From NCBI GenBank assembly GCA_023663345.1, contig JAMPHR010000001.1, positions 95,945-159,944 on the forward strand: a DNA stretch of 64,000 nucleotides. Reading direction: 5' to 3'. Below, piece after piece: positions 1 through 64,000 of this stretch. Source of the DNA: Paenibacillus sp. Its GTDB lineage: Bacteria; Bacteroidota; Bacteroidia; Bacteroidales; Muribaculaceae. The notes beneath the pieces were generated by a model. That model worked only from the letters and a program-made list of their open reading frames with translations, searched no databases and was not told the DNA's origin. The position numbers and the translations under genes are program-made. Every line of letters starts with the position of its first letter. Position 1 is the stretch's first letter.

Positions 1-109
1 TTATTTTCTGCTGAGACTCGATCTCGGTGTAAAAGCCTACAATCCGGCCCGTGGGCAGGAACGATGGCCATTGTTCCACTTCGACTGGCACCGTGACACC
101 GCCGTACAT
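1..109 (-). CDS. Possible 5' end of a divergent gene, cut by the window edge
   Basis: An open minus-strand frame runs from an ATG at 109 off the left edge. Its 36 visible codons have a protein-like composition, with short stretches such as GGVTVPVEVEQWP and LPTGRIVGFYTEIES. The frame is open further upstream to a stop near 158, so the true start could be earlier. The A+T-rich stretch between it and the phosphatase at 195 would suit a divergent promoter. I do not recognise the family, and a chance open frame is possible. Confidence 0.3.
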   Translation of the reverse strand, partial: MYGGVTVPVEVEQWPSFLPTGRIVGFYTEIESQQKI

Positions 110-194
110 TTCTCTGTGGGATACCCATTCTGACCCATAAGGACACAACCTGCCAATTCAATAATAAATCTCTCCTCTGCAATATCAACAACCG

Positions 195-869
195 ATGAAA
201 CAACTTGTAATATTCGACCTCGACGGGACATTGCTCAACACAATAGCCGACCTCGGTACTGCCACCAACTATGCATTACGCCAAAGCGGGTACCCCGAAC
301 ACAGCCTCTCGTCCTACCCGATGTTTGTAGGGAATGGCGTGACACGTCTTATCGAACGTGCAATGCCAGAGGACATGCGCACTCCTGAGAACATCCAGGC
401 TGTTCGCGAAAAATTCTGTGAATATTACGACGAACATCTCGCCGACCACACCGTCCCCTATCCAGGTATCCCCGAACTCCTGCACGACCTCAATGATATG
501 GGAATAAAACTTGCCGTAGCATCCAATAAATATCAGAATGCCGTTGAGGCCCTCATCAACCGTTATTTCCCCGATATTCCATGGTGTGCCGTCGAAGGAC
601 AGAAAGAGGGTGTACCGGTAAAGCCCGATCCATCCATCGTTTTTGAAATCCTCGGTAAAGCTCCTACCCGCAAACCAAAAGTACTTTATGTAGGCGATTC
701 CGGTGTAGACATGGAGACAGCACGGAGAGCTTGTATTGACTCTTGTGGAGTTACTTGGGGATTCCGCCCGGTGAAGGAGCTGAAAGAAGCTCATGCCGAC
801 AATATAGCCGACTCACCCGACCAAATAATCAACATAGTCCGCCGACCAGGTCTCGAACTGGACGTATAA
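195..869 (+). CDS. HAD-family phosphatase, phosphoglycolate phosphatase-like
   Basis: This is a 224-residue haloacid dehalogenase hydrolase of the Gph/PGP type, which removes phosphate from small cytosolic metabolites such as 2-phosphoglycolate. All four HAD motifs are visible: motif I FDLDGT with nucleophile D8 and acid/base D10, motif II VASNK with S110, motif III lysine K143 in VKPDP, and motif IV GDSGVD with D168 and D172. The helical cap lies between motifs I and II, roughly residues 18-85, and the length is normal for the family. The next frame opens 4 bases after the stop, though its likely real start is at 934. The exact substrate cannot be read from sequence. Pyrophosphatase (PpaX-like) or beta-phosphoglucomutase relatives are alternatives. 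Confidence 0.85.
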   Translation: MKQLVIFDLDGTLLNTIADLGTATNYALRQSGYPEHSLSSYPMFVGNGVTRLIERAMPEDMRTPENIQAVREKFCEYYDEHLADHTVPYPGIPELLHDLNDMGIKLAVASNKYQNAVEALINRYFPDIPWCAVEGQKEGVPVKPDPSIVFEILGKAPTRKPKVLYVGDSGVDMETARRACIDSCGVTWGFRPVKELKEAHADNIADSPDQIINIVRRPGLELDV

Positions 870-933
870 ACACATGATTGATCTAACTACATATATCCGA
901 CATAATAACCACATAAACCTTATCAATAATATA

Positions 934-3057
934 ATGAACCGCATTCTTTCCTTATTCATCACTGTCATAGCTCTTTCGGCAACGTGCCATTCGGCTCAAG
1001 GTGCACAGAAAGCGGCATTGCAGATAATTGAATCTCTGCGATCGGAGTTGAGAAATGCTACCAATGCAAGTGATTCGTTACCCATACTCTGTAACCTTTA
1101 CGACATATTGCCAAGAGAATCATCCACTAAACTTGGCGACAGCGTATGCCTCACCGCCATGAGAGCCGGAGAATACCGCGTGGCCCTGGACATCATTCGT
1201 ACTCAGGCAAGCCGTAAAATGCGTAAGGACTCCGACCTAAACGCACTCGTGGAACTGGCAATGCAATGCCCAGACGACAACGACCGCAAGGAAACCCTTA
1301 CGTTCATCACCATGATGACCAACATGAGAAAAGCCAACTATAGCGACAATCTCGAGCGAAAAGACCTGTTGGGGAAGTACCTTAAGAAAATGACAATCGA
1401 TACACCCGATGATCTTTATGACCGCATAGCGCTGACTCATGGAATATGCATGATGCTCTCCGATGATCCTAATGGAGACATGCTCATATCCTACATGGAC
1501 TCTCTCAACGCCCTGATCAAGCTCATGCCCTCATCGTCCCACTCCATCAGAAACATCTACAACGTTCATGCCGCGACACTATTTGCCGGGACCAACCCTG
1601 AAAAATCGATCGTCGCCGACCTGAATTTTCTCGAAAATATCACTAAACTCGAAAAATTCCATCACGAGAACGGGCGCATATACCGCAATTATCATCCAAC
1701 CTATTACTCGATATATACACGCCTTCTATCCAATTTTGAGGTGCTTGACACCGCCAAGGTCGAGGAATATTACAGCAAAGCACTCGATCAGTTGCCCTAC
1801 GATCCATCCATATATGACACCCACATGATGTCACCTCTCCCCGAGGTATATCATGCAATGTTCTACAAGGACTATCACAAGGCGTTGCCACTCATTCTTA
1901 TCACATCTGATACTGTGCTCACCCGCCACGGCAAACTCCAGATGCTCAAATATGAGATCGAGAGCGCTAAAGCCTTAGGTGACAATGAAATATTATTGAA
2001 AGCATCCACCGAATATGCCGACGCATTGCAGAAAGAACTTGAGGAATGTGCCCAAAGTTCCTACCGCGAACTACAGACTGCCTATGCCATATACGAGATG
2101 AAATATCGTGTAGGGCAAATGGAAATTGACAAGCGCGCATCGGTGGCGTCACTGCAGAGAATCATAATCATCGTTTCGTCGTGTGCACTGTTCATACTTC
2201 TTGTACTTGCCATATTTTTATTTCTGCAATATCTCAAAAACCGGAATCTAGCAAACAGTCTTGCCGAGTCAAATCAGAAACTGCTGTCTGAAAGCGAGAA
2301 TCTGAGGCAATCCAAGTCCGAACTGATACGTGCCAGAGATGTTGCACAAAAGGCCAATAATCTAAAAGGCGATTTCATAAAGAATATGAGCTATGAGGTG
2401 AAAGTGCCTCTCCAGGCTATAAATGAGTATTCTCACCTCATAGCCGATTGCACAAGCGGTACATTAACTACAGAAAATGAGCAATCGGCATCCATAAAGC
2501 ACTTGTCGCATTTTGCCGATCTTATAGAACTCAACAGCGAATTGCTGAGCACTATTATCGACGACGTGCTGCGACTTGCCGAAATCGATAGTGACACCAT
2601 GCCTATACATCCTCAAGTGGTGAATCTGAAACTTCTGTGCGAAAACACTATCGCAAGCGTGAAGCATCGAGTAAAACCTGGAGTCACACTGTCTCTCGAT
2701 CCTTCATGCCAAAGACTCGACTTATTCACTGATCCTACGCGTGTACAGCAAATCCTCAATAACCTGCTCACCAATGCTACTAAATTCACTAAGGAAGGTC
2801 ACATAACCCTATCATACACTTATGATACAACCGGAAACAATGTAATATTCACAGTCACGGACACCGGTATAGGCATCAACCCCGAGAATAAGGAAAAGAT
2901 ATTTGACCGATTTGTCAAACTCGACCGCGAATCCCAAGGTGCAGGCCTCGGTCTAACCATTGCCCGACTTGTGGCGCGCATACTCGGTGGAGACCTAAAA
3001 CTCGACACTTCATATACCCATGGAGCACGCTTCACCCTCACGCTTCCAAAAAAATAG
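934..3057 (+). CDS. Membrane sensor histidine-kinase-like protein lacking the phospho-acceptor histidine
   Basis: The reading frame opens at 874, but the ATG at 934 is preferred because MNRILSLFITVIALSATCHS is a signal peptide. The product has about 707 residues: an exported helical, probably TPR-like sensor region to about residue 405, one transmembrane helix (about 410-433, IIIIVSSCALFILLV), a coiled linker, a degenerate HisKA region and a full HATPase_c domain. In the HATPase domain the N box (LNNLLTNATKF), G1 (DTGIGI), F box (IFDRF) and G2 (GAGLGL) are intact. The H box reads NMSYEVKVPLQ where the family has a SHE[IL]R.PL-type sequence. Tyr487 (codon at 2392-2394) therefore stands where the phosphorylated His should be. 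ATP binding is probably kept, but autophosphorylation at the usual site is not possible. No response regulator is adjacent. Bacteroidales carry many TPR-containing kinases of this layout. Confidence 0.85.
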   Translation: MNRILSLFITVIALSATCHSAQGAQKAALQIIESLRSELRNATNASDSLPILCNLYDILPRESSTKLGDSVCLTAMRAGEYRVALDIIRTQASRKMRKDSDLNALVELAMQCPDDNDRKETLTFITMMTNMRKANYSDNLERKDLLGKYLKKMTIDTPDDLYDRIALTHGICMMLSDDPNGDMLISYMDSLNALIKLMPSSSHSIRNIYNVHAATLFAGTNPEKSIVADLNFLENITKLEKFHHENGRIYRNYHPTYYSIYTRLLSNFEVLDTAKVEEYYSKALDQLPYDPSIYDTHMMSPLPEVYHAMFYKDYHKALPLILITSDTVLTRHGKLQMLKYEIESAKALGDNEILLKASTEYADALQKELEECAQSSYRELQTAYAIYEMKYRVGQMEIDKRASVASLQRIIIIVSSCALFILLVLAIFLFLQYLKNRNLANSLAESNQKLLSESENLRQSKSELIRARDVAQKANNLKGDFIKNMSYEVKVPLQAINEYSHLIADCTSGTLTTENEQSASIKHLSHFADLIELNSELLSTIIDDVLRLAEIDSDTMPIHPQVVNLKLLCENTIASVKHRVKPGVTLSLDPSCQRLDLFTDPTRVQQILNNLLTNATKFTKEGHITLSYTYDTTGNNVIFTVTDTGIGINPENKEKIFDRFVKLDRESQGAGLGLTIARLVARILGGDLKLDTSYTHGARFTLTLPKK

Positions 3058-3089
3058 CAACGCGAGGGGTGTAATTGCCGATTTTTTAG

Positions 3090-3097
3090 TACCTTTG
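3090..3097 (+). promoter_or_regulatory. Candidate -7 box for the DHH phosphoesterase gene
   Basis: TACCTTTG matches the Bacteroidales -7 consensus TAnnTTTG and lies 15 bases before the ATG at 3112. No convincing TTTG -33 box is found at the expected 19-21 base spacing, so only half of the promoter is supported. Confidence 0.4.
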
Positions 3098-3111
3098 CAA
3101 TTACTTTCGAC

Positions 3112-4167
3112 ATGAGAACGTATCCCCAGAAGCCAAGGAACAGGTTCAACACAGTGATTGAACCGGAAATAGTCGATCGCGTGAAGCAGATGGTGCTATG
3201 CGCGCGTAACATTGTAATCACCTGCCATGTGAGCCCCGACGGTGATGCCCTGGGCTCAAGCACCGCATTGTGTGCCGTGCTCGGCGCTCTCGGAAAGGAA
3301 GCTTGGATAGTCACCGCCGACTGCCCGCCCAAAACTCTCATGTTTATGCCGGGAGTCAGGGACATCGTTACATCAACCCGCAACCCCGAGCGAGCCCAGG
3401 AGCTTATAGCCAATGCCGATCTTGTGTTCTGTCTCGATTTCAACGACATGAAAAGGGTCGACCGTTTGGGTGAGGCCTTTGAAAAAGCCCAGGCTTGGCG
3501 CATAGTCATCGACCATCACACCGCCCCTGCCATTGACTGCGAGGTGCTCATATCCCGCCCAGAAGTATCATCCACCTCAGCATTGCTCTACATATTCCTA
3601 TGGCAAGCAGGGTGGGCACGTTATCTTAACCGAAGCTCGGCCGCGTGCATATACACCGGAATGATGACCGATACAGGCAATTTCGCATATAATTCAAATG
3701 ATCCCGACCTGTATCTCATAATCCACGATCTATTGCGAAAAGGGATCGACAAGGACAACCTGTACAAACTGGTTCACAATAATGCCACTCAATCGGGAAT
3801 ACGACTCAACGGATATGCCCAGTTCCGCACCGAATACATGAGCAACGGGCGTGTAGCATTGATAATGCTCAATCAGGACAATCTGCGTGATTTCAGCTAT
3901 ACTAAAGGCGACACTGAAGGCCTCGTGAACATCCCGCTCACCATCCCCGATGTACAATGGTCAATATACATGCGTGAAGATGCCAACGACCTTGTAAAAG
4001 TATCGATGCGATCCAAAGGTGAGTTCCCGGTCAATATGGTATGCGAAAAAGAATTCGGAGGCGGAGGACACATCAATGCCGCCGGCGGAGAATTTCACGG
4101 ACCACTGACCGAAGCACTCTCGCTCATGCTTGAAATAATACCTAAATACGAGAACTTGCTCGTATAG
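3112..4167 (+). CDS. nrnA: DHH-family phosphoesterase (NrnA-like oligoribonuclease / pAp phosphatase)
   Basis: This 351-residue cytosolic protein has the DHH/DHHA1 layout. NrnA-type enzymes degrade 2-5 base nanoRNAs and/or dephosphorylate 3'-phosphoadenosine-5'-phosphate in a metal-dependent reaction. Visible metal-site motifs are SPDGDALGS (about residues 43-51), the LDFND aspartate region, IDHH at about 133-136 and the MTDTGNF region. The C-terminal DHHA1 substrate site is GGGGHINAAGG. The length is normal for NrnA. It is followed by a DUF4827 lipoprotein and glmM on the same strand, a neighbourhood I recall from other Bacteroidales. A candidate -7 box lies just upstream. The division between nanoRNase and pAp phosphatase activity is not visible in the sequence. 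Confidence 0.85.
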   Translation: MRTYPQKPRNRFNTVIEPEIVDRVKQMVLCARNIVITCHVSPDGDALGSSTALCAVLGALGKEAWIVTADCPPKTLMFMPGVRDIVTSTRNPERAQELIANADLVFCLDFNDMKRVDRLGEAFEKAQAWRIVIDHHTAPAIDCEVLISRPEVSSTSALLYIFLWQAGWARYLNRSSAACIYTGMMTDTGNFAYNSNDPDLYLIIHDLLRKGIDKDNLYKLVHNNATQSGIRLNGYAQFRTEYMSNGRVALIMLNQDNLRDFSYTKGDTEGLVNIPLTIPDVQWSIYMREDANDLVKVSMRSKGEFPVNMVCEKEFGGGGHINAAGGEFHGPLTEALSLMLEIIPKYENLLV

Positions 4168-4216
4168 CCATCCATTAGATAAATCATCCCACATATACAT
4201 TCAGAAAATACGATAA

Positions 4217-4798
4217 ATGAAACGCCAAATTTTTTCCATACTCTCTCTCCTCGCCCTTCTCATGGCTGTAAGCTCATGCAGTGACTCAAAAAGCTATGCC
4301 GATCTCCTCAACGAAGAAAACCAGGTGGTGAACAAATTCCTCGCCCAGCACCGCGTGGAGGAAACATGGCCAGGGATCGACAACTGCGAGGTTGGCAAAG
4401 ACGCACCTTTCTATTGTGTAGATGACGAAGGCAACGTGTACATGCAGGTGATAAGCAAAGGCGATGGAACTTTTCCTGAAGAAGGAGAGCATGTCTCTTT
4501 TACCTATCTAAGTTATGACCTCAACTATTACGTAGTAGGAAGCGATAGCAACGTTGGCTCAGGCAATCTTAACAGCCCAGGCACATCGCCTTCCACATAT
4601 TTTATTTACGATGATTACACTATCGAGCAGTCATCTCAGTACGGCACCGGCATACAGATTCCTGTCAAGTTGCTTGGTTTCAACTCCAAGGCAAATGTAG
4701 TGATCAAATCCCAGGCTGGGCCATCAGCTTACATGAGCTATGTGATTCCATTCCTCTACGATATATCTTACTACAAACAGATCAGCAATCCTCTCTGA
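4217..4798 (+). CDS. DUF4827 lipoprotein
   Basis: This 193-residue protein begins with a lipoprotein signal peptide (hydrophobic residues 5-17, then AVSSC with the lipidated Cys near residue 21). The mature part matches the Bacteroidales DUF4827 family as I know it, which is thought to adopt a fold related to FKBP-type prolyl isomerases. The GDGTFPEEGEHVSFTY stretch resembles the FKBP pattern in which a small product or ion phrase is followed by beta strands. A catalytic isomerase function is not established and key aromatic residues cannot be checked by eye. The gene sits 49 bases after the DHH phosphoesterase and 52 bases before glmM, an arrangement that seems conserved in the order. The role is unknown; an envelope folding or assembly role is an inference. 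Confidence 0.75.
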   Translation: MKRQIFSILSLLALLMAVSSCSDSKSYADLLNEENQVVNKFLAQHRVEETWPGIDNCEVGKDAPFYCVDDEGNVYMQVISKGDGTFPEEGEHVSFTYLSYDLNYYVVGSDSNVGSGNLNSPGTSPSTYFIYDDYTIEQSSQYGTGIQIPVKLLGFNSKANVVIKSQAGPSAYMSYVIPFLYDISYYKQISNPL

Positions 4799-4850
4799 TC
4801 AGTTAATCATAGCTTGAAACAGTACTAAATATCATAATCAATACTTACCA

Positions 4851-6239
4851 ATGTCACTAATCAAGTCTATTTCCGGCATACGCGGCACTATTGGTGGCGC
4901 ACCCGGCGAAGGCCTCTCCCCCCTTGACATCGTAAAGTTTACCGCGGCCTATGCTACACTCATAAGCCGTGAATCGGCCAACAAGTCACGTACAGTGGTT
5001 GTTGGACGTGACGCACGTCTCAGCGGACCCATGGTGAGCGATCTCGTTATCGGTACTCTCACAGCTATGGGTATGGACGTAGTGAATATCGGCCTCGCAT
5101 CTACTCCCACCACCGAGATTGCGGTAACTGAGGAGAAAGCATGTGGAGGCATAATACTCACTGCAAGCCATAATCCCAAACAGTGGAATGCCCTGAAACT
5201 ACTTAACAGCGACGGTGAATTCCTTAACGATGCTCAGGGCAAAGAAGTGCTGAGAATAGCCGAAGCCGGCGAATATCGTTTTGCCGAGGTCGATGAGTTA
5301 GGACATGTGTACAATAACGACACCTACAACCGCAAGCATATCGAAAAGGTACTTGCCCTCGACCTTGTGGATACCGATGCAATTGCCAAGGCTGATTTTA
5401 CCGTAGCAGTCGATGCCGTCAATTCCGTTGGAGGCATCGTTATTCCGCAACTGTTGCGTGCCCTTGGCGTAAAGAACATAATAGAGCTCAATTGCGAAGC
5501 CACAGGCAAGTTTGCCCATACACCAGAACCTATCCCACAGAACCTCACTCAGATCTCCGATCTTATGGCCGGAGGAAAGGCCGATGTGGGATTTGTGGTT
5601 GATCCTGACGTTGACCGTCTGGCAATCGTAATGGAGGATGGCCGCATGTTTGTCGAGGAATACACACTTGTATCCATTGCTGATTATGTGCTCTCGCACA
5701 CACCCGGATCCACTGTGTCCAATCTCAGCTCATCGCGTGCACTGCGTGACGTTACCGAAAAGCACGGATGCTCTTATTCAGCAGCGGCTGTAGGCGAGGT
5801 AAACGTGACCACCAAGATGAAAGAGACCGGCGCCGTGATAGGCGGAGAAGGCAACGGTGGCGTGATATATCCCGCATCCCACTATGGACGTGACGCCCTC
5901 GTAGGCGTAGCCTTGTTCCTGACTCTGCTTGCCAAGAGCGGTAAGAAAGTAAGTGAGCTCCGCGCTACATATCCCGCTTATGAGATAGCCAAGAATAAAA
6001 TAGAGCTTACCCCCGATCTTGATGTCGATGCTATACTCCAAGCCGTGAAAGAGCGTTATGCCGGTGAGCGTATCACCGATATCGACGGAGTTAAAATTGA
6101 CTTTGCCGACTCTTGGGTACATCTGCGCAAATCCAACACCGAGCCAATCATCCGCATCTACAGCGAAGCTCACACTATGGAAGAAGCCGATGCGCTTGCC
6201 GAAAGCATCAAGGCAGTGATCAAGGAGATTGCAGGATAA
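4851..6239 (+). CDS. glmM: Phosphoglucosamine mutase
   Basis: GlmM interconverts glucosamine-6-phosphate and glucosamine-1-phosphate in the route to UDP-GlcNAc, needed for peptidoglycan and other envelope glycans. The 462-residue product has the four domains of the alpha-D-phosphohexomutase family. The active-site phosphoserine loop is TASHNP with Ser106. The metal loop is DPDVDRL. The sugar-binding loop is GEGNGG. The C-terminal phosphate-binding loop is RKSNTEPIIRIYSEA. The length fits the family. A phosphomannomutase or dual-specificity enzyme is the main alternative: Bacteroidales annotations often mix the two, and a phosphomannomutase would be useful for the Man-1-phosphate produced by the GH130 enzyme at 57751. 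A strong hairpin terminator follows at 6288. Confidence 0.85.
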   Translation: MSLIKSISGIRGTIGGAPGEGLSPLDIVKFTAAYATLISRESANKSRTVVVGRDARLSGPMVSDLVIGTLTAMGMDVVNIGLASTPTTEIAVTEEKACGGIILTASHNPKQWNALKLLNSDGEFLNDAQGKEVLRIAEAGEYRFAEVDELGHVYNNDTYNRKHIEKVLALDLVDTDAIAKADFTVAVDAVNSVGGIVIPQLLRALGVKNIIELNCEATGKFAHTPEPIPQNLTQISDLMAGGKADVGFVVDPDVDRLAIVMEDGRMFVEEYTLVSIADYVLSHTPGSTVSNLSSSRALRDVTEKHGCSYSAAAVGEVNVTTKMKETGAVIGGEGNGGVIYPASHYGRDALVGVALFLTLLAKSGKKVSELRATYPAYEIAKNKIELTPDLDVDAILQAVKERYAGERITDIDGVKIDFADSWVHLRKSNTEPIIRIYSEAHTMEEADALAESIKAVIKEIAG

Positions 6240-6287
6240 TAACACATCACCTCAGCCTCACATCATTATAAACACCTATAAATGAAA

Positions 6288-6321
6288 CCACCCATCGGAC
6301 AGTCCGATGGGTGGCTTTTTT
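6288..6321 (+). terminator. Intrinsic terminator after glmM
   Basis: A perfect 13-bp stem pairs 6288-6300 (CCACCCATCGGAC) with 6302-6314, leaving a single-base loop, so the innermost pairs probably open. It is followed by C and a run of six T (6316-6321). It lies between the convergent glmM and ftsH genes. Read on the minus strand the hairpin is followed by TTTCATTTAT, so it could also help end ftsH transcription. Confidence 0.85.
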
Positions 6322-6331
6322 ATCGTTGTAA

Positions 6332-6378
6332 TTCCTGCGGTTGCGCGGTTACTGATCTATATGTCACAACCGCAGGAA
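6332..6378 (-). terminator. Inverted repeat at the ftsH 3' end
   Basis: A perfect 12-bp inverted repeat (TTCCTGCGGTTG at 6332-6343 and CAACCGCAGGAA at 6367-6378) has a 23-base loop and begins 8 bases past the ftsH stop. It lacks a clean T-run on the minus strand. It may protect the 3' end or act with the hairpin at 6288. Confidence 0.45.
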
Positions 6379-6385
6379 ATAATGT

Positions 6386-8527
6386 TTACACGCCTTTAAA
6401 CGGAGGAGGGGTCACATTATCGCTGTCTCCGCCCTGGCTTTTGGCATCGGCACTGCCACTTTCAGGGTCCGATTCCTTTACTTCAGTAGTCTCGATCTCT
6501 ACAGCCTCGACATCCTCAGGTTCGGAATTGATAACAGCATCACCGGTCTTATCTGTTGCATCAGCACCGTTGCCATTCTCAGCTTCACGAGCGGCATCAC
6601 GCTCAGCCTGCAGGCGCATGATCTCCTCGGTGCGCGAACGCCACTGGCGGGGTCCGAATATCTCCTTAAGATCTTCGGCGTACATAACCTCCTTGGTCAG
6701 AAGTGTCTCGGCAAGTTTACCGTGTCCCTCCTTATGCTCGCGTATGATGCTCTTGGCACGCTCATACTGTTCATTTATGATGCGTGACACCTCATCATCT
6801 ATCTGCCTTGCACGCTCTCCGCCATAAGGCTTTGAGAAGCCGTAAGCCTGACCGGTAGAATCATAGTAGCATACATTGGGGAGTTTTTCGCTCATTCCAT
6901 AGTAAACCACAATGGCGTAAGCCATCTTAGTCACTTTCTCAAGGTCGTTGAGAGCTCCTGTGGATACCTGTCCGAAAGTAAGCTCCTCGGCGGCACGTCC
7001 ACCGAGAGTCATACACATCTGGTCGAGCAGGGCCTGCAACGGAGTGATCTGACGCTCCTCGGGCATATACCATGCTGCACCAAGGGCCATTCCACGGGGG
7101 ACGATCGAGACTTTTACCATCTCGTTGGAATACTCCAGGAACCACGATACTGTAGCGTGGCCGGCCTCATGGATTGCTATCGCTTTCTTTTCCTCGGGAG
7201 ATATTATCTTGGAGCTATGCTCAAGACCACATATTATGCGGTCTATAGCTGCCATGAAGCTATCCCTATCGACTGTTTTCTTATTATTTCGGGCGGCTAT
7301 CAGAGCTGCCTCGTTGCAGACATTGGCAATGTCGGCACCCGAGAATCCGGCAGTCTGACGAGCCATCACCTCGACATCCACCGTATCATCCTTCTTGATG
7401 TTGCGGAGGTGCACGTTGAATATCTCTATGCGGTCCTTGAGTTCGGGCAAATCTACCGTGATCTGACGGTCAAAACGGCCGGCACGCAAGAGGGCTTTAT
7501 CAAGAATATCGGCACGGTTGGTTGCGGCAAGGATTATGACACCACTGTTGGTTCCGAAACCATCCATCTCGGTGAGAAGCTGATTAAGAGTATTCTCACG
7601 CTCATCGTTGGCACCCATATTAGGATTCTTGCCTCGGGCACGGCCAACGGCATCAATCTCGTCGATGAACACTATACATGGAGCCTTTTCCTTGGCCTGG
7701 CGGAACAGGTCGCGCACACGTGACGCACCCACACCCACAAACATCTCCACGAAGTCGGAACCCGACATGGAGAAGAACGGGACATTAGCCTCACCGGCCA
7801 CAGCTTTAGCAAGGAGGGTCTTACCGGTTCCGGGAGGGCCTACGAGAAGAGCGCCCTTGGGTATTTTACCTCCAAGATCGGTGTACCGCTGGGGATTGCG
7901 AAGGAACTCGACGATCTCACGTATCTCGGTCTTGGGCTCGGTCAATCCTGCTACATCCTTGAATGTGACATTAGTGGCCTCACCTTTCTCAAAAACCTTG
8001 GCCTTGGACTTGCCTACGTTGAACACTCCGCCTGGGCCGCCACCACTGGCACCCCCCGACATCCTGCGCATCATGAAGAACCAGAATGCGACAAGAAGGA
8101 TTATCGGACCAAAGGTCCACAGAATTGAAGAATAATCGGAAGTCTTCTCATAATTGACCTCTCCGCTGAATTTTCCATCAGCCATCCATGCATCGATCTG
8201 ATCCTTCATCTTGTCAGCAGAAGGAATATCCGTGACAATGCGGGCATCAATACCCTTGTCGGGCTTGTACTGATTCTCGTTGAAGATCGAACGGGCAAGC
8301 GAATCCGAGACCACAGCCTCGGCCTTGTTGGTATTGGTGAAAACGGTGATTTTCTTCACTCCGCCTGTCGCTACATATTGCTCGAATTTTGAATAGCTGA
8401 CATCCTTGGTCAACGAATTATCATCGAGATATAACATTCCCAGCAGGAACACTATAATTATGGCATAGGCCCAGTACATACTGAAGCGTATACCGGTTTT
8501 CTTAGGCTTGTTATCGGGGGCGTTCAT
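6386..8527 (-). CDS. ftsH: ATP-dependent zinc metalloprotease FtsH
   Basis: FtsH is a membrane-anchored hexameric AAA+ protease that degrades short-lived cytosolic and misfolded membrane proteins. The 713-residue product has the expected order. There is a first membrane helix (about 18-34), a periplasmic domain, and a second membrane helix (about 140-153). The AAA module follows, with Walker A GPPGTGKT (230-237), Walker [12 protein letters not shown] (285-295) and a second region of homology around [20 protein letters not shown]. The zinc protease domain has HEAGH at 453-457. The C-terminal tail is acidic and Glu/Asp-rich, a common low-complexity extension in this phylum. It is convergent with glmM. 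The upstream rsfS gene ends 55 bases before its start on the same strand, so the two may be co-transcribed. Confidence 0.97.
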
Positions 8528-8582
8528 TAGCAGTCAGATTAAATATGGGGTGTAGGACAGGAAACGTCAGCAGACATCTCAA

Positions 8583-8945
8583 TCAGTCCAGATCGGGGAT
8601 TTCAGTTATCACAGCATCACTCCATAACCCTTCGAGGTCATACAGCCGACGGGTCTCGGGCAGGAACACATGTACCAAAGTATCGTCATAGTCAATCACG
8701 ATCCATTGGGAATTTCCATAGCCGTCATAATTGTAGGGCTTTACACGTGCGTTATCAAGCAGATAATCACGCACACTGTCAGCCACAGCCGCAACATGCT
8801 GGGAGGATGTGCCCTCGCATATTACAAAGCGTGAAGCTGCGGCGCTTTCGATCTCGCTGAGATCAACCACAGTGATATTCTTGCCTTTTCGGTCCTGGAT
8901 TCCCTCTATGATCATCGGGAGAAGGTCGTTGCTGTTTTCAGTCAT
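8583..8945 (-). CDS. rsfS: Ribosomal silencing factor RsfS
   Basis: RsfS (Iojap/YbeB family) binds ribosomal protein uL14 on the large subunit and blocks subunit joining when nutrients are scarce. The 120-residue length and the conserved core are typical: IQDRKGKNITVVDLSEIES near the N terminus, the FVICEGTSSQHV strand, then GNSQWIVIDYDDTLVHVFLP and the RRLYDLEGLW ending. The gene lies just upstream of ftsH on the same strand, a pairing seen in Bacteroidales. A good -7 promoter box (TATCTTTG) lies 69 bases upstream of its start, so rsfS is probably the first gene of an rsfS-ftsH transcript. Confidence 0.93.
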   Translation of the reverse strand: MTENSNDLLPMIIEGIQDRKGKNITVVDLSEIESAAASRFVICEGTSSQHVAAVADSVRDYLLDNARVKPYNYDGYGNSQWIVIDYDDTLVHVFLPETRRLYDLEGLWSDAVITEIPDLD

Positions 8946-9013
8946 GAATGAAGTCGTTGAAACTTGCTTAGTGTGATTATTATAATGATGATGAATGAGG
9001 AGGTATCAAGTCA

Positions 9014-9021
9014 CAAAGATA
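9014..9021 (-). promoter_or_regulatory. Candidate -7 box for rsfS-ftsH
   Basis: Read on the minus strand the bases are TATCTTTG, an exact match to the Bacteroidales TAnnTTTG box. It lies 69 bases before the rsfS start, in the gap after the YigZ-family gene. No matching TTTG box is found at 19 bases upstream. Confidence 0.45.
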
Positions 9022-9092
9022 ATCAATTTCCAGCAATAACATTGCCGGCGTGACCGATTTTTCTCGTTCAATATGGTAACAAAATTGTCCGT

Positions 9093-9710
9093 TCAATAGT
9101 TTTCCTGACATTCCACCGATGTTCCGGATATGGCATCAAGCCTGCCGGCCATAGAAGGCAGAATATCCAGTGGCAATAAGAGCGTGAGAGTGCATGTATT
9201 GTCAAACGCCTGAGAAATTATGCTCACAGCATCGGACGAAGGCGCACCTTTGACGAGCTTCATCACATCGTTCATCGCCAGATACGGAAACGTGACTGAC
9301 ATAGTGGTCATCTCGCGCCCCTCGACAGTGCCGGCATCCTCAAGTGCCAACCGGGCGGCCTCGCGATAGGCTACGATAAGTCCCGAAGTCCCCAATTTGA
9401 TGCCTCCGAAATAGCGCACCACAATCACCACCACATTAGTCAATCCGAGCGAGTTGATCTGTCCCAGGATAGGTTTGCCGGCGGTTCCCGATGGCTCACC
9501 ATTGTCGCTCGACAGATAGGTGAGCCGGTTGGCTCCTATCATGTAGGCCCAGCACACATGGCGTGCGTCATGATACTTGTTGGCATATAGGGCAATGCAC
9601 TCCTTGGCCTCATCAACCGATGTCGCCGGGAGTGCAAATGCCAGGAAGCGGCTCATCTTTTCACGATAAACCCCTTCGCCTTCTCGTCCTATAGTGAAAA
9701 ACTTGGCCAA
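9093..9710 (-). CDS. YigZ/IMPACT family protein with a TTG start
   Basis: This 205-residue protein has the UPF0029/IMPACT N-terminal domain, with the conserved KYHDARHVCWAYMIG, SSDNGEPSGTAGKP and VVIVVRYFGGIKLGTSGLI segments. A short ferredoxin-like C-terminal domain (DUF1949 type) follows. The biochemical role is unknown; the eukaryotic IMPACT relative regulates translation through GCN1/GCN2. The start is TTG at 9710. Starting at the next ATG (residue 19) would remove the EGEGVYREKMSRFLAFA segment that the family conserves. The TTG comes directly after queA's TGA and an in-frame TAA, leaving no earlier start in frame. Only 6 bases separate it from queA, so the two genes are probably co-transcribed. 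Confidence 0.85.
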   Translation of the reverse strand: MAKFFTIGREGEGVYREKMSRFLAFALPATSVDEAKECIALYANKYHDARHVCWAYMIGANRLTYLSSDNGEPSGTAGKPILGQINSLGLTNVVVIVVRYFGGIKLGTSGLIVAYREAARLALEDAGTVEGREMTTMSVTFPYLAMNDVMKLVKGAPSSDAVSIISQAFDNTCTLTLLLPLDILPSMAGRLDAISGTSVECQENY

Positions 9711-9716
9711 GAATTA

Positions 9717-10766
9717 TCAGATAATGAGCATGGAATCACCATAGACTCCAAACTTGTAACCCTCCTTCACAGCCTTTTTGTAGGCTTCCATAACCAGATC
9801 ATAGCCACCAAACGCAGCCACCATCATGAGCATGGTAGAGTAAGGGAGATGGAAATTGGAAACCAACGCATCGGTCACTGTAAAGTCGTAAGGAGGGAAT
9901 ATGAACTTATTGGTCCAGCCGGAATATGTCTTCATGTGGCCGCCCATACTTACAGCGCTTGCTATACCACGGAGCACCTGTGTACCCACGGCACACACCT
10001 TATGTCCGGCATCCTTTGTGGCATTCACCTTATCGACAAGTTCCTGGGATGCCTCCATTTCCTCCGAGTCCATACGGTGCTTGGTGAGATCCTCCACATC
10101 GATCTCGCGATAGTTGCCGAGTCCGCTGTGGATGGTGATGAAAGCCTCGTTCACACCCTTGATCTCAAGACGCTTCATCAGTTCGCGCGAAAAATGCAAT
10201 CCTGCACCCGATGCCACCACAGCTCCCTCTTTGCTCGCATATATGGTCTGATAACGCTCGGTATCTTCCGAAGAGGACTCACGGTTGATGTAGAACGGAA
10301 GTGGAGTTGCTCCAAGCTTGTAGAGCTCCTCCTTGAACTCCTCGTGCGATCCGTCAAAGAGGAAGCGCAGAGTGCGTCCGCGAGAGGTAGTGTTGTCGAT
10401 AACCTCGGCCACCATAGACTCATCGTCACCGAAATAGAGCTTATTGCCGATTCGTATCTTGCGGGCAGGCTCCACGAGCACGTCCCATAATTTATTCTCG
10501 GCACTCAGCTCGCGGAGCAGAAATACCTCGATACGGGCACCGGTTTTCTCCTTGTTTCCATACAGGAGCGCAGGGAAAACCATTGAATCGTTGTAGACGA
10601 AAAGGTCTCCGTCGTCAAAATAGTTGATAATCTCCTTGAATTCGTGATTTTCGATAGTCCCCTCCTTACGATTGACCACCATAAGGCGGGCATCATCTCG
10701 TTCCCCGGTAGGCTGCTGAGCAATAAGCTCTTCAGGCAGTCTGAATTTAAATTGCGAAAGTTTCAT
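9717..10766 (-). CDS. queA: tRNA preQ1(34) S-adenosylmethionine ribosyltransferase-isomerase
   Basis: QueA transfers and isomerises the ribosyl group of S-adenosylmethionine onto preQ1 in the tRNA anticodon wobble position, giving epoxyqueuosine. The 349-residue product carries the family's usual segments: [21 protein letters not shown] at the N terminus, [14 protein letters not shown], then [19 protein letters not shown], the HRMDSEEME region, and [19 protein letters not shown] near the C terminus. It is part of the minus-strand block ftsX-DUF3098-uppP-truB-queA-yigZ, with 44 bases between truB and queA. No other queuosine genes are in the window. Confidence 0.95.
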
Positions 10767-10810
10767 CCTTACTCAGTATGAATTACTTATTAAAATTTCG
10801 TTTACAATGA

Positions 10811-11530
10811 TTATAATTCTGCTTCATCGGGAATGGTGATCTCAGTGGTGCGTATCAGTTCCACAATCTGATTCACCGAGAGGCAATCGCCAATAGACAC
10901 ATCCCCTACACGAGTGCGGCGCAACCCTATAAGATGGCCACCACTCCCGAGTGCCTCCCCTATATCACGGGCAAGCGCACGTATATAAGTGCCTTTGCTG
11001 CATACGATCCTTAGCCGTAGGGTCATACCATCGGGATTGAAATCCTCCACCTCTATCTCGTCGATGACAAGCACCTTGGGCTTCAGGTCAACATCCTTGC
11101 CTTTTCGGGCCATATCATAAGCCCTTTTCCCATCCACCTTACATGCCGAGAATGCCGGTGGCACCTGTTCAATACGACCTATAAATCGTGGCAAAACCTC
11201 ATCAATGAGTCCTCGGGTGATATGGGCTGTCGGATATGTGGCATCAATCTCAGTCTCAAGATCGTATGACGGAGTAGTGGATCCCAGTTGAATGGTGGCT
11301 ACATACTCCTTCACTCCGGCCTGCAATGACTCTATGAGCTTGGTGGAACGTCCTGTCACAACTATCATAACGCCCGACGCAAGTGGGTCAAGAGTACCTG
11401 CATGACCCACCTTCAATTTCTTGCGGTGAAGCCGGTGCAACAGCACTCCCCTGACCCGCTTGACTACATCAAACGAGGTCCATTCCAGAGGCTTATCAAT
11501 ATACAGCGTCTCGCCTGTAATAAAATCCAT
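10811..11530 (-). CDS. truB: tRNA pseudouridine(55) synthase
   Basis: TruB makes pseudouridine 55 in the T-loop of nearly all tRNAs and also acts as a tRNA chaperone. The catalytic aspartate is Asp48 in the signature HAGTLDPLASGVMIV. Other TruB segments are present: IDKPLEWTSFDVV near the N terminus, YVATIQLG, QVPPAFSACKVDGKRAY and CSKGTYIRALARDIGE. The 239-residue length matches the short TruB form without a long C-terminal PUA extension, usual in Bacteroidetes. It lies 33 bases after uppP on the same strand. Confidence 0.96.
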   Translation of the reverse strand: MDFITGETLYIDKPLEWTSFDVVKRVRGVLLHRLHRKKLKVGHAGTLDPLASGVMIVVTGRSTKLIESLQAGVKEYVATIQLGSTTPSYDLETEIDATYPTAHITRGLIDEVLPRFIGRIEQVPPAFSACKVDGKRAYDMARKGKDVDLKPKVLVIDEIEVEDFNPDGMTLRLRIVCSKGTYIRALARDIGEALGSGGHLIGLRRTRVGDVSIGDCLSVNQIVELIRTTEITIPDEAEL

Positions 11531-11563
11531 TACGCTTTATGAAATTTAACTTGAACAATTGCA

Positions 11564-12382
11564 TCACCACACCAGACAAAGGATACCGGCGGCGACACAA
11601 TACAAGGCAAACCACACAAGTTTTCCTTTCTTGACAAGATCGATCATCCATTTACATGCAATGCAACCTACAACAAAGGATGCTATAAAGCCGACCAGAA
11701 GAGGCATGGCACCTACACTCTCGCTCATGCCTTCACCACCCATTATATCCTTGACTCCCAGCAAAGCCTCGCCAAGAATAGGAATTATCACCATAAAAAA
11801 CGAGAACTGAGCAATCTTGTCGCGCTTGTCACCAAGGAGCAGACCGGTGGCAATGGTTGTGCCCGAACGGCTCAATCCGGGGAGTACTGCCACAGCCTGA
11901 GCGCAACCTATGATCAAGGCATCGAGCCATGTGATGTCATGACCTGTAACATGGGCCTTGGACTCGCGCGTCGGGTTGCGGAAATAGTACGCGAAACTGA
12001 GAAGACACGCTGTTACAAGCAGACATATACCTACAATCTTGAGGCCTCCACCAAAGAAGCTCTCCACGAAATCCTTAAAGCACAGTCCAACTATTGCTAC
12101 AGGGATACATGACAACAGGATCTTGCAGACATAAAAAAATTTGTCGTCACGTGCAAAAGTGAAAAAGGATTTACACAGGGGCACAAACTCGCGCCACAAC
12201 ACCACTATAGTACTGAGCACAGTGGCTACGTGGAGTGCGACATCAAACTCCAGAGCATCCTCTCCGGAAAGTTCCAGACCGAGAATCTCGCGGAATATCT
12301 CAAGATGGCCACTGCTGCTTATAGGCAAATATTCAGCAAGGCCTTGTACTATACCAAGAATCAGAGCATCAATACAATCCAT
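11564..12382 (-). CDS. uppP: Undecaprenyl-diphosphatase
   Basis: UppP (BacA) dephosphorylates undecaprenyl pyrophosphate at the inner membrane to recycle the lipid carrier for peptidoglycan and surface glycans. The 272-residue product is a polytopic membrane protein. It has the two hallmark motifs: GLAEYLPISSSGHL near residue 14, containing the catalytic glutamate region, and PGLSRSGTTI in the middle. The conserved EALLGVKD region follows and hydrophobic segments run to the C terminus. It sits 6 bases after the DUF3098 gene, as in other Bacteroidales. Confidence 0.95.
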   Translation of the reverse strand: MDCIDALILGIVQGLAEYLPISSSGHLEIFREILGLELSGEDALEFDVALHVATVLSTIVVLWREFVPLCKSFFTFARDDKFFYVCKILLSCIPVAIVGLCFKDFVESFFGGGLKIVGICLLVTACLLSFAYYFRNPTRESKAHVTGHDITWLDALIIGCAQAVAVLPGLSRSGTTIATGLLLGDKRDKIAQFSFFMVIIPILGEALLGVKDIMGGEGMSESVGAMPLLVGFIASFVVGCIACKWMIDLVKKGKLVWFALYCVAAGILCLVW

Positions 12383-12388
12383 GGCTCA

Positions 12389-12676
12389 TCACTTCTTTTT
12401 ACGAGGTGAATACATAATTCCCACACCCATGAATATGAATCCGAGAAATGCGATAGTCGGTCCCACCACTATTCTGCGGGTTGAGAATATATCGGGGTTG
12501 AATGCACCCCAGTCACTTGACCCTCCTGCCATAAGCAGAAATCCGAGCACAATCATCACGCCGGCCACTGCCATGAGGATGAAATTAGGTCGAAGCAGAG
12601 GCATTTCGCTCTCCGACTCTTTTTCAAGGGCATCCTGAGAGGCTGAGGTCGCCTTGTGTTGCGTTTTATAAGCCAT
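12389..12676 (-). CDS. DUF3098 small membrane protein
   Basis: This 95-residue protein has two predicted membrane helices (about 31-47, NFILMAVAGVMIVLGFLLMAG, and 70-88, IVVGPTIAFLGFIFMGVGI) with a short exported loop containing DWGAFNPDIFSTRR. It matches the DUF3098 family, which in Bacteroidetes lies between ftsX and uppP. The function is unknown. The position between a division-type permease and the undecaprenyl phosphatase suggests a role in cell envelope growth, but that rests on context only. Confidence 0.85.
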   Translation of the reverse strand: MAYKTQHKATSASQDALEKESESEMPLLRPNFILMAVAGVMIVLGFLLMAGGSSDWGAFNPDIFSTRRIVVGPTIAFLGFIFMGVGIMYSPRKKK

Positions 12677-12781
12677 AATTATTAGAATTTATGTAACAAC
12701 CTTGCTCGCCTACGCCAACAAAGTATCAATTCGTATCAACAATTGAAAATGAATATATTATATACCGATTGGCCCATCATA

Positions 12782-13660
12782 TCATCTGTACAGTTCATCA
12801 TAGCTGAGCGACAGATACCTGTTGCAAGCGAATAACGCCGCTATCAGGCATATCAGTATTCCAGTCACTACCATACCGGCCATTACCAGCCCGGCTGTGC
12901 CCCAGTCCAGAAGCGAGGCTATGGTCCCGTCGAGCGTGCGGCATGAATAAAGCATGGCGGTGACAATCAGTGAAGCTATGAGTCCGGCCACAGCACCGTT
13001 GACCACACTTTCCGAAAGGAACGGCCGGCGTATGAATCCCGGAGTAGCCCCTACGAGCTGCATGGTGTTTATGATGAAACGTTTGGAATATACCGATAGC
13101 CGTACCGTATTGAATATCAATACAAACGATACTACGAGCAGTGCGATGGCAATGGCCACTAATGTCAATGACACACTGCGTAACGTGGCATTCACATTAT
13201 CTATCATATCGGTGTGAACCTTCACATCGCTCACCTGAGGCATAAGCCCGAGAGGAGCCACGATAGCTCCGATACTGTCGGCTGAGGCATAGGCCGGTAC
13301 TACCGACACCTCCAGCTCGGCTGTAAACGGGTTCACATTGGCAAGACGCAGGATATCCTCATCCTCGCCTACCATTTTCTGCCAACGTGCCAGAATATCC
13401 TCAGGCGATGAATATACTGTACGGCTCACAGCTCCGGTATCCTTGAGGTGCCCGGTCACTTCTGCAATATCATCAGCGGTTATATCCTCGTTGAAAATCA
13501 CAACGAAACCCATGTTGTCTCTCACCGATTGAGACAGACGATGCGTAGCCACTCCTACGATAGCGGCTATACCGAGAATCACAAGCACAAGCGCCACTGA
13601 TACCGTGGCAGTTGCCCTTGTACTGAAAAGGGGAATATGATGAAGATGCTTCTTAGGCAT
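12782..13660 (-). CDS. ftsX: FtsX-like cell division permease
   Basis: FtsX works with the ATPase FtsE to control peptidoglycan hydrolases at the division site. The product has a cytoplasmic N terminus, a first membrane helix (about 23-41), and a large extracytoplasmic domain to about residue 160. Three C-terminal helices follow, as expected for FtsX, with the LVSFVLIFNTVRLSVYSKR and MQLVGATPGFIRRPFL segments. The frame extends to 13693, but a good promoter (boxes at 13707-13710 and 13679-13686) would start transcription near 13672, downstream of that start. The ATG at 13660 is therefore preferred, giving 292 residues. No ftsE gene is adjacent, which is common in this phylum. Confidence 0.87.
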   Translation of the reverse strand: MPKKHLHHIPLFSTRATATVSVALVLVILGIAAIVGVATHRLSQSVRDNMGFVVIFNEDITADDIAEVTGHLKDTGAVSRTVYSSPEDILARWQKMVGEDEDILRLANVNPFTAELEVSVVPAYASADSIGAIVAPLGLMPQVSDVKVHTDMIDNVNATLRSVSLTLVAIAIALLVVSFVLIFNTVRLSVYSKRFIINTMQLVGATPGFIRRPFLSESVVNGAVAGLIASLIVTAMLYSCRTLDGTIASLLDWGTAGLVMAGMVVTGILICLIAALFACNRYLSLSYDELYR

Positions 13661-13678
13661 AATAAAATAAAAACGCCA

Positions 13679-13710
13679 CAAAATTACTACCATTGCGACC
13701 CATTGTCAAG
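13679..13710 (-). promoter_or_regulatory. Promoter of the ftsX operon
   Basis: On the minus strand a CTTG element (13710-13707) is followed by 20 bases and TAATTTTG (13686-13679), an exact TAnnTTTG -7 box. The predicted start of transcription is about 12 bases before the ATG at 13660, which decides the start codon of the FtsX-like gene. Confidence 0.6.
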
Positions 13711-14083
13711 AGTTTTAACTAAACTTTAACAATTCATATTACTTTGACGTAAAACACTGCGTTATTGACTGGTTTTATGAGCACATGACACAATTACTTA
13801 TTTCAACTATATCATAAAGAGGTTAATTTATGTTGTTTTTTCGGCTATAAACATTTACCTTACAAAAGAAATGTATACCTTAGCGGTGAAAACGGTTCAT
13901 CAACTATCAATATTCGTGAACAGTTGACAATTGTCAATTGTTATTACATTCAAGCTGTCAGGAATGATACGCACTCTCCGATAATTTCAATCAATAGGTA
14001 ACTATAATACACTCTACACATTCTATTTAATGCTGTAAGGCATCACATATTTCATCACTCAAAACATTCGCTTTTTAATCAAT
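13694..14083 (+). other. Divergent intergenic region upstream of the RND efflux operon
   Basis: This 390-base A+T-rich gap separates the divergent ftsX and efflux operons. It holds the ftsX promoter at its left end, a degenerate -7-like box TACCTTAG at 13876-13883 on the plus strand and a near-perfect 24-bp palindrome at 13919-13942. I see no convincing ORF or RNA gene in it. Confidence 0.6.
13919..13942 (+). promoter_or_regulatory. 24-bp palindrome, candidate operator for the efflux operon
   Basis: The sequence AACAG TTGACAATTGTCAA TTGTT is a 24-bp palindrome with one non-Watson-Crick pair (G13923 opposite T13938) around a perfect 14-bp core at 13924-13937. It lies 142 bases before the adaptor start and about 40 bases after a weak -7-like box. 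A dimeric repressor such as a TetR-type regulator is the natural ligand for such a site, but no regulator gene is nearby. Confidence 0.45.
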
Positions 14084-15379
14084 ATGCGTAACTATAAAGG
14101 AAAAGCCGGCGCACAAGTTTCGCGCACATATCATGCCATAAAGGTAAAGGCCCCAAGAAGCAAGAGTTTTTGGATCGTAACCGCCATTGTAATAGCTGCC
14201 ATAACTGTAGGTATATATTTCGCATTCCGTCCAAAAGTTGCGGTAAAATCAATCCCAACCGTCGAGGTACAGACTGTAACAACCGATAACGTGAATATAT
14301 ACGGTGAATACGTTGGTCGTATCCGTGCCCAGCAGTTTGTCGAGATCCATGCGCGTGTGGAAGGTTATCTCGAAAAGATGCTGTTCAAGGAAGGATCATA
14401 CATACAGAAAGGACAAACCCTCTTTGTTATAGACCCGAGACTTTACAAAGCCCATGTCGACAAAGCACGTGCCCAGGTTAATAAAGCACGTGCCGGAAAG
14501 CAGAAAGCCGAGCGCGATCTCAACCGTATAAAACCTCTTTTCGCCCTGAAAGCAGCCTCGCAGCTCGACCTCGACAATGCCACAGCCGCCTATGAAAGTG
14601 CAAAAGCCGAACTTGATGTCAGCGAGGCCGATCTCACCCAGGCCCAGCTTACCCTCGGTTACACCCAGGTGACCTCCCCTATATCGGGATTTATCTCTGA
14701 GCGCGTGGCCGACATTGGTACTCTTGTAGGTCCCGGCGGAAAATCTCTGCTGGCAACTGTGGTGAAAAGCGATACCGTAAGAGTGGATTTCTCTATGACC
14801 GCACTCGACTATCTGCGCAGCAAAGACCGTAATGTAAATATAGGTGGAGCCGACTCCACACGCAAATGGAATTCCTACGTCACTATCACACTGGCCGATG
14901 GTTCGGTATATCCTCACCGCGGACTCGTGGATTTTGCCGATCCGCAGGTCGACCCAAAGACAGGCACATTCTCGGTGAGAGCCGAGATGCCTAACCCCGA
15001 CCGCAGTCTTCTTCCCGGAGAGTTCACCAAGGTAAAAGTACTGCTGGATGTGAGGGAGCAGGCTGTCGAGATCCCCAACAAGGCGATAGTGATCGAAAAG
15101 GGAGGAGCGTATGCCTACGTAGTGCGCCCCGACAGTGTGGTTGAAAAACGCTTTATCGAGACCGGTCCGCAGGTCGGCAACAGCACCATTGTGGAACGTG
15201 GTCTTGTAAAAGGCGAACAGATTGTTGTGGAAGGCTATCACAAGCTGACCCACGGCATGAAAGTAAACCCCGTTCCTGCCCCACTCCCCACTGAGGAAAA
15301 TGAGGATGAAAATGACAACGACGCACTCCCCGCAGAACAAAACAACGGGGACAAGAATGACAACAAGGTAAGCAAGTGA
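14084..15379 (+). CDS. RND efflux periplasmic adaptor (membrane fusion protein)
   Basis: This is the AcrA/MexA-type adaptor that links the inner-membrane pump to the outer-membrane channel. The 431-residue product has a cytoplasmic basic N-terminal tail, a membrane anchor at about 28-48 (FWIVTAIVIAAITVGIYFAF), then the barrel-sandwich half-motif GYLEKMLFKEGSYIQKGQ. An alpha-helical hairpin follows (about 125-195), then the second lipoyl half SPISGFISERVADIGTLV, the beta-barrel and the membrane-proximal domain. There is no lipobox Cys, so it is anchored by a helix and not by lipid. The last 30 residues are rich in Glu, Asp and Asn, an unusual acidic tail. It is followed after 1 base by the pump gene. 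Substrate is unknown. Confidence 0.95.
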   Translation: MRNYKGKAGAQVSRTYHAIKVKAPRSKSFWIVTAIVIAAITVGIYFAFRPKVAVKSIPTVEVQTVTTDNVNIYGEYVGRIRAQQFVEIHARVEGYLEKMLFKEGSYIQKGQTLFVIDPRLYKAHVDKARAQVNKARAGKQKAERDLNRIKPLFALKAASQLDLDNATAAYESAKAELDVSEADLTQAQLTLGYTQVTSPISGFISERVADIGTLVGPGGKSLLATVVKSDTVRVDFSMTALDYLRSKDRNVNIGGADSTRKWNSYVTITLADGSVYPHRGLVDFADPQVDPKTGTFSVRAEMPNPDRSLLPGEFTKVKVLLDVREQAVEIPNKAIVIEKGGAYAYVVRPDSVVEKRFIETGPQVGNSTIVERGLVKGEQIVVEGYHKLTHGMKVNPVPAPLPTEENEDENDNDALPAEQNNGDKNDNKVSK

Positions 15380-15380
15380 C

Positions 15381-18300
15381 ATGAAACGTAATTTCTTTCT
15401 CGACCATCCCGTATTCTCGATTGTGATATCAGTGGTGATATTCATAATCGGAGCGATAGGTCTCACTCTACTGCCGGTTGACCAGTATCCCCAGATTGTG
15501 CCGCCTGTGGTAAAAATATCGGCCTCATATCCGGGAGCCGATGCACAGACAGTCACACAAGCGGTGGCCACTCCCATTGAGCAGGAGCTGAACGGAACAC
15601 CGGGCATGATATATATGTCTTCTTCAAGCTCCAATTCGGGAGGATTCTCGGCTCTCGTTACATTTGATATCGATACCGATCCCGAACTTGCCGCCGTAGA
15701 TATCCAGAACCGCGTTAAGAAGGCTGAATCGCGCCTACCGGCAGAAGTCGTGCAAAACGGCATATCAGTTTCCAAGGAGACCGCAAGCAGACTCATGACC
15801 ATCACTATCATGTCGGACGATCCGAAGTTCGACGAGATCTATCTGAGTAATTACACTACTCTCAATGTGCTCGACCCCCTGCGCCGTATTCCCGGTGTAG
15901 GAAGTGTGAGCAACGTGGGCGGACGATATTATGCAATGCAGATATGGGTAGCACCCGACAAACTCGCCGATCTTGGCCTTACTGTAAAAGATATACAGAA
16001 TGCCCTAAAGGACCAAAACCGTGAATCGGCAGCCGGAGCACTCGGACAGGCACCCGTCACTGATATTGACATCACAATGCCCATCATCGCCCGTGGCCGA
16101 CTCTCGTCGGTGGCCGAATTTGAGGACATCGTGATACGTGCGAGTTCCAACGGATCTCTCATCCGCCTGAAAGATGTGGCCCGTGTCTCGCTCGAAGCCT
16201 CCAGCTACTCCACCGAGAGTGGAATCAACGGCGGAAATGCGGCCGTACTCAATATCAACATGCTCCCGGGCTCCAACGCTATGGAGGTGGCCGATGCTGT
16301 GAAGAAGGAGATGGAACTGATAGCCAAAAATTTCCCCGAAGGTATATCTTACGAGATACCTTTTGATATGACCACGTATATCTCGGAATCAATTCACCAT
16401 GTGTACCGCACATTCTTCGAGGCCCTGATACTTGTGATCATAGTAGTGTTCTTCTCACTTCAGAACTGGAGATCCACCCTTATCCCCATTATCGCAGTTC
16501 CAATCTCACTGGTGGGCACATTTGGAGTCATGCTCATATTCGGCTTCTCCCTTAACATGCTCACACTCCTCGGACTCATCCTGGCCATCGGTATCGTGGT
16601 GGACGACGCCATTGTCGTGGTAGAGAATGTGGACCGCATAATGAACAACGAAAAGCTCTCGCCATTCCAGGCCACGGCCAAGGCTATGAGCAATCTCAGT
16701 GGTGCGCTCATAGCAATGTCGCTCGTGTTGTGTGCAGTATTCATCCCGGTGAGCTTCCTGCCGGGAATCACCGGACAGCTCTATCGCCAGTTCACCATCA
16801 CTATCGCAGTATCGGTGATAATATCGACGGTGGTAGCACTCACGTTGTCACCGGTGATGTGTGCCAAACTGCTCAAGCCGGCCTCACGGCAGAAGAAAGC
16901 CAAAGTGTTCCGCCTGATAAACGTGTGGATCAACCGTGGCAATCATTTCTACAACCGCATGATACGCCGTGCTCTCTCCTGCCCCAAGCGCGTCTACACG
17001 GCATTTGGTCTCGCTCTTATATTCATATGGATGATGAATACATTGATGCCTCGGAGCTTCATGACTCAAGAGGACCAGGGATATTTCACCGTAGAGCTTG
17101 AATTACCCGAGGGTTCCACTATCGAACGTAGCCGTGAAGTCACCGAGAGAGCCATAGCCTATCTTATGGAAGATCCCGACATTGAGTATGTGCTGAACGT
17201 GACAGGATCGTCACCTCGCGTAGGAACCAATCCCGCCCATGCCCAGCTCACAGTGATACTCAAGCCATGGGACGAGCGCGAGACTACGGATATATCCGAG
17301 ATTCGCGACCGTGTGCGCCAGCACCTGTCCACCTATCCCGAGAGTGAAGTGTTCATCTTCTCGCCGGCCATTATCCCCGGACTCGGCACATCAGGTGGTT
17401 TCGAGATGGTCCTTGAGGCACGAGGAGATGCCTCATATACCGATCTCCAGAACGCTGTCGACTCGCTTAAGCACTACGCGGCGATGTGCCCTGAAATCTC
17501 AGGCTTGTCCTCATCTATGCAGGCAGATATACCCCAGCTCTACTTCGATGTCGACCGAGACCGAGCCAAAATGCAGGGAATACCTATAAGCGATATATTC
17601 TCGACAATGAAAGCGTTTACCGGATCGATATACGTCAACGACTTCAACATGTTCAACCGCATCTACCGCGTGTATATCCAGGCTGAGGCACCCTACCGCT
17701 CCAACCGCGACAATCTGAACCTGTTCTTCGTGCGCAGTGCCGACAACGCCATGGTGCCTATCTCATCGCTCGGGACATCCCATTTCACCACAGGCCCTGG
17801 TACAATAGCTCGATTCAACATGTTCAACTCAGCCACCATATCGGGCGAGGCTGCCCACGGCTACAGCACCGGTCAGGCCATGACCGCGCTTGAGGAGATC
17901 GTGAAAACACGTCTGCCTGAGAATATCGGAGTGGAATGGAGCGGTCTATCCTACCAGCAGAAACACGAGGAGGGTAACACCGGACTCGTGCTCGGACTGG
18001 CATTCCTGTTTGTATTCCTGTTCCTGGCCGCGCAATATGAGAGCTGGAGTGTGCCTTTGGCTGTGCTTCTTTCACTCCCCATCGCAGGAGTCGGCGCTTA
18101 CCTCGGAATATGGATATGCGGGCTCGAGAATAACATCTATTTCCAGATCGGACTCGTGATGCTCGTAGGTCTCGTAGCCAAGAATGCGATTCTCATTGTG
18201 GAATTTGCCAAGGAGGAAGTGGATAAAGGAGTTGATGCCGTACACGCGGCACTGACAGCAGCCCGACTCAGATTCCGCCCCATTGTGATGACTTCTCTCG

Positions 18301-18512
18301 CCTTCATGCTCGGACTTCTTCCGTTGGTATTCGCTTCGGGTCCGGGATCAGCTGCCCGCCGGGACATCGGTACAGGAGTTTTCTTCGGAATGCTTGTAGC
18401 CATCACAGCCGGTATAGTCTTTGTTCCATTCTTCTTCGTTGCTATCAATAAATTCAACAGCTACAGGGAATCCATCAAGCGATTAAAGAAATACAAATCC
18501 ATCAAACGATGA
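15381..18512 (+). CDS. RND multidrug efflux pump, inner-membrane transporter
   Basis: This 1043-residue protein is a hydrophobe/amphiphile efflux-1 (HAE1) RND pump like AcrB and MexB, a proton-driven trimer. It opens with the typical FFLDHPVFSIVISVVIFIIG helix. It contains the signature PVDQYPQIVPP, the porter domain segment ATPIEQELNGTPGMIYM, the helix-4 proton relay GIVVDDAIVVVENVDR and the second-half GLVAKNAILIVEFAKE. Two large periplasmic loops separate the twelve membrane helices. It forms an operon with the adaptor (1-base gap) and the outer-membrane factor (ATGA overlap of 4 bases). Likely substrates are hydrophobic drugs or bile salts, an inference from the family and the gut habitat. 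Confidence 0.97.
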   Translation: MKRNFFLDHPVFSIVISVVIFIIGAIGLTLLPVDQYPQIVPPVVKISASYPGADAQTVTQAVATPIEQELNGTPGMIYMSSSSSNSGGFSALVTFDIDTDPELAAVDIQNRVKKAESRLPAEVVQNGISVSKETASRLMTITIMSDDPKFDEIYLSNYTTLNVLDPLRRIPGVGSVSNVGGRYYAMQIWVAPDKLADLGLTVKDIQNALKDQNRESAAGALGQAPVTDIDITMPIIARGRLSSVAEFEDIVIRASSNGSLIRLKDVARVSLEASSYSTESGINGGNAAVLNINMLPGSNAMEVADAVKKEMELIAKNFPEGISYEIPFDMTTYISESIHHVYRTFFEALILVIIVVFFSLQNWRSTLIPIIAVPISLVGTFGVMLIFGFSLNMLTLLGLILAIGIVVDDAIVVVENVDRIMNNEKLSPFQATAKAMSNLSGALIAMSLVLCAVFIPVSFLPGITGQLYRQFTITIAVSVIISTVVALTLSPVMCAKLLKPASRQKKAKVFRLINVWINRGNHFYNRMIRRALSCPKRVYTAFGLALIFIWMMNTLMPRSFMTQEDQGYFTVELELPEGSTIERSREVTERAIAYLMEDPDIEYVLNVTGSSPRVGTNPAHAQLTVILKPWDERETTDISEIRDRVRQHLSTYPESEVFIFSPAIIPGLGTSGGFEMVLEARGDASYTDLQNAVDSLKHYAAMCPEISGLSSSMQADIPQLYFDVDRDRAKMQGIPISDIFSTMKAFTGSIYVNDFNMFNRIYRVYIQAEAPYRSNRDNLNLFFVRSADNAMVPISSLGTSHFTTGPGTIARFNMFNSATISGEAAHGYSTGQAMTALEEIVKTRLPENIGVEWSGLSYQQKHEEGNTGLVLGLAFLFVFLFLAAQYESWSVPLAVLLSLPIAGVGAYLGIWICGLENNIYFQIGLVMLVGLVAKNAILIVEFAKEEVDKGVDAVHAALTAARLRFRPIVMTSLAFMLGLLPLVFASGPGSAARRDIGTGVFFGMLVAITAGIVFVPFFFVAINKFNSYRESIKRLKKYKSIKR

Positions 18513-19909
18513 AATCATACTCTCTATATATAATGACTCTTCTGCTGGCAGGCACCATTGCCCTCACCGGATGCTCCGGGGTCAAGGATCTTGCCAAACC
18601 AGACATTGATATTCCTGCTGAATACTCACTAGGCACGGCATCCAATGCCGATTCTCTCACCGTAGCCGACATGGAATGGTGGGAATTTTACGCCGACGAA
18701 CCTCTGAGAGCCATAATCTCGCGTACACTCGAAAATAACCGTGACATACTGCGTGCGGCATCGCGTGTCGAGGAGTTGCGTCAACTCTATGGTATCGAGA
18801 AAGTGAATCTCACCCCTGAACTCACAGGATTGGCCGGAGCCAATAACGAGACCAACAATTACCATGGGGACGGCACCAAGCGTGATCCTGAATATGACCT
18901 CAAGGTGACTCTCGGATGGGAAATTAACCTATGGGGCTCCCTGAAATGGGCACGCAAGCAGAGTCAGGCCAAATATATCGCCTCAATCGAAGATCTCAGA
19001 GCCATGCGTATGACTCTGATAGCCGAGGCCGCCACCGCCTACTTCCGCCTCATAGCTCTCGACAATGAGCTTGACATCGTGAAACAGACACTCGTGACCC
19101 GCAGGGAATCACTCGAGCAGGCCCGTATCCGCTTCGAGGGAGGCATAACCTCCGAGACCGTTTACCAGCAGGCAAAAGTGGAATACGCATCAACTGCGGC
19201 TCTCGTCCCAAACCTCGAACGGCAGATCACTACAGCCCGTAACGCGCTTACCCTCCTGATGGGTGAATATCCTCAGGAACAGTTGAACCGCAGCACTCTG
19301 TACCTAAACGAGACCATACCCGCATCTCTCCCCCTCGGTCTGCCATCCACACTGCTAAAGCGCCGTCCCGATCTCCGCGCAGCCGAACAGAATCTTGCCT
19401 CGGCGATGGCCGGTGTAGGACTAAGCTACGCCGACCGTTTCCCCTCGCTCAGACTCACTGTAACAGGCGGTCTTGAGAACGACGAACTCAACACTTTCTT
19501 CAAGTCTCCATTCAGCTACATAGGCGGAACCATTACAGGTTCCATCCTGGATTTCGGTCGCAAAAAGCGTAAATATCAAGCCCAGATCGCAGCCTATGAT
19601 CAGGCACGGTATGCCTACGAGGAATCTGTGATAAACGCCTTCACTGAAGTCAACAACGCAATTACGGGCTATCGCCGTGCGCATGAGACAGCAGCCCTGA
19701 GAGCTGAGCTTCGTGATGCGGCAAGCAAGTATGTACAGCTCGCCCATGTGCAATATCGTGGTGGTAGCCTCAACTACATCGACGTGCTCGATGCCCAGAG
19801 ACGCTATTTCGATGCTCAGATAGGATTGAGCAACGCGATACGCGATGAATATATCGCGGCCGTGAATCTGTACAAGGCTCTCGGAGGAGGCTGGCAGAAC
19901 ATAGACTGA
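18509..19909 (+). CDS. Outer-membrane efflux lipoprotein, TolC/OprM (NodT) family
   Basis: This 466-residue protein forms the outer-membrane and periplasmic tunnel of the tripartite pump. It begins with a lipoprotein signal (TLLLAGTIALTGCSG, lipidated Cys near residue 22), as in OprM. Two outer-membrane efflux protein repeats follow, with the conserved WWEFYADEPL, WEINLWGSL, PSTLLKRRPDLRAAEQNLASA and YRGGSLNYIDVLDAQR segments that mark the NodT family. Its start overlaps the pump stop codon as ATGA, so it is translationally coupled to the pump. Confidence 0.95.
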   Translation: MKSYSLYIMTLLLAGTIALTGCSGVKDLAKPDIDIPAEYSLGTASNADSLTVADMEWWEFYADEPLRAIISRTLENNRDILRAASRVEELRQLYGIEKVNLTPELTGLAGANNETNNYHGDGTKRDPEYDLKVTLGWEINLWGSLKWARKQSQAKYIASIEDLRAMRMTLIAEAATAYFRLIALDNELDIVKQTLVTRRESLEQARIRFEGGITSETVYQQAKVEYASTAALVPNLERQITTARNALTLLMGEYPQEQLNRSTLYLNETIPASLPLGLPSTLLKRRPDLRAAEQNLASAMAGVGLSYADRFPSLRLTVTGGLENDELNTFFKSPFSYIGGTITGSILDFGRKKRKYQAQIAAYDQARYAYEESVINAFTEVNNAITGYRRAHETAALRAELRDAASKYVQLAHVQYRGGSLNYIDVLDAQRRYFDAQIGLSNAIRDEYIAAVNLYKALGGGWQNID

Positions 19910-19997
19910 CAGATACCGACCGCTTGGTGTCACCGGTACGGCTTCACACCCCTGTACAGCGAACCATCCGGCATCCAGTATTGTTTTCATTTATAGT

Positions 19998-20504
19998 ATG
20001 AAGAAATTCTGGATATATACTGCATTTATAGCCGTGTTTGCGTTCACTGTATGGATATTCGCCGAACGCATCACACGTGTTGACCCGAGTCTCAGTTCCC
20101 ATCCCGAGGTTCAGGCGCTATCCAATGAGGCCGGCGATGTAAAACTGTCCGATCTCAAGGGCAAATACGTCCTCGTCAACTTTTGGGATTCACATAATGC
20201 GGTGTCCCGTATAGCCGCCGGAGAATACGATCGGTTCTTCCGTACACATCGTAACTCCAATCTTAAACTACTGTCTGTCAATACCGACACTAACCGCCGG
20301 TTGTTCAATGAGATAGTACGTGGCGATGGCCTTGACTCCCTGACCCAGTACCATATTCTCGATGTGAAAGCTCGTGGTATCTCGCCGGGATATCATCCCG
20401 AGGGTGGGTATTCATCCTATCTGGTCAACCCCTCGGGGAAGATAATAGCAGTGAACCCCACCGTGCAGACCGTCAAAAAGATTATTGCAAAAGGCGGTAA
20501 ATAA
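19998..20504 (+). CDS. Thioredoxin-fold protein of the TlpA/redoxin type lacking the CxxC site
   Basis: This 168-residue protein has an N-terminal membrane anchor or signal (KKFWIYTAFIAVFAFTVWIF) and a TlpA-like fold: a GDVKLSDLKGKYVLVNFWDS strand-helix entry and a C-terminal YLVNPSGKIIAVNP strand pair. Where an active enzyme has W-C-x-x-C, this protein has WDSHNAVSR (residues 63-71), and I find no cysteine anywhere in the protein. It therefore cannot be a disulfide oxidoreductase of the normal kind. It lies 88 bases after the efflux operon on the same strand and before the trp promoter. Related cysteine-free thioredoxin-fold envelope proteins exist in Bacteroidales; their function is not known to me. 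Confidence 0.75.
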   Translation: MKKFWIYTAFIAVFAFTVWIFAERITRVDPSLSSHPEVQALSNEAGDVKLSDLKGKYVLVNFWDSHNAVSRIAAGEYDRFFRTHRNSNLKLLSVNTDTNRRLFNEIVRGDGLDSLTQYHILDVKARGISPGYHPEGGYSSYLVNPSGKIIAVNPTVQTVKKIIAKGGK

Positions 20505-20544
20505 ATGACTTGCAATATTCTCTGAGATATTTTTCTCAAAAGCC

Positions 20545-20575
20545 TTTGATTTTTCAAATATTCGTAATAATTTTG
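20545..20575 (+). promoter_or_regulatory. trp operon promoter
   Basis: TTTG at 20545-20548, a 19-base spacer and TAATTTTG at 20568-20575 exactly match the Bacteroidales housekeeping promoter TTTG-N19-TAnnTTTG. Transcription should start near 20582, about 11 bases before the leader-peptide ATG, giving a leader of roughly 210 bases before trpB. Confidence 0.82.
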
Positions 20576-20592
20576 CACCATACAACAACAAA

Positions 20593-20673
20593 ATGAAAAA
20601 TCTGCTCAACAACAATTATTGGTGGCGCATCGGTAGCAATTATCGATGGCAATGGTCAACACCTATAATTTAA
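20593..20673 (+). CDS. trpL: trp leader peptide with four Trp codons
   Basis: A 26-codon ORF encodes MKNLLNNNYWWRIGSNYRWQ followed by WSTPII. It has tandem Trp codons at 20620-20625 and two more at 20647-20649 and 20653-20655. Four Trp in 26 residues, directly between the trp promoter and a strong terminator upstream of trpB, is the hallmark of an attenuator leader peptide. A ribosome stalled at the tandem codons would leave 20638-20650 free to pair downstream. A ribosome that reaches the stop codon at 20671 would cover it. Confidence 0.85.
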   Translation: MKNLLNNNYWWRIGSNYRWQWSTPII

Positions 20674-20736
20674 GGAGCGACATACAACAGGCATTAACCT
20701 GTATATAAACGCACACGAAACGAGCCGTCGATAATT
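20638..20736 (+). promoter_or_regulatory. Antiterminator pairing of the trp attenuator
   Basis: AATTATCGATGGC at 20638-20650 can pair with GCCGTCGATAATT at 20724-20736 over 13 consecutive positions (12 Watson-Crick, one G-U). The second strand includes most of the left arm of the terminator at 20721, so the two structures exclude each other. A small hairpin ACAGG/CCTGT at 20687-20702 sits between the two strands. Confidence 0.75.
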
Positions 20737-20755
20737 TTTCGACGGCTCGTTTTTT
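20721..20755 (+). terminator. trp attenuator terminator
   Basis: An 11-bp perfect stem CGAGCCGTCGA/TCGACGGCTCG (20721-20731 with 20739-20749) with a 7-base loop is followed by six T (20750-20755). It lies 38 bases before trpB, after the leader peptide, and competes with the antiterminator pairing. Confidence 0.9.
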
Positions 20756-20792
20756 ATTTTCGCATATCACAAAATACACAATTTTCCTTACA

Positions 20793-21980
20793 ATGTCATC
20801 ATTTCATTCACTTCTGCCCGTCGACACCGAGGGATACTACGGGCGCTTCGGAGGAGCCTATATCCCCGAAATACTTCATTCCAATATCGAACATCTGCGC
20901 GAGACATTCTATCGGTATGCAGCTGACGATGAATTTAACCGTGAGCTGGATCTTCTGCTTCGCGACTACGTAGGCCGCCCCTCCCCTCTCTACCGCGCCA
21001 ACCGCCTCAGCGAACATTACGGTACCAACATATATCTGAAACGCGAGGACCTCAACCACACCGGAGCTCATAAGATCAACAACGCTCTCGGGTCGGTACT
21101 GCTCGCCAAACGTATGGGCAAGACAAGAATTATTGCAGAGACCGGAGCCGGACAGCATGGCGTGGCCACCGCCACAGCTTGTGCGCTAATGGACATGGAA
21201 TGTACAGTATTCATGGGGGCGACTGATGTATCGCGTCAGAAACCCAATGTCGACCGTATGCGTATGCTTGGAGCCAAAGTCGAAGCTGTACAGAGCGGAA
21301 ACAGAACCCTCAAGGACGCAACCAATGAAGCTATCAGATACTGGTGTTGCAACCCCGACAGCTTCTATGTGATCGGATCCACCGTAGGCCCGCATCCCTA
21401 CCCCGAAATGGTCGCCCACTTCCAGTCTGTGATCTCCAGGGAAATGCAATCCCAACTACTATCCCACACCGGATCGGAACTTCCCGACTGTGTGATAGCA
21501 TGTATCGGCGGAGGAAGCAATGCGGCCGGCGCGTTCTACCATTTCATCAATGAGCCTTCGGTCAGATTGATAGCAGCCGAGGCTGCCGGACTGGGCACAG
21601 ATACTGAAATGACAGCAGCCACCATGAAAGTGGGAACGGAAGGCATCATCCACGGATCACGCACAATGGTGATGCAGACCGCAGACGGACAGATCATAGA
21701 ACCCTACTCTATCTCAGCCGGACTGGATTACCCAGGTGTAGGCCCGCTCCATTCCTATCTTGCCTCTTCAGGTCGTAGCGAGGTGGTAGCCATAACCGAC
21801 CGTCAGGCACTGGATGCCGCCATGCGTCTGACACGCACCGAGGGAATCATTCCGGCTCTCGAATCGGCCCATGCTCTCGGTGTGCTCGACATTATGAAAT
21901 TTGCACCCGACCAGACCGTGATCATAAACCTCTCAGGTCGCGGAGACAAGGACCTCGACACATATCTCAAAAATCAATGA
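20793..21980 (+). CDS. trpB: Tryptophan synthase beta chain
   Basis: TrpB joins indole and serine to make tryptophan with pyridoxal phosphate, in the alpha2beta2 complex with TrpA. The 395-residue product has the PLP lysine Lys94 in the signature LNHTGAHKINN, the ETGAGQHGVATA loop, the phosphate-binding GGGSNAAGAFY motif and the C-terminal NLSGRGDKD segment. The length matches the TrpB1 form that works with TrpA. It is the first structural gene of the operon, right after the attenuator. Its last codons overlap trpE by 4 bases (ATGA). Confidence 0.97.
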   Translation: MSSFHSLLPVDTEGYYGRFGGAYIPEILHSNIEHLRETFYRYAADDEFNRELDLLLRDYVGRPSPLYRANRLSEHYGTNIYLKREDLNHTGAHKINNALGSVLLAKRMGKTRIIAETGAGQHGVATATACALMDMECTVFMGATDVSRQKPNVDRMRMLGAKVEAVQSGNRTLKDATNEAIRYWCCNPDSFYVIGSTVGPHPYPEMVAHFQSVISREMQSQLLSHTGSELPDCVIACIGGGSNAAGAFYHFINEPSVRLIAAEAAGLGTDTEMTAATMKVGTEGIIHGSRTMVMQTADGQIIEPYSISAGLDYPGVGPLHSYLASSGRSEVVAITDRQALDAAMRLTRTEGIIPALESAHALGVLDIMKFAPDQTVIINLSGRGDKDLDTYLKNQ

Positions 21981-23416
21981 CAACCACCCCTGTAATGCCA
22001 AATAATATGTCACAACATAGACTAAATATAATATCGCGTATAATCCCCGCCGATCTCGAGACTCCTGTGGGAATATACCTAAAGATCAGGGATCTGTATC
22101 CCGAATCAGCACTGCTTGAAAGCTCAGATTACCATACCTCACAGAATTCCGTGAGTCTCATAGGCGTATGTCCGATCGGAAGTTTCAGTGTCAACAATGA
22201 TTCTATCGAACTGAGCTATCCCGACAGTCCAGCCTCATCCATTGCCATTAAAGATGGAATCAACGTGGTGAAAGTGCTTAAAGAGTATATGGCCTCTTAT
22301 GCTATTGAAGGTGCTGATGCCGGTACTCCCAGCGGATTTCTCGGATACACAGCCTACGATGCCGTGCGCTACTTCGAGAATGTGAATATTCAAAAGAAAG
22401 AGGAATGCTTCGCATCTATCCCTGATATGAAATACAATCTATACCGTTTCATCATCAAGGTGAACCATTACAAGAACCAAATGACCATTTATGAGCATCT
22501 GGTTCCCGGTCAGACATCAGGAATTGAGGAGATTATCAGCGTGATACATAACAACAATGTTGCTCTCTATCCCTTTTCTGTGACCTCGGCACCTGAATCC
22601 TCAGTTACCGATGAAGAATTCAAGGATATGGTGCGACGAGGCATTAAGCACTCGATGCGTGGCGACGTTTTCCAAATTGTGCCATCCCGCAGATTCTCCC
22701 AGCATTTTGAAGGCGATGAGTTCAATGTCTATAGGGCACTCAGGTGCATCAATCCATCCCCCTATCTGTTCTACTTCGATTTCAGCGATTTCCGCATATT
22801 CGGCTCCTCACCCGAGACCCATCTTAAAGTCAATGGCAGTTATGCCTATATCGACCCCATCGCCGGGACATTCAAGCGCACCGGGGATGACCTCCGAGAT
22901 CACGAACTGGCCAAAGCTCTTCTCGAGGATGATAAGGAGAATGCCGAACACATTATGCTGGTCGACCTCGCACGCAATGATCTGAGCCGGAGTGGCGGAA
23001 AGGTGAGCATTGAGTTCCTTAAGCAGATACAATACTACTCACATGTGATACACATGGTGTCACGTGTCAAGGCCGAACTACCTAAAGATGCTGATGTACT
23101 GAGACTGTTTGCCGACACCTTCCCGGCCGGAACTCTCAGCGGAGCGCCTAAAGTAAGGGCAATGCAACTTATCAATGAGATCGAGCCTCACTCACGCATG
23201 ACCTACGGTGGTTGCATTGGATTCATAGGATTCAACGGCGATCTGAACCAGGCCATTACAATCAGATCATTCCTGAGCCACGACAATAAACTGTATTTTC
23301 AGGCAGGAGCGGGTATTGTGGCTCATTCCAATCCTGAAAACGAGCTTCAGGAAACCAACAACAAGCTCGGAGCTCTTGTAAAAGCTCTCAACTATGCCGA
23401 ATCGTTCGGAAAATAA
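21977..23416 (+). CDS. trpE: Anthranilate synthase component I
   Basis: TrpE converts chorismate to anthranilate with ammonia supplied by TrpG. The 479-residue product carries the chorismate-binding core segments FQIVPSRRFSQ, GSSPETHLKV, PIAGTFKRTGDD, LVDLARNDLSR and GTLSGAPKVRAM. The N-terminal LLESS (residues 46-50) is the conserved tryptophan feedback site, so the enzyme is probably inhibited by Trp. The overlap with trpB implies translational coupling. TrpE rather than PabB is supported by the operon and the LLESS motif. Confidence 0.96.
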   Translation: MTTTPVMPNNMSQHRLNIISRIIPADLETPVGIYLKIRDLYPESALLESSDYHTSQNSVSLIGVCPIGSFSVNNDSIELSYPDSPASSIAIKDGINVVKVLKEYMASYAIEGADAGTPSGFLGYTAYDAVRYFENVNIQKKEECFASIPDMKYNLYRFIIKVNHYKNQMTIYEHLVPGQTSGIEEIISVIHNNNVALYPFSVTSAPESSVTDEEFKDMVRRGIKHSMRGDVFQIVPSRRFSQHFEGDEFNVYRALRCINPSPYLFYFDFSDFRIFGSSPETHLKVNGSYAYIDPIAGTFKRTGDDLRDHELAKALLEDDKENAEHIMLVDLARNDLSRSGGKVSIEFLKQIQYYSHVIHMVSRVKAELPKDADVLRLFADTFPAGTLSGAPKVRAMQLINEIEPHSRMTYGGCIGFIGFNGDLNQAITIRSFLSHDNKLYFQAGAGIVAHSNPENELQETNNKLGALVKALNYAESFGK

Positions 23417-23434
23417 CCAATAAAGACACTGATC

Positions 23435-24007
23435 ATGAAGTTACTCATTATTGATAATTACGACTCGTTTACTTATAATATAGTCCATGCCTTGAGATCT
23501 CTCGGCATTGAGCCCACCATATGCCGAAATGACTGCATCTCGATCGACGAGATCGACGGATTCGATAAAATCATCATCTCTCCCGGACCCGGCATCCCCT
23601 CCGAAGCCGGAATCCTGCCCGCCTTGCTCGACCGTTACGCCACAAGCAAATCCATCCTCGGAATCTGTCTGGGCCACCAAGCCATAGGCGAACGCTTCGG
23701 AGCGCGTCTCAGAAATCTACCTGAAGTATATCACGGCATAAAGTCCGAAATCACTCTCACGGTTCCCGACGATTACATATTCAGCGGTCTTCCTGAGAAA
23801 ATCGAGGTCGGACGCTACCACTCATGGGTTGTGGACAGGGATGGATTTCCCGAATGTCTTGAAGTGACAGCCGTAAGCCCCGATGGTGAGATAATGGCCA
23901 TGCGTCACCGTTCACTTGACGTGAGAGGCGTTCAATTCCATCCCGAATCCATCCTCACCCCACAAGGCATCACCATAATCAGCAACTGGATCAACAGCGG
24001 GAACTGA
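23435..24007 (+). CDS. trpG: Anthranilate synthase component II, glutamine amidotransferase
   Basis: TrpG releases ammonia from glutamine for TrpE. The class-I amidotransferase triad is visible: Cys78 in GICLGHQAIGE, and His169 and Glu171 in QFHPES. The oxyanion strand SPGPGIPSEAG is also present. At 190 residues it is a stand-alone subunit and not fused to TrpD. It lies 18 bases after trpE. It may also serve PabB in folate synthesis, as in many bacteria, which the sequence cannot show. Confidence 0.95.
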   Translation: MKLLIIDNYDSFTYNIVHALRSLGIEPTICRNDCISIDEIDGFDKIIISPGPGIPSEAGILPALLDRYATSKSILGICLGHQAIGERFGARLRNLPEVYHGIKSEITLTVPDDYIFSGLPEKIEVGRYHSWVVDRDGFPECLEVTAVSPDGEIMAMRHRSLDVRGVQFHPESILTPQGITIISNWINSGN

Positions 24008-24044
24008 TAGCATCAATCAATAACTCGATAACACTCATGACGAT

Positions 24045-25040
24045 ATGAAATCACTATTATATAAGATGTTCGATCACAAAAGCCTCTCGAGAGAAGAATC
24101 CCGACAGGTATTGCTAAACATTGCCGACGGACTCTATAACGATGCCCAACTGTCAGCGTTCATGACAGTCTACCTCATGCGCTCCATCACTCTCGATGAA
24201 CTCACAGGATTTCGCGATGCTATACTCGAGCGACGCAATCCAGTAGATCTTGGCAACATAAAGGCTATCGACATCGTTGGCACGGGAGGTGACGGAAAAA
24301 ACACCTTCAACATATCCACAGCCTCATGCTTTGTAGTCGCCGGTACAGGCCGTAAGGTTGTGAAACACGGTAACTATGGTGCAAGCTCCATATCCGGAGC
24401 ATCCAATGTACTCGAACAGCATGGCGTACATTTCTCCTCCGACCCCGACATCCTAAACCGGTCTCTACAGGAGAGCGGAGTGTGTTACCTACATGCCCCA
24501 TTCTTCAGTCCGGCCCTCAAAAGTGTGGCATCTGTAAGAAAAGCCCTCGGTGTAAGAACATTCTTCAACATGCTGGGCCCGCTTGTCAACCCTGTGATGC
24601 CCAAGCATCAATTGCTTGGTGTATATAACCTCAAACTGTTGCGCCTTTACAGCTACATTGCACGTCAGGAAGGGATAGATTGCACCGTAGTACATTCGCT
24701 TGATGGATACGATGAAATTTCGCTCACTTCTCCATTCAAGGTTTCATCATCCAGGGGTGAACGGCTTTATCACCCTGAACAATTAGGATTTGAAACTGCT
24801 CGACAAGAGGAACTTTACGGAGGTGAATCCGTCAGTGATGCGGCCGAGATATTTGACAGAGTTCTCTCAGGTACAGCCACCCGCGCTCAGACCGACTGTG
24901 TGATAGCCAACTCAGCCTTCGCCATTCTCACTCTCGAGCCGGAGCTATCCATCGCCGAAGCAATAGCCCAGGCCCGCGAATCGATTACATCGGGAGCCGC
25001 TCTCGGCACATTTAGGAAATTTATTGAAATCAACCGTTAG
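24045..25040 (+). CDS. trpD: Anthranilate phosphoribosyltransferase
   Basis: TrpD transfers phosphoribose from PRPP to anthranilate. The 331-residue protein has the glycine-rich PRPP loop GTGGDGKNTFNIST (about residues 81-94), the KHGNYGASSISGASNVLE region, the RTFFNMLGPLVNP segment and VVHSLDGYDEIS. The length is standard. It is the fourth gene of the operon, 37 bases after trpG. Confidence 0.96.
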   Translation: MKSLLYKMFDHKSLSREESRQVLLNIADGLYNDAQLSAFMTVYLMRSITLDELTGFRDAILERRNPVDLGNIKAIDIVGTGGDGKNTFNISTASCFVVAGTGRKVVKHGNYGASSISGASNVLEQHGVHFSSDPDILNRSLQESGVCYLHAPFFSPALKSVASVRKALGVRTFFNMLGPLVNPVMPKHQLLGVYNLKLLRLYSYIARQEGIDCTVVHSLDGYDEISLTSPFKVSSSRGERLYHPEQLGFETARQEELYGGESVSDAAEIFDRVLSGTATRAQTDCVIANSAFAILTLEPELSIAEAIAQARESITSGAALGTFRKFIEINR

Positions 25041-25052
25041 TCATCAGTCAAC

Positions 25053-25823
25053 ATGTCCAATATATTACAACAGATCACTGAAAACAAGCGCCGCGAGGTG
25101 GAAGCAATGATGCTTACAGCACCACTGCCGGATATCTCATCCACCGGCCGTACTCTTCGGTCCATGAGCCGGACGCTTGCCCAAAGCCCTACAGGTATCA
25201 TCGCCGAGTTCAAGCGCCGATCCCCCTCCCGTGGCGAGATTCATCCTATGGCTATTGTAGACAATGTTATACCAGCCTATGCCGGCTCAGGAGCATCGGC
25301 ATGTTCTATCCTCACCGATACTCCATACTTTGGAGGAGCAATTACCGACTTGGCAGTTGCCCGCTCACTCACCGATATCCCGTTATTACGCAAAGACTTT
25401 ATCGTGAGCCGATATCAGATACACGAGGCGGCCTTATATGGCGCCGATGCCATTCTGCTTATCGCCTCATTCCTTTCCCGCGACGAGATAGAGCAATTCA
25501 CCGCATGTGCCCATTCTCTCGGCCTTGAAGTGCTGTTAGAACTCCATTCTCTGTCTGAACTCGAAAAATTCCATCCCGATGTTGACATGGTAGGGATCAA
25601 CAACCGAGACCTCACCACATTTCACACCGATCCGGCACTCTCGCTCTCCATTGCCAACGAATTGCCCGACAATATAGTGAAAATAGCCGAAAGCGGTCTT
25701 TCCTCCATGCACGAAGTGATCCGTCTCCGTGATGCAGGATACCGAGGTTTCCTCATCGGCGAGACTTTCATGAAACATTCCGACCCCGGACTTGCTCTTC
25801 ATAATTTTATAAACACATTATAA
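25053..25823 (+). CDS. trpC: Indole-3-glycerol phosphate synthase
   Basis: TrpC closes the indole ring, making indole-3-glycerol phosphate. The 256-residue TIM barrel has the signature IIAEFKRRSPSRGEI, the LRKDFIVSRYQIHEA strand with the catalytic lysine, GINNRDLTTF and the ESGLSS phosphate site. It is separate from TrpF, unlike the fused enzyme of enterobacteria. It lies 12 bases after trpD and 11 bases before trpF. Confidence 0.96.
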   Translation: MSNILQQITENKRREVEAMMLTAPLPDISSTGRTLRSMSRTLAQSPTGIIAEFKRRSPSRGEIHPMAIVDNVIPAYAGSGASACSILTDTPYFGGAITDLAVARSLTDIPLLRKDFIVSRYQIHEAALYGADAILLIASFLSRDEIEQFTACAHSLGLEVLLELHSLSELEKFHPDVDMVGINNRDLTTFHTDPALSLSIANELPDNIVKIAESGLSSMHEVIRLRDAGYRGFLIGETFMKHSDPGLALHNFINTL

Positions 25824-25834
25824 CAATCTGAATC

Positions 25835-26467
25835 ATGATTATCAAGATATGCGGATTGTCTGATCCTGAAAGCATCCAATCCATCTCCCTTCTCCGTCCA
25901 TCAATGATAGGATTCATATTCTACGCCCCATCTCCGCGCAACGCCTGTGCCTTATTGCCATCATCAGTCGCCACTGTTCCCGAGGAGATCGAGCGAGTGG
26001 GAGTATTTGTGGACGCTCCAGTCAACCATATACTGCACACTGCGTCGCGCTATGGGCTATCAACTGTTCAATTGCACGGCAAAGAATCCCCTCAGGATTG
26101 TATCGCTCTACGCAATGCCGGGCTTAAAGTCATGAAAGCTGTCGGAATAGGTCATGACATGGACTGGAGCCTCTTACAACCATATACGGAAACTGTAGAT
26201 CTCTTTGTATTCGACACCCTGACGGCTGTACACGGCGGATCAGGAAGGAAATACGACTGGAATCTCCTTGCCGGCTATCCTCTCGACATACCTTTCCTGC
26301 TGAGCGGAGGCATTGGTCCCGATGATGCTCCGGCAGTACTTGCCGCCTCGAAATCGCTACCGATGATGGCAGGTGTTGATATAAACAGCCGGTTTGAGAC
26401 ACGTCCCGGTTGCAAAGACGCCTCAATGGTTGCTTCATTTATAGATTCAATCTCACAAAATAACTAA
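25835..26467 (+). CDS. trpF: Phosphoribosylanthranilate isomerase
   Basis: TrpF performs the Amadori rearrangement of phosphoribosylanthranilate. The 210-residue TIM barrel begins with IIKICGLSDPESI, which holds the catalytic cysteine, and continues with VQLHG, FDTLTAVHGGSGRKYDW with the catalytic aspartate, LSGGIGPDDA and DINSRFETRPGCKD. It lies 11 bases after trpC and 9 bases before trpA. Confidence 0.95.
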   Translation: MIIKICGLSDPESIQSISLLRPSMIGFIFYAPSPRNACALLPSSVATVPEEIERVGVFVDAPVNHILHTASRYGLSTVQLHGKESPQDCIALRNAGLKVMKAVGIGHDMDWSLLQPYTETVDLFVFDTLTAVHGGSGRKYDWNLLAGYPLDIPFLLSGGIGPDDAPAVLAASKSLPMMAGVDINSRFETRPGCKDASMVASFIDSISQNN

Positions 26468-26476
26468 GCCACAAAA

Positions 26477-27253
26477 ATGAATAGACTTAAATCGCTTTTC
26501 GAGCGTAAATCATCCGATATACTTTCAGTTTTTCTCACTGCAGGTTTCCCCGCCCTTGATTCCACAGTGGAAATTATACGCCAACTTGATGCTCAAGGAG
26601 CCGACATGGTTGAAATAGGAGTCCCGTTCTCCGACCCTATGGCCGACGGAACAGTCATTCAGCACAGCTCCACAGTTGCACTGAGCAACGGAATGACTCT
26701 CGCCCGTCTGCTCGACCAGATAGCGGAAGCGCGTAAATATGTTACCGACATGCCGTTTGTACTCATGGGCTACCTCAACCCCATGCTCAGTTACGGGATC
26801 GAACGCCTGTTTGCCCGCTGTGCCGAAATTGGTATCGATGCAATTATTATCCCAGACCTTCCTTTCGCCGAATACATGCGTGAATACCGTCCGCTGTGTG
26901 AAAAATATGGCATCGACCTTATAATGCTCATAACACCCGAGACAAGCACCGAACGAATACACCTTATCGACGATAACTGCTCGGGCTTTATCTATATGGT
27001 ATCTGCAGCATCCACCACAGGTGTCCGCGACCGTTTCTCAACAGAACAGAAGGAATATTTCAACCGCATCGCATCCATGAATCTGCACCATCCGCGCCTC
27101 ATAGGCTTCGGCATATCCAATCCGGCCACCATGGCTGATGCCTGCACATATTCATCGGGTGGAATCATAGGCTCATTATTCATAAAATGTCTTGAGCGCA
27201 ATCCCACCCCCGCACTCGCCGTGACCGACCTCCTCCACACAATCGGCCGATAA
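26477..27253 (+). CDS. trpA: Tryptophan synthase alpha chain
   Basis: TrpA splits indole-3-glycerol phosphate to indole and glyceraldehyde-3-phosphate and channels indole to TrpB. The 258-residue barrel has the signature MVEIGVPFSDPMADGTVIQ with the catalytic Glu near residue 47, the DLPFAEY segment with the catalytic Asp, and the GFGISNP phosphate site. It closes the trpBEGDCFA operon, so the window encodes the whole chorismate-to-tryptophan branch. Confidence 0.97.
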   Translation: MNRLKSLFERKSSDILSVFLTAGFPALDSTVEIIRQLDAQGADMVEIGVPFSDPMADGTVIQHSSTVALSNGMTLARLLDQIAEARKYVTDMPFVLMGYLNPMLSYGIERLFARCAEIGIDAIIIPDLPFAEYMREYRPLCEKYGIDLIMLITPETSTERIHLIDDNCSGFIYMVSAASTTGVRDRFSTEQKEYFNRIASMNLHHPRLIGFGISNPATMADACTYSSGGIIGSLFIKCLERNPTPALAVTDLLHTIGR

Positions 27254-27270
27254 TAACACCACTCAATATT

Positions 27271-27314
27271 AACCGGAGCGTTGCGTGGCATGATGCCCAC
27301 TCAACGCTCCGGTT
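27271..27314. terminator. Hairpin between trpA and the convergent GH105 gene
   Basis: A 13-bp perfect stem (AACCGGAGCGTTG at 27271-27283 with 27302-27314) encloses a nested GTGG/CCAC pairing. It lies 17 bases after the trpA stop and 21 bases past the stop of the convergent gene. Neither strand has a clear T-run, so it may be a shared termination or 3'-stabilising structure. Confidence 0.6.
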
Positions 27315-27335
27315 ATATCTCTATAAGATGTTAAC

Positions 27336-29669
27336 TTAAAACAGGTCCTTTATTTTACTACCTTCTCCCCACCGATGATCCTTGGGAAATGCTTTTCCTC
27401 CCCATGCCTTCTGATTGGTCCATGCAAGAGGCGCATCGGTCCAGAATGGATGCGTAGCCGGCAATCCCAACGGCAGAAACGACAATGAGGTCATGTAGAG
27501 CGAACCATTATTGGTGTATCTGTCTGCTATATTTGGCTGACTTCCGGCAAAACCTATGGTCAAAAATCCTGCTTCATTGAAATTCTCCTGTCCGTCAAAC
27601 ATGCGGTGCATGACAGCTGTCAGAGCCGAACGCACCTGTCCGTTGGTCAATCCTGAGGGCAATTTCCCATACCATGCCATCAGCGCGAGAGGCTGAAGCG
27701 TGGCCATGCGGTAAGGGATCGAACGCCCGAACACCGGGAAAGTTCCCTCCGGAGAAATCATCCTCTCCAATACGATCGAATATTTCTGTGTGCGCTTTAT
27801 CGCACGGTCATAATATTTGGAATAGTGTATGCGTGTGCGCTTTCCTGCATCCTTCATGGCCTGGAGAGTCTCGAGATACATGGGATGGAACACATAACTG
27901 CTGTAATAGTCATAGGCAAACGATGGACCATCGGCATACCATCCGTCTCCCACATACCACTCCTCCACCTTGCGTATGGCTGAATTGATACGGTATTCGT
28001 CATGCCCCACACCGGCCTTAGCCATAAAACTCTCTATCGTAGAGGAGAAAAGCACCCAATTAGTATAAGGAGGGTCTATATGGCGCAAACGTGTGAACTC
28101 ATCAATATAACGCTTCTTGGTAATATCGTCCAAAGGCATCCATAGGGCATCGTATCCGCGCAGGAAACTTTCGGCAATATAGGCGGCATCAACAAGAGCC
28201 TGCCCCTCCCCAGACCAAAGCAAGTAATCAGGACTCTCGGGATCAACAGCATTCCTATAACTCGCGAGCGCCATATTCCGCAATTTCTTACGTTTCTGTC
28301 CTTCGGCCGTATTGTCATCTGGTAGGGAAAGCCAGGGCGCGATTCCGGCCATGAGTCTTCCGAAAGCCTCCATATATGTCACTTTACGGTTACGCCCATC
28401 CCAATTGGGACTTATCTCGACAAGCATGTTTTTTTGTAGCTCCCCTTTCGACATATTACTCAGCACTGGATGAGCCATCTTATAAAGCAAGTCCACCCAA
28501 TAGGCCCGGTCAGCCGACGACTCCGATTCAAGAAAACGCGTATATTCACATGCCGCGAGCAGAAAAGCCCCCACTCCGAAATTGGAAGTCGACTTGGCAT
28601 CCACCACCTGCCCGGGAATAGCTTTCTCCCCTATGGGCTGGACATATCCTACACGTCCATCCTTCTGCAATGCTGTGCCTTTAAGATAATTCCATCCTTT
28701 ACGGGCCGCATCGATATACTTGCTGTCCGAGAGGTATCCATTGTTCACTCCCCACAGGAGACCGTAGGTAAAGAACGCCGTTCCCGAAGTCTCCGGACCG
28801 GGAGCATGTGCCTCGTCCATCATCGACCGGCTCCAATATCCGCCAGGCTGTTGTGTGGCAACCACTGCATCGGCCATTCTCAGGTATTTATCCTCAAAGA
28901 ATTTCCGGTATTTATAATCAGCAGGCAGGTCGGAAAGCACCTTGGCCAATCCGGCAAGCACCCATCCGTCACCTCGTGCCCAGAAATCTTTCTTACCGTT
29001 GGCACTCTTGTGCTTGGGATAAGTGTACTTGGCATCGCGGTAATACAGACCCTCGTCGGAATCATACATTATGCTGTCCGATACCTGTATGTACTCATAT
29101 AGTTTGTCGAGATACGTGGGATTGTCGGTGATCTTGTAAAGCTTGGTCATTACAGGCATCACCATATACAATCCGTCGGCCCACCACCAGTAATCATTCC
29201 GGGGAGTTGACATCTCATATTCCATCACTTCCCTGGCACGGCTGATGCGTTTGTCGTCAGGGAGGATATTGTACAGGTCGGCATAGGTCTGGAAGCATAT
29301 CTGCCAGTCCCCGAACAATACATGCTCGTCGGTCTCACCATAATCATATTTCCACCGTGACCGGTCGTTGCTCTTTGCACCCTTCCAGTCATTGTGCTCA
29401 GCCCAGCGCAATGAGTAATCGAGCCAATCGTCATTACCGGTGAGACGATAGGCCTCCATGTTGCCGGTATGATACGCCGCATTATCCCAGAAGGAATTTA
29501 CCTCTGCCTTGTTGTTGGACTGCCAATAATCGTTTACCTTACCGATGATGGCACGTACATCTCCAGCCTCCTTAATGGGGTCAGATTGTCTCTTGGATGT
29601 GGCATTCAACATGCTTGATGCAACGCTCATTAGCAACAATCCCACCGCCAGTTTAGATTTAAAGTCCAT
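27336..29669 (-). CDS. GH105 unsaturated-uronyl hydrolase fused to a DUF2264 domain
   Basis: This 777-residue exported protein has a signal peptide (about 1-23). Residues about 30-390 match glycoside hydrolase family 105 (YteR-like unsaturated rhamnogalacturonyl or glucuronyl hydrolases): an alpha6/alpha6 barrel with WWWADGLYMVMPVM, WARGDGWVLAGLAKVL and APGPETSGTAFFTYGLLWG. Residues about 400-777 match DUF2264, with WDGRNRKVTYMEAFGRLMAGIAPWL, YVGDGWYADGPSFAYDYYSSYVFHPMY and FPVFGRSIPYRMATLQPLALM. DUF2264 proteins are, as far as I recall, glycoside hydrolases linked to uronic-acid substrates. The protein probably removes uronic-acid residues from the glycan imported by the divergent SusCD pair, perhaps a pectin or arabinogalactan side chain. 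That substrate is an inference. Confidence 0.82.
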   Translation of the reverse strand: MDFKSKLAVGLLLMSVASSMLNATSKRQSDPIKEAGDVRAIIGKVNDYWQSNNKAEVNSFWDNAAYHTGNMEAYRLTGNDDWLDYSLRWAEHNDWKGAKSNDRSRWKYDYGETDEHVLFGDWQICFQTYADLYNILPDDKRISRAREVMEYEMSTPRNDYWWWADGLYMVMPVMTKLYKITDNPTYLDKLYEYIQVSDSIMYDSDEGLYYRDAKYTYPKHKSANGKKDFWARGDGWVLAGLAKVLSDLPADYKYRKFFEDKYLRMADAVVATQQPGGYWSRSMMDEAHAPGPETSGTAFFTYGLLWGVNNGYLSDSKYIDAARKGWNYLKGTALQKDGRVGYVQPIGEKAIPGQVVDAKSTSNFGVGAFLLAACEYTRFLESESSADRAYWVDLLYKMAHPVLSNMSKGELQKNMLVEISPNWDGRNRKVTYMEAFGRLMAGIAPWLSLPDDNTAEGQKRKKLRNMALASYRNAVDPESPDYLLWSGEGQALVDAAYIAESFLRGYDALWMPLDDITKKRYIDEFTRLRHIDPPYTNWVLFSSTIESFMAKAGVGHDEYRINSAIRKVEEWYVGDGWYADGPSFAYDYYSSYVFHPMYLETLQAMKDAGKRTRIHYSKYYDRAIKRTQKYSIVLERMISPEGTFPVFGRSIPYRMATLQPLALMAWYGKLPSGLTNGQVRSALTAVMHRMFDGQENFNEAGFLTIGFAGSQPNIADRYTNNGSLYMTSLSFLPLGLPATHPFWTDAPLAWTNQKAWGGKAFPKDHRWGEGSKIKDLF

Positions 29670-30025
29670 TATAAAATTGTGTTTTCAATTATACTCTATG
29701 GTACCGAATTTATAAGTTTTGCGTAAATTTAGGACTTTTTTGCTACAATAGCGATTACATTCTGTTCATTTTTTGACAAAACATTACCATATACACTTTT
29801 TTGACCTTTTTCAGTTCAAAACCGAACCCCTCATAATACGGCTTTGTCGGCCATCTTTTCCATAATACCAAACATCCGGCAGTACATTTATTCCCACTTT
29901 ATGATTGTCATTAGAAATATTATTCATAAATTTGTATTTGGAATAGTAACCTCTATATCCCAGATAAGAATCAATTTCTCCACTCTGATACACCTACGGA
30001 ATATCACCAAAAGTCTCGGATTTTA
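29670..30025 (+). other. Divergent intergenic region between the GH105 gene and the ECF sigma gene
   Basis: This 356-base A+T-rich gap must hold divergent promoters. I see only an imperfect -7-like TAAATTCG on the minus strand near 29715 and no clear promoter for the sigma gene. A 60-codon minus-strand frame at 29811-29993 has no recognisable family and is not called as a gene. Confidence 0.5.
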
Positions 30026-30580
30026 ATGATCAAAGGTACGGACGATAACTTTGTAAAACTTTACGATACCTATTTCGAAAAGTTGATGTTCCATGCTTCA
30101 CGCTTTGTCGATGACCAAGCCGAGGCAGAGGATATTGTCGCCGATGTGTTCTACGAACTTTGGTCACGACGTGACGAGATAGATTTCGAGAAAGGCATAG
30201 TATCGTATATGTACAAGGCTGTATCGATGAGAGCATTGAACGTGCTACGTCACAAAAATGTGGCTGCGGTGCGTATTGAGGCTCTCGAAGCCATCAACGA
30301 TCGCCGGATGGATTTCATAGATCACTCAAATCTCGAGGAGAAGATAGAATCATCAGATATCAGAACCGGAATCCGGGACGCTATGGACAAGCTACCAGAC
30401 AAATGTAAACAAGCATTCATCCTCAGTTATATAAACGGTCTTAAGAGCAAGGAAATCGCCCAAATCATGGACATATCAGTGCGCACGGTCGAGGCGCATG
30501 TCTATAAGGCTCTGCGGTTTCTCAGAGAACGGTTACACTACCTGACGGCATTTATGTTAATTTTTTTAGGATTCAAGTAA
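30026..30580 (+). CDS. ECF RNA polymerase sigma factor
   Basis: This 184-residue sigma-70 family protein has region 2 (YFEKLMFHASRFVDDQAEAE and DVFYELWSRRDE) and region 4 (LPDKCKQAFILSYINGLKSK and a DISVRTVEAHVYKALRFL helix-turn-helix). It is the Bacteroidales ECF type that sits upstream of FecR/SusCD. It should be held inactive by the FecR-like protein that follows after a short gap, and be released when the SusC receptor at 31638 binds its glycan, then activate that same locus. No promoter for its targets can be assigned. Confidence 0.95.
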   Translation: MIKGTDDNFVKLYDTYFEKLMFHASRFVDDQAEAEDIVADVFYELWSRRDEIDFEKGIVSYMYKAVSMRALNVLRHKNVAAVRIEALEAINDRRMDFIDHSNLEEKIESSDIRTGIRDAMDKLPDKCKQAFILSYINGLKSKEIAQIMDISVRTVEAHVYKALRFLRERLHYLTAFMLIFLGFK

Positions 30581-30625
30581 GTAGTTTTGGACAGATGCTT
30601 GTTTAATACATTAAATGCTTTTAAT

Positions 30626-31609
30626 ATGTCACACGTTTCTGAGAAATTGATGATAAAATACATAAATAACACCTGTTCGGACGAAGAATTGACGTTTATA
30701 AGAAATTGGATTGAAGAATCCGAGTCCAACGCCAAAGAATTGTTTGAACTGGAGCAGACCGCCATGCTTGCCGCAAGCCTGCGTGACAATACGGAACAAA
30801 AGCTCCGGGTGGCCGATAAGATAAATGCACGCATAGCTCTCGACGAAGCTGTGCGTAAGTCAACCCATGCACGAAAGAACCGAATGTGGATATCGGTGGC
30901 TGCCTCGATTGCCGTGGTGCTGACCATAGCCGGAATATTCCTGTTCCGACAGCCTCAGGTGAAAATGATACATGTGGTGGCTCTCAACGAGAACCGCTCT
31001 GTCACATTGCCTGACGGATCGGAAGTATATCTCAACAACAATTCCGAGTTGCAATATCCCGAAGTGTTCTCCGGCGAAAGCCGTGAGGTCAAGCTGTCGG
31101 GAGAAGGATTCTTCAAGGTTGCGCATGATGAAAAAGTACCATTCATAGTCGACGGTCGATACCTCAACGTAAGAGTTCTGGGCACTGAGTTCAATTTCAG
31201 GAGCCACGACTCCATCGACAACAGTGTGAGTCTGCTCAAAGGTGCCGTGAAAGTATCGGTCAAAGACAAGAATCACAACGTGCATCTCACTCCCGGCCAA
31301 AAGGCAACCTACAGCATTTCGTCGGGCGAACTGAATGTCAATGAGACCAACGCTTCGGTCGACGGAGCTTGGCACGACAGGATCATACCCTTTGAGAACG
31401 CCAATATTGTTGCGATCCGCGACATCCTCACCCAATTGTACAACGTAACCATCGAACTCGACAAGAGGCTCGATCTAAACAAGACTTATTCAGGAGTGAC
31501 AGTGTATCACGATAACATCGACTCCACTCTCGTGCAACTATCCTACACCGTCCCGATAGAATACATCAAAACCGAAGGACTCATTAGGGTGATACCCAAA
31601 AAAGAATGA
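30626..31609 (+). CDS. FecR-family anti-sigma factor
   Basis: This anti-sigma protein has a cytoplasmic N-terminal region (about 1-80), one membrane helix (about 87-107, MWISVAASIAVVLTIAGIFLF), the periplasmic FecR domain (VTLPDGSEVYLNNNSELQYP, VKLSGEGFFKVAHDEKVPF, VRVLGTEFNFRS) and a C-terminal DUF4974-type domain. The open frame can be extended to a TTG at 30587. The ATG at 30626 is preferred, giving 327 residues. It carries the signal from the STN domain of the SusC receptor to the sigma factor encoded just upstream. Confidence 0.94.
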   Translation: MSHVSEKLMIKYINNTCSDEELTFIRNWIEESESNAKELFELEQTAMLAASLRDNTEQKLRVADKINARIALDEAVRKSTHARKNRMWISVAASIAVVLTIAGIFLFRQPQVKMIHVVALNENRSVTLPDGSEVYLNNNSELQYPEVFSGESREVKLSGEGFFKVAHDEKVPFIVDGRYLNVRVLGTEFNFRSHDSIDNSVSLLKGAVKVSVKDKNHNVHLTPGQKATYSISSGELNVNETNASVDGAWHDRIIPFENANIVAIRDILTQLYNVTIELDKRLDLNKTYSGVTVYHDNIDSTLVQLSYTVPIEYIKTEGLIRVIPKKE

Positions 31610-31637
31610 GCCTTCGCAAAAATACCATTGCACCTAA

Positions 31638-34600
31638 ATGTCAATAATCTTAAAGCTAAAACTGCGTCTGCTGATATGTATAGTCATCATGGCCGTTTCG
31701 TTTTCGGCTAACGCTGGCATTACACTTTCTACCGGATCAGGCACTAAGATAGGTGATGTAATCAGGAAGATACAAGGACAGACCGACTACAAATTTTTCT
31801 ATGATGACGAGATAGCCCGATCGGTGGCTAACAACGTCAATCTCAAGGACAGCGATATCGACGATGCCCTCAGAAAACTGTTCGGCAGCACCTCGATATC
31901 ATATACCGTAAAGGACAAGATAATTTATCTCAAGAAAGCCGGTGTCGCACAAGACTCAACACCGACAAAAGATGTAACCCGTACTATCAACGGTGTGATA
32001 CTTGATGAGGCCGGCGAACCGCTTGCAGGTGCCACCGTGAGAATAAGGGGACAGAAAAACAGTGTCGTGACCGACCTGAACGGGCGGTATTCGATCGAGA
32101 CTTCCGAGCCCAACCCCGTCCTTGTATGCAGCTATATAGGCTACAAACCCATCGGCATAAGGGTGCGCAACCACAACACCGTGAATCTCGACATGACCCT
32201 CGATATCCACACGTTGAACGAGGTGATCGTGACCGCTCTCGAGATCAAGAGAGACAAGAAGATGCTCGGATATGCCACACAGGACATAAAATCCAATGTG
32301 CTCAATCCCACCGGAGATCCTTCGATCACAAACGCTCTCGAAGGAAAGATAGCCGGACTACAGATAAACACAGCCAATACAGGCCTCGGTGGATCAACCA
32401 AGATCACCATACGCGGGAACTCCTCACTGACCGACAACAACCAACCGCTATGGATCGTAGACGGCGTACCGTTTACCGACAACAATAGTTCGGACGTGTC
32501 GACCTACGGTGGCTATGACCGCGGTGGCACCTCGTTTGATCTCAACCCCGAAGATATCGAGTCGATCTCGGTGCTAAAGGGGCCTAACGCCGCGGCTCTA
32601 TATGGCTCACGTGCGGGCAACGGCGTGATCCTTGTAACCACCAAGCGCGGCAATGCCAAGGAGGGATTCGGCATAAGCTATTCCGGATCATTCACGTGGA
32701 GTCAGGTGGCAGGATCTATCAAGATGCAGGAACTCTATGGACAGGGATCCAACGGCACTATCCATTATGAAGTCGACAGCAACGGAAACCGCATTAAGAT
32801 CAACGACACCGGTGCCTTCGGCCCAGCGTTTGACGGCTCTCTCCAACCTAATTTCCGAGGCGAGATGATCCCTTACGAGTACACGGGTGACAAGCTCAAG
32901 AACTATTTCCGCACAGGTTTCTCTCAATTTCACACAGTAGCCCTGAGCAACATGACCGACAAGAGTAGCTACCGGCTCTCGGTGGGCTACAATGATAATC
33001 ACGGACTATTTGACGGCGAGAGACTCAGCAAACTCAATGTCGACTTCTCGTCGGGCACCACCATCAACCGATGGCTCAAAAGCGAGGGCAAAGTATCGGT
33101 TTCCAATACCAGCGCCAAGAATCGCCCTTACGTGGGCTTGCTCGGTGAGATGGGGCAATTGCTCATGATACCCGGCAACGTAAGACTCGAGGATCTGCAG
33201 GAATATAAATCGGAAACCCGCCCGCATATCAATTGGTACGGTCCCGACACCACATATTCCAACCCCTATTACGCCCGCCACCGGTTGCAGAACTCGGATG
33301 AGCGATGGCGTGCGTTTGGTTTCTACGGCATATCCATCAATTTCAACAGCTGGATGCAACTGAACACCAAATATGCGTTCGACTATTACCGCACACGCAT
33401 CGAGGAGACAGATCTCGGGCTGGCCAACAATGTGCTCACCAACCAGAACTCCACCTGGCAGGAACAGATGCACGACGACAAGATGAGCCGGTCGGAAATA
33501 AACCATTTCGAGCACAACATATCCGCTACCTTGATAGGCGACAAGCGCATCAACGACCGATGGCGCATAGGATTCACTGCCGGAGGCAACATCATGTATC
33601 AGAAATATGAACTGCTGAGTGCTGCCGTCCAGGACATGTTGCAGAAGGACAACTGGATATTCAATACCGGCAACAAGCTGACCACCGCAACCAACAGTGG
33701 TCACGACCGTGCGATGTACTCACTGTTTGCCTCAACACAGATAGCCTACAAGGAATACGTGGCGCTCGATCTCACGGCACGCAACGACTGGTCATCCACT
33801 CTGCCCAAACATAACAATTCATTCTTCTATCCATCGGCCAACCTGGGATTCATAATCACCGATTTCGCTCGGCAGACCGGCAACGGACTGCCCGACTGGA
33901 TCACGTTTGCCAAGGTGCGTGTGTCGGCTGCTTCGGCCGGAAAGGACCCTGATCCGTACAATCTGTACAATGTGCGTACATTCCAGTACATCATGGGCGA
34001 CCGTGTGCCCATAGCCAACTCAATAAAGATGAACGCCGACCTGAAGCCCGAGATCAAGACCTCCTACGAGGCCGGCCTCGACATGAAATTCTTTGCCAAC
34101 AGGTTAGGATTTGATTTCACCTACTACAACTCCAGCACCAAAAACCAGGCCATGCTCGTAGATGCTTCGGCCCCTTGGACCCAACAGTGGGTGAATGCCG
34201 GACGCATCACCAACAAGGGCGTGGAACTTATCATGTACGGCACCCCTGTGCACACCAAGGATTTCTCGTTCAACCTCAATCTCAACATCTCCCACAACCG
34301 GTCGACTGTCGACAAACTTGCCGATGGCGTAAACCGCATATACTTCAACGGCGACCCCAACATGCCGGTCAAGGTGGGCACTGTGCCCGGTGGCAAGCTC
34401 GGAGACATATATGCCAACAACCTGATGCGCCGCGATGCCAACGGCAATCTGATAATCGGAGCCAACGGACTGCCCATGACCGAGACAGGCAATGTCAACC
34501 TCGAGAAGCATCTTCTTGACAATCCTATCGGCAATATCCAGCCCGACATGCTCATGTCAGTGACCCCTACCATGCGATGGAAAAATCTGTCACTCTCAGC

Positions 34601-35099
34601 ATTGTTTGACATGAAATTCGGCGGTGACATCGTATCTGTTTCCGAGGGTATGGCCACCAAGATAGGCACATCCGAGCGCACGGCCTACCGTGGCGAGTAT
34701 AAAGAGATAAACGGAGTGAAGGACTACTATATGGTGGTGCCCGGAGTGAAGGAGGACGGATCGGTCAACGATATTCCCGTCTCGGCCCAGCGCTACTATT
34801 CGACCATAGGCCTCTTCAAGAGCGTGAGCGGATATGCCGAGGAGTTTGTACACGATGCGTCCTACATAAAACTCAAGGAGCTGTCGCTCGGTTACACCTG
34901 TCCGTCGAAATTACTGAAAAAGACCCCTCTTACCAATCTGCGCATGAGTTTCGTGGCCCGCAACCTGTGCTATCTCATGAAACATTGCCCTGGCAATCCC
35001 GGTGGAGGATATGACACGACCATGTTCTCTCAGGCGCTTGATTTCCTTGCCGTGCCCGACACGCGCACTTATGGTTTCACTGTTAACGTAGAGTTCTAA
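31638..35099 (+). CDS. SusC-like TonB-dependent receptor with signalling STN domain
   Basis: This 1153-residue outer-membrane transporter has a signal peptide (about 1-26), an STN domain (about 30-95), a carboxypeptidase-regulatory-like beta domain (about 113-190), a plug (about 200-340) with VDGVPFTDNN and ISVLKGPNAAALYGSRAGNG, and a 22-stranded barrel. It imports oligosaccharides with the SusD partner encoded 1 base after its stop. The STN domain contacts the FecR protein, so this receptor doubles as the sensor for the ECF sigma factor. The substrate is probably the uronic-acid-containing glycan treated by the divergent GH105-DUF2264 protein (inference). Confidence 0.96.
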   Translation: MSIILKLKLRLLICIVIMAVSFSANAGITLSTGSGTKIGDVIRKIQGQTDYKFFYDDEIARSVANNVNLKDSDIDDALRKLFGSTSISYTVKDKIIYLKKAGVAQDSTPTKDVTRTINGVILDEAGEPLAGATVRIRGQKNSVVTDLNGRYSIETSEPNPVLVCSYIGYKPIGIRVRNHNTVNLDMTLDIHTLNEVIVTALEIKRDKKMLGYATQDIKSNVLNPTGDPSITNALEGKIAGLQINTANTGLGGSTKITIRGNSSLTDNNQPLWIVDGVPFTDNNSSDVSTYGGYDRGGTSFDLNPEDIESISVLKGPNAAALYGSRAGNGVILVTTKRGNAKEGFGISYSGSFTWSQVAGSIKMQELYGQGSNGTIHYEVDSNGNRIKINDTGAFGPAFDGSLQPNFRGEMIPYEYTGDKLKNYFRTGFSQFHTVALSNMTDKSSYRLSVGYNDNHGLFDGERLSKLNVDFSSGTTINRWLKSEGKVSVSNTSAKNRPYVGLLGEMGQLLMIPGNVRLEDLQEYKSETRPHINWYGPDTTYSNPYYARHRLQNSDERWRAFGFYGISINFNSWMQLNTKYAFDYYRTRIEETDLGLANNVLTNQNSTWQEQMHDDKMSRSEINHFEHNISATLIGDKRINDRWRIGFTAGGNIMYQKYELLSAAVQDMLQKDNWIFNTGNKLTTATNSGHDRAMYSLFASTQIAYKEYVALDLTARNDWSSTLPKHNNSFFYPSANLGFIITDFARQTGNGLPDWITFAKVRVSAASAGKDPDPYNLYNVRTFQYIMGDRVPIANSIKMNADLKPEIKTSYEAGLDMKFFANRLGFDFTYYNSSTKNQAMLVDASAPWTQQWVNAGRITNKGVELIMYGTPVHTKDFSFNLNLNISHNRSTVDKLADGVNRIYFNGDPNMPVKVGTVPGGKLGDIYANNLMRRDANGNLIIGANGLPMTETGNVNLEKHLLDNPIGNIQPDMLMSVTPTMRWKNLSLSALFDMKFGGDIVSVSEGMATKIGTSERTAYRGEYKEINGVKDYYMVVPGVKEDGSVNDIPVSAQRYYSTIGLFKSVSGYAEEFVHDASYIKLKELSLGYTCPSKLLKKTPLTNLRMSFVARNLCYLMKHCPGNPGGGYDTTMFSQALDFLAVPDTRTYGFTVNVEF

Positions 35100-35100
35100 A

Positions 35101-36921
35101 ATGAGTCTTCATAGAAATCACCTCATTGCAGCTTGCATCGTGCTGTCGGGCCTCACGTCGTGCTACGACCTCAACGGCCTGGGTTCGGATCCTTATTCGT
35201 TGCCCAACAATATCGTGACCAAACCTCAGAAACCCTCTGATCCTACGGGTGAGTATGGCGACATCGACATATCGTATGAGGTTACCGACCCCGATGCGCT
35301 CGACCAGATAAAGATCGACCTGGCTGTGGCACCCTCCACGTTCCGCAACTTACTGTATGAGGGATACTACAATGACTATCAGATAACCACCAACCTCACC
35401 CACGACATATACGCGGGATATACAGGCAACAACAACATTAACTTCGTAGGCTCGGCTCCCGACTACGGATATGCCGACGACTGGAGCTCATCGCGGTGGA
35501 GACACTTCTATGTGGACCGTTGCAAGGAATATGCCTCATTGCTTAGGGCCTTCAAGTTCAGCCCCAACCCCGAACGGTACGTGAACCAATACCACATCAC
35601 GCGCATATATTTCGTATTTCTTGCCTTGGCCAACACCGATACCTACGGCGACATGCCGTTCAAGGTGTATGCTTCGGTACAGACTCCCGAGACCAATAAT
35701 GTACCTTACGACACACAGCAGGAGGTGTACGACGGCATGTTCCGCATGTTGCGCCAGGCTGTGGAGACGATAAATCCCAACGATGCCTCGCAATACACTA
35801 TCGACAACGATGACATCTGCTATCACGGCGATGCGCTGAAATGGCTGAGATTTGCCAACACTCTGCGCCTGCGTCTTGCCTGCCGGATATCCAACATTGA
35901 CCCTGACCGCGCCCGTCAGGAAGCTCAGGACGCTCTTTCCGACAAATGGGGACTCATGGAGAGCAATGCCGACAATATGACCACCATACCCCGCTATGCG
36001 CCTGTCGAGGCAGGAGGTATAAATGACGGAGGCAATGAGAATGTGCTGGCCATGTGCTCGGTGATGTACAACGGTGACTGCGTGATGGGATGGGATCTCG
36101 AGAAAGCTTACCGTAATCAGTCGGCCGGAGGCGGACGCTATATTGTATATGACGAGGATGGCAACACCATGGAAAAAGTCATCGATCCCCGTTGCCTCGT
36201 GAGCTGGTACCGTGCCGGAATGACCGACGGATTGCTCTCCTCGGGCGAAGAAAACATGAGAGAAGATTTCCGAGGCTGTCCCAAGGGTTTCGACAGTCCC
36301 ACCATGCTTGCGCCCAACCAGTTCTCGCTCACACGCACGGCCAAAGATCCGGCAAAATCCAAGCTTCACGACCCGAAATCGTGGTTCAATTGCGCCGAAC
36401 CATCAGTGTGGATGAGCTATTCCGAAAGCCTTTTCCTGAAAGCCGAGGCCGCTCTCAGAGGATGGTGTGGAGGCAGTCCGGAAAGTTTCTTCCGCCGTGG
36501 AGTGGATGCCTCGCTCGCCTATTATGAGATACCCCAGGATGAAAGGGAGGACTATATCAACGGCCTCTATGTGCTTAACGACGGGACATTCTCGTCGGGC
36601 GACAATGAAAAGATTCTCGAAGCGATAATTACACAGAAGTGGCTTGCGGTATTTCCAAATGGCAATGAGGGTTGGGCCGAATTTCGCCGGACCGATTATC
36701 CGGCACTCATGACCCCGCTAAACAATACATCGGGCAATGATGTTCCGGCCGGACATTTCATAAAACGTCTTCTGTATCCCTACTCGGAAAACTCCAATAA
36801 GGCTTTCACGGGCAATCCCGATCTTCAGGCATCCAATTCTCAGGGAATACGCCTGTGGTGGGACGTAGCCGATACAAATGATGATTCCGGCAACCGTCTC
36901 AAGCCTAATAATTTCAGGTGA
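35101..36921 (+). CDS. SusD/RagB-family glycan-binding lipoprotein
   Basis: This 606-residue surface lipoprotein forms the lid of the SusC transporter and binds its oligosaccharide. The lipoprotein signal ends at LTSC (Cys near residue 21). Conserved SusD segments include ITRIYFVFLALANTDTYGDM, KWLRFANTLRLRLACRI, the SESLFLKAEAALRGW helix and the QKWLAVFPNGNEGWAEFRRT segment near the C terminus. It begins 1 base after susC and is the last plus-strand gene before the long mannan-type locus. Confidence 0.95.
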   Translation: MSLHRNHLIAACIVLSGLTSCYDLNGLGSDPYSLPNNIVTKPQKPSDPTGEYGDIDISYEVTDPDALDQIKIDLAVAPSTFRNLLYEGYYNDYQITTNLTHDIYAGYTGNNNINFVGSAPDYGYADDWSSSRWRHFYVDRCKEYASLLRAFKFSPNPERYVNQYHITRIYFVFLALANTDTYGDMPFKVYASVQTPETNNVPYDTQQEVYDGMFRMLRQAVETINPNDASQYTIDNDDICYHGDALKWLRFANTLRLRLACRISNIDPDRARQEAQDALSDKWGLMESNADNMTTIPRYAPVEAGGINDGGNENVLAMCSVMYNGDCVMGWDLEKAYRNQSAGGGRYIVYDEDGNTMEKVIDPRCLVSWYRAGMTDGLLSSGEENMREDFRGCPKGFDSPTMLAPNQFSLTRTAKDPAKSKLHDPKSWFNCAEPSVWMSYSESLFLKAEAALRGWCGGSPESFFRRGVDASLAYYEIPQDEREDYINGLYVLNDGTFSSGDNEKILEAIITQKWLAVFPNGNEGWAEFRRTDYPALMTPLNNTSGNDVPAGHFIKRLLYPYSENSNKAFTGNPDLQASNSQGIRLWWDVADTNDDSGNRLKPNNFR

Positions 36922-37066
36922 AATAAGAGAGATTATCAATCAATCTGAAATTTCCACGGATTAAATACCATTACAACCCGAAATGAATCCGCCTCGGGTG
37001 AGTATGAAGTGAGAGTGTGTCAGAATTAATGACACTTCCTCTTTCCATAACATGCTGAAAAACATA

Positions 37067-37098
37067 AAGAGGCTGTGTCTATTTTGACACAGCCTCTT
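37067..37098 (+). terminator. Terminator-like hairpin downstream of the SusD gene
   Basis: A 13-bp perfect stem (AAGAGGCTGTGTC at 37067-37079 with 37086-37098) has loop TATTTT. It is very stable but is not followed by a T-run. It lies 145 bases past the SusD stop and just before structured repeat copy 1. Confidence 0.5.
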
Positions 37099-37109
37099 CA
37101 GTCCAGTAA

Positions 37110-37237
37110 GCCACGAAGTGGCGATGTAATTGAAGCCCCACCACGAACGGCAAGCGAGTCGCCCGCCAGGGCGTAATCGCTTGGCCGTGAGGCGTGGGGA
37201 AAAGATGTACATGCACGCATGGGCATCGAAGATGTCC
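37110..37237 (+). repeat. Structured intergenic repeat, copy 1
   Basis: This is one of two diverged copies in the same orientation (the other at 47521-47652). Helix A is GCCAC-GAA-GTGGC (37110-37122), followed by the shared string GATGTAATT. Helix B is CCCCAC (37136-37141) with GTGGGG (37194-37199). Inside it, helix C is ACGGC-AAGCGA (37147-37157) with TCGCTT-GCCGT (37177-37188, one bulge). Helix D is CGCCC/GGGCG (37160-37173). Helix E is GGGCATC-GAA-GATGTCC (37221-37237). Compared with copy 2, helices A, B and E carry paired base changes that keep the pairing. Confidence 0.75.
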
Positions 37238-37293
37238 TATAGGAAATACCCATTACGGCAATGAGGATAGGTCCGGAATATGATATTAAAAAA

Positions 37294-37325
37294 CTCAGGG
37301 CATCCCGGTGAAGGGGTGCCCTGAG
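37294..37325 (-). terminator. Terminator for the minus-strand glycan locus
   Basis: A 9-bp stem (CTCAGGGCA/TGCCCTGAG) extended by CCC/GGG after a bulge spans 37294-37325. On the minus strand it is followed by TTTTTTAAT. It lies about 270 bases past the stop of the Ig-like lipoprotein gene. Confidence 0.7.
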
Positions 37326-37532
37326 TGGCTTGACAAAACGGGAAATTGTAACTATTGTTTCGAGGGGAGCCGAGGCTCCGAAAGATGGAACTCTTGCTTT
37401 ATTACAGCTCTAATAGATACCGGATGAAAGCTTTTTTACTGCTCTGTCAAGTTTTGGGGTAAGTGGCTATGGATACTTATTAGGTATTAGGCCGTGGGAT
37501 AAAGCCACTTTTGGGAGAGGAGAGAGGCCCCG

Positions 37533-37567
37533 AACCGGTTGCCGGGAGAGAGTGACGGCAACCGGTT
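37533..37567 (-). terminator. Hairpin close to the end of the minus-strand glycan operon
   Basis: A 12-bp perfect stem (AACCGGTTGCCG at 37533-37544 with 37556-37567) with an 11-base loop lies 26 bases past the stop at 37594. There is no T-run on the minus strand. It may protect the 3' end, with termination at 37294. Confidence 0.5.
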
Positions 37568-37593
37568 ATAGGAGCCTTTACGTGAGTGGGGTA

Positions 37594-38619
37594 TTATTTG
37601 ATTTTTACAATCCAGCCACGGTTAATTACCTCATTGGCCATGTCTACGTCCCACCATATCACAATCTTGGCAGTGGCGTCATCCTTGATGACCTTAGCCT
37701 TGCCTTCGAGATTGTAGAGATCATAGCCGTAGTAGTACTTGAAGCGATAAGTACCGTTAACCTCCTCATTGAGAGCTGTACCCTCGGGGTAGATAATGTA
37801 GTGGCCACCGTAATCTGACCAACTGCTTCCATACCACCATCCGAAAGTATGTAGGTTGTCAGAGCCTGACTCATCTTTCCACGCTCCCCACGATTCATAA
37901 CGGAAATAGTAATGCTCGTTCTGTGAGAACTTTGAACTCTTGATATATACCTCATTTTTGGTCTTAGCCAACAGATTGCTGATATCAGAGTTCGTAAAGG
38001 CATCGAATGTAGCCGAAACTGTCACCTTGATTGATGCCGAGAGACCGGAACAATCCTTTACAGTCACAGTGGCAGTGTATTCATCCTTATCCGAAGTAGC
38101 AGTGAGGGACACCACGCCGGTTTCAGCATCAACTGTAGCATCAACCTTATCGTTGTCCGACTCTACAGTGTAATCGCCGTTGCCTAACACCACCGAGCAC
38201 TCTTTGCTTGTGGAGCTGAGTCCCCTGGGAGTCACTAAAGTGTACTCGCTATGGCTGAGTGTCATCTCATCGGTGGTGTACACCGATACTGTGAGCTGCT
38301 TGTACTGGTTAGCAGCATCGGAGACCACAATCTTCGCCACACCATTCTTGTAACCTTCTATATAGTACTGTCCATCTTCCCCGGTCACTACCTCGGCGAC
38401 ATCGGGATTTAGTGAATAGCCACGGTAGTCTCCTGCTCCGGTAGCCGCGGGAATAGCGATGCGGTTCTCAGCACCGATCTTTACCTTTGCGGTCTCGGCA
38501 TCAAACGATAGTTCGGGGGTGGGAGCCTCGATTATGGTATCGTCATCGTCACATGAGGTGAAGCCTGCCATTGCGAATGTGGCCACCATCATGCTCATGA
38601 AATAATATTTGATTTTCAT
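37594..38619 (-). CDS. Exported Ig-like lipoprotein of a glycan-utilisation locus
   Basis: The frame opens at 38655, but the ATG at 38619 places a lipoprotein signal (MKIKYYFMSMMVATFAMAGF, then TSC) at the N terminus, giving 341 residues. The signal is followed by Asp residues (CDDDD), similar to export signals of surface lipoproteins in Bacteroidetes. Two bacterial Ig-like (BIG2-type) domains follow, with repeated YSLNPDVAEVV and VESDNDKVDATVDAETGVVSL phrases. The C-terminal domain of about 130 residues is rich in Tyr and Trp (HYYFRYESWGAWKDES, FGWWYGSSWSDYGGHY), typical of carbohydrate-contacting surfaces. It is the last gene of the surface module. A surface glycan-binding role is likely but not shown; I do not recognise the C-terminal domain. 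Confidence 0.75.
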   Translation of the reverse strand: MKIKYYFMSMMVATFAMAGFTSCDDDDTIIEAPTPELSFDAETAKVKIGAENRIAIPAATGAGDYRGYSLNPDVAEVVTGEDGQYYIEGYKNGVAKIVVSDAANQYKQLTVSVYTTDEMTLSHSEYTLVTPRGLSSTSKECSVVLGNGDYTVESDNDKVDATVDAETGVVSLTATSDKDEYTATVTVKDCSGLSASIKVTVSATFDAFTNSDISNLLAKTKNEVYIKSSKFSQNEHYYFRYESWGAWKDESGSDNLHTFGWWYGSSWSDYGGHYIIYPEGTALNEEVNGTYRFKYYYGYDLYNLEGKAKVIKDDATAKIVIWWDVDMANEVINRGWIVKIK

Positions 38620-38648
38620 AATTGGTCTATTATAGCAGTTGGTGTTGA

Positions 38649-40067
38649 TTACCAATCCTTTTCATACTTGTGAGAATCGATCACTACCTCATCATCGTAG
38701 AATGCCTGAGCACAATTGCTCATAACATTGTCGTCGCGCCATGAGTGCTTGGTGGGATCCATAGCGAACACCATGTGACTTCCGTAACCGTTGTTGCGCA
38801 TACCTCTGAGCTGACTTACGGATGCTATGCCACGACCGAGGTTGAGCTCCTGGCTATAGAGACCCATGTTGCTCTTGGGCATACCGGGATAGTTACCTGA
38901 CATATCCCATGAGCCACCGTAATCGTGGAGACCAAAGTGGCAGAACTCTCCGGGCTGTACACCGTCGATCGCAACTGCACTGGAAGTCGGACCGTAGCAG
39001 TAAGCAATGTTCCAACGCTCGGGCTGCAGCTTCCAGAGCTCATACATGAGACGGGAGAATGCCTGGGCACCATTGCTCACGAAGCCGGGATAGTTGCCGG
39101 TGCTGCAATACTCGCAGTCGTAGAATATACCGTCGAGTTTATAAGCATCGCAGAGAGCCTTGAGCTCGAGGGCAAAGTAGCGGGCGGTCTCATCGGCAAG
39201 GTTGGCTACCGATGCGCGGTCATGGTTGCAGAGCAGACCCATGATCACCTTCATACCACGGTCCTGAAGAGGCTTGAGATACTTCTCGCGGTTGTCGAGC
39301 AGGTGCTGAACGTTGGGGTTGGCATTGAAGTACACACGGCCGGTCTCGTCGTTATAGTTGATGTTGCCGGCGAAGAGGATAACTGCATCCACCATGTACT
39401 TGCCACTCTTCTTGAGAGTGTAGCGGAGGTTGTTGAGGGGGTTGGTGTCATTGACCTCCATACAGGAGAAGATCTTTATGCCGTCTACCTCGTTACCGTT
39501 GGCATCAAGGACAGTCTTGAAGCAGTCCTGCAGACCGGTGAGGTCGCGCACAAAGATAATGCGTGTCTGAGAGTTGGAGGCAACCGACACACGGCTTGCA
39601 CCGGTGGAGATACGCACGGGCACGGCATAGGACACCTCGCTGTCGAGCGAACCGTCCGAGGTGATACCCACCGTCATGGGAGCTGACTGAGTGTTGCCGG
39701 CCTTGAGGGTGGCTGCACCATCGTTGGAGAACGATACCATGGACTCGGGCAGAGCCACGTGGGCAGTGCGGTTGGCACGGTTGTACTCGTCGAGCACGTC
39801 GGCATCGTAGGTGAAGTATAGGGTCATGTCATCGGCTGCGGGAGCAGTGGAGTTGACGAAAAGCTCGACGCCTGTGTCGCCACGGAACTCGAGGCTGGCA
39901 TTGGAAGTGTTACCGTTGGTGTCGGCCACGTAGATGAGGGTCTCACCCGATCCGGAGACTGAGGGAGTCTCGACGGTGCCGATGGTCAGATCCTCCTGGC
40001 AGGCGGTGACGGCCATAGCCGCCATGCCCATCAGAAACGAGTTTCTAATTATATTGTAGTATTTCAT
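38649..40067 (-). CDS. Surface GH18 endo-beta-N-acetylglucosaminidase with DUF1735 domain
   Basis: This 472-residue lipoprotein (lipobox TAC, Cys23) has an N-terminal DUF1735 domain (about 40-160) and a GH18 barrel (about 190-465). This is the layout of the B. thetaiotaomicron surface endoglycosidases that cut the chitobiose core of N-glycans. The GH18 acid motif is read as DGIFYDCE at 312-319. Asp317 and Glu319, the substrate-assisted pair, are present, whereas the first variable Asp of DxxDxDxE is Phe and the residue between the pair is Cys. It should release high-mannose oligosaccharide with one GlcNAc at the cell surface for import by SusCD. Its neighbours, a GH18-like binding protein and a LamG lipoprotein, fit the same locus type. 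Confidence 0.85.
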   Translation of the reverse strand: MKYYNIIRNSFLMGMAAMAVTACQEDLTIGTVETPSVSGSGETLIYVADTNGNTSNASLEFRGDTGVELFVNSTAPAADDMTLYFTYDADVLDEYNRANRTAHVALPESMVSFSNDGAATLKAGNTQSAPMTVGITSDGSLDSEVSYAVPVRISTGASRVSVASNSQTRIIFVRDLTGLQDCFKTVLDANGNEVDGIKIFSCMEVNDTNPLNNLRYTLKKSGKYMVDAVILFAGNINYNDETGRVYFNANPNVQHLLDNREKYLKPLQDRGMKVIMGLLCNHDRASVANLADETARYFALELKALCDAYKLDGIFYDCEYCSTGNYPGFVSNGAQAFSRLMYELWKLQPERWNIAYCYGPTSSAVAIDGVQPGEFCHFGLHDYGGSWDMSGNYPGMPKSNMGLYSQELNLGRGIASVSQLRGMRNNGYGSHMVFAMDPTKHSWRDDNVMSNCAQAFYDDEVVIDSHKYEKDW

Positions 40068-40087
40068 CGTTGATGCTTAATTTTAAA

Positions 40088-41239
40088 TTACTTTTCTTTC
40101 TCGGGAAGAGATACTGAAATCCAGGTGAGAGGATTGTGGGAAGTGAGGTCGTAACCGTTGGCGTAGTCGTGGATGAGGTTGCCCTGACCCTCGTTCATCT
40201 TCCAGTAGGCTACCAGACCGGGAGCATCGGGCTCAACGGTGTAGAAGTGGTTGCGCTCGTTGATTTCATCGGGAGTGAGAACTCGGTTCCACACACGGAA
40301 TTCCGACATCTTGCCCTGGAAATCGCGATCATCTGCGTAGGATCTGCCGATGAAGAAGTCGGAAGCGTTCCAGTTAACGCTACGACCGGTATTGGATTTC
40401 TGTGTGGCTCCCTTCTTCACGCCGTTGAAGTAAACGTTGACCTCACCGGTGGCGCTTTCCCATGTGAAGGTGAGGAATGTCCACTTGCCGGCATCAAACT
40501 TCCAAGCTGCATCGGTAGCGTTGGGGCTGGCAGCGAGCTGAAGCTGGTTGGGAGGAAGACCGGCATCACCGAGACGGAGCAGGAAAGATCCCTCGATACC
40601 GAGAAGAGTCTGGATAAGGTTGTCGAACGAGTCGGGGAACACGAGGCACTCTACAGTGATCTCTCTGAGACCCGAAAGCTGGGTGGCGTTGCCGGGGTTG
40701 ACAAACTCAAGATAGTTCTTGGTAACATCAGTAACCACATTGATAAGGGCGGCACCACGGAACACATAGTAAGTGGTAGCTGTGGAATTAACCACAGGAA
40801 CAGTGGAGTTGACCACCGACACGGGGAGCACATACACGAAATCGGTGTTGAGTTCGGCAAGACCCTTGAACTCGATCAACACGCGGGTCGACTCGATGGC
40901 TCCCGACTCTACCACAGCCACGGGATCGGCGATGGAGTAATTGTCGGCAGGGAGAATGATGGCCTCGGCTGCGTAGGCTGCGTTGTACTCTTCGACTTTG
41001 CTGTCGACCACGCCGTAGGTCACATATACCGGCTCAGCCTGGGGCTGGGCAATCCTCACGCCGAGGGTGCGGGTCATTTCATCGGCCTTACCGTCGAGGA
41101 CATTGATGTTGACAAAGTCGGTGGCGGTGTCGAAGACCATGTTGTTGTCGGCTACGTTCTCGTAATCATCCTGGCAGGATGTCACCGAAGCGGCGGCAAG
41201 CAGCATAGCCACAGAAGTGATATATTTTGTAAATTTCAT
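40088..41239 (-). CDS. DUF1735 plus LamG-type surface glycan-binding lipoprotein
   Basis: The ATG at 41239 is preferred over 41251 because it opens directly into the lipoprotein signal (lipobox SVTSC). The 383-residue product has a DUF1735 domain (about 30-155) and a C-terminal concanavalin A-like LamG domain (about 180-380) with WTFLTFTWESATGEVNVYFNG and FQGKMSEFRVWNRVLTPDEI. These beta-sandwich domains bind glycans or glycoproteins. It lies between the GH18 enzyme and the GH18-like binder, as surface glycan-binding proteins do in N-glycan loci. Binding specificity is not visible. Confidence 0.82.
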   Translation of the reverse strand: MKFTKYITSVAMLLAAASVTSCQDDYENVADNNMVFDTATDFVNINVLDGKADEMTRTLGVRIAQPQAEPVYVTYGVVDSKVEEYNAAYAAEAIILPADNYSIADPVAVVESGAIESTRVLIEFKGLAELNTDFVYVLPVSVVNSTVPVVNSTATTYYVFRGAALINVVTDVTKNYLEFVNPGNATQLSGLREITVECLVFPDSFDNLIQTLLGIEGSFLLRLGDAGLPPNQLQLAASPNATDAAWKFDAGKWTFLTFTWESATGEVNVYFNGVKKGATQKSNTGRSVNWNASDFFIGRSYADDRDFQGKMSEFRVWNRVLTPDEINERNHFYTVEPDAPGLVAYWKMNEGQGNLIHDYANGYDLTSHNPLTWISVSLPEKEK

Positions 41240-41262
41240 TGTTACAGTCACTTTTTAAAGAA

Positions 41263-42414
41263 TTACTGAATGCTCGGGTTGACAGTCTGGATGAGATCGC
41301 GGAGATTGCGGAAGTTGTCGGCGGGAGCGGAGAAGTAGTCGCGCTGGATATTGTAGACACCTACAGCTGCAATCTTGGACGAGGAGGCAAACTTGGTGAG
41401 GGCGTTGATGGCGAGAGAGCCGTCGGTGAGGTATCCGGTCTTGTCATCGGCAGGATTGCCGGTGACGGGGAACACTGATACCATGCCGAGACGCTCGGCG
41501 GGTACGCCCTGGGTCATTGCCTGGGTGTAGTAGAAATCAAACTGGTCACCGTTGGTGGCATCGAGTCCCTGACGGATGAAGATGGTGCGGAACTCGTCGA
41601 GCAGGTCTAGACGGGTCACGTTCTGGGGGTATCCGAGGAAATCGTAGCTGAGACCGGGGTTACGCTTGTGCCAGTCGGAAGCGGCTCCGAGGAACACTGC
41701 CTGCTGCATGTTGTACTCGGCGAGCTGGGCAGGGGTCATGTGGGAAGAGGACTTGCCGTTGAAGGCAAACATCACTCCGTCGAGACCATTCTTCTTGGCA
41801 TAGCTGAGCTGGATGGTGAGGTTTTCGAGCACATAGTCGTTGAACTCGGGATCCACGATGGCGTCGAGCTTGGCCTGAAGCTCGGCCTTGGCGGCCTCAT
41901 ACTCGGCTTTCACAGCCTCGGAATCCTTGTTCTCGTTAGCCTCATAGTCGGCGGTGAGCTTGGCAATCTCGCCCTCAACGGCAGTGCGGTCAGCGGCATT
42001 GAGCTCGCAGAGGGTGGTGTGATCAGCCTTGAACGCATCGAAGTCGATGGTGTAGATCACCTCCATGCCCTTCTCGGCACGCACCTTGGCCATGTCCTCG
42101 AGGGTGACGGGATGTATCTCGGCAGGATTGTCGAGTACTACCACGTCGGTACTGTCGGGGAGAGCGGTGAGGCGGTAGGCCTGGCTAGTGGGACCTGAAA
42201 CGGGGATGTTCATCCACGCGTACACCTTGCGGTGGTCCGATGCGCGGTAAGCGCGCAGATTGGCGCAATACTCGGCATAGGTGGGAGTCTTGTCGACGGT
42301 GATATAGTCGAGGTCGATCGACTCGGGCTCGGTCCAGTCGTCGCACGAGGTGAGTACTGATCCCGCCATGCCCACAACCATTGCCGAAGCTATATATTTG
42401 ATGTGTCTGTTCAT
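41263..42414 (-). CDS. Catalytically dead GH18-like surface glycan-binding lipoprotein
   Basis: This 383-residue lipoprotein (VLTSC, Cys24) has a GH18-like fold, but the acid motif is DGVMFAFN (212-219). Ala217 and Asn219 replace the Asp and Glu needed for hydrolysis. It should therefore bind, not cut, its glycan. A charged alpha-helical stretch of about 48 residues (about 141-188), rich in Ala, Glu and Lys and with coiled-coil character, interrupts the barrel. GH18-like binders of this kind sit beside the active endoglycosidase in Bacteroides N-glycan loci. It lies between the SusD gene and the LamG lipoprotein gene. Confidence 0.82.
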   Translation of the reverse strand: MNRHIKYIASAMVVGMAGSVLTSCDDWTEPESIDLDYITVDKTPTYAEYCANLRAYRASDHRKVYAWMNIPVSGPTSQAYRLTALPDSTDVVVLDNPAEIHPVTLEDMAKVRAEKGMEVIYTIDFDAFKADHTTLCELNAADRTAVEGEIAKLTADYEANENKDSEAVKAEYEAAKAELQAKLDAIVDPEFNDYVLENLTIQLSYAKKNGLDGVMFAFNGKSSSHMTPAQLAEYNMQQAVFLGAASDWHKRNPGLSYDFLGYPQNVTRLDLLDEFRTIFIRQGLDATNGDQFDFYYTQAMTQGVPAERLGMVSVFPVTGNPADDKTGYLTDGSLAINALTKFASSSKIAAVGVYNIQRDYFSAPADNFRNLRDLIQTVNPSIQ

Positions 42415-42451
42415 GTTGTTATTTCCTAATCTGTATTATATGGTTAAGAGA

Positions 42452-44068
42452 TTAAAGTCCGGGCTTGCAGTCCCACCACATGGGGGTGGCGAGGTTGTCG
42501 GGACCCTTGAGGTAGTCGTTGACAGCCTTCTGCACGTTCTCGAGGTTGTTGGTGTACTCGGCTGCAGGATACGGGAGACGGCGGGGACCGATGTTGACAT
42601 TCACCACGCTGCTCGCGTTCTTGGCCACGGGGATGAAATCGGGGTAACCGGTGCGGCGGTAGTCAGCCCATGCCTCGTGACCGAGAGTCCAGTTGGCGAT
42701 CCACTTCTGGGTGATGATCTTCTGCTGCTTCTGCTCGGGAGTGAGTGACTCGTCCCACTTGATGGTGACGGGATCGAGAGTACCGTTCCACGAGTTGAGC
42801 TGCATGGGGTCATAATAGGCTGCGGGCACCGAGGTAGCGTCAGCTACGTAGGAATCGTAAGCGTCGGCTACGCCATAGTTCTCAAACGAGAGGCGGATAC
42901 CATTGTTGTAGAATGACTCGGCTGTGCCACCCATATTCCAGTTGAACACTCCTGCACCCTCGGCACGGAGGAATGAAACCTCGGCTGCATTCTGCCACAG
43001 GGCAGGGCTGCTTGCTGAGTAGATGATGCCAGAGTAGCTGATGCTCCACTGATCGTTGAAGGTCTGCCATCCGCGACGTATGCCCACATAGTCTATGGGG
43101 TTGCCGTTGAGATCCTTGAGCACGGGACCGTTGGCCGAGTTGGCCTTGCTCACGTACTTGGGAAGACGGGGGTCGTTGTAGCCCTTGAGGTAGCAGATGA
43201 TCTCGGCGGAGGGGCGTGAGTCATTGGCGTTCCAGAAGATGGCGGTGTTCATGGGGTTGGTGGCGGTGGCATAGTTCTTCCAAGAGGCGTTCTGGTCGTT
43301 AGACTCGATCACACCTCCGTTGGCGGGATTCACTGCCTCCTCGGCCTTCTGCTTGGCCAGGGTAGGATCAGCATAAACTATGCGCATTGCCAGGCGGAGC
43401 TGGAGAGAGTTGGCGAAGCGTATCCAGTTGGCCTTCTCGCCAGAATATACATTGTCGGCAATGGAGTTGAGCATGTCAGTATCGTCGCTGAGAGCGTTGA
43501 GAAGTGTCTGACGAGCATCGGCCAACTCTGCAAAGAAAGCGTTGTAGATATCCTGCTGTGAATCGTATGGGGTCTTGATCACACCGTCGGCTCCGATCTC
43601 GGAGAAGGGGATGGGTCCGTAAGTATCGGTGATACGGCTCATGGAGAGCACCCTCACGATCTTGGCTACAGCCAGGGGCACGGTCTTGCCCTGGTTCTCG
43701 CAGTAGGCCTCTACTGTCGAGTAGTTGGTGTAGAGAGTGGGGATGAACTGGTCGGCCTTCATGAGCACTGCACACCAGTTGTCGGGGGCATTGTTATTGC
43801 CGAATGTGCCATTCCAATCGTGTCCTTCCGTGAAATAGCCACCGAGAGTGCCACCGAGCAGACAGTCGGTAAACTGGGTCTGGTTGGGGTCGGAAGAGAT
43901 CACCGAGCTGAATATGTTGTTCATCGATGATGCCAGGAGGTATCCGTCGGCGGTGAGGTCACCGGGCTGGAACTGGTTGGAGTTGATATCGAGATAGTCG
44001 CCCGTGCAAGCGGTTGCAGCTATCGCGAGGGCACCCCCGGCCATTATCTTGTTGAATATTTTTTTCAT
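42452..44068 (-). CDS. SusD-like lipoprotein of the N-glycan locus
   Basis: This 538-residue protein is the SusD-type lid for the SusC encoded 15 bases upstream. The lipoprotein signal ends at ATAC (Cys near 21). SusD segments include VRVLSMSRITDTYGPIPFSE, NWIRFANSLQLRLAMRIVY, EVSFLRAEGAGVFNW and QKWIANWTLGHEAWADYRRT. The helical TPR-like frame of the family covers most of it. The substrate is expected to be an oligosaccharide released by the GH18 enzyme. Confidence 0.95.
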   Translation of the reverse strand: MKKIFNKIMAGGALAIAATACTGDYLDINSNQFQPGDLTADGYLLASSMNNIFSSVISSDPNQTQFTDCLLGGTLGGYFTEGHDWNGTFGNNNAPDNWCAVLMKADQFIPTLYTNYSTVEAYCENQGKTVPLAVAKIVRVLSMSRITDTYGPIPFSEIGADGVIKTPYDSQQDIYNAFFAELADARQTLLNALSDDTDMLNSIADNVYSGEKANWIRFANSLQLRLAMRIVYADPTLAKQKAEEAVNPANGGVIESNDQNASWKNYATATNPMNTAIFWNANDSRPSAEIICYLKGYNDPRLPKYVSKANSANGPVLKDLNGNPIDYVGIRRGWQTFNDQWSISYSGIIYSASSPALWQNAAEVSFLRAEGAGVFNWNMGGTAESFYNNGIRLSFENYGVADAYDSYVADATSVPAAYYDPMQLNSWNGTLDPVTIKWDESLTPEQKQQKIITQKWIANWTLGHEAWADYRRTGYPDFIPVAKNASSVVNVNIGPRRLPYPAAEYTNNLENVQKAVNDYLKGPDNLATPMWWDCKPGL

Positions 44069-44083
44069 TTGTTTGGGCTTGGA

Positions 44084-47000
44084 TTAGAAGTTGAAGTTAA
44101 CATTGAAGCCGAAGTTGCGGAGCGAAGGCATCATGAAGTTGTCGATACCCTGGAAGTAGTTTCCGGCCGATGCCACTGATTCGGGATCGTAGGGAGCCTT
44201 GTTGTAGATCATCCAGAGGTTGCGTCCAACGAATGAGAACTTGATGTCGCATACGTTACCCACGAGCTTGCGGGGGAGGAGGTAGCTTACAGTTGCTTCC
44301 TGGAGGCGTACATTGGTAGCCGAATAGGTGTAGTACTGGGGAACTGTCTCACCGGCAGCCACAGTGTTATACCACTGCTCGGGGTTTACGCGGTCACCAC
44401 CGTTGAGGATCATACCACCGAGGTCGCGGAGGTCGCCTGAAGCCTGGGATACGCCAAACTGGTCAAGGACGGCCTGGGTGCGCGAGTAAACGATACCACC
44501 GAGACGGGCCGAGAGCATGAAGCTGGCCGAGAGGTTCTTGTAACGGAACGAGTTGTTCCATGCGAGGTTGCCCTTGGGGAGTACGCTACCGAGCTTGATG
44601 GGGCTGTCGGCCACCGAAGTGGTGAACACGTTGCCGTCCTCGGATACGTAGATGTTGCCCTTGGAGTCGGTCTGCAGGTTGACCATCGAGTAGAGGTCGC
44701 CCATTGTGCCGCCCTCGCGGAGAATGAAGCGGGTTGCACCCACCTGGGTGTCGGTCATCACGAGTTGGTCGATGGTAAGCTTCTCGCCGGTAATGGGGTT
44801 GTAGGCGTCACGGCCAAGTTCGAGGATCTTGTTCTTGTTGAACGAGTAGGTGAGGTTGGTGCTCCATGAGAAGTCCTTCCAGGTGTTGTCATAACCGAGG
44901 GCGAATTCCATACCCCAGTTGCGCACGTTACCGGTCTGGATATATATCTTGGAATACTTACCTGCAGCGATGCCGGGGTTGAAGGTCTGGTTGTGGGTGT
45001 CAGCCTGATACCAGGTGGCATCGAAGGTGAGGTTGTTGAACATGCGGAAGTTCATACCAACTTCCCATGACTTTGTACGCTCGGGCTTGAGGTTCTCGAC
45101 AGGATACTGGGTAGTGAGTGACCACTTGCCGTCCTTCCACTCGTAACGGGGATTGGCGATGTAGCGGGGGAATGCTGTACCCACATCAGCCCAAGAGGCA
45201 CGGATCTTCCAGAACGAGAGATACTGCGAGGGGATGTCGATGCCGGCGTCGGCAAGCATTTGGGTCATGAGCACCGATACACCCACCGAGGGATAGAAGA
45301 ATGATGAGGTCTTGGACTTGGGACCGGCGAGAGCCGAGGGCCAGTCGTTACGGCCTGTGAGGGTGAGGTAGTAGGTGCCACGGTATCCGAGGTCGGCGCT
45401 TGCGTAGAGCGACTGGGTCTGCTCGTGCCAGCCCTCGGCGAGCTTGATCACATTACGGTTAGAAATATTGTTAATGGTGAAGAAGTTGGTGAGTCCTGCG
45501 GTCTCCTCCTCGTAACGGCCCTGGCCGTCGGGGATACCACCGCTTATGTTGATTGACTCATAGCGCATGTCGGAGATAGATCCACCGAAGTTGGCCTGGA
45601 GGTTGAAGTCGGCACCGAGATCCTTGTTGAAGCTTGCGAGGAAGTCGGCATAGATCTGCTTCTCCTTATAGTTGGCCTCGCCGTAGTATCCGCGGTTGGA
45701 GCTTTCGGTGAGGGTGGTGTTGGTGCTTGCATAGCGCTTGTCGGTCGACTTAGTGTAAGAATTGTCGATGCGCACGCGTCCGCTCAGTGTGAGGTAAGGA
45801 AGCACCTTGTACGAGAGCTGGGCACCGAGCATGTAGCGGTCCTTGTTGTTCTCGCGGAGGTTACGGTAGTTGACCCAGTAGGGGTTCTGCACGTCGAGGC
45901 TGTATGAACCGTATTTCCAGTTCTGCTCTGAGATACCACGGTCGGGGTTGTAGATCTCATACATGCGCACGAGGCTCCAATCGTTGCCACGGGGGAAGAG
46001 GTAGGCGCCCACGATGGGGTTCATGTAGGTACCTTGGTTCACCATGTTGCGGTCGGTCTGATAGATGTAGCTTGCATTGAGATCAAGGGTCATCTTATCG
46101 TCAAGGAAGTTGGTGGTATTCCTGATCGAGAAGTTATAACGGTCGTAGCGGTCGTTGGGGACGATACCCTTGGAGTTGACGGCAGCGGCCGAAGCATAGG
46201 TCTGGCTCTTGTCAGTACCGGTCGAGAAAGTCACCGAGTTGGTGGCTACGAAACCGGTCTGGAGATAATCGCTGGCAATGTCATAGCCATAGTTGTTGTA
46301 GGGAGTCATGCGGGCACCCCAGCTGTAGGAGCTGTTGAGGTCCATAACGCCGTTCTGGCCTGCGCCATAGGTATTCTGGAAACGGGGGAGGATCCACGCG
46401 CGGTTCCACTCGAGGTTGGAGCCCACAGTGATGTTGGTCTTGCCGGCCTTACCCTTCTTGGTGGTGATCACGATGGCACCGTTGGCTGCATCTGATCCGT
46501 AAAGAGCGGCAGCGGCCGCACCGGTAAGTACCGAGAGAGACTCGATGTCGTCGGGGTTGATATCTGCGATAGGCTCGGTGGCACCTGCCGAAGCGAATGC
46601 ACCTGCACCGCCGGTGTCACGCGCACTGCGCATGGGCATACCGTCTACTACATAAAGAGCGTTGGACGACTGCATGATTGACTTGGTACCGCGCATCACC
46701 ACTTTGGAGATACCGCCTGTACCCGATGAGGAGGCGTTGATGGTGACACCTGCAACCTTGCCTGCGAGCGAGTTGACAAAGTTGGCGTCCTTGTTGGTGA
46801 TCAGGTCCTCGCCCTTGACCTGCTGAACGTTGTAGGAAAGTGATTTCTGCTCACGCTTGATACCGAGAGCGGTCACCACTACCTCGTCGAGTGTCTGTGA
46901 GTCCTCGGTCATTACGACATTGAGGGGAGTCACTCCGGTAAATTTTATTTCCTGGGGGTGATAGCCTATGCACGAGAATTTCAGCACGCCACCCTCGGGT

Positions 47001-47188
47001 ACATTGATGGAGTATTCACCATCAATGTTAGTTTGAGTTCCCATCGATGCGCCGTTAACGATCACAGCGACACCGATCAGAGGCTCTCCGCTGTTATCGG
47101 TCACCGTGCCCGTAACCTTAACGTCGGCAAATGCCAGCACGGGGAGCATCATGAGAGCGAATAACAGACTTGTTACCTTAGCCTTCAT
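44084..47188 (-). CDS. SusC-like TonB-dependent transporter of the N-glycan locus
   Basis: This 1034-residue outer-membrane importer has a signal peptide (about 1-21), a carboxypeptidase-regulatory-like domain (about 22-95) with VTGTVTDNSGEPLIGVAVIV, a plug with MRGTKSIMQSSNALYVVDGM and VLTGAAAAALYGSDAANGAI, and the barrel. Unlike the SusC at 31638 it has no STN domain, so it does not signal through a FecR partner. It is the first gene of the six-gene surface module that ends at 37594. Its upstream region (47189-47794) holds structured repeat copy 2 but no clear promoter box. Confidence 0.95.
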   Translation of the reverse strand: MKAKVTSLLFALMMLPVLAFADVKVTGTVTDNSGEPLIGVAVIVNGASMGTQTNIDGEYSINVPEGGVLKFSCIGYHPQEIKFTGVTPLNVVMTEDSQTLDEVVVTALGIKREQKSLSYNVQQVKGEDLITNKDANFVNSLAGKVAGVTINASSSGTGGISKVVMRGTKSIMQSSNALYVVDGMPMRSARDTGGAGAFASAGATEPIADINPDDIESLSVLTGAAAAALYGSDAANGAIVITTKKGKAGKTNITVGSNLEWNRAWILPRFQNTYGAGQNGVMDLNSSYSWGARMTPYNNYGYDIASDYLQTGFVATNSVTFSTGTDKSQTYASAAAVNSKGIVPNDRYDRYNFSIRNTTNFLDDKMTLDLNASYIYQTDRNMVNQGTYMNPIVGAYLFPRGNDWSLVRMYEIYNPDRGISEQNWKYGSYSLDVQNPYWVNYRNLRENNKDRYMLGAQLSYKVLPYLTLSGRVRIDNSYTKSTDKRYASTNTTLTESSNRGYYGEANYKEKQIYADFLASFNKDLGADFNLQANFGGSISDMRYESINISGGIPDGQGRYEEETAGLTNFFTINNISNRNVIKLAEGWHEQTQSLYASADLGYRGTYYLTLTGRNDWPSALAGPKSKTSSFFYPSVGVSVLMTQMLADAGIDIPSQYLSFWKIRASWADVGTAFPRYIANPRYEWKDGKWSLTTQYPVENLKPERTKSWEVGMNFRMFNNLTFDATWYQADTHNQTFNPGIAAGKYSKIYIQTGNVRNWGMEFALGYDNTWKDFSWSTNLTYSFNKNKILELGRDAYNPITGEKLTIDQLVMTDTQVGATRFILREGGTMGDLYSMVNLQTDSKGNIYVSEDGNVFTTSVADSPIKLGSVLPKGNLAWNNSFRYKNLSASFMLSARLGGIVYSRTQAVLDQFGVSQASGDLRDLGGMILNGGDRVNPEQWYNTVAAGETVPQYYTYSATNVRLQEATVSYLLPRKLVGNVCDIKFSFVGRNLWMIYNKAPYDPESVASAGNYFQGIDNFMMPSLRNFGFNVNFNF

Positions 47189-47413
47189 AAATTGTTTAAA
47201 TTGGTTTAGTAATGGTAGTTTATAAATGATTAGTAATTGTTGGTTGAGTATCAGTAATGTAGATAGCTGATTGGCTTTAAGCCAGCGAGTTACGTATTCC
47301 TGTTCATGTCATGGTAATAAGATGTCTTTTCATGGATCAATATGGTTATTAGAATTGCTGTAGACATTAAAAACGTGAGAAGGAAAAACTACTGAGCCGG
47401 GTTATGTTAAACA

Positions 47414-47432
47414 AGGTTAATTTTATTAACCT
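47414..47432. promoter_or_regulatory. Inverted repeat upstream of the N-glycan SusC
   Basis: AGGTTAA-TTTTA-TTAACCT is a 7-bp inverted repeat with a 5-base centre, 226-244 bases before the SusC start. It could be an operator, but no binding protein can be named. Confidence 0.3.
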
Positions 47433-47520
47433 CCCGCACGCCACTAACCACGAGACTCTGAACCGGCAATGTTATCTATCAGTTCAACTTCACTAATTCT
47501 CCACAGGTCATTCCCTCTTA

Positions 47521-47652
47521 GCCGTGAAACGGCGATGTAATTATAGCACCACCACGACCGGGTTATGCAAATCGCCCGGCAGGGCAGATTTGCACGGCTC
47601 GGGAGGCGTGGTGTCAACAAAATATGTACCAATCCGGGCGTCGAAGACGTCC
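47521..47652 (+). repeat. Structured intergenic repeat, copy 2
   Basis: This is the second copy of the element at 37110-37237. Helix A is GCCGT-GAA-ACGGC (47521-47533), followed by GATGTAATT (47534-47542). Helix B is CACCAC (47547-47552) with GTGGTG (47608-47613). Helix C is TGCAAAT/ATTTGCA (47566-47572 with 47588-47594), extended by CCGGG/CTCGG. Helix D is GCCC-GGCA-GGGC (47574-47585). Helix E is GGGCGTC-GAA-GACGTCC (47636-47652), followed by TATA in both copies. Confidence 0.75.
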
Positions 47653-47719
47653 TATAATCGACACGGATCATCCCCGGGCGTGATGATTCGGGTGCTGGCA
47701 TAAGAGTGGGATAAAAACA

Positions 47720-47753
47720 GCAGAGGGATCCCCATTTAAGGAGATCCCTCTGC
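47720..47753 (-). terminator. Terminator after the PIG-L gene
   Basis: An 11-bp perfect stem (GCAGAGGGATC at 47720-47730 with 47743-47753) with a 12-base loop is followed on the minus strand by CTGTTTTTATCC. It lies 42 bases past the stop of the PIG-L gene. Confidence 0.8.
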
Positions 47754-47794
47754 GATCTATGCTAAAAATGTATTCACTATGTGCTACACAATCC

Positions 47795-48985
47795 TCAGAA
47801 TTTATAGTTTACGAATGCCTCCATAGCCTCATATGCGGTGAGGCCAAGGGCATCATAGAGAGCGGCGGTAGCCTTGTTGCGGTCCTCGGCACGTTGCCAG
47901 AACAAGCGCTCGTCATCGCCGAGATATGGAGCCGATTCCATCTGGGAGGAATGTTTGAGGATAGCCATACGCTTCTGACGTAGCTCCTCGGGGCTCATGG
48001 GCACGCACATCTCTATGTCCTCGATAGCCCATTCATCCCAGGCACCTCGGTACATCCATATACGGCAGTCGCGGAGCCATTCGTCCCCCTCGCTCTTGGC
48101 CACATCCACGGCGGCAAACACTGCATCGGTACACTTGCGGTGAGTGCCATGAGGATCGGCCAAGTCGGCTGCCACGTAAATCTGATGAGGCTTCACCTTG
48201 CGGAGCAGGTTGAGCACAATGTTGACATCGGTCTCGGTCATGGGCAGTTTCTCCACAGTACCGCTCTCATAGAACGGCAGGTCGAGGAAGAATACCCGGT
48301 TGAGGGGTATACCGTTGAATGTGCAAGCCGTGCGGGCCTCACCTCGGCGTATCAGTCCCTTGATCTTGAGTACATCGGCCGAGTCGGGCTGGCCGGGACG
48401 CTTATTTCTTAGAAACTTCTTAACCTCGGCATATTTCGAGGGGATCAGCGCATGGGGATCGAGGTCGGCCTCGTCGCCGAATATCTGGTTGAAACCGTTG
48501 ATAAAGTGCATGAAGCGTGTTACCTCCTCATCGCCCACGGCAATATTGCCTGAAGTCTCGTAGGCAATATACACCTCATGTCCCTGCTTCACAAGGCGCG
48601 AGATGGTACCGCCCATTGAGATCACATCATCATCGGGATGAGGCGAGAACACAAGTATGCGCTTCGGGTAAGGGAGCTCGCGTGCGGGGCGGTTGAAATT
48701 GCCGGTGCCGGGCTTTCCTCCGGGCCATCCGGTGATGGTGCGCTGGAGAGCGTCAAACACTTTTATGTTCAGCTCGTAGGCCGAGCCGTTGAATTCAGCC
48801 AGGCGTTCCAGTCCGGCATCCTTGTAGTCACGGCTGGTGAGCTTGAGTATAGGTTTGCCAAGCTTACGGGAGAGCCATATCACTGCCGAGAGAACGAGTT
48901 TGTCGGTCCACAGTGAGGTGTCGTCGGGTAGCTTTCCGTCGAAAGGCTTGGAGAATTTCAGATTGTCAGTCAGATGAAGATTCAT
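47795..48985 (-). CDS. PIG-L (LmbE-like) deacetylase, free-standing C-terminal half of the Bacteroides NagB-PIG-L protein
   Basis: This 396-residue protein contains a PIG-L/LmbE domain with the zinc motif HPDDD (116-120) in FSPHPDDDVISMGG and the later DPHGTHRKCTDAVFAA segment. From memory, Bacteroides has a longer protein annotated as glucosamine-6-phosphate deaminase (about 660 residues) with a NagB-like N-terminal half. This gene corresponds closely to its second half, including the linker around TDKLVLSAVIWLSRKLGKPI. Here the NagB-like half is missing, and a separate canonical nagB gene ends 3 bases upstream. PIG-L enzymes deacetylate GlcNAc-containing molecules, so it may deacetylate GlcNAc or GlcNAc-6-phosphate and feed NagB, in place of NagA. 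That function is inferred from context. Confidence 0.8.
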   Translation of the reverse strand: MNLHLTDNLKFSKPFDGKLPDDTSLWTDKLVLSAVIWLSRKLGKPILKLTSRDYKDAGLERLAEFNGSAYELNIKVFDALQRTITGWPGGKPGTGNFNRPARELPYPKRILVFSPHPDDDVISMGGTISRLVKQGHEVYIAYETSGNIAVGDEEVTRFMHFINGFNQIFGDEADLDPHALIPSKYAEVKKFLRNKRPGQPDSADVLKIKGLIRRGEARTACTFNGIPLNRVFFLDLPFYESGTVEKLPMTETDVNIVLNLLRKVKPHQIYVAADLADPHGTHRKCTDAVFAAVDVAKSEGDEWLRDCRIWMYRGAWDEWAIEDIEMCVPMSPEELRQKRMAILKHSSQMESAPYLGDDERLFWQRAEDRNKATAALYDALGLTAYEAMEAFVNYKF

Positions 48986-48988
48986 GTC

Positions 48989-49783
48989 TCAGACGTTTTC
49001 AAGTTGTTTGAAATAACGGTATGTGCCAACCTTGAGCTCAATGGTCGAGGCATCATCACATACTATCATGCCCCTTGCGTGCATCTGCAGGGCTGAAATG
49101 GGCCACATCTGGGTGAGAGCACCCTCGATCACGGCCTTGAGGGCAAGAGCCTTGGAGTGGCCACTGCATAATATCACCACCTCACGCGAGTCCATCACTG
49201 TGGCTATGCCCACAGTGAGCGCCATCTCGGGCACCCTCGAGGGATCATTTCCGAAGAAGCGTGAATTGGCTATGCGGGTATCTTTGGTAAGGGTCTTGAT
49301 TCTGGTACGGGAGTCGAAAGCCGAGAACGGTTCGTTGAAAGCAATATGTCCATCGGGGCCTATACCGCCAAGAAACAGGTCGATACCACCGTAGGATGCT
49401 ATGGCCTCCTCATATTTGCGGCACTCCTCCTCCAGGTCGGGAGCGTTGCCGTTGAGGATGTGTATATTGGAGGCAGGACAGTCCACATGGTCGAAGAGAT
49501 GACGGGCCATGAAGGAATGGTAGCTCTCGGGATGGTCCTCAGGCAGACCCACGTACTCGTCCATGTTGAAGGTGACTACGTTGGCAAACGATACCTTGCC
49601 CTCCTTGAAAGCTTCGACCAGGCAATGGTAGACCCCAATGGGGGTAGAGCCTGTGGGCAGACCGAGCACAAACGGGCGTTCGGCCCCTGCGGGCGATGCG
49701 TTGTGGCGGTTGATCTTACGGATGATATAGTCGGCCGTGTAGCGCGACATTTCGTCGTAATCGGATTTTATAATAACTTTCAT
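48989..49783 (-). CDS. nagB: Glucosamine-6-phosphate deaminase
   Basis: NagB converts glucosamine-6-phosphate to fructose-6-phosphate and ammonia, bringing amino sugars into glycolysis. The 264-residue length and motifs are those of the canonical enzyme: LPTGSTP phosphate loop, Asp75 in NMDEYVGLP, and Asp144, His146 and Glu151 in the catalytic [12 protein letters not shown]. It heads the nagB-PIG-L pair, with a 3-base gap. No nagA gene is in the window. A 142-base gap with a short direct repeat (ATTGTATTAGGT, ATTGTATTGGGT) separates it from the GH92-GH125 gene upstream. Confidence 0.95.
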
Positions 49784-49925
49784 TTTCGGTATTGTATTAG
49801 GTATTGTATTGGGTCGTTATATTTAAGAACACATCTCGAACCGTAAAATTCGTGAAAATAATTGAGAAATTCAAAAATTGTCCGATAGATTACGGGATTG
49901 ATGATTACTGTTGATGGGAGCGGTG

Positions 49926-52900
49926 TCAGATGATGGAGTTGAGCAGAGCGAGCTTTCCGTCGGCTATGAGTTTGATGATAAGCTCACCGAATAGGGTGTT
50001 CTGCCAGGCAAACCACGGGCGGGTGTAGTTGGAGGCATCGTTGCGGTTGAAGGACTCGTGCATGAATCCAGTGCCGGCATCGGTGGTCATGAGCTGGATG
50101 ATGCAATCACGTATCTCGTTATCGTCATCGGAAGTAAAAGCCCTCATCATGATGCTCATGGGCCATATCATCTCCACTCCGATGTGGGGACCACCTATCC
50201 CCTCGCCTGCCTTTCCGCGCCAGAACCAGGGATTGCTGTCGCTGAGCACGAAACGGCGGGTGTTGCGGTACACGGGATCATCCTTAGAAACATCGCCAAG
50301 ATAAGGCATGGCCAGGAGCGAAGGCACATTGGCATCGTCCATAAGCAGATGGCTTCCGAAACCATCCACCTCGAAAGCGTAGATGTCGCCATACTCGGGA
50401 TGATTGACCACGGCATACTTCTTGATAGCCTCGTCCACCTCATCGGCCAGCGCCGAACATTCGGCGGCCAGCTCAGTCTCTTTGTTCACCTCGGTGAGAA
50501 TCTCAGCGGCCTTGCGCAGTGACGACACTGCCATGAAGTTGGAGGGGATAAGGAAGCCGAAGGTGGTGGCATCGTCCGAAGGACGGAAAGCGCTTGCAAT
50601 AAGTCCTGTGGGCTTCACCGGACTGCCGTGCCCCACGTGGGAGCGGGTATCGAGCTGACGGTCGGTGACGCGGAGAAAGATGTAATCATCGGGACCATCC
50701 TTCATCTGCTGACGCTTCATGGTGTCGAGCATGGCACGCATGGCCTTGAGCCAGTCTCCGTCAAACACCGAGGTGTCGCCCGTAGCCTTCCAGTACTCGT
50801 AGGCAAGACGTATCGGGTAGCAATGGGAGTCAAGCTCCCATTTACGCTCAAACACCCAGGGGCTCTGGTTGTTGCCGGGATAGTTGACATCCTCTCCGGC
50901 TCCTGTGGGGCCGTCGTTGAAAGCGTTGGCATACGGGTCGATGCTTATGAGCTTGAACTGCTTGTGGATGAGCCCGGCTATCATCTTGCGAAGACGCTCG
51001 TCCTTATTGCTGAAAGCCACGTAGGGCCACACCTGAGCTCCGGAATCGCGAAGCCACATAGCGGGGATGTCGCCAGTGTAGACGTATGTCTCGGTGCTAT
51101 CACCGTTCTCGCGGAAATGTACGGTGGTGTCGAGGGTGTTGGGAAAGCAGTTGGCAAACATCCACTTGAGCCTCGGATTGGTCAGCTGGCCACTCACTCG
51201 TTCTATCTCCTCCTCAATCGCAGGAGAGGAGAACAACCGGGCCTCAGGGGCGGGACGCTGGTCGGTGTAGACATCAGGTTCCTCAGTGCAATACCATGTC
51301 TTAGGCTCGCTTCCCATCTCGAAACGCAACTCTCCGCCCTTCATCAGATCCTTATGTGTGATGTAGGGCTTGGTGTAGGGACGACCGTTGAGCCACACCC
51401 GTTGGATATATTTGTTGACGGGGGAATTATTGTCGGCGATGATCTTCATCGAGCCTCCGGGCACACGTATATCAGCCTCGTCATACAACGGAGATCCGAA
51501 CCAGTACCTGCCTCCGGCCGGCTCCACTTCGTAGAGTCCCATAGCCGACATGACATACCAGGCCGACATCTGGCCCACATCCTCGTTGCCGGAAATACCG
51601 TCGGGCGCATCGTGATACAGCTCCGTGAGCACCTGGCGCACCTTGTCAGCAGTCTTCCAGGGCTGACCAAGCATGGTGTAGAGATACAGCACATGATGGC
51701 TGGGTTCGTTGCCGTGGGCGTACTGTCCGATCAGGCCGGTGATATCGGGCGAGGTCTCGGCCCCTTCTATCACCGAACTTACAGTGAATAGCGAATCGAG
51801 CTTGGTGATCATAGCCTCACGCGATCCGAAACATTCCATAAGGCCATTGACATCGTGGGGCACAAGCCATGTGTACTGCCAGGCATTGCCCTCGCAATAA
51901 TCATCGGCACGATGGGTGGAGGAGAAAGGATTGAACGGTGTGCGCCATCCGCCCTTGCTGTCGCGTCCGCGCATGAAGCCGGTCGACTTGTCGAAATAAT
52001 TACGGTAGGAGTGGCTGCGGTTGCGGAAATATTCCTCATCCTTGCTCTTGCCGAGCTTGGCGGCGGCATTGGCAATGGCTCCATCGGCCAAAGCATACTC
52101 CATATCGTAGGCCACAGACTCTACAAAGGTATCGCAAGGTATGTAGCCATGCTCCATGCGCAATCCGTTGCCACGTCCGGGATTCATAGCAGTCTTTTTA
52201 AGTGCCTCGAAAGCCCTGTTCTTATCTACTCCGGGGATATCTTTCACTATAGCATCGGCCACCACGGGGATACCGGGATTACCCACCATACAGTCGGTCT
52301 CGTTGCCCCACAGGTGCCATACAGGGAGGCGTCCCTGATCATCGTGGATATCAAGCATGGTGTTAATCACATCGGTGCTCATCTCGGGGTGGAGTATGGT
52401 CATAAGCGGCATGGCGGCTCGATAAGTATCCCACAGCGAGAAAGTGGTGTAGCGGGGTGTCTCGTTGACATCGCTGAACAGCGATGGAGCTACCATAGTG
52501 TGATACAGCGAGGTATAGAAGATCTTTCTGGCTGTGTCATCACTTGTCTTTATGGCGACTTTGGACAACTGGTCGTTCCACAGGCGCTTGGCCTCACGGC
52601 GGGTCTTGTCGAAATCCCACCCGGGCATCTCGGCCTTCATGTTGGCCTCGGCTCCGGCCACGCTCTTGGATGAAAGGGCTACTTTCATCATCACCTGCTC
52701 TCCCTCCTTGGTGGGGAAGCTCAGGCGGTAGTACATATCATTGATGCGCTGGAACTTCACAGGCTTGGAGAACTCGGCACAGAAATATACGCGCTGATCC
52801 TTGGCCCAACCCGAGGAGTGACGCCAGCCGGTGATCTTGCGGTCGGTCACCTGATCGATGTGGGTATCGGTAGGCTTGTCCCAGCATCCGCCATTCTCAA

Positions 52901-53411
52901 GGTCAAACACTATGGCGGCATTATCCGAGGCCGGGAATGTGTAGCGGTGCAGTCCCACTCGGGGAGTAGCTGTCATCTCAGCCCCTATGTTGTAGCGGAG
53001 TAGAGGCACTGAGTAATAACCCGGCTCGGTTATTTCCTTTGACCGGTCGGCATACGACCACATGCCCGATTTGGGATCATTCTCCTCTCCGCGTGCATAG
53101 GTCACATCACCCACCACAGGCATCACTGTGATATCGAACAGATCGCCTATACCGGTTCCCGACAGGTGGGTGTGGGAAAAGCCTATTACGGTGGAATCAC
53201 TGTCGTTGTAACCCGAGCACCAGTCCCAGGTCTGCGGAATACTTGTAGGGCCTACCTGTACCATTCCGAAAGGCACATTGGCACCCACAAACACGTGTCC
53301 GTGGCCACCTGAGCCGATATGAGGGTCGACGTACCGGGTGTAGTCTATATTGTCTGCCGAAAATGCAGTGACGCACGACAGCAGTAACGGGATCAATAAT
53401 TTTCCTCTCAT
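49926..53411 (-). CDS. GH92 alpha-mannosidase fused to GH125 alpha-1,6-mannosidase
   Basis: This 1161-residue exported protein (signal peptide about 1-19) joins two mannosidases. Residues about 25-710 are a GH92 calcium-dependent exo-alpha-mannosidase, with DYCEGNAWQYTWLVPHDV holding the catalytic Glu, HGNEPSHHVLYLYT, and GNEDVGQMSAWYVMSAMGLY with the base Asp pair. The HGNEPSHH form is what I recall for alpha-1,2-specific members. From about residue 725 a complete GH125 module follows, with YTGDIPAMWLRDSGAQVWPY, ERKWELDSHCYPIRLAYEYW, FGFLIPSNFMAVSSL and GPHIGVEMIWPMSIMMRAF. GH125 enzymes cleave alpha-1,6-mannose. One polypeptide could thus remove two linkages of high-mannose glycans. Its start overlaps the previous GH92 stop by 4 bases. 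Confidence 0.9.
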   Translation of the reverse strand: MRGKLLIPLLLSCVTAFSADNIDYTRYVDPHIGSGGHGHVFVGANVPFGMVQVGPTSIPQTWDWCSGYNDSDSTVIGFSHTHLSGTGIGDLFDITVMPVVGDVTYARGEENDPKSGMWSYADRSKEITEPGYYSVPLLRYNIGAEMTATPRVGLHRYTFPASDNAAIVFDLENGGCWDKPTDTHIDQVTDRKITGWRHSSGWAKDQRVYFCAEFSKPVKFQRINDMYYRLSFPTKEGEQVMMKVALSSKSVAGAEANMKAEMPGWDFDKTRREAKRLWNDQLSKVAIKTSDDTARKIFYTSLYHTMVAPSLFSDVNETPRYTTFSLWDTYRAAMPLMTILHPEMSTDVINTMLDIHDDQGRLPVWHLWGNETDCMVGNPGIPVVADAIVKDIPGVDKNRAFEALKKTAMNPGRGNGLRMEHGYIPCDTFVESVAYDMEYALADGAIANAAAKLGKSKDEEYFRNRSHSYRNYFDKSTGFMRGRDSKGGWRTPFNPFSSTHRADDYCEGNAWQYTWLVPHDVNGLMECFGSREAMITKLDSLFTVSSVIEGAETSPDITGLIGQYAHGNEPSHHVLYLYTMLGQPWKTADKVRQVLTELYHDAPDGISGNEDVGQMSAWYVMSAMGLYEVEPAGGRYWFGSPLYDEADIRVPGGSMKIIADNNSPVNKYIQRVWLNGRPYTKPYITHKDLMKGGELRFEMGSEPKTWYCTEEPDVYTDQRPAPEARLFSSPAIEEEIERVSGQLTNPRLKWMFANCFPNTLDTTVHFRENGDSTETYVYTGDIPAMWLRDSGAQVWPYVAFSNKDERLRKMIAGLIHKQFKLISIDPYANAFNDGPTGAGEDVNYPGNNQSPWVFERKWELDSHCYPIRLAYEYWKATGDTSVFDGDWLKAMRAMLDTMKRQQMKDGPDDYIFLRVTDRQLDTRSHVGHGSPVKPTGLIASAFRPSDDATTFGFLIPSNFMAVSSLRKAAEILTEVNKETELAAECSALADEVDEAIKKYAVVNHPEYGDIYAFEVDGFGSHLLMDDANVPSLLAMPYLGDVSKDDPVYRNTRRFVLSDSNPWFWRGKAGEGIGGPHIGVEMIWPMSIMMRAFTSDDDNEIRDCIIQLMTTDAGTGFMHESFNRNDASNYTRPWFAWQNTLFGELIIKLIADGKLALLNSII

Positions 53412-55660
53412 TTTTTTTCAAGTTCAAACTCCAATGTGCCACCGTTGATCAACTCGTCATGACTTACACGGAACTTGGAATATGGTTTATCGTTTATCTT
53501 AATTCGTTTGATATATCCGTCCCCCTTCTTCGAGATCTTGAGCGGGCCATTGGCCGTGTCGATTTCTATCTCGTCAAATACGGGAGTGGTGAGCGTATAG
53601 TATGGTTCGCCCGGACAGTCGGGGTAGAATCCCATCATTGAGAACACTGCCCATGCCGACATGGTTCCGGCATCATCATTGCCGGGTATGCCGTCGGGCT
53701 TGGTGGTGAAATATTTGTCGAGCAATTCGGCTACAGTCTTCTGGGTACGCCATTCTTCCCCTTTGAATCGGCTGAATAGATAGGGATAGGCGATATCAGG
53801 CTCGTTGGCGGGATCATAGAGCCCGTTGTCGAATACCGATTGCAGCCTGTCGACAAACTTCCGCTTGCCACCCATCAACTTGCACAGTCCCTCCACATCG
53901 TGGGGTACATAGAATGTGTAGTTCCAGGCCGAACCTTCGTGGAATCCGGGCACCGGCTCGAAATTCTCGCCCTGACGCGGGTCAAAAGGCGACAAGAATT
54001 TCCCCTCCTTGGTCAGAGGCCTGAGTGTACCGCTCTCGGGGCTATAGTAATGCTTGTAATTGAGAGAACGCCTCTTGAGAGTATCGGCAAAAGCGATGTC
54101 GCCTCTTTCCTTAGCGAGCCATGAGAGGGCATTGTCAGCCACATAATATTCCAGAGCGTGTGACACTGAATTATCTCCCGATATGTCGGCTGAGTAGAAA
54201 CCCAGAGGCACATATCCGAGCGAAATATATGGATCAATGTCGGGGCGCAGGCGGTTATCCTTGCCGGGAGTGGTGGCTGATTTCTTCATGGCCTCGTAAG
54301 CCTTGTCCATATCGAAATCCCTCAATCCTTTATGCCATGTATCCACTATTACAAGGATAGCGGGATCCCCTTCCATAGTGAAAGTCTCGCGACCGTAAAG
54401 CTCCCATTTCGGCATCCAGCCCCATTCCTTGTACATGTCCACCATGGAGCGCACCATGTCGAGCTGTTTCTCGGGATACACGAGCGAGAGCAGCTGGTGG
54501 AGGTTACGGTAGGTGTCCCAGAGGGAGAACACTGTGTAACGGTCGTTGTCGGAGTGTCCAACGGCTCCGCTATTCTCCATCAGAGGGTATTCTCCGTTGA
54601 CATCGTTGAGCAGATTGGGGTGAAGCAGAGTGTGGTACATGGCTGTGTAGAACACAGTCTTCTGATCCTCGGTTCCACCCTTTACCCTAATCCGTGACAG
54701 GGCTTTCTGCCACTCGCTACGGGCACTCTTATGTATGGAATCGAAAGTTGAGCCGGATGCCTGTTCGGCGTCGAGATTCTGTCGGGCATTCTCGATCGAA
54801 ACATACGAGATCCCCATTCTCACCTCCACGCTCTCTCCTGCCTTGAGATCATCAAAAGTGTACCAGTAACCAACATCATCACCCGACATCTCGCGTCCGT
54901 AGGAGGTGTAGAGCTTGTAGGTGCCGTTGTCAGGCGACCACTGTGCCTCAACACCTGTCATGGGGCGCTGGAATTTGTAATATCCCTGAGCCGACGGCTG
55001 TTTTGAGATCTGCATTACAAAATAGACCGGAAACACAGCCTGCGGATTGTAGCAGAATGTCCCGAGTAGCTTCACTCCCTCGATCTCAGTCTCGCTCACC
55101 CTCTTGACAGTGGCGCCCGACTCGTTGGTCAGACCCTCGCCAAGATTCAGGATGATATTTCCTGTACCGCCCGACTCGAAGGTGTACCGTTCCACCGACG
55201 AGCGTAAAGTGGCGGTAGCCTCAGCCTTGATGTTGTACTTGTCGAGATTTACGGAATAGTATCCCGGGGTTGCATCCTCGTAGGAATAACGGCTGCCATA
55301 CTTATGGTAGTCCACATCAAGAGCTCCCGAGGTGGCGATAGTCAGTAGTGCACCCATTTCGGGACATCCCACACCGCTCAGCGCACCATGGGCAAATCCT
55401 GTGAAAAATGAGTTGGTATTGTCGTATGGCGTGGACCACCACCGGGCATCCTTGTCGTAGGTGTTGTCGTCCGATCCCATCACATTGAAAGGCACCACCG
55501 ACATCATGCCGTTTGGCACTACGGCTCCCGGATTACAGGTGCCGAAATTGGTAGTCCCTATGAAGGGATTGACGTATGCGGTGACGTCCTGTGCCACAGC
55601 TGTGGCACAGTGACACACACTGCATATCATTAATAAAGTATAAACAGCAGCCTTCTTCAT
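53408..55660 (-). CDS. GH92 exo-alpha-mannosidase
   Basis: This 750-residue exported protein (signal peptide about 1-23) is a second GH92 enzyme. Visible motifs are NPFIGTTNFGTCNPGAVVP at the N terminus, GFHEGSAWNYTFYVPHDVEG with the catalytic Glu, and PGNDDAGTMSAWAVFSMMGFY with the base Asp residues. The segment that reads HGNEPSHH in the GH92-GH125 fusion reads PANEPDIAYPYLF here, so its linkage preference probably differs. It is translationally coupled to the GH92-GH125 gene (ATGA overlap) and begins 3 bases after manA. Confidence 0.93.
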   Translation of the reverse strand: MKKAAVYTLLMICSVCHCATAVAQDVTAYVNPFIGTTNFGTCNPGAVVPNGMMSVVPFNVMGSDDNTYDKDARWWSTPYDNTNSFFTGFAHGALSGVGCPEMGALLTIATSGALDVDYHKYGSRYSYEDATPGYYSVNLDKYNIKAEATATLRSSVERYTFESGGTGNIILNLGEGLTNESGATVKRVSETEIEGVKLLGTFCYNPQAVFPVYFVMQISKQPSAQGYYKFQRPMTGVEAQWSPDNGTYKLYTSYGREMSGDDVGYWYTFDDLKAGESVEVRMGISYVSIENARQNLDAEQASGSTFDSIHKSARSEWQKALSRIRVKGGTEDQKTVFYTAMYHTLLHPNLLNDVNGEYPLMENSGAVGHSDNDRYTVFSLWDTYRNLHQLLSLVYPEKQLDMVRSMVDMYKEWGWMPKWELYGRETFTMEGDPAILVIVDTWHKGLRDFDMDKAYEAMKKSATTPGKDNRLRPDIDPYISLGYVPLGFYSADISGDNSVSHALEYYVADNALSWLAKERGDIAFADTLKRRSLNYKHYYSPESGTLRPLTKEGKFLSPFDPRQGENFEPVPGFHEGSAWNYTFYVPHDVEGLCKLMGGKRKFVDRLQSVFDNGLYDPANEPDIAYPYLFSRFKGEEWRTQKTVAELLDKYFTTKPDGIPGNDDAGTMSAWAVFSMMGFYPDCPGEPYYTLTTPVFDEIEIDTANGPLKISKKGDGYIKRIKINDKPYSKFRVSHDELINGGTLEFELEKK

Positions 55661-55663
55661 CGT

Positions 55664-56635
55664 CTACTTGATGTAACTTAATAACAATTTAGCCTTGTCT
55701 TGCGGCTGCAGGCGGTAGCCGGCAGCCTCGGCGGGAATCAGGATAGTCTCTCCGCGCGATATGGTAGTGGAGTCACCCTCACGTCCCTCAAGAGTCACGG
55801 AGCCGTCCAGACACATCACTATGACAAATGAGTCGATACCGGTAAGATCCAGGTCATACATGTTGTCAAGTTCGAGCAGATCGGTGGTAAAGTATTTGCA
55901 CGATACGAGCTGTACGGGTTTGTCATTCTGGGGTATGTAATGTGTACGGTAATCAGGATGCACACGATAATCGATTGCATACTTCGCCAGTTCGGTATGC
56001 AATTCACGTGGCTTACCGTCCAGGCCCTTGCGGCCGTAGTCATATATGCGGTAGGTGACATCCGAAGTCTGCTGTATTTCGGCCACAAACGTTCCTGCCC
56101 CTATGGCATGAACACGCCCTGCAGGGAGGAAGAATACATCTCCGGAGCTCACCTTGTAATCCTCAAGCACATCAGTGATCTTGTCCTCGGTCACAAGATG
56201 ACAATACTCATCAGGGGTGATCGATTTTGTCAATCCCGATTTCAGGTGGGCATCCTTGTCGGCATCCACCACATACCACATCTCGGTCTTGCCGTTCTTA
56301 CCGTGGCGGGCTTTCGAGAGGGTGTCGTCAGGATGCACCTGGATAGACAGATCGCTTTTCGCGTCAATAAACTTTATGAGCAAAGGAAACTCATTGCCAC
56401 AGCGCTTGTACACATCCTCTCCCACCAGACGGCCTTTAAGCCTGTCAATGAGATCGGGCAATTTCATGCCGGCATACTCGCCTTCAGCTACAACTGACTC
56501 ATCGCCTTTTACTCCCGAGAGCTCCCAGCTCTCGCCTATGTTGGCCTGATCGGTATCTATCCCCTTGTAAGGTGCGATCTTATCGCCACCCCACACGAGA
56601 GTCTTTAAAATCGGCTGGAATTTAAACGGTTTCAT
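55664..56635 (-). CDS. manA: Mannose-6-phosphate isomerase
   Basis: This type I phosphomannose isomerase interconverts mannose-6-phosphate and fructose-6-phosphate. The start at 56635 (MKPFKFQPILKTLVWGGDKI) fits the family and gives 323 residues; a longer frame to 56710 only adds unlikely residues inside the ROK gene. The zinc site residues lie in the SIQVHPDD segment, the GKTEMWYVVD glutamate and the PAGRVHAIGAGTFVAEIQ segment. The gene overlaps the upstream ROK kinase gene by 14 bases, so the two are translationally coupled. It returns mannose from the glycan to glycolysis. Confidence 0.93.
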   Translation of the reverse strand: MKPFKFQPILKTLVWGGDKIAPYKGIDTDQANIGESWELSGVKGDESVVAEGEYAGMKLPDLIDRLKGRLVGEDVYKRCGNEFPLLIKFIDAKSDLSIQVHPDDTLSKARHGKNGKTEMWYVVDADKDAHLKSGLTKSITPDEYCHLVTEDKITDVLEDYKVSSGDVFFLPAGRVHAIGAGTFVAEIQQTSDVTYRIYDYGRKGLDGKPRELHTELAKYAIDYRVHPDYRTHYIPQNDKPVQLVSCKYFTTDLLELDNMYDLDLTGIDSFVIVMCLDGSVTLEGREGDSTTISRGETILIPAEAAGYRLQPQDKAKLLLSYIK

Positions 56636-57743
56636 CGGATACTGTTTTTTTATCAAGTTCTGACAATGCGAATGCGTATGCTCCAAGCGATATGGCCTTG
56701 CTTGCCCCAAGCTTGGAAATGGTCACTCCTATGCGTTTCTGCGGGTCATAATTGATGTAATCCTCCGACCCGTATATCTTCAGAGGACGCATGTCACCAC
56801 GGGCAAATTCGCTGAATTCCTCTTCCGAGTCAAGATCATACACCTTCATGGGCAGACGGTCAATCTCATCGCCCGAACCGGTGCATATCTTAGACCTCAG
56901 CTCGCCAAGCAGCGACGGCATTATCCATTTCCGTGCGGCTGTTATGCCTCCACCTATCACTATGAGTCCGTCGATGAGTGTTGCGGCAGTAGCGATCGCA
57001 TCACCGGCCACCTCGCCCATCTCGGCAAAGGCCTTGCGTGCGGCCTCCTGGTCTCCGTTGCGTGTGCCATCGGCTATCTCGCATATATCTTTCGGTTCGA
57101 GACCGTGGTTCATATCACCGGTCAGCTCACCATACACACGCTTGACCGCACGTACTGACACACCTTCCTCCACTATCAGCCCCTGGTTCTTCTTGTGGCG
57201 CAGACAGAAAGTCTCCACGCATGAATTATCACCACGGTTGAGATTGCCGTCGATGGTTATTCCTACACCGAAACCTGTCCCGAAGGTGTATCCTATAAGA
57301 TTCTTGTACCTCTTGGCACTACCCTGGGCCTCCAGACGAGCGTTTATTTCAGGAAGAGCGCCACCCAAAGCCTCCCCGTAGGCGAAAAGGTCTCCGTCGT
57401 TGTTGATGTACACCGGCAATCCCAGCTCTCTTTCAAGATAAGGGCCGAGTGCCACACCATCACGGAACGATGGGAAATTGGGCAGATATCCACCGATGAT
57501 TCCTCTTGGATAGTCGGCCGGACCGGGGAACGCGAAACTTACGGCCACAGGCTTCTCATCGAGCTTGGATATAACCTGCCTGAACCCCTCGACCATTGTG
57601 GCTAGACACTTGTCAAGGTCACTGGCACATGAGGGCATGGTTATCGGATCTACGATATATTTATTGGCCTGCATGGCTCCGAACACGAGGTTGGTGCCAC
57701 CGGCATCGAGAGTGATTACTATTCTATTGTCGTTGCGATACAT
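56622..57743 (-). CDS. ROK-family sugar kinase
   Basis: This ROK protein probably phosphorylates mannose or GlcNAc. The start at 57743 (MYRNDNRIVITLDAGGTNLV) gives 373 residues and places the phosphate-1 motif LDAGGTN at the N terminus. The catalytic Asp lies in INNDGDLFAYGE and the phosphate-2 loop is GTGFGVGITIDG. The ROK zinc signature, normally of the form GHxxx-CxCGxxGC, is replaced by DNSCVETFCLRHKKNQG, so the usual zinc site is altered. The protein is longer than typical ROK kinases. It lies 7 bases after the GH130 gene and overlaps manA, so a mannokinase role is the simplest reading, with GlcNAc kinase as the alternative. Confidence 0.85.
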   Translation of the reverse strand: MYRNDNRIVITLDAGGTNLVFGAMQANKYIVDPITMPSCASDLDKCLATMVEGFRQVISKLDEKPVAVSFAFPGPADYPRGIIGGYLPNFPSFRDGVALGPYLERELGLPVYINNDGDLFAYGEALGGALPEINARLEAQGSAKRYKNLIGYTFGTGFGVGITIDGNLNRGDNSCVETFCLRHKKNQGLIVEEGVSVRAVKRVYGELTGDMNHGLEPKDICEIADGTRNGDQEAARKAFAEMGEVAGDAIATAATLIDGLIVIGGGITAARKWIMPSLLGELRSKICTGSGDEIDRLPMKVYDLDSEEEFSEFARGDMRPLKIYGSEDYINYDPQKRIGVTISKLGASKAISLGAYAFALSELDKKTVSDETV

Positions 57744-57750
57744 AAATTGT

Positions 57751-58722
57751 CTAAATGTAGGAGTTTTTCTTGACAAAATCAATTATTTCATCGACATATC
57801 CGAATGCGAGACACACCGTGGTATCGGCGGCTCCGTAGTACACGGCCACCCGCTTGCCATCGGATACAGCGGCACAAGGGAACACTACGTTAGGCACATC
57901 GCCCATGAGCTCGTAACTTGCTGCCGGTGCGAGCAGATAGTCGCGTGTGCGGTACAGAACTTTCGAGGGATCCTCCTTATCGAGAAGGACGGCACCCATC
58001 GAGTATCTGTAGCCGTTGCACGTGCGTATAACTCCGTGGTAGAACATGAGCCAGCCCTCATCGGTAAGAATGGGCACTGATCCGGCACCGATCTTCAGGC
58101 ACTGCCATGCGCTTTCCTCAAACGGGGTCACTTTCATTACACAGCGGTGCTCACCCCAGTATTTCATGTCGGGGCTATAGCTGATAAATATGTCACCGAA
58201 TGGTGTATGTCCGTTGTCGCTCGGACGGCTCAACATCGCGTAGCGTCCGTTGATCTTTTCAGGGAAGAGCACGCCATTGCGGTTGAAAGGCAGAAACGCG
58301 TTCTCGCACTGATAGAATTCCTTGAAGTCGAAGGTGTATCCTATACCGATCGTCGGGCCATTATATCCGTTGCACCATGTGATCCAGTAGCGGTCCTCAA
58401 TCCATGTCACACGCGGATCATATTTGTAGTCCGAATCGATCATTTCGGTGTTGCCGGCCTTGAACTTGATAGGCTCATGGTTGATATTCCAGTGTATGCC
58501 ATCCTTGCTGAATCCGGCAAAGATGTTCATCTGTACGGCTTTGTTGTCGCAACGGAACACTCCTGCATACCCGTCTCCGAAAGGTACTACGGCGCTGTTG
58601 AATATACTGTTGCTTGAAGGTATGTCGTAACGTCCGATTATAGGATTCCACGAGAATCGCCACATCACTGAACTGTCACCTTCAGGCCGTTCTTCCCATG
58701 GCATATTTACTGTCTCAGTCAT
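57751..58722 (-). CDS. GH130 beta-1,4-mannosyl-N-acetylglucosamine phosphorylase
   Basis: GH130 enzymes cleave beta-mannosides with phosphate to give mannose-1-phosphate. The 323-residue five-bladed propeller has [26 protein letters not shown], the catalytic Asp102 in [30 protein letters not shown] and [14 protein letters not shown]. The product resembles the B. thetaiotaomicron Man-beta-1,4-GlcNAc phosphorylase, whose locus also combines GH92, GH130, an MFS transporter and a GH18. It has no signal peptide, so it acts in the cytosol. It overlaps the MFS gene by 8 bases. The released Man-1-phosphate needs a phosphomannomutase, which is not in this locus. Confidence 0.92.
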
Positions 58723-60016
58723 TTGATATATTGTTTGAGTTATTATTGTTGAAAGGTATTATACGGGCGAGGATGAATGCCGGTATCGACATCAGCACCG
58801 AGATAAGGAAGAAGCTCTCATATCCCACATGCTTGAACACCCATCCGCTTATCATGCCCGGTATCATGAATCCGAGGTTCATGATACCGGATGCGAACGA
58901 ATAGTGGGCCATAGGGTGCTTTCCCGGTGCCACCTGCTGCATCATGAAGAGAGTCAGTCCCACGAAGCCGAATCCGTAACACAGATACTCTGTCACAAGT
59001 CCTACGGCTATCAGCACAAGACTCTCGGGCTGTATGAGGGCAAATATATAATAGATGCCGAAAGGTATGTTGAAGATGCACACCAGCGAGAAGAGCACCT
59101 TCTTAAGTCCGAAATGGGCTATGTAGTATCCGCTCAGAATCGATCCGAGGATGAACGCCCCGGTACCGAGTGTGCCGTAGATGAATCCGATGGATTCATT
59201 GGACATTTCCAGTCCGCCGGTGTCGCGGGCGGCTTTGAGGAAGAGGGGTACCATCTTCACGGCAAATCCTTCGGTGAGGCGGTAGCATACTATGAACACT
59301 ATGTACAGCCATATATGACGCTTGGTGAAGAAATTCTTGAATACATCGTAGAGCGACACCATAGCCGAGCGGAAATCGGCCGGAGATTCCTCATTGCGCG
59401 ACCCTGTGGGCAACACAAAGTAGTGATATAATCCCAGCAGTATCATTATTCCCGCCATGATGATTACAATCACTCTCCATGCCTCGGCCGCCGCGTTCAT
59501 ACTGCCGGCCTCCATGAAAGTGGCGATGAGCTTACCGGCGAGATACACGAGCAGACCGTTGACAAGGATCTTCGCGAGATTGTAGAACGCTCCCTGCCAG
59601 CCGATATATCGGGCCTGGGTGTCCTTGTCGAGACTTGTCAGATATATACCGTCGGTGGCTATATCGTTGGTAGCGCCTGCAAAGGCTATTACCGCCATCA
59701 TTGAGATTACCAGCGTGAAGGTGTCGGGCATGTCGAGGACAAACGCTATAACTCCGAAACATGCTCCCGTGATGAGCTGCATGGCCAGGGCAAAGGCTTT
59801 CTTGGTGTGATACAGCTCCAGCAACGGACTCCACAGCGGTTTCAGCGTGTAGGGCAGTATGAGCAGCGAGGTCCAGAATGTTATAGCCGCTTCATCGACA
59901 CCGAGATCGGCAAACATTATGACCGAGGCGAGCGAGAGAGCCACGAATGGGAGTCCCATGGCGAAGTAAGCCGATGGGACCCATGCGAGCGGTCGTGAAG
60001 ATGTGACGCTTTTCAT
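58715..60016 (-). CDS. MFS transporter, probable Man-beta-1,4-GlcNAc permease
   Basis: This 433-residue protein has about twelve membrane helices and the general form of the AmpG-like or sugar-permease branch of the major facilitator superfamily: [22 protein letters not shown] at the start, [32 protein letters not shown] in the middle and [20 protein letters not shown] near the end. It is placed between a GH92 gene (8-base gap) and the GH130 gene (8-base overlap). It therefore most likely carries the disaccharide left after alpha-mannosidase trimming from periplasm to cytosol. The substrate is inferred from the context. Confidence 0.88.
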
Positions 60017-60024
60017 GGCTCAAT

Positions 60025-62301
60025 TCATTTTTCAAGCGAGAACGAATAGGGTGCGTCCTTCACCGATGTTCCTCGGGTGAGGTTAGGGCTGTCAGAGGTC
60101 TTTATCTTGATATTGGCTCCATTGGTGAGGTCGCTGTGGCGGAAGTAAGTGGGAGTATATTCCTTTCCGTCCACGGTGATGGAGTCGATGTAGCGGTCAG
60201 CGGGCGATGATGACTCTATCACGGTACGCTTGCCTCCGGGCAGATTGAGTGTAGCCTTGCCGAAGAGAGGTGTACCGATCACATATTGGTCGGTGCCGGG
60301 AGTCACAGGATAGAAACCGAGAGCCGAGAATACATACCAGGCCGAAGTCTGTCCGTTGTCCTCATCGCCGCAATATCCGTCGGGAGTGGGCGAATACATG
60401 CGGTCCATCACGTTGCGCAGGTGTTCCTGAGCCTTCCAGGGCTGACCGGCGTGATTGTACAGATATATCATGTGCTGTATAGGCTGGTTGCCGTGTGCAT
60501 AGTTGCCCATGTTCATCACAGTCATCTCGCGTATCTCATGGATGGGGAATCCATAGTAGCTGTCGTCATACAGCGGCGGAACGGTGAATACCGAGTCGAG
60601 CATGTTGACAAAGTTCTGACGTCCGCCCATCAGGTCGATGAGACCCTGGGTATCGTGGAACACTGACCATGTGTAGTGCCAGCTGTTGCCTTCGGTGAAC
60701 GCGTCGCCCCATTTCAGGGGAGAAAACGGGGTCTGGAATGACCCGTCGGCATTACGTCCGCGCATGAGTGACGACTCCTTATCAAAAACGTTGCGGTAGT
60801 TCATTGCACGGTCGGCATAGAGTTTCTGCTCCTTTTCAGGACGACCGAGAGCTTTGGCAAGTGAGTACATGCACCAGTCATCGTAGGCATACTCCAGGGT
60901 TCGGGCCACATTCTCATGTATATTCACGTCATAGGGCACGTATCCCAGCTTGTTGTAGTATTCATGTCCCAGACGACCGGTCGACGACACTTCGGGGTGT
61001 ACATTCTCAGTGCCGTGTACCAGACCGTCCCACAGTGTGGAGGTATCAGCCACCTTTATTCCTTTCAGGTAAGCGTCGGCGAGCACCGATGCCGAATTGT
61101 TACCCACCATACATCCGCGGTGGCCCGGACTTGCCCATTCGGGGAAGAATCCGCTTTCGCGGTAATGATTGAGCAATCCCTCCTGGATTTCAGCGTTTAC
61201 ATCGGGATAAAGCAGGTTGAGCAAGGGGAAGAGGGCGCGGAAGGTGTCCCAGAATCCTGTATCGGTGTACATGTAGCCCGAGGCGAGTTGGCCGGTGTGG
61301 GGGCTGTAGTGTACGGGGGCACCGGTGGCATCTATCTCGTAGAATTTTCTTGGGAAAAGCAGACAACGGTACAGGCTTGAATAGAATGTGCGCATGTCGC
61401 GTTCCTTGCCATCCTCGACTACGATGCGTCCGAGCTGTTCGTTCCAGCGGTCACGACCTTTGGCCACAAGGGTGTCGAAATTGTCATTGCCGAGTTCTCC
61501 GAGGTTGAGCAGAGCTTGTTCAGGCGATATGAACGACGAGGCCACGCGGGCGTTTACCGTCTCCCCTTTACGGGTCTTGAAGCCAGCTATCGCTCCGGTG
61601 TGGTCGCCGGTGGCGGTGGTTGCAGTGGACATTACGCTGTCACACACGGTGTAGAAGTAATCCAGCGGACGGTCAAATTCCACCACGAAATAGTTCTTGA
61701 AATTGTCGGGGACACCACCGCTGTTACGGGTGGTGTAGCCGGTGATGCGGCGACCTGAAGGATCTACGCTTATGTGCGATCCGCGGTCAAAGGCATCGAC
61801 CACTACATTGGCGCTGTCGGTCTGCGGGAAAGTGAAACGGAACATCGCCGCTCTCTCAGTAGGAGTCACCTCGGCCACCACATCATAATCGGCAAGATAC
61901 ACCTTATAATAATGGGGCTGGGCATCCTCCCCCTTGTGGGAGAACCAGCTCGCACGCTTTTCCTCATCAAATACCGGAGACCCTACGGTAGCCATAATAT
62001 CAAACTGTCCGTAATCATTGATCCACGGGCTCGGCTGATGAGTCTGCTTGATGCCACGTATCTTGTGAGCATCGTAGGTGTATGTCCACCCGTCGCCCAT
62101 CTTTCCGGTGCGCGGTGTCCAGAAGTTCATACCCCATGGCATTGCCACCGCAGGATAAGTATTTCCGGCCGAGAGTTCATAGCTTGATTGTGTGCCCATA
62201 AGGGTGTTGACATATCCCGTGAGATCAGTCGCTGTAGCCGCTAATGTCATGGTCGCAGCCACCGCGGTCAGATTTAATCGTCTAATTAGATTTGAGGTCA
62301 T
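60025..62301 (-). CDS. GH92 exo-alpha-mannosidase
   Basis: This 758-residue exported protein (signal peptide about 1-24) is the third GH92 enzyme of the locus. Motifs are GYVNTLMGTQSSYELSAGNT near the N terminus, FTEGNSWHYTWSVFHDTQGL with the catalytic Glu, and GDEDNGQTSAWYVFSALGFYP with the base Asp pair. The specificity region reads YAHGNQPIQHMIYLYN, with Gln in place of the Glu in the fusion protein's HGNEP, so it may act on alpha-1,3 or another linkage. It is the first gene of the minus-strand catabolic operon (GH92, MFS, GH130, ROK, manA, GH92, GH92-GH125). Confidence 0.93.
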   Translation of the reverse strand: MTSNLIRRLNLTAVAATMTLAATATDLTGYVNTLMGTQSSYELSAGNTYPAVAMPWGMNFWTPRTGKMGDGWTYTYDAHKIRGIKQTHQPSPWINDYGQFDIMATVGSPVFDEEKRASWFSHKGEDAQPHYYKVYLADYDVVAEVTPTERAAMFRFTFPQTDSANVVVDAFDRGSHISVDPSGRRITGYTTRNSGGVPDNFKNYFVVEFDRPLDYFYTVCDSVMSTATTATGDHTGAIAGFKTRKGETVNARVASSFISPEQALLNLGELGNDNFDTLVAKGRDRWNEQLGRIVVEDGKERDMRTFYSSLYRCLLFPRKFYEIDATGAPVHYSPHTGQLASGYMYTDTGFWDTFRALFPLLNLLYPDVNAEIQEGLLNHYRESGFFPEWASPGHRGCMVGNNSASVLADAYLKGIKVADTSTLWDGLVHGTENVHPEVSSTGRLGHEYYNKLGYVPYDVNIHENVARTLEYAYDDWCMYSLAKALGRPEKEQKLYADRAMNYRNVFDKESSLMRGRNADGSFQTPFSPLKWGDAFTEGNSWHYTWSVFHDTQGLIDLMGGRQNFVNMLDSVFTVPPLYDDSYYGFPIHEIREMTVMNMGNYAHGNQPIQHMIYLYNHAGQPWKAQEHLRNVMDRMYSPTPDGYCGDEDNGQTSAWYVFSALGFYPVTPGTDQYVIGTPLFGKATLNLPGGKRTVIESSSPADRYIDSITVDGKEYTPTYFRHSDLTNGANIKIKTSDSPNLTRGTSVKDAPYSFSLEK

Positions 62302-62672
62302 ATATATTTTCGTAATTTACTTGATGATTAAACACTTCATTATGAAAAACTACTTACACAAAATACTATTAAAAAAATTAACACATTCCGATTACACAAA
62401 TGCGGTAATTATCCTACCGGACATTACCGCATCGAAAAGAATCCCCTTGCCTGTTAAGAACTTGCTTAATTCAATCTATTTACCTATTTTACCTACTTAA
62501 TTAATTTACCAAATTTTACCATTTAACCTTGTCAATATTGCAAAAATATATTGAATCTACACTCTATTAAACACCCGTGGTTAAAAAACTACTTATCCCC
62601 ATTCCCCGAAATTTGAAAAAAAAATCTCATCCTCCCCTGCATCCGATCAATATGGTACTTCCAGATTGCTTT

Positions 62673-62845
62673 GTGGTACTTTTTGTGGTACATCCGCAAA
62701 ATCTACACCCTTAAAATCACGAAAGGGCCGCTTTTCAGCGACCCTTGTGTGATCCGAGCGGGCTTTGTGAGAGTGGTATTATCTTATTGATTATCAATTT
62801 GTTGCTTGATATAATTGAGAAGCAATGTACCACGGTTTGTACCAC
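62673..62845. repeat. Inverted pairs of GTGGTAC boxes
   Basis: GTGGTAC occurs at 62673-62679 and 62685-62691, and its complement GTACCAC at 62827-62833 and 62839-62845. In each pair the boxes are exactly 12 bases apart. The two pairs form an imperfect 23-bp inverted repeat (18 of 23 matching) with centres about 154 bases apart. An additional TGGTAC lies at 62653. Confidence 0.7.
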
Positions 62846-63045
62846 ATTTTCCGCTCTATTTTGGAGGGCAAAATCGCCCTTATTTTCTGCTTTTGGTGAG
62901 TATGCCACAAATTTAACACTTATTATCCGAATATTTGCTGATTAAACAATATTTAACTATTGAAATTTGTGGCTCTCATATTTGAACGCCTGTTTTCAGG
63001 CAAAAGTTCGGAGCTGTGGACGGGTGTCCGGGAGCCTCAAATAAG

Positions 63046-63271
63046 GTGGCGAAAAAGGTGGCGCACACTGACCGAAAAAGTGGCGGAAAAGGTGTCTGTA
63101 AAAGTGTCCCCAAAGGTGTCCCCATAAGTGTCCGAAAGAGTGTCCCCAAGAGTGTATGTAAATGTGTCTGTATCAGTGGCGGTAAATGTGTCGGAACGGG
63201 TGTCTGAAATGGTGGCGGCAGAAGTGGCGGATAAGGTGTCGGTCAAGGTGACGGCAAAGGTGGCGCACATC
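63046..63271 (+). repeat. Degenerate 12-bp tandem repeat, probable remnant of a coding repeat
   Basis: Nineteen units of the form GTGKCNNNAARG run from 63046 to 63271. Sixteen consecutive units from 63080 are exactly 12 bases, and the unit at 63070 has only 10. In the GTG frame they read as 4-residue repeats (VAEK, VSVK, VSPK, VSER, VADK). That frame is broken by the 10-base unit and by TAA in the unit at 63116. Tails of this kind (KVSEKVSDKV) occur at the ends of some AlbA_2-type or Fic-type proteins in Bacteroidetes, so this may be a decayed gene end. Confidence 0.65.
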
Positions 63272-63376
63272 AGCCGAAATCAGTGTTGTTTTTCCCTCTT
63301 GTTTCCCAGCCTGTAAAATTCCACCGCAGGGAGAAGATTATGCCTGCCCTCCTGATTTTCTCCCTTAAAGAAAATT

Positions 63377-63631
63377 TCACGGAGCAGTCCTGTGTCGATA
63401 CTGTCTCCACAACGACCGCAATCCTCTCCATCCGAGCATAAGCAGCCAGCAAACCATACGCCATACCAGAGACACAATCCGGCAGGCAAGACGTATAATC
63501 ATTACAAGCGACCATCGGATAAAGCGGAGCAACAATCCTGCAACTATCGCAACGGGCAATAGATATATCATCAATAGAAGTGCGAACATGGTGAGAGATA
63601 TTATGATGTTCAGATAGTCCGATAATGTCAT
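63377..63631 (-). CDS. Small hydrophobic, Trp/Arg-rich protein, doubtful
   Basis: This 84-codon minus-strand frame starts with ATG at 63631. It has one clear membrane segment (about 7-35, NIIISLTMFALLLMIYLLPV and onward), a second hydrophobic stretch (about 42-68) and a basic C-terminal end rich in Trp and Arg. I know no family for it. Its upstream region is A+T-rich. It could be a real small membrane protein or a chance frame. Confidence 0.3.
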   Translation of the reverse strand: MTLSDYLNIIISLTMFALLLMIYLLPVAIVAGLLLRFIRWSLVMIIRLACRIVSLVWRMVCWLLMLGWRGLRSLWRQYRHRTAP

Positions 63632-64000
63632 TTCAACATCATCAAACTATCGCCCGAAGTAATGCTCCGAGTATGTAAATATACTAAATTTCAACGACTT
63701 ATGCAAGTTTTTAAGCCACTATTTTAGTACATATTCATCTGATTTTCACTTCATTTCATGCTCTGACACAAGCCATACCATAGTATATGATAATGTGATT
63801 GTCGTGACAGCAACAGCAGTCTCTATCGGATAACGGCAGTATATGATAATAAGAGTATATGATACATAGGGCAAAGCATTATCCTTTGATTAAGTACCGG
63901 TGTTCCAAGTTGTCAGATGAAAAGATTATGTTCGGAATTTGTGCGCGGTCAACCGGAGTGAGCTAACTTCGCCGTGCGAAGCGAGGTCGGGAGTGCATCG
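63632..64000. other. Window-end region with AGTATATGATA direct repeats
   Basis: The last 369 bases hold no supportable gene. AGTATATGATA occurs three times (63782-63792, 63839-63849, 63854-63864), and a hairpin CTTCGC-CGT-GCGAAG lies at 63967-63981. Nothing else is recognisable, and the region is cut by the window end. Confidence 0.55.

Follow-up and report, generated by a model that had tools for sequence, protein, structure and literature searches.

A dispersed, covarying three-hairpin repeat of Bacteroidales, probably a REP-like mobile element served by an IS200-related Y1 transposase

The stretch of 64,000 nucleotides analysed here (hereafter the window) carries two copies of a three-hairpin repeat that is probably a non-autonomous REP-like mobile DNA element, the cognate enzyme of which would be an IS200-related HUH/Y1 protein with a Y---Q--HH motif (TnpA-Y1 subclass 1.2). 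The repeat is mainly intergenic and is dispersed in many copies in the genome from which the window comes. Its fold is under constraint, its copies often lie in inverted pairs, and in related genomes such pairs flank a Y1 transposase gene.

A unit of the repeat consists, in order, of hairpin A, the loop of which is GAA, a short linker whose last four bases (the foot) are often RTAG, a long hairpin of variable sequence, a second linker, and hairpin E, whose loop is mostly GAA and whose stem has a nearly invariant G.T wobble. The parts of the two window copies are as follows.

37106..37243, + strand: copy 1 of the three-hairpin repeat (covariance-model score 123.4 bits)
37110..37122, + strand: hairpin A of copy 1, GCCAC (37110-37114) paired with GTGGC (37118-37122), 5-bp stem, GAA loop (sequence and fold)
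37132..37135, + strand: foot tetranucleotide GAAG of copy 1, 5' of the central hairpin (sequence; own-genome foot counts)
37136..37199, + strand: central long hairpin of copy 1 (helices B, C and D), CCCCAC (37136-37141) paired with GTGGGG (37194-37199)
37221..37237, + strand: hairpin E of copy 1, GGGCATC (37221-37227) paired with GATGTCC (37231-37237), 7-bp stem, G.T wobble at pair 3, GAA loop
47517..47658, + strand: copy 2 of the three-hairpin repeat (covariance-model score 152.7 bits)
47521..47533, + strand: hairpin A of copy 2, GCCGT (47521-47525) paired with ACGGC (47529-47533), GAA loop (sequence and fold)
47543..47546, + strand: foot tetranucleotide ATAG of copy 2 (sequence)
47547..47613, + strand: central long hairpin of copy 2, CACCAC (47547-47552) paired with GTGGTG (47608-47613)
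47636..47652, + strand: hairpin E of copy 2, GGGCGTC (47636-47642) paired with GACGTCC (47646-47652), GAA loop, G.T wobble

The two copies, their shared orientation and all their helices lie where the original prediction had placed them, with GAA triloops in A and E of both; the paired changes that it had listed (two in A, one in B, one in E) are all correct, and the loop and linker strings that it had called conserved, GATGTAATT, TCGAAGA and GTCCTATA, are indeed common to the two copies when their sequences are compared. The genes on either side of copy 1 are convergent, one of them being SusD-like, with its end at 36921, and the other a minus-strand ORF with its end at 37594; copy 2 lies between two minus-strand genes, one PIG-L-like (47795-48985) and the other TonB-receptor-like (44084-47188). 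When the + strand was folded as RNA, the z scores were -5.5 for copy 1 and -6.0 for copy 2, none of 200 shuffled sequences being as stable in either case; the corresponding values for the - strand were -3.3 (0 of 200) and -3.1 (1 of 200).

To count the family, a covariance model was made from an alignment of 40 near-full copies of the window's own genome (G000; 2.64 Mb, 86.6% complete), the omitted places being mostly truncated, near contig ends, or fragments. It gave 57 matches at E<=0.001 in this genome, both window copies included, 55 of them at E<1e-15 and two weak, of which the 40 that built the model match by construction. Using blastn, copy 2 was recognised at no fewer than 49 places of the same genome, itself included (44 longer than 75 bp), with 40 of 56 candidates scored, and copy 1 is absent from the 49 places listed. 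Nine of the 40 aligned copies had too little flank to be placed; of the remaining 31, 23 were judged intergenic under an approximate ORF criterion, 22 of these having an ORF called on each side, and eight overlap ORFs of at least 100 aa. Neighbouring ORFs are convergent around 10 of these 31 copies, co-directional around 11 and divergent around one, and with respect to co-directional neighbours six copies have the same orientation and five the opposite one, which amounts to no strand preference. Many own-genome copies have extra A-like units upstream, and a 3' tail is common to many.

The same model was used to search 61 genomes, with up to 52 candidates scored in each and under stricter filters, such that a negative genome is not proof of absence. 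Twelve genomes were positive, with at least 174 matches in all: at least 52 in the window's genome, at least 30 each in G005 and G035, at least 17 in G004, at least 16 in G020, at least 12 in G009, at least 8 in G017, and one to three in each of five others. The positive genomes comprise 11 of 27 from the window's genus, one of 10 from other genera of the family (G035) and none of 24 from other families of the order. The shortest units measure 93 nt (G004) and the longest about 160 nt (G020), the central hairpin varying in both sequence and length. The foot before the central hairpin reads GTAG in 11, ATAG in 13 and GAAG in 13 of the 40 own-genome copies (other or unread in 3), and ATAG in 43 and GTAG in 18 of 77 matches from relatives (other or unread in 16), so that an RTAG foot is present in 24 of 40 copies and in 61 of 77, respectively.

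The original prediction took the paired changes as a sign of selection for structure. Two copies alone cannot show selection; it is in the wider sets, to which the covariance model and the statistical test it had proposed were applied, that this part of the claim is borne out. In a MAFFT alignment of the 40 own-genome copies, the covariation score was 0.256, far above the values obtained with shuffled (0.096 ± 0.007) and slid (at most 0.050) controls, and 15 of 33 pairs showed two-sided changes. In the 77 matches from relatives, whose alignment leans towards the model since they were aligned to it, 28 of 33 pairs showed two-sided changes and the score was 0.315, versus 0.091 after shuffling. 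All these counts are of sequences and not of independent events. Pair 5 of hairpin E illustrates the extent of the variation, for all four Watson-Crick pairs (A-T, G-C, C-G and T-A) occur at this position among the matches from relatives. Of 117 copies, 110 could be scored for pair 3 of the same hairpin, and 108 of these have a G.T wobble there. The conclusion that the fold of the repeat is under constraint is thus supported, and the maintenance of a wobble while neighbouring pairs covary indicates that it is the + strand that folds, either as RNA or as single-stranded DNA. Covariation is also explicable at the DNA level. One arm of a hairpin can be corrected from the other. Recognition of single-stranded DNA secondary structures by Y1 transposases is described in PMC6006769.

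The arrangement of the copies fits a mobile element. In the 150 of the 174 matches that were listed, 34 of the 37 pairs of neighbouring copies within 800 bp are inverted, 20 of them E to E and 14 A to A; judging by position, five extra own-genome matches outside this count would contribute a single tandem pair and one or two further inverted ones. G020 contains four E-E dimers with spacers of 55-58 nt, and no sequence common to the near-constant-length spacers of the G020 and G017 dimers was visible. In a paralogous gene family of G035, a copy occupies one place in three members (L115, L119, L122) and the matching place in a fourth (L117) is empty. Neither clean ends nor a target duplication was seen in this comparison, which shows gain or loss of single units and does not indicate the mechanism. 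Empty sites were also sought by comparing 14 kb of window DNA with 27 genomes of the genus, the window's own included; no near relative was usable at either window copy, and, beyond repeat copies and short stretches of the receptor gene, only the gene adjoining copy 2 was recovered, in two genomes at 70-71% identity.

The candidate enzyme was identified in relatives. An inverted pair of repeats surrounds a Y1 gene in four contigs (L078/L125 of G020, L080/L126 of G017, L065/L129 of G035, and L128), and wherever inverted copies flank the gene in this way, hairpin E faces it. In a further contig (L081/L127 of G015), a pair of repeats lies just downstream of the Y1 gene. The repeat is therefore found at the Y1 gene in five of 11 TnpA loci, four flanked by an inverted pair and one with a pair beside the gene, and the other six have no match to the three-hairpin family; these loci were collected from 84,980 genomes with a profile reached via two short peptide patterns, a procedure that finds close relatives only. 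One of the five contigs with the repeat bears the label Pseudoflavonifractor, and the other four are labelled Bacteroides sp., Porphyromonadaceae or Bacteroidales MAGs; from these named relatives, I take the family of the window's genome to be Muribaculaceae.

Three of the Y1 proteins (P0007-P0009) were scanned against family models. They match PF01797 with E values of 4e-22 to 9e-20, and reach 55.3-65 bits against the NCBIfam IS200 model NF033573, the cut-off of which is 55; against the NCBIfam model of REP-associated transposases, NF047646, they score 24.5, 19.0 and 24.6 bits, below its cut-off of 80. A profile of four Y1 proteins matches the solved IS608 transposase (best E 1.2e-8). The HUH motif DH[VI]H and the Y---Q--HH motif are present in P0007-P0009 and in the L081 protein, and Y---Q--HH in all 11 TnpA loci. 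Placed by motif, the flanked transposases are most likely of the subclass 1.2 type.

Presence of a Y1 gene does not track presence of the repeat. Y1 matches of any class number one in G017, one in G020, four in G015 and four in G035, and such a match occurs in five of 12 repeat-positive versus 32 of 49 repeat-negative genomes. Seven repeat-positive genomes thus gave no Y1 match, among them the window's own genome, 86.6% of which is represented, and G004 (at least 17 copies) and G005 (at least 30 copies), both 99% complete. Loss of the gene after the repeat had spread would explain such genomes. A precedent is provided by REPtrons, which are described as deleted in many E. coli strains (PMC3733652).

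Is the association of Y---Q--HH genes with inverted repeats confined to this family? The 41 Y1 loci fetched comprise 24 Y---Q--HH genes and three other Y1 genes that were tested for inverted flank repeats, nine loci in which the script found no gene, two duplicates (L111, L114) and three loci too near a contig end (L100, L103, L132). Inverted flank repeats were detected at E<1e-10 for 14 of the 24 Y---Q--HH genes, four with the three-hairpin family and 10 without a match to it; the numbers rise to 19 at E<1e-6 and 20 at E<1e-3, so that 10 miss the strictest threshold and four even the most permissive one. L127 fails this test because both of its repeat copies lie downstream of the gene. Among 43 genes of the window, which served as controls and so all come from one genome, the numbers were 0 at E<1e-10, 0 at E<1e-6 and 1 at E<1e-3, and the three other Y1 genes likewise gave 0, 0 and 1. 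By eye, several Y---Q--HH flanks (for example L096, L106, L112 and L133) show a small hairpin, a long hairpin, often CCCC...GGGG, and again a small hairpin, in unrelated sequence. Three of the other flank repeats were searched for in genomes and all are dispersed, with 12 hits in G027, 29 in G003 and 77 in G061 (counts that include partial hits and 5, 6 and 4 own-contig hits, respectively), compared with 0-2 hits in the other genomes searched. Twenty places were fetched from G061, and the 19 devoid of the transposase gene can be aligned as dimers in which E, the spacer and E' are conserved, and outside these regions lie A-like hairpins in variable number.

An attractive hypothesis, which on balance I favour, is that each Y---Q--HH Y1 protein has its own dispersed family of three-hairpin inverted pairs, these systems forming a separate REPtron lineage derived from the IS200 side, the substrates of which would exceed the 20-40 nt REPs severalfold in size and also be more structured; the window repeats would be one such family in an enzyme-less genome. 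The pathway that I infer begins with the + strand of the repeat becoming single-stranded, for instance at a replication fork, which would allow hairpins A and E to fold. TnpA would recognise the folded hairpins, cleave beside them by means of its tyrosine, and move or copy the unit into further intergenic sites, often in the form of an inverted E-to-E dimer; solitary copies would be acted upon by the same enzyme. Copies presumably persist after loss of the transposase, and this may apply to the window's genome.

Three other explanations deserve to be weighed. The original prediction had left the choice between an RNA and a structured mobile repeat. If the repeat were a transcribed structured RNA that had spread by duplication, be it a small RNA or an element of mRNA tails (a stabiliser, for example), its covariation would reflect RNA function; the strength of this covariation and the greater stability of the + strand fold are in keeping with such an RNA, and the convergent or co-directional neighbours of most placed own-genome copies mean that many of these may lie in mRNA tails. 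However, the Rfam comparison that had been proposed, once run, matched the repeat to no known family: there was no match at the gathering score in the window and in 14 related loci, and of the three matches obtained at E values up to 10 in 47400-47780, none falls on copy 2. The six-to-five split in orientation relative to co-directional neighbours shows no preference, head-on inverted pairs and flanking of a transposase gene are unexpected of an RNA gene, and the central hairpin changes freely in sequence and in length. I therefore consider an RNA improbable, and of the two possibilities left by the original prediction it is the mobile repeat that is favoured, by the dispersed copies, their inverted pairing, the association with Y1 genes and the presence or absence of a unit among paralogues.

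A different kind of mobility can be imagined, in which the 140-nt unit is a miniature derivative of an ordinary insertion sequence, within a compact family of the IS200/IS605 type, A being its left-end and E its right-end hairpin. The end hairpins of IS608 may indeed be likened to A and E, which in a given unit share both their orientation and the GAA loop, and TnpA is IS200-like at or above the NCBIfam cut-off. Yet the flanked transposase gene sits between E and E' of an inverted pair and not between A and E, and the Y---Q--HH subclass is described in PMC6006769 as low-copy and without IS properties, all of which makes a compact insertion sequence unlikely. Alternatively, the repeats could be MITE-like elements moved by another, unrelated transposase, their proximity to Y1 genes being accidental. 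This would suit the seven of 12 repeat-positive genomes that have no Y1 gene, as well as the ORF family of no known kind that lies inside or beside some inverted pairs, but it is very improbable in view of the three-hairpin family being at a Y1 gene in five contigs and of inverted flank repeats at 14 of 24 Y---Q--HH genes, in 10 cases without a match to that family. A REP-like element with a Y---Q--HH enzyme thus remains the preferred reading.

Other candidates were tried and rejected. The core of copy 2 had no blastn match in either the plasmid or the phage collection. The ORF family seen at some inverted pairs was not adopted as the mobilising gene, since it has no Pfam match and occurs in only two of the 14 genomes searched. 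Finally, the description of CGTC-tagged REPs in PMC3733652 does not fit: their stems are of 8-9 bp and start with A/T pairs, their loops are of 4-5 nt, and they have a CCA tail.

REPs and their domesticated transposases are common in bacterial genomes. For the Y---Q--HH class of Bacteroidetes and Cyanobacteria, no recognised DNA substrate is given in the available text of the survey PMC6006769, and the repeat is a concrete candidate substrate. Its hairpins covary, its wobble is almost invariant and it flanks a gene, so that oligonucleotides can be used to test whether it is bound and cleaved, and on which strand. A prominent covarying repeat, which might otherwise be taken for a novel RNA gene, is thereby given an explanation, and the covariance model can be used to annotate such repeats in Bacteroidales genomes.

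How does this system compare with known ones? In IS200/IS605 elements, the mobile gene lies between two end hairpins of the same orientation. IS608 and ISDra2 share with the present system a related transposase and hairpins near the ends, but here the gene lies between inverted copies and solitary units are dispersed. The enzyme finds its closest description in TnpA-Y1 subclass 1.2 (Quentin et al. 2018, PMC6006769), portrayed there as Y---Q--HH proteins of low copy number, mostly from Cyanobacteria and Bacteroidetes, that are generally without typical IS200 end structures and without IS properties. The likeness extends to the Y---Q--HH and HUH motifs, a length of about 145 aa, the few copies per genome and the occurrence in Bacteroidales; the difference is that the available text of PMC6006769 names no cognate repeat, whereas here repeats flank such genes. 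TIRtrons (TIRYT; Di Nocera et al. 2013, PMC3733652) likewise have a Y1 gene between long inverted repeats, some of which form dispersed families. Long flanking inverted repeats are present here too, but the tyrosine motif is not that of class 2, and the 26 TIRYT examples in PMC6006769 are assigned there to subclasses 2.1, 2.2 and 2.5, none to 1.2. Subclass 2.6 (RAYT group 5) also belongs to Bacteroidetes, and its genes are reported in PMC6006769 to have 'atypical secondary structures' on either side, with further copies elsewhere in the genome; its tyrosine motif YIH[QN]NP, its HUH motif NH[LIV]H and its length of about 179 aa are, however, not those of P0007-P0009. No description of such three-hairpin repeats was found in the open-access literature beyond PMC6006769, PMC3733652 and PMC8266576.

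The closest parallel in behaviour is the REP/REPIN/REPtron system (TnpA-REP, RAYT), whose repeats are, according to PMC3733652 and PMC8266576, dispersed and intergenic, and often in inverted pairs. As in REPtrons (PMC3733652), a Y1 gene is flanked by repeats, here in relatives and not in the window's own genome. Both kinds of repeat have a conserved stem irregularity, and REPs can outlast the gene (PMC3733652, PMC8266576), as copies of the present repeat presumably do. In the E. coli REP, the stem carries conserved mismatches, one base of which is contacted by the transposase (PMC8266576). Where it reads RTAG, the foot of the present repeat resembles the GT[AG]G of REPs; 13 of the 40 own-genome copies have GAAG instead. 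Unlike REPs, which are palindromes of 20-40 nt typically bearing a GT[AG]G or CGTC tag, the present units measure 93-160 nt and have three hairpins, and unlike the RAYT enzymes, which are of class 2 with a Y---NP motif, the Y1 proteins are of class 1 with Y---Q--HH. Most likely, the repeat and its enzyme work like a REP/REPIN system, while falling outside the definition of REPs and REPINs by unit size and enzyme class.

In the window's own genome, many copies of the three-hairpin repeat also have in common, downstream of hairpin E, a sequence of 120 nt or more (TCCCCGCG...CTCTGGTCTAAA...CTATACT; fetched loci L013, L014 and L020, for example), and in some of them a second shared stretch follows the first. 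These loci are intergenic mosaics, each containing several repeats. Several copies in this genome are no more than about 700 bases away from the end of a contig (contigs C1, C5, C8, C11, C15, C16 and C20); the repeat may therefore break the assembly, and the true copy number may be higher than counted.

Alongside both window copies, reading the sequence by eye revealed strong inverted repeats that resemble ordinary transcription terminators:

37067-37098, terminator-like inverted repeat
37294-37325, terminator-like inverted repeat
47720-47753, terminator-like inverted repeat

Some inverted pairs, in which two neighbouring repeat copies stand head-on, enclose or adjoin members of a multi-copy ORF family, for which Pfam gave no match:

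Own genome, contig C17: L118 and L116 (the two matches), and L084 (one further, within an inverted pair)
G035, a repeat-bearing genome from another genus of the same taxonomic family: L115, L117 and L119-L124 (eight matches)

At L118 two copies form a palindrome, and in G035 the open frame of the family itself contains copies of the three-hairpin repeat.

Sequences (GTAGGG..GCGCAC or GTAGAGACGCACG) like the GTAG-type REPs, known short dispersed palindromic repeats, occur near or around three-hairpin elements:

G035: L115, L117, L121 and L122
G061, a genome with a dispersed flank repeat at a Y---Q--HH transposase gene: L198-L216

Two REP-like systems may therefore coexist.
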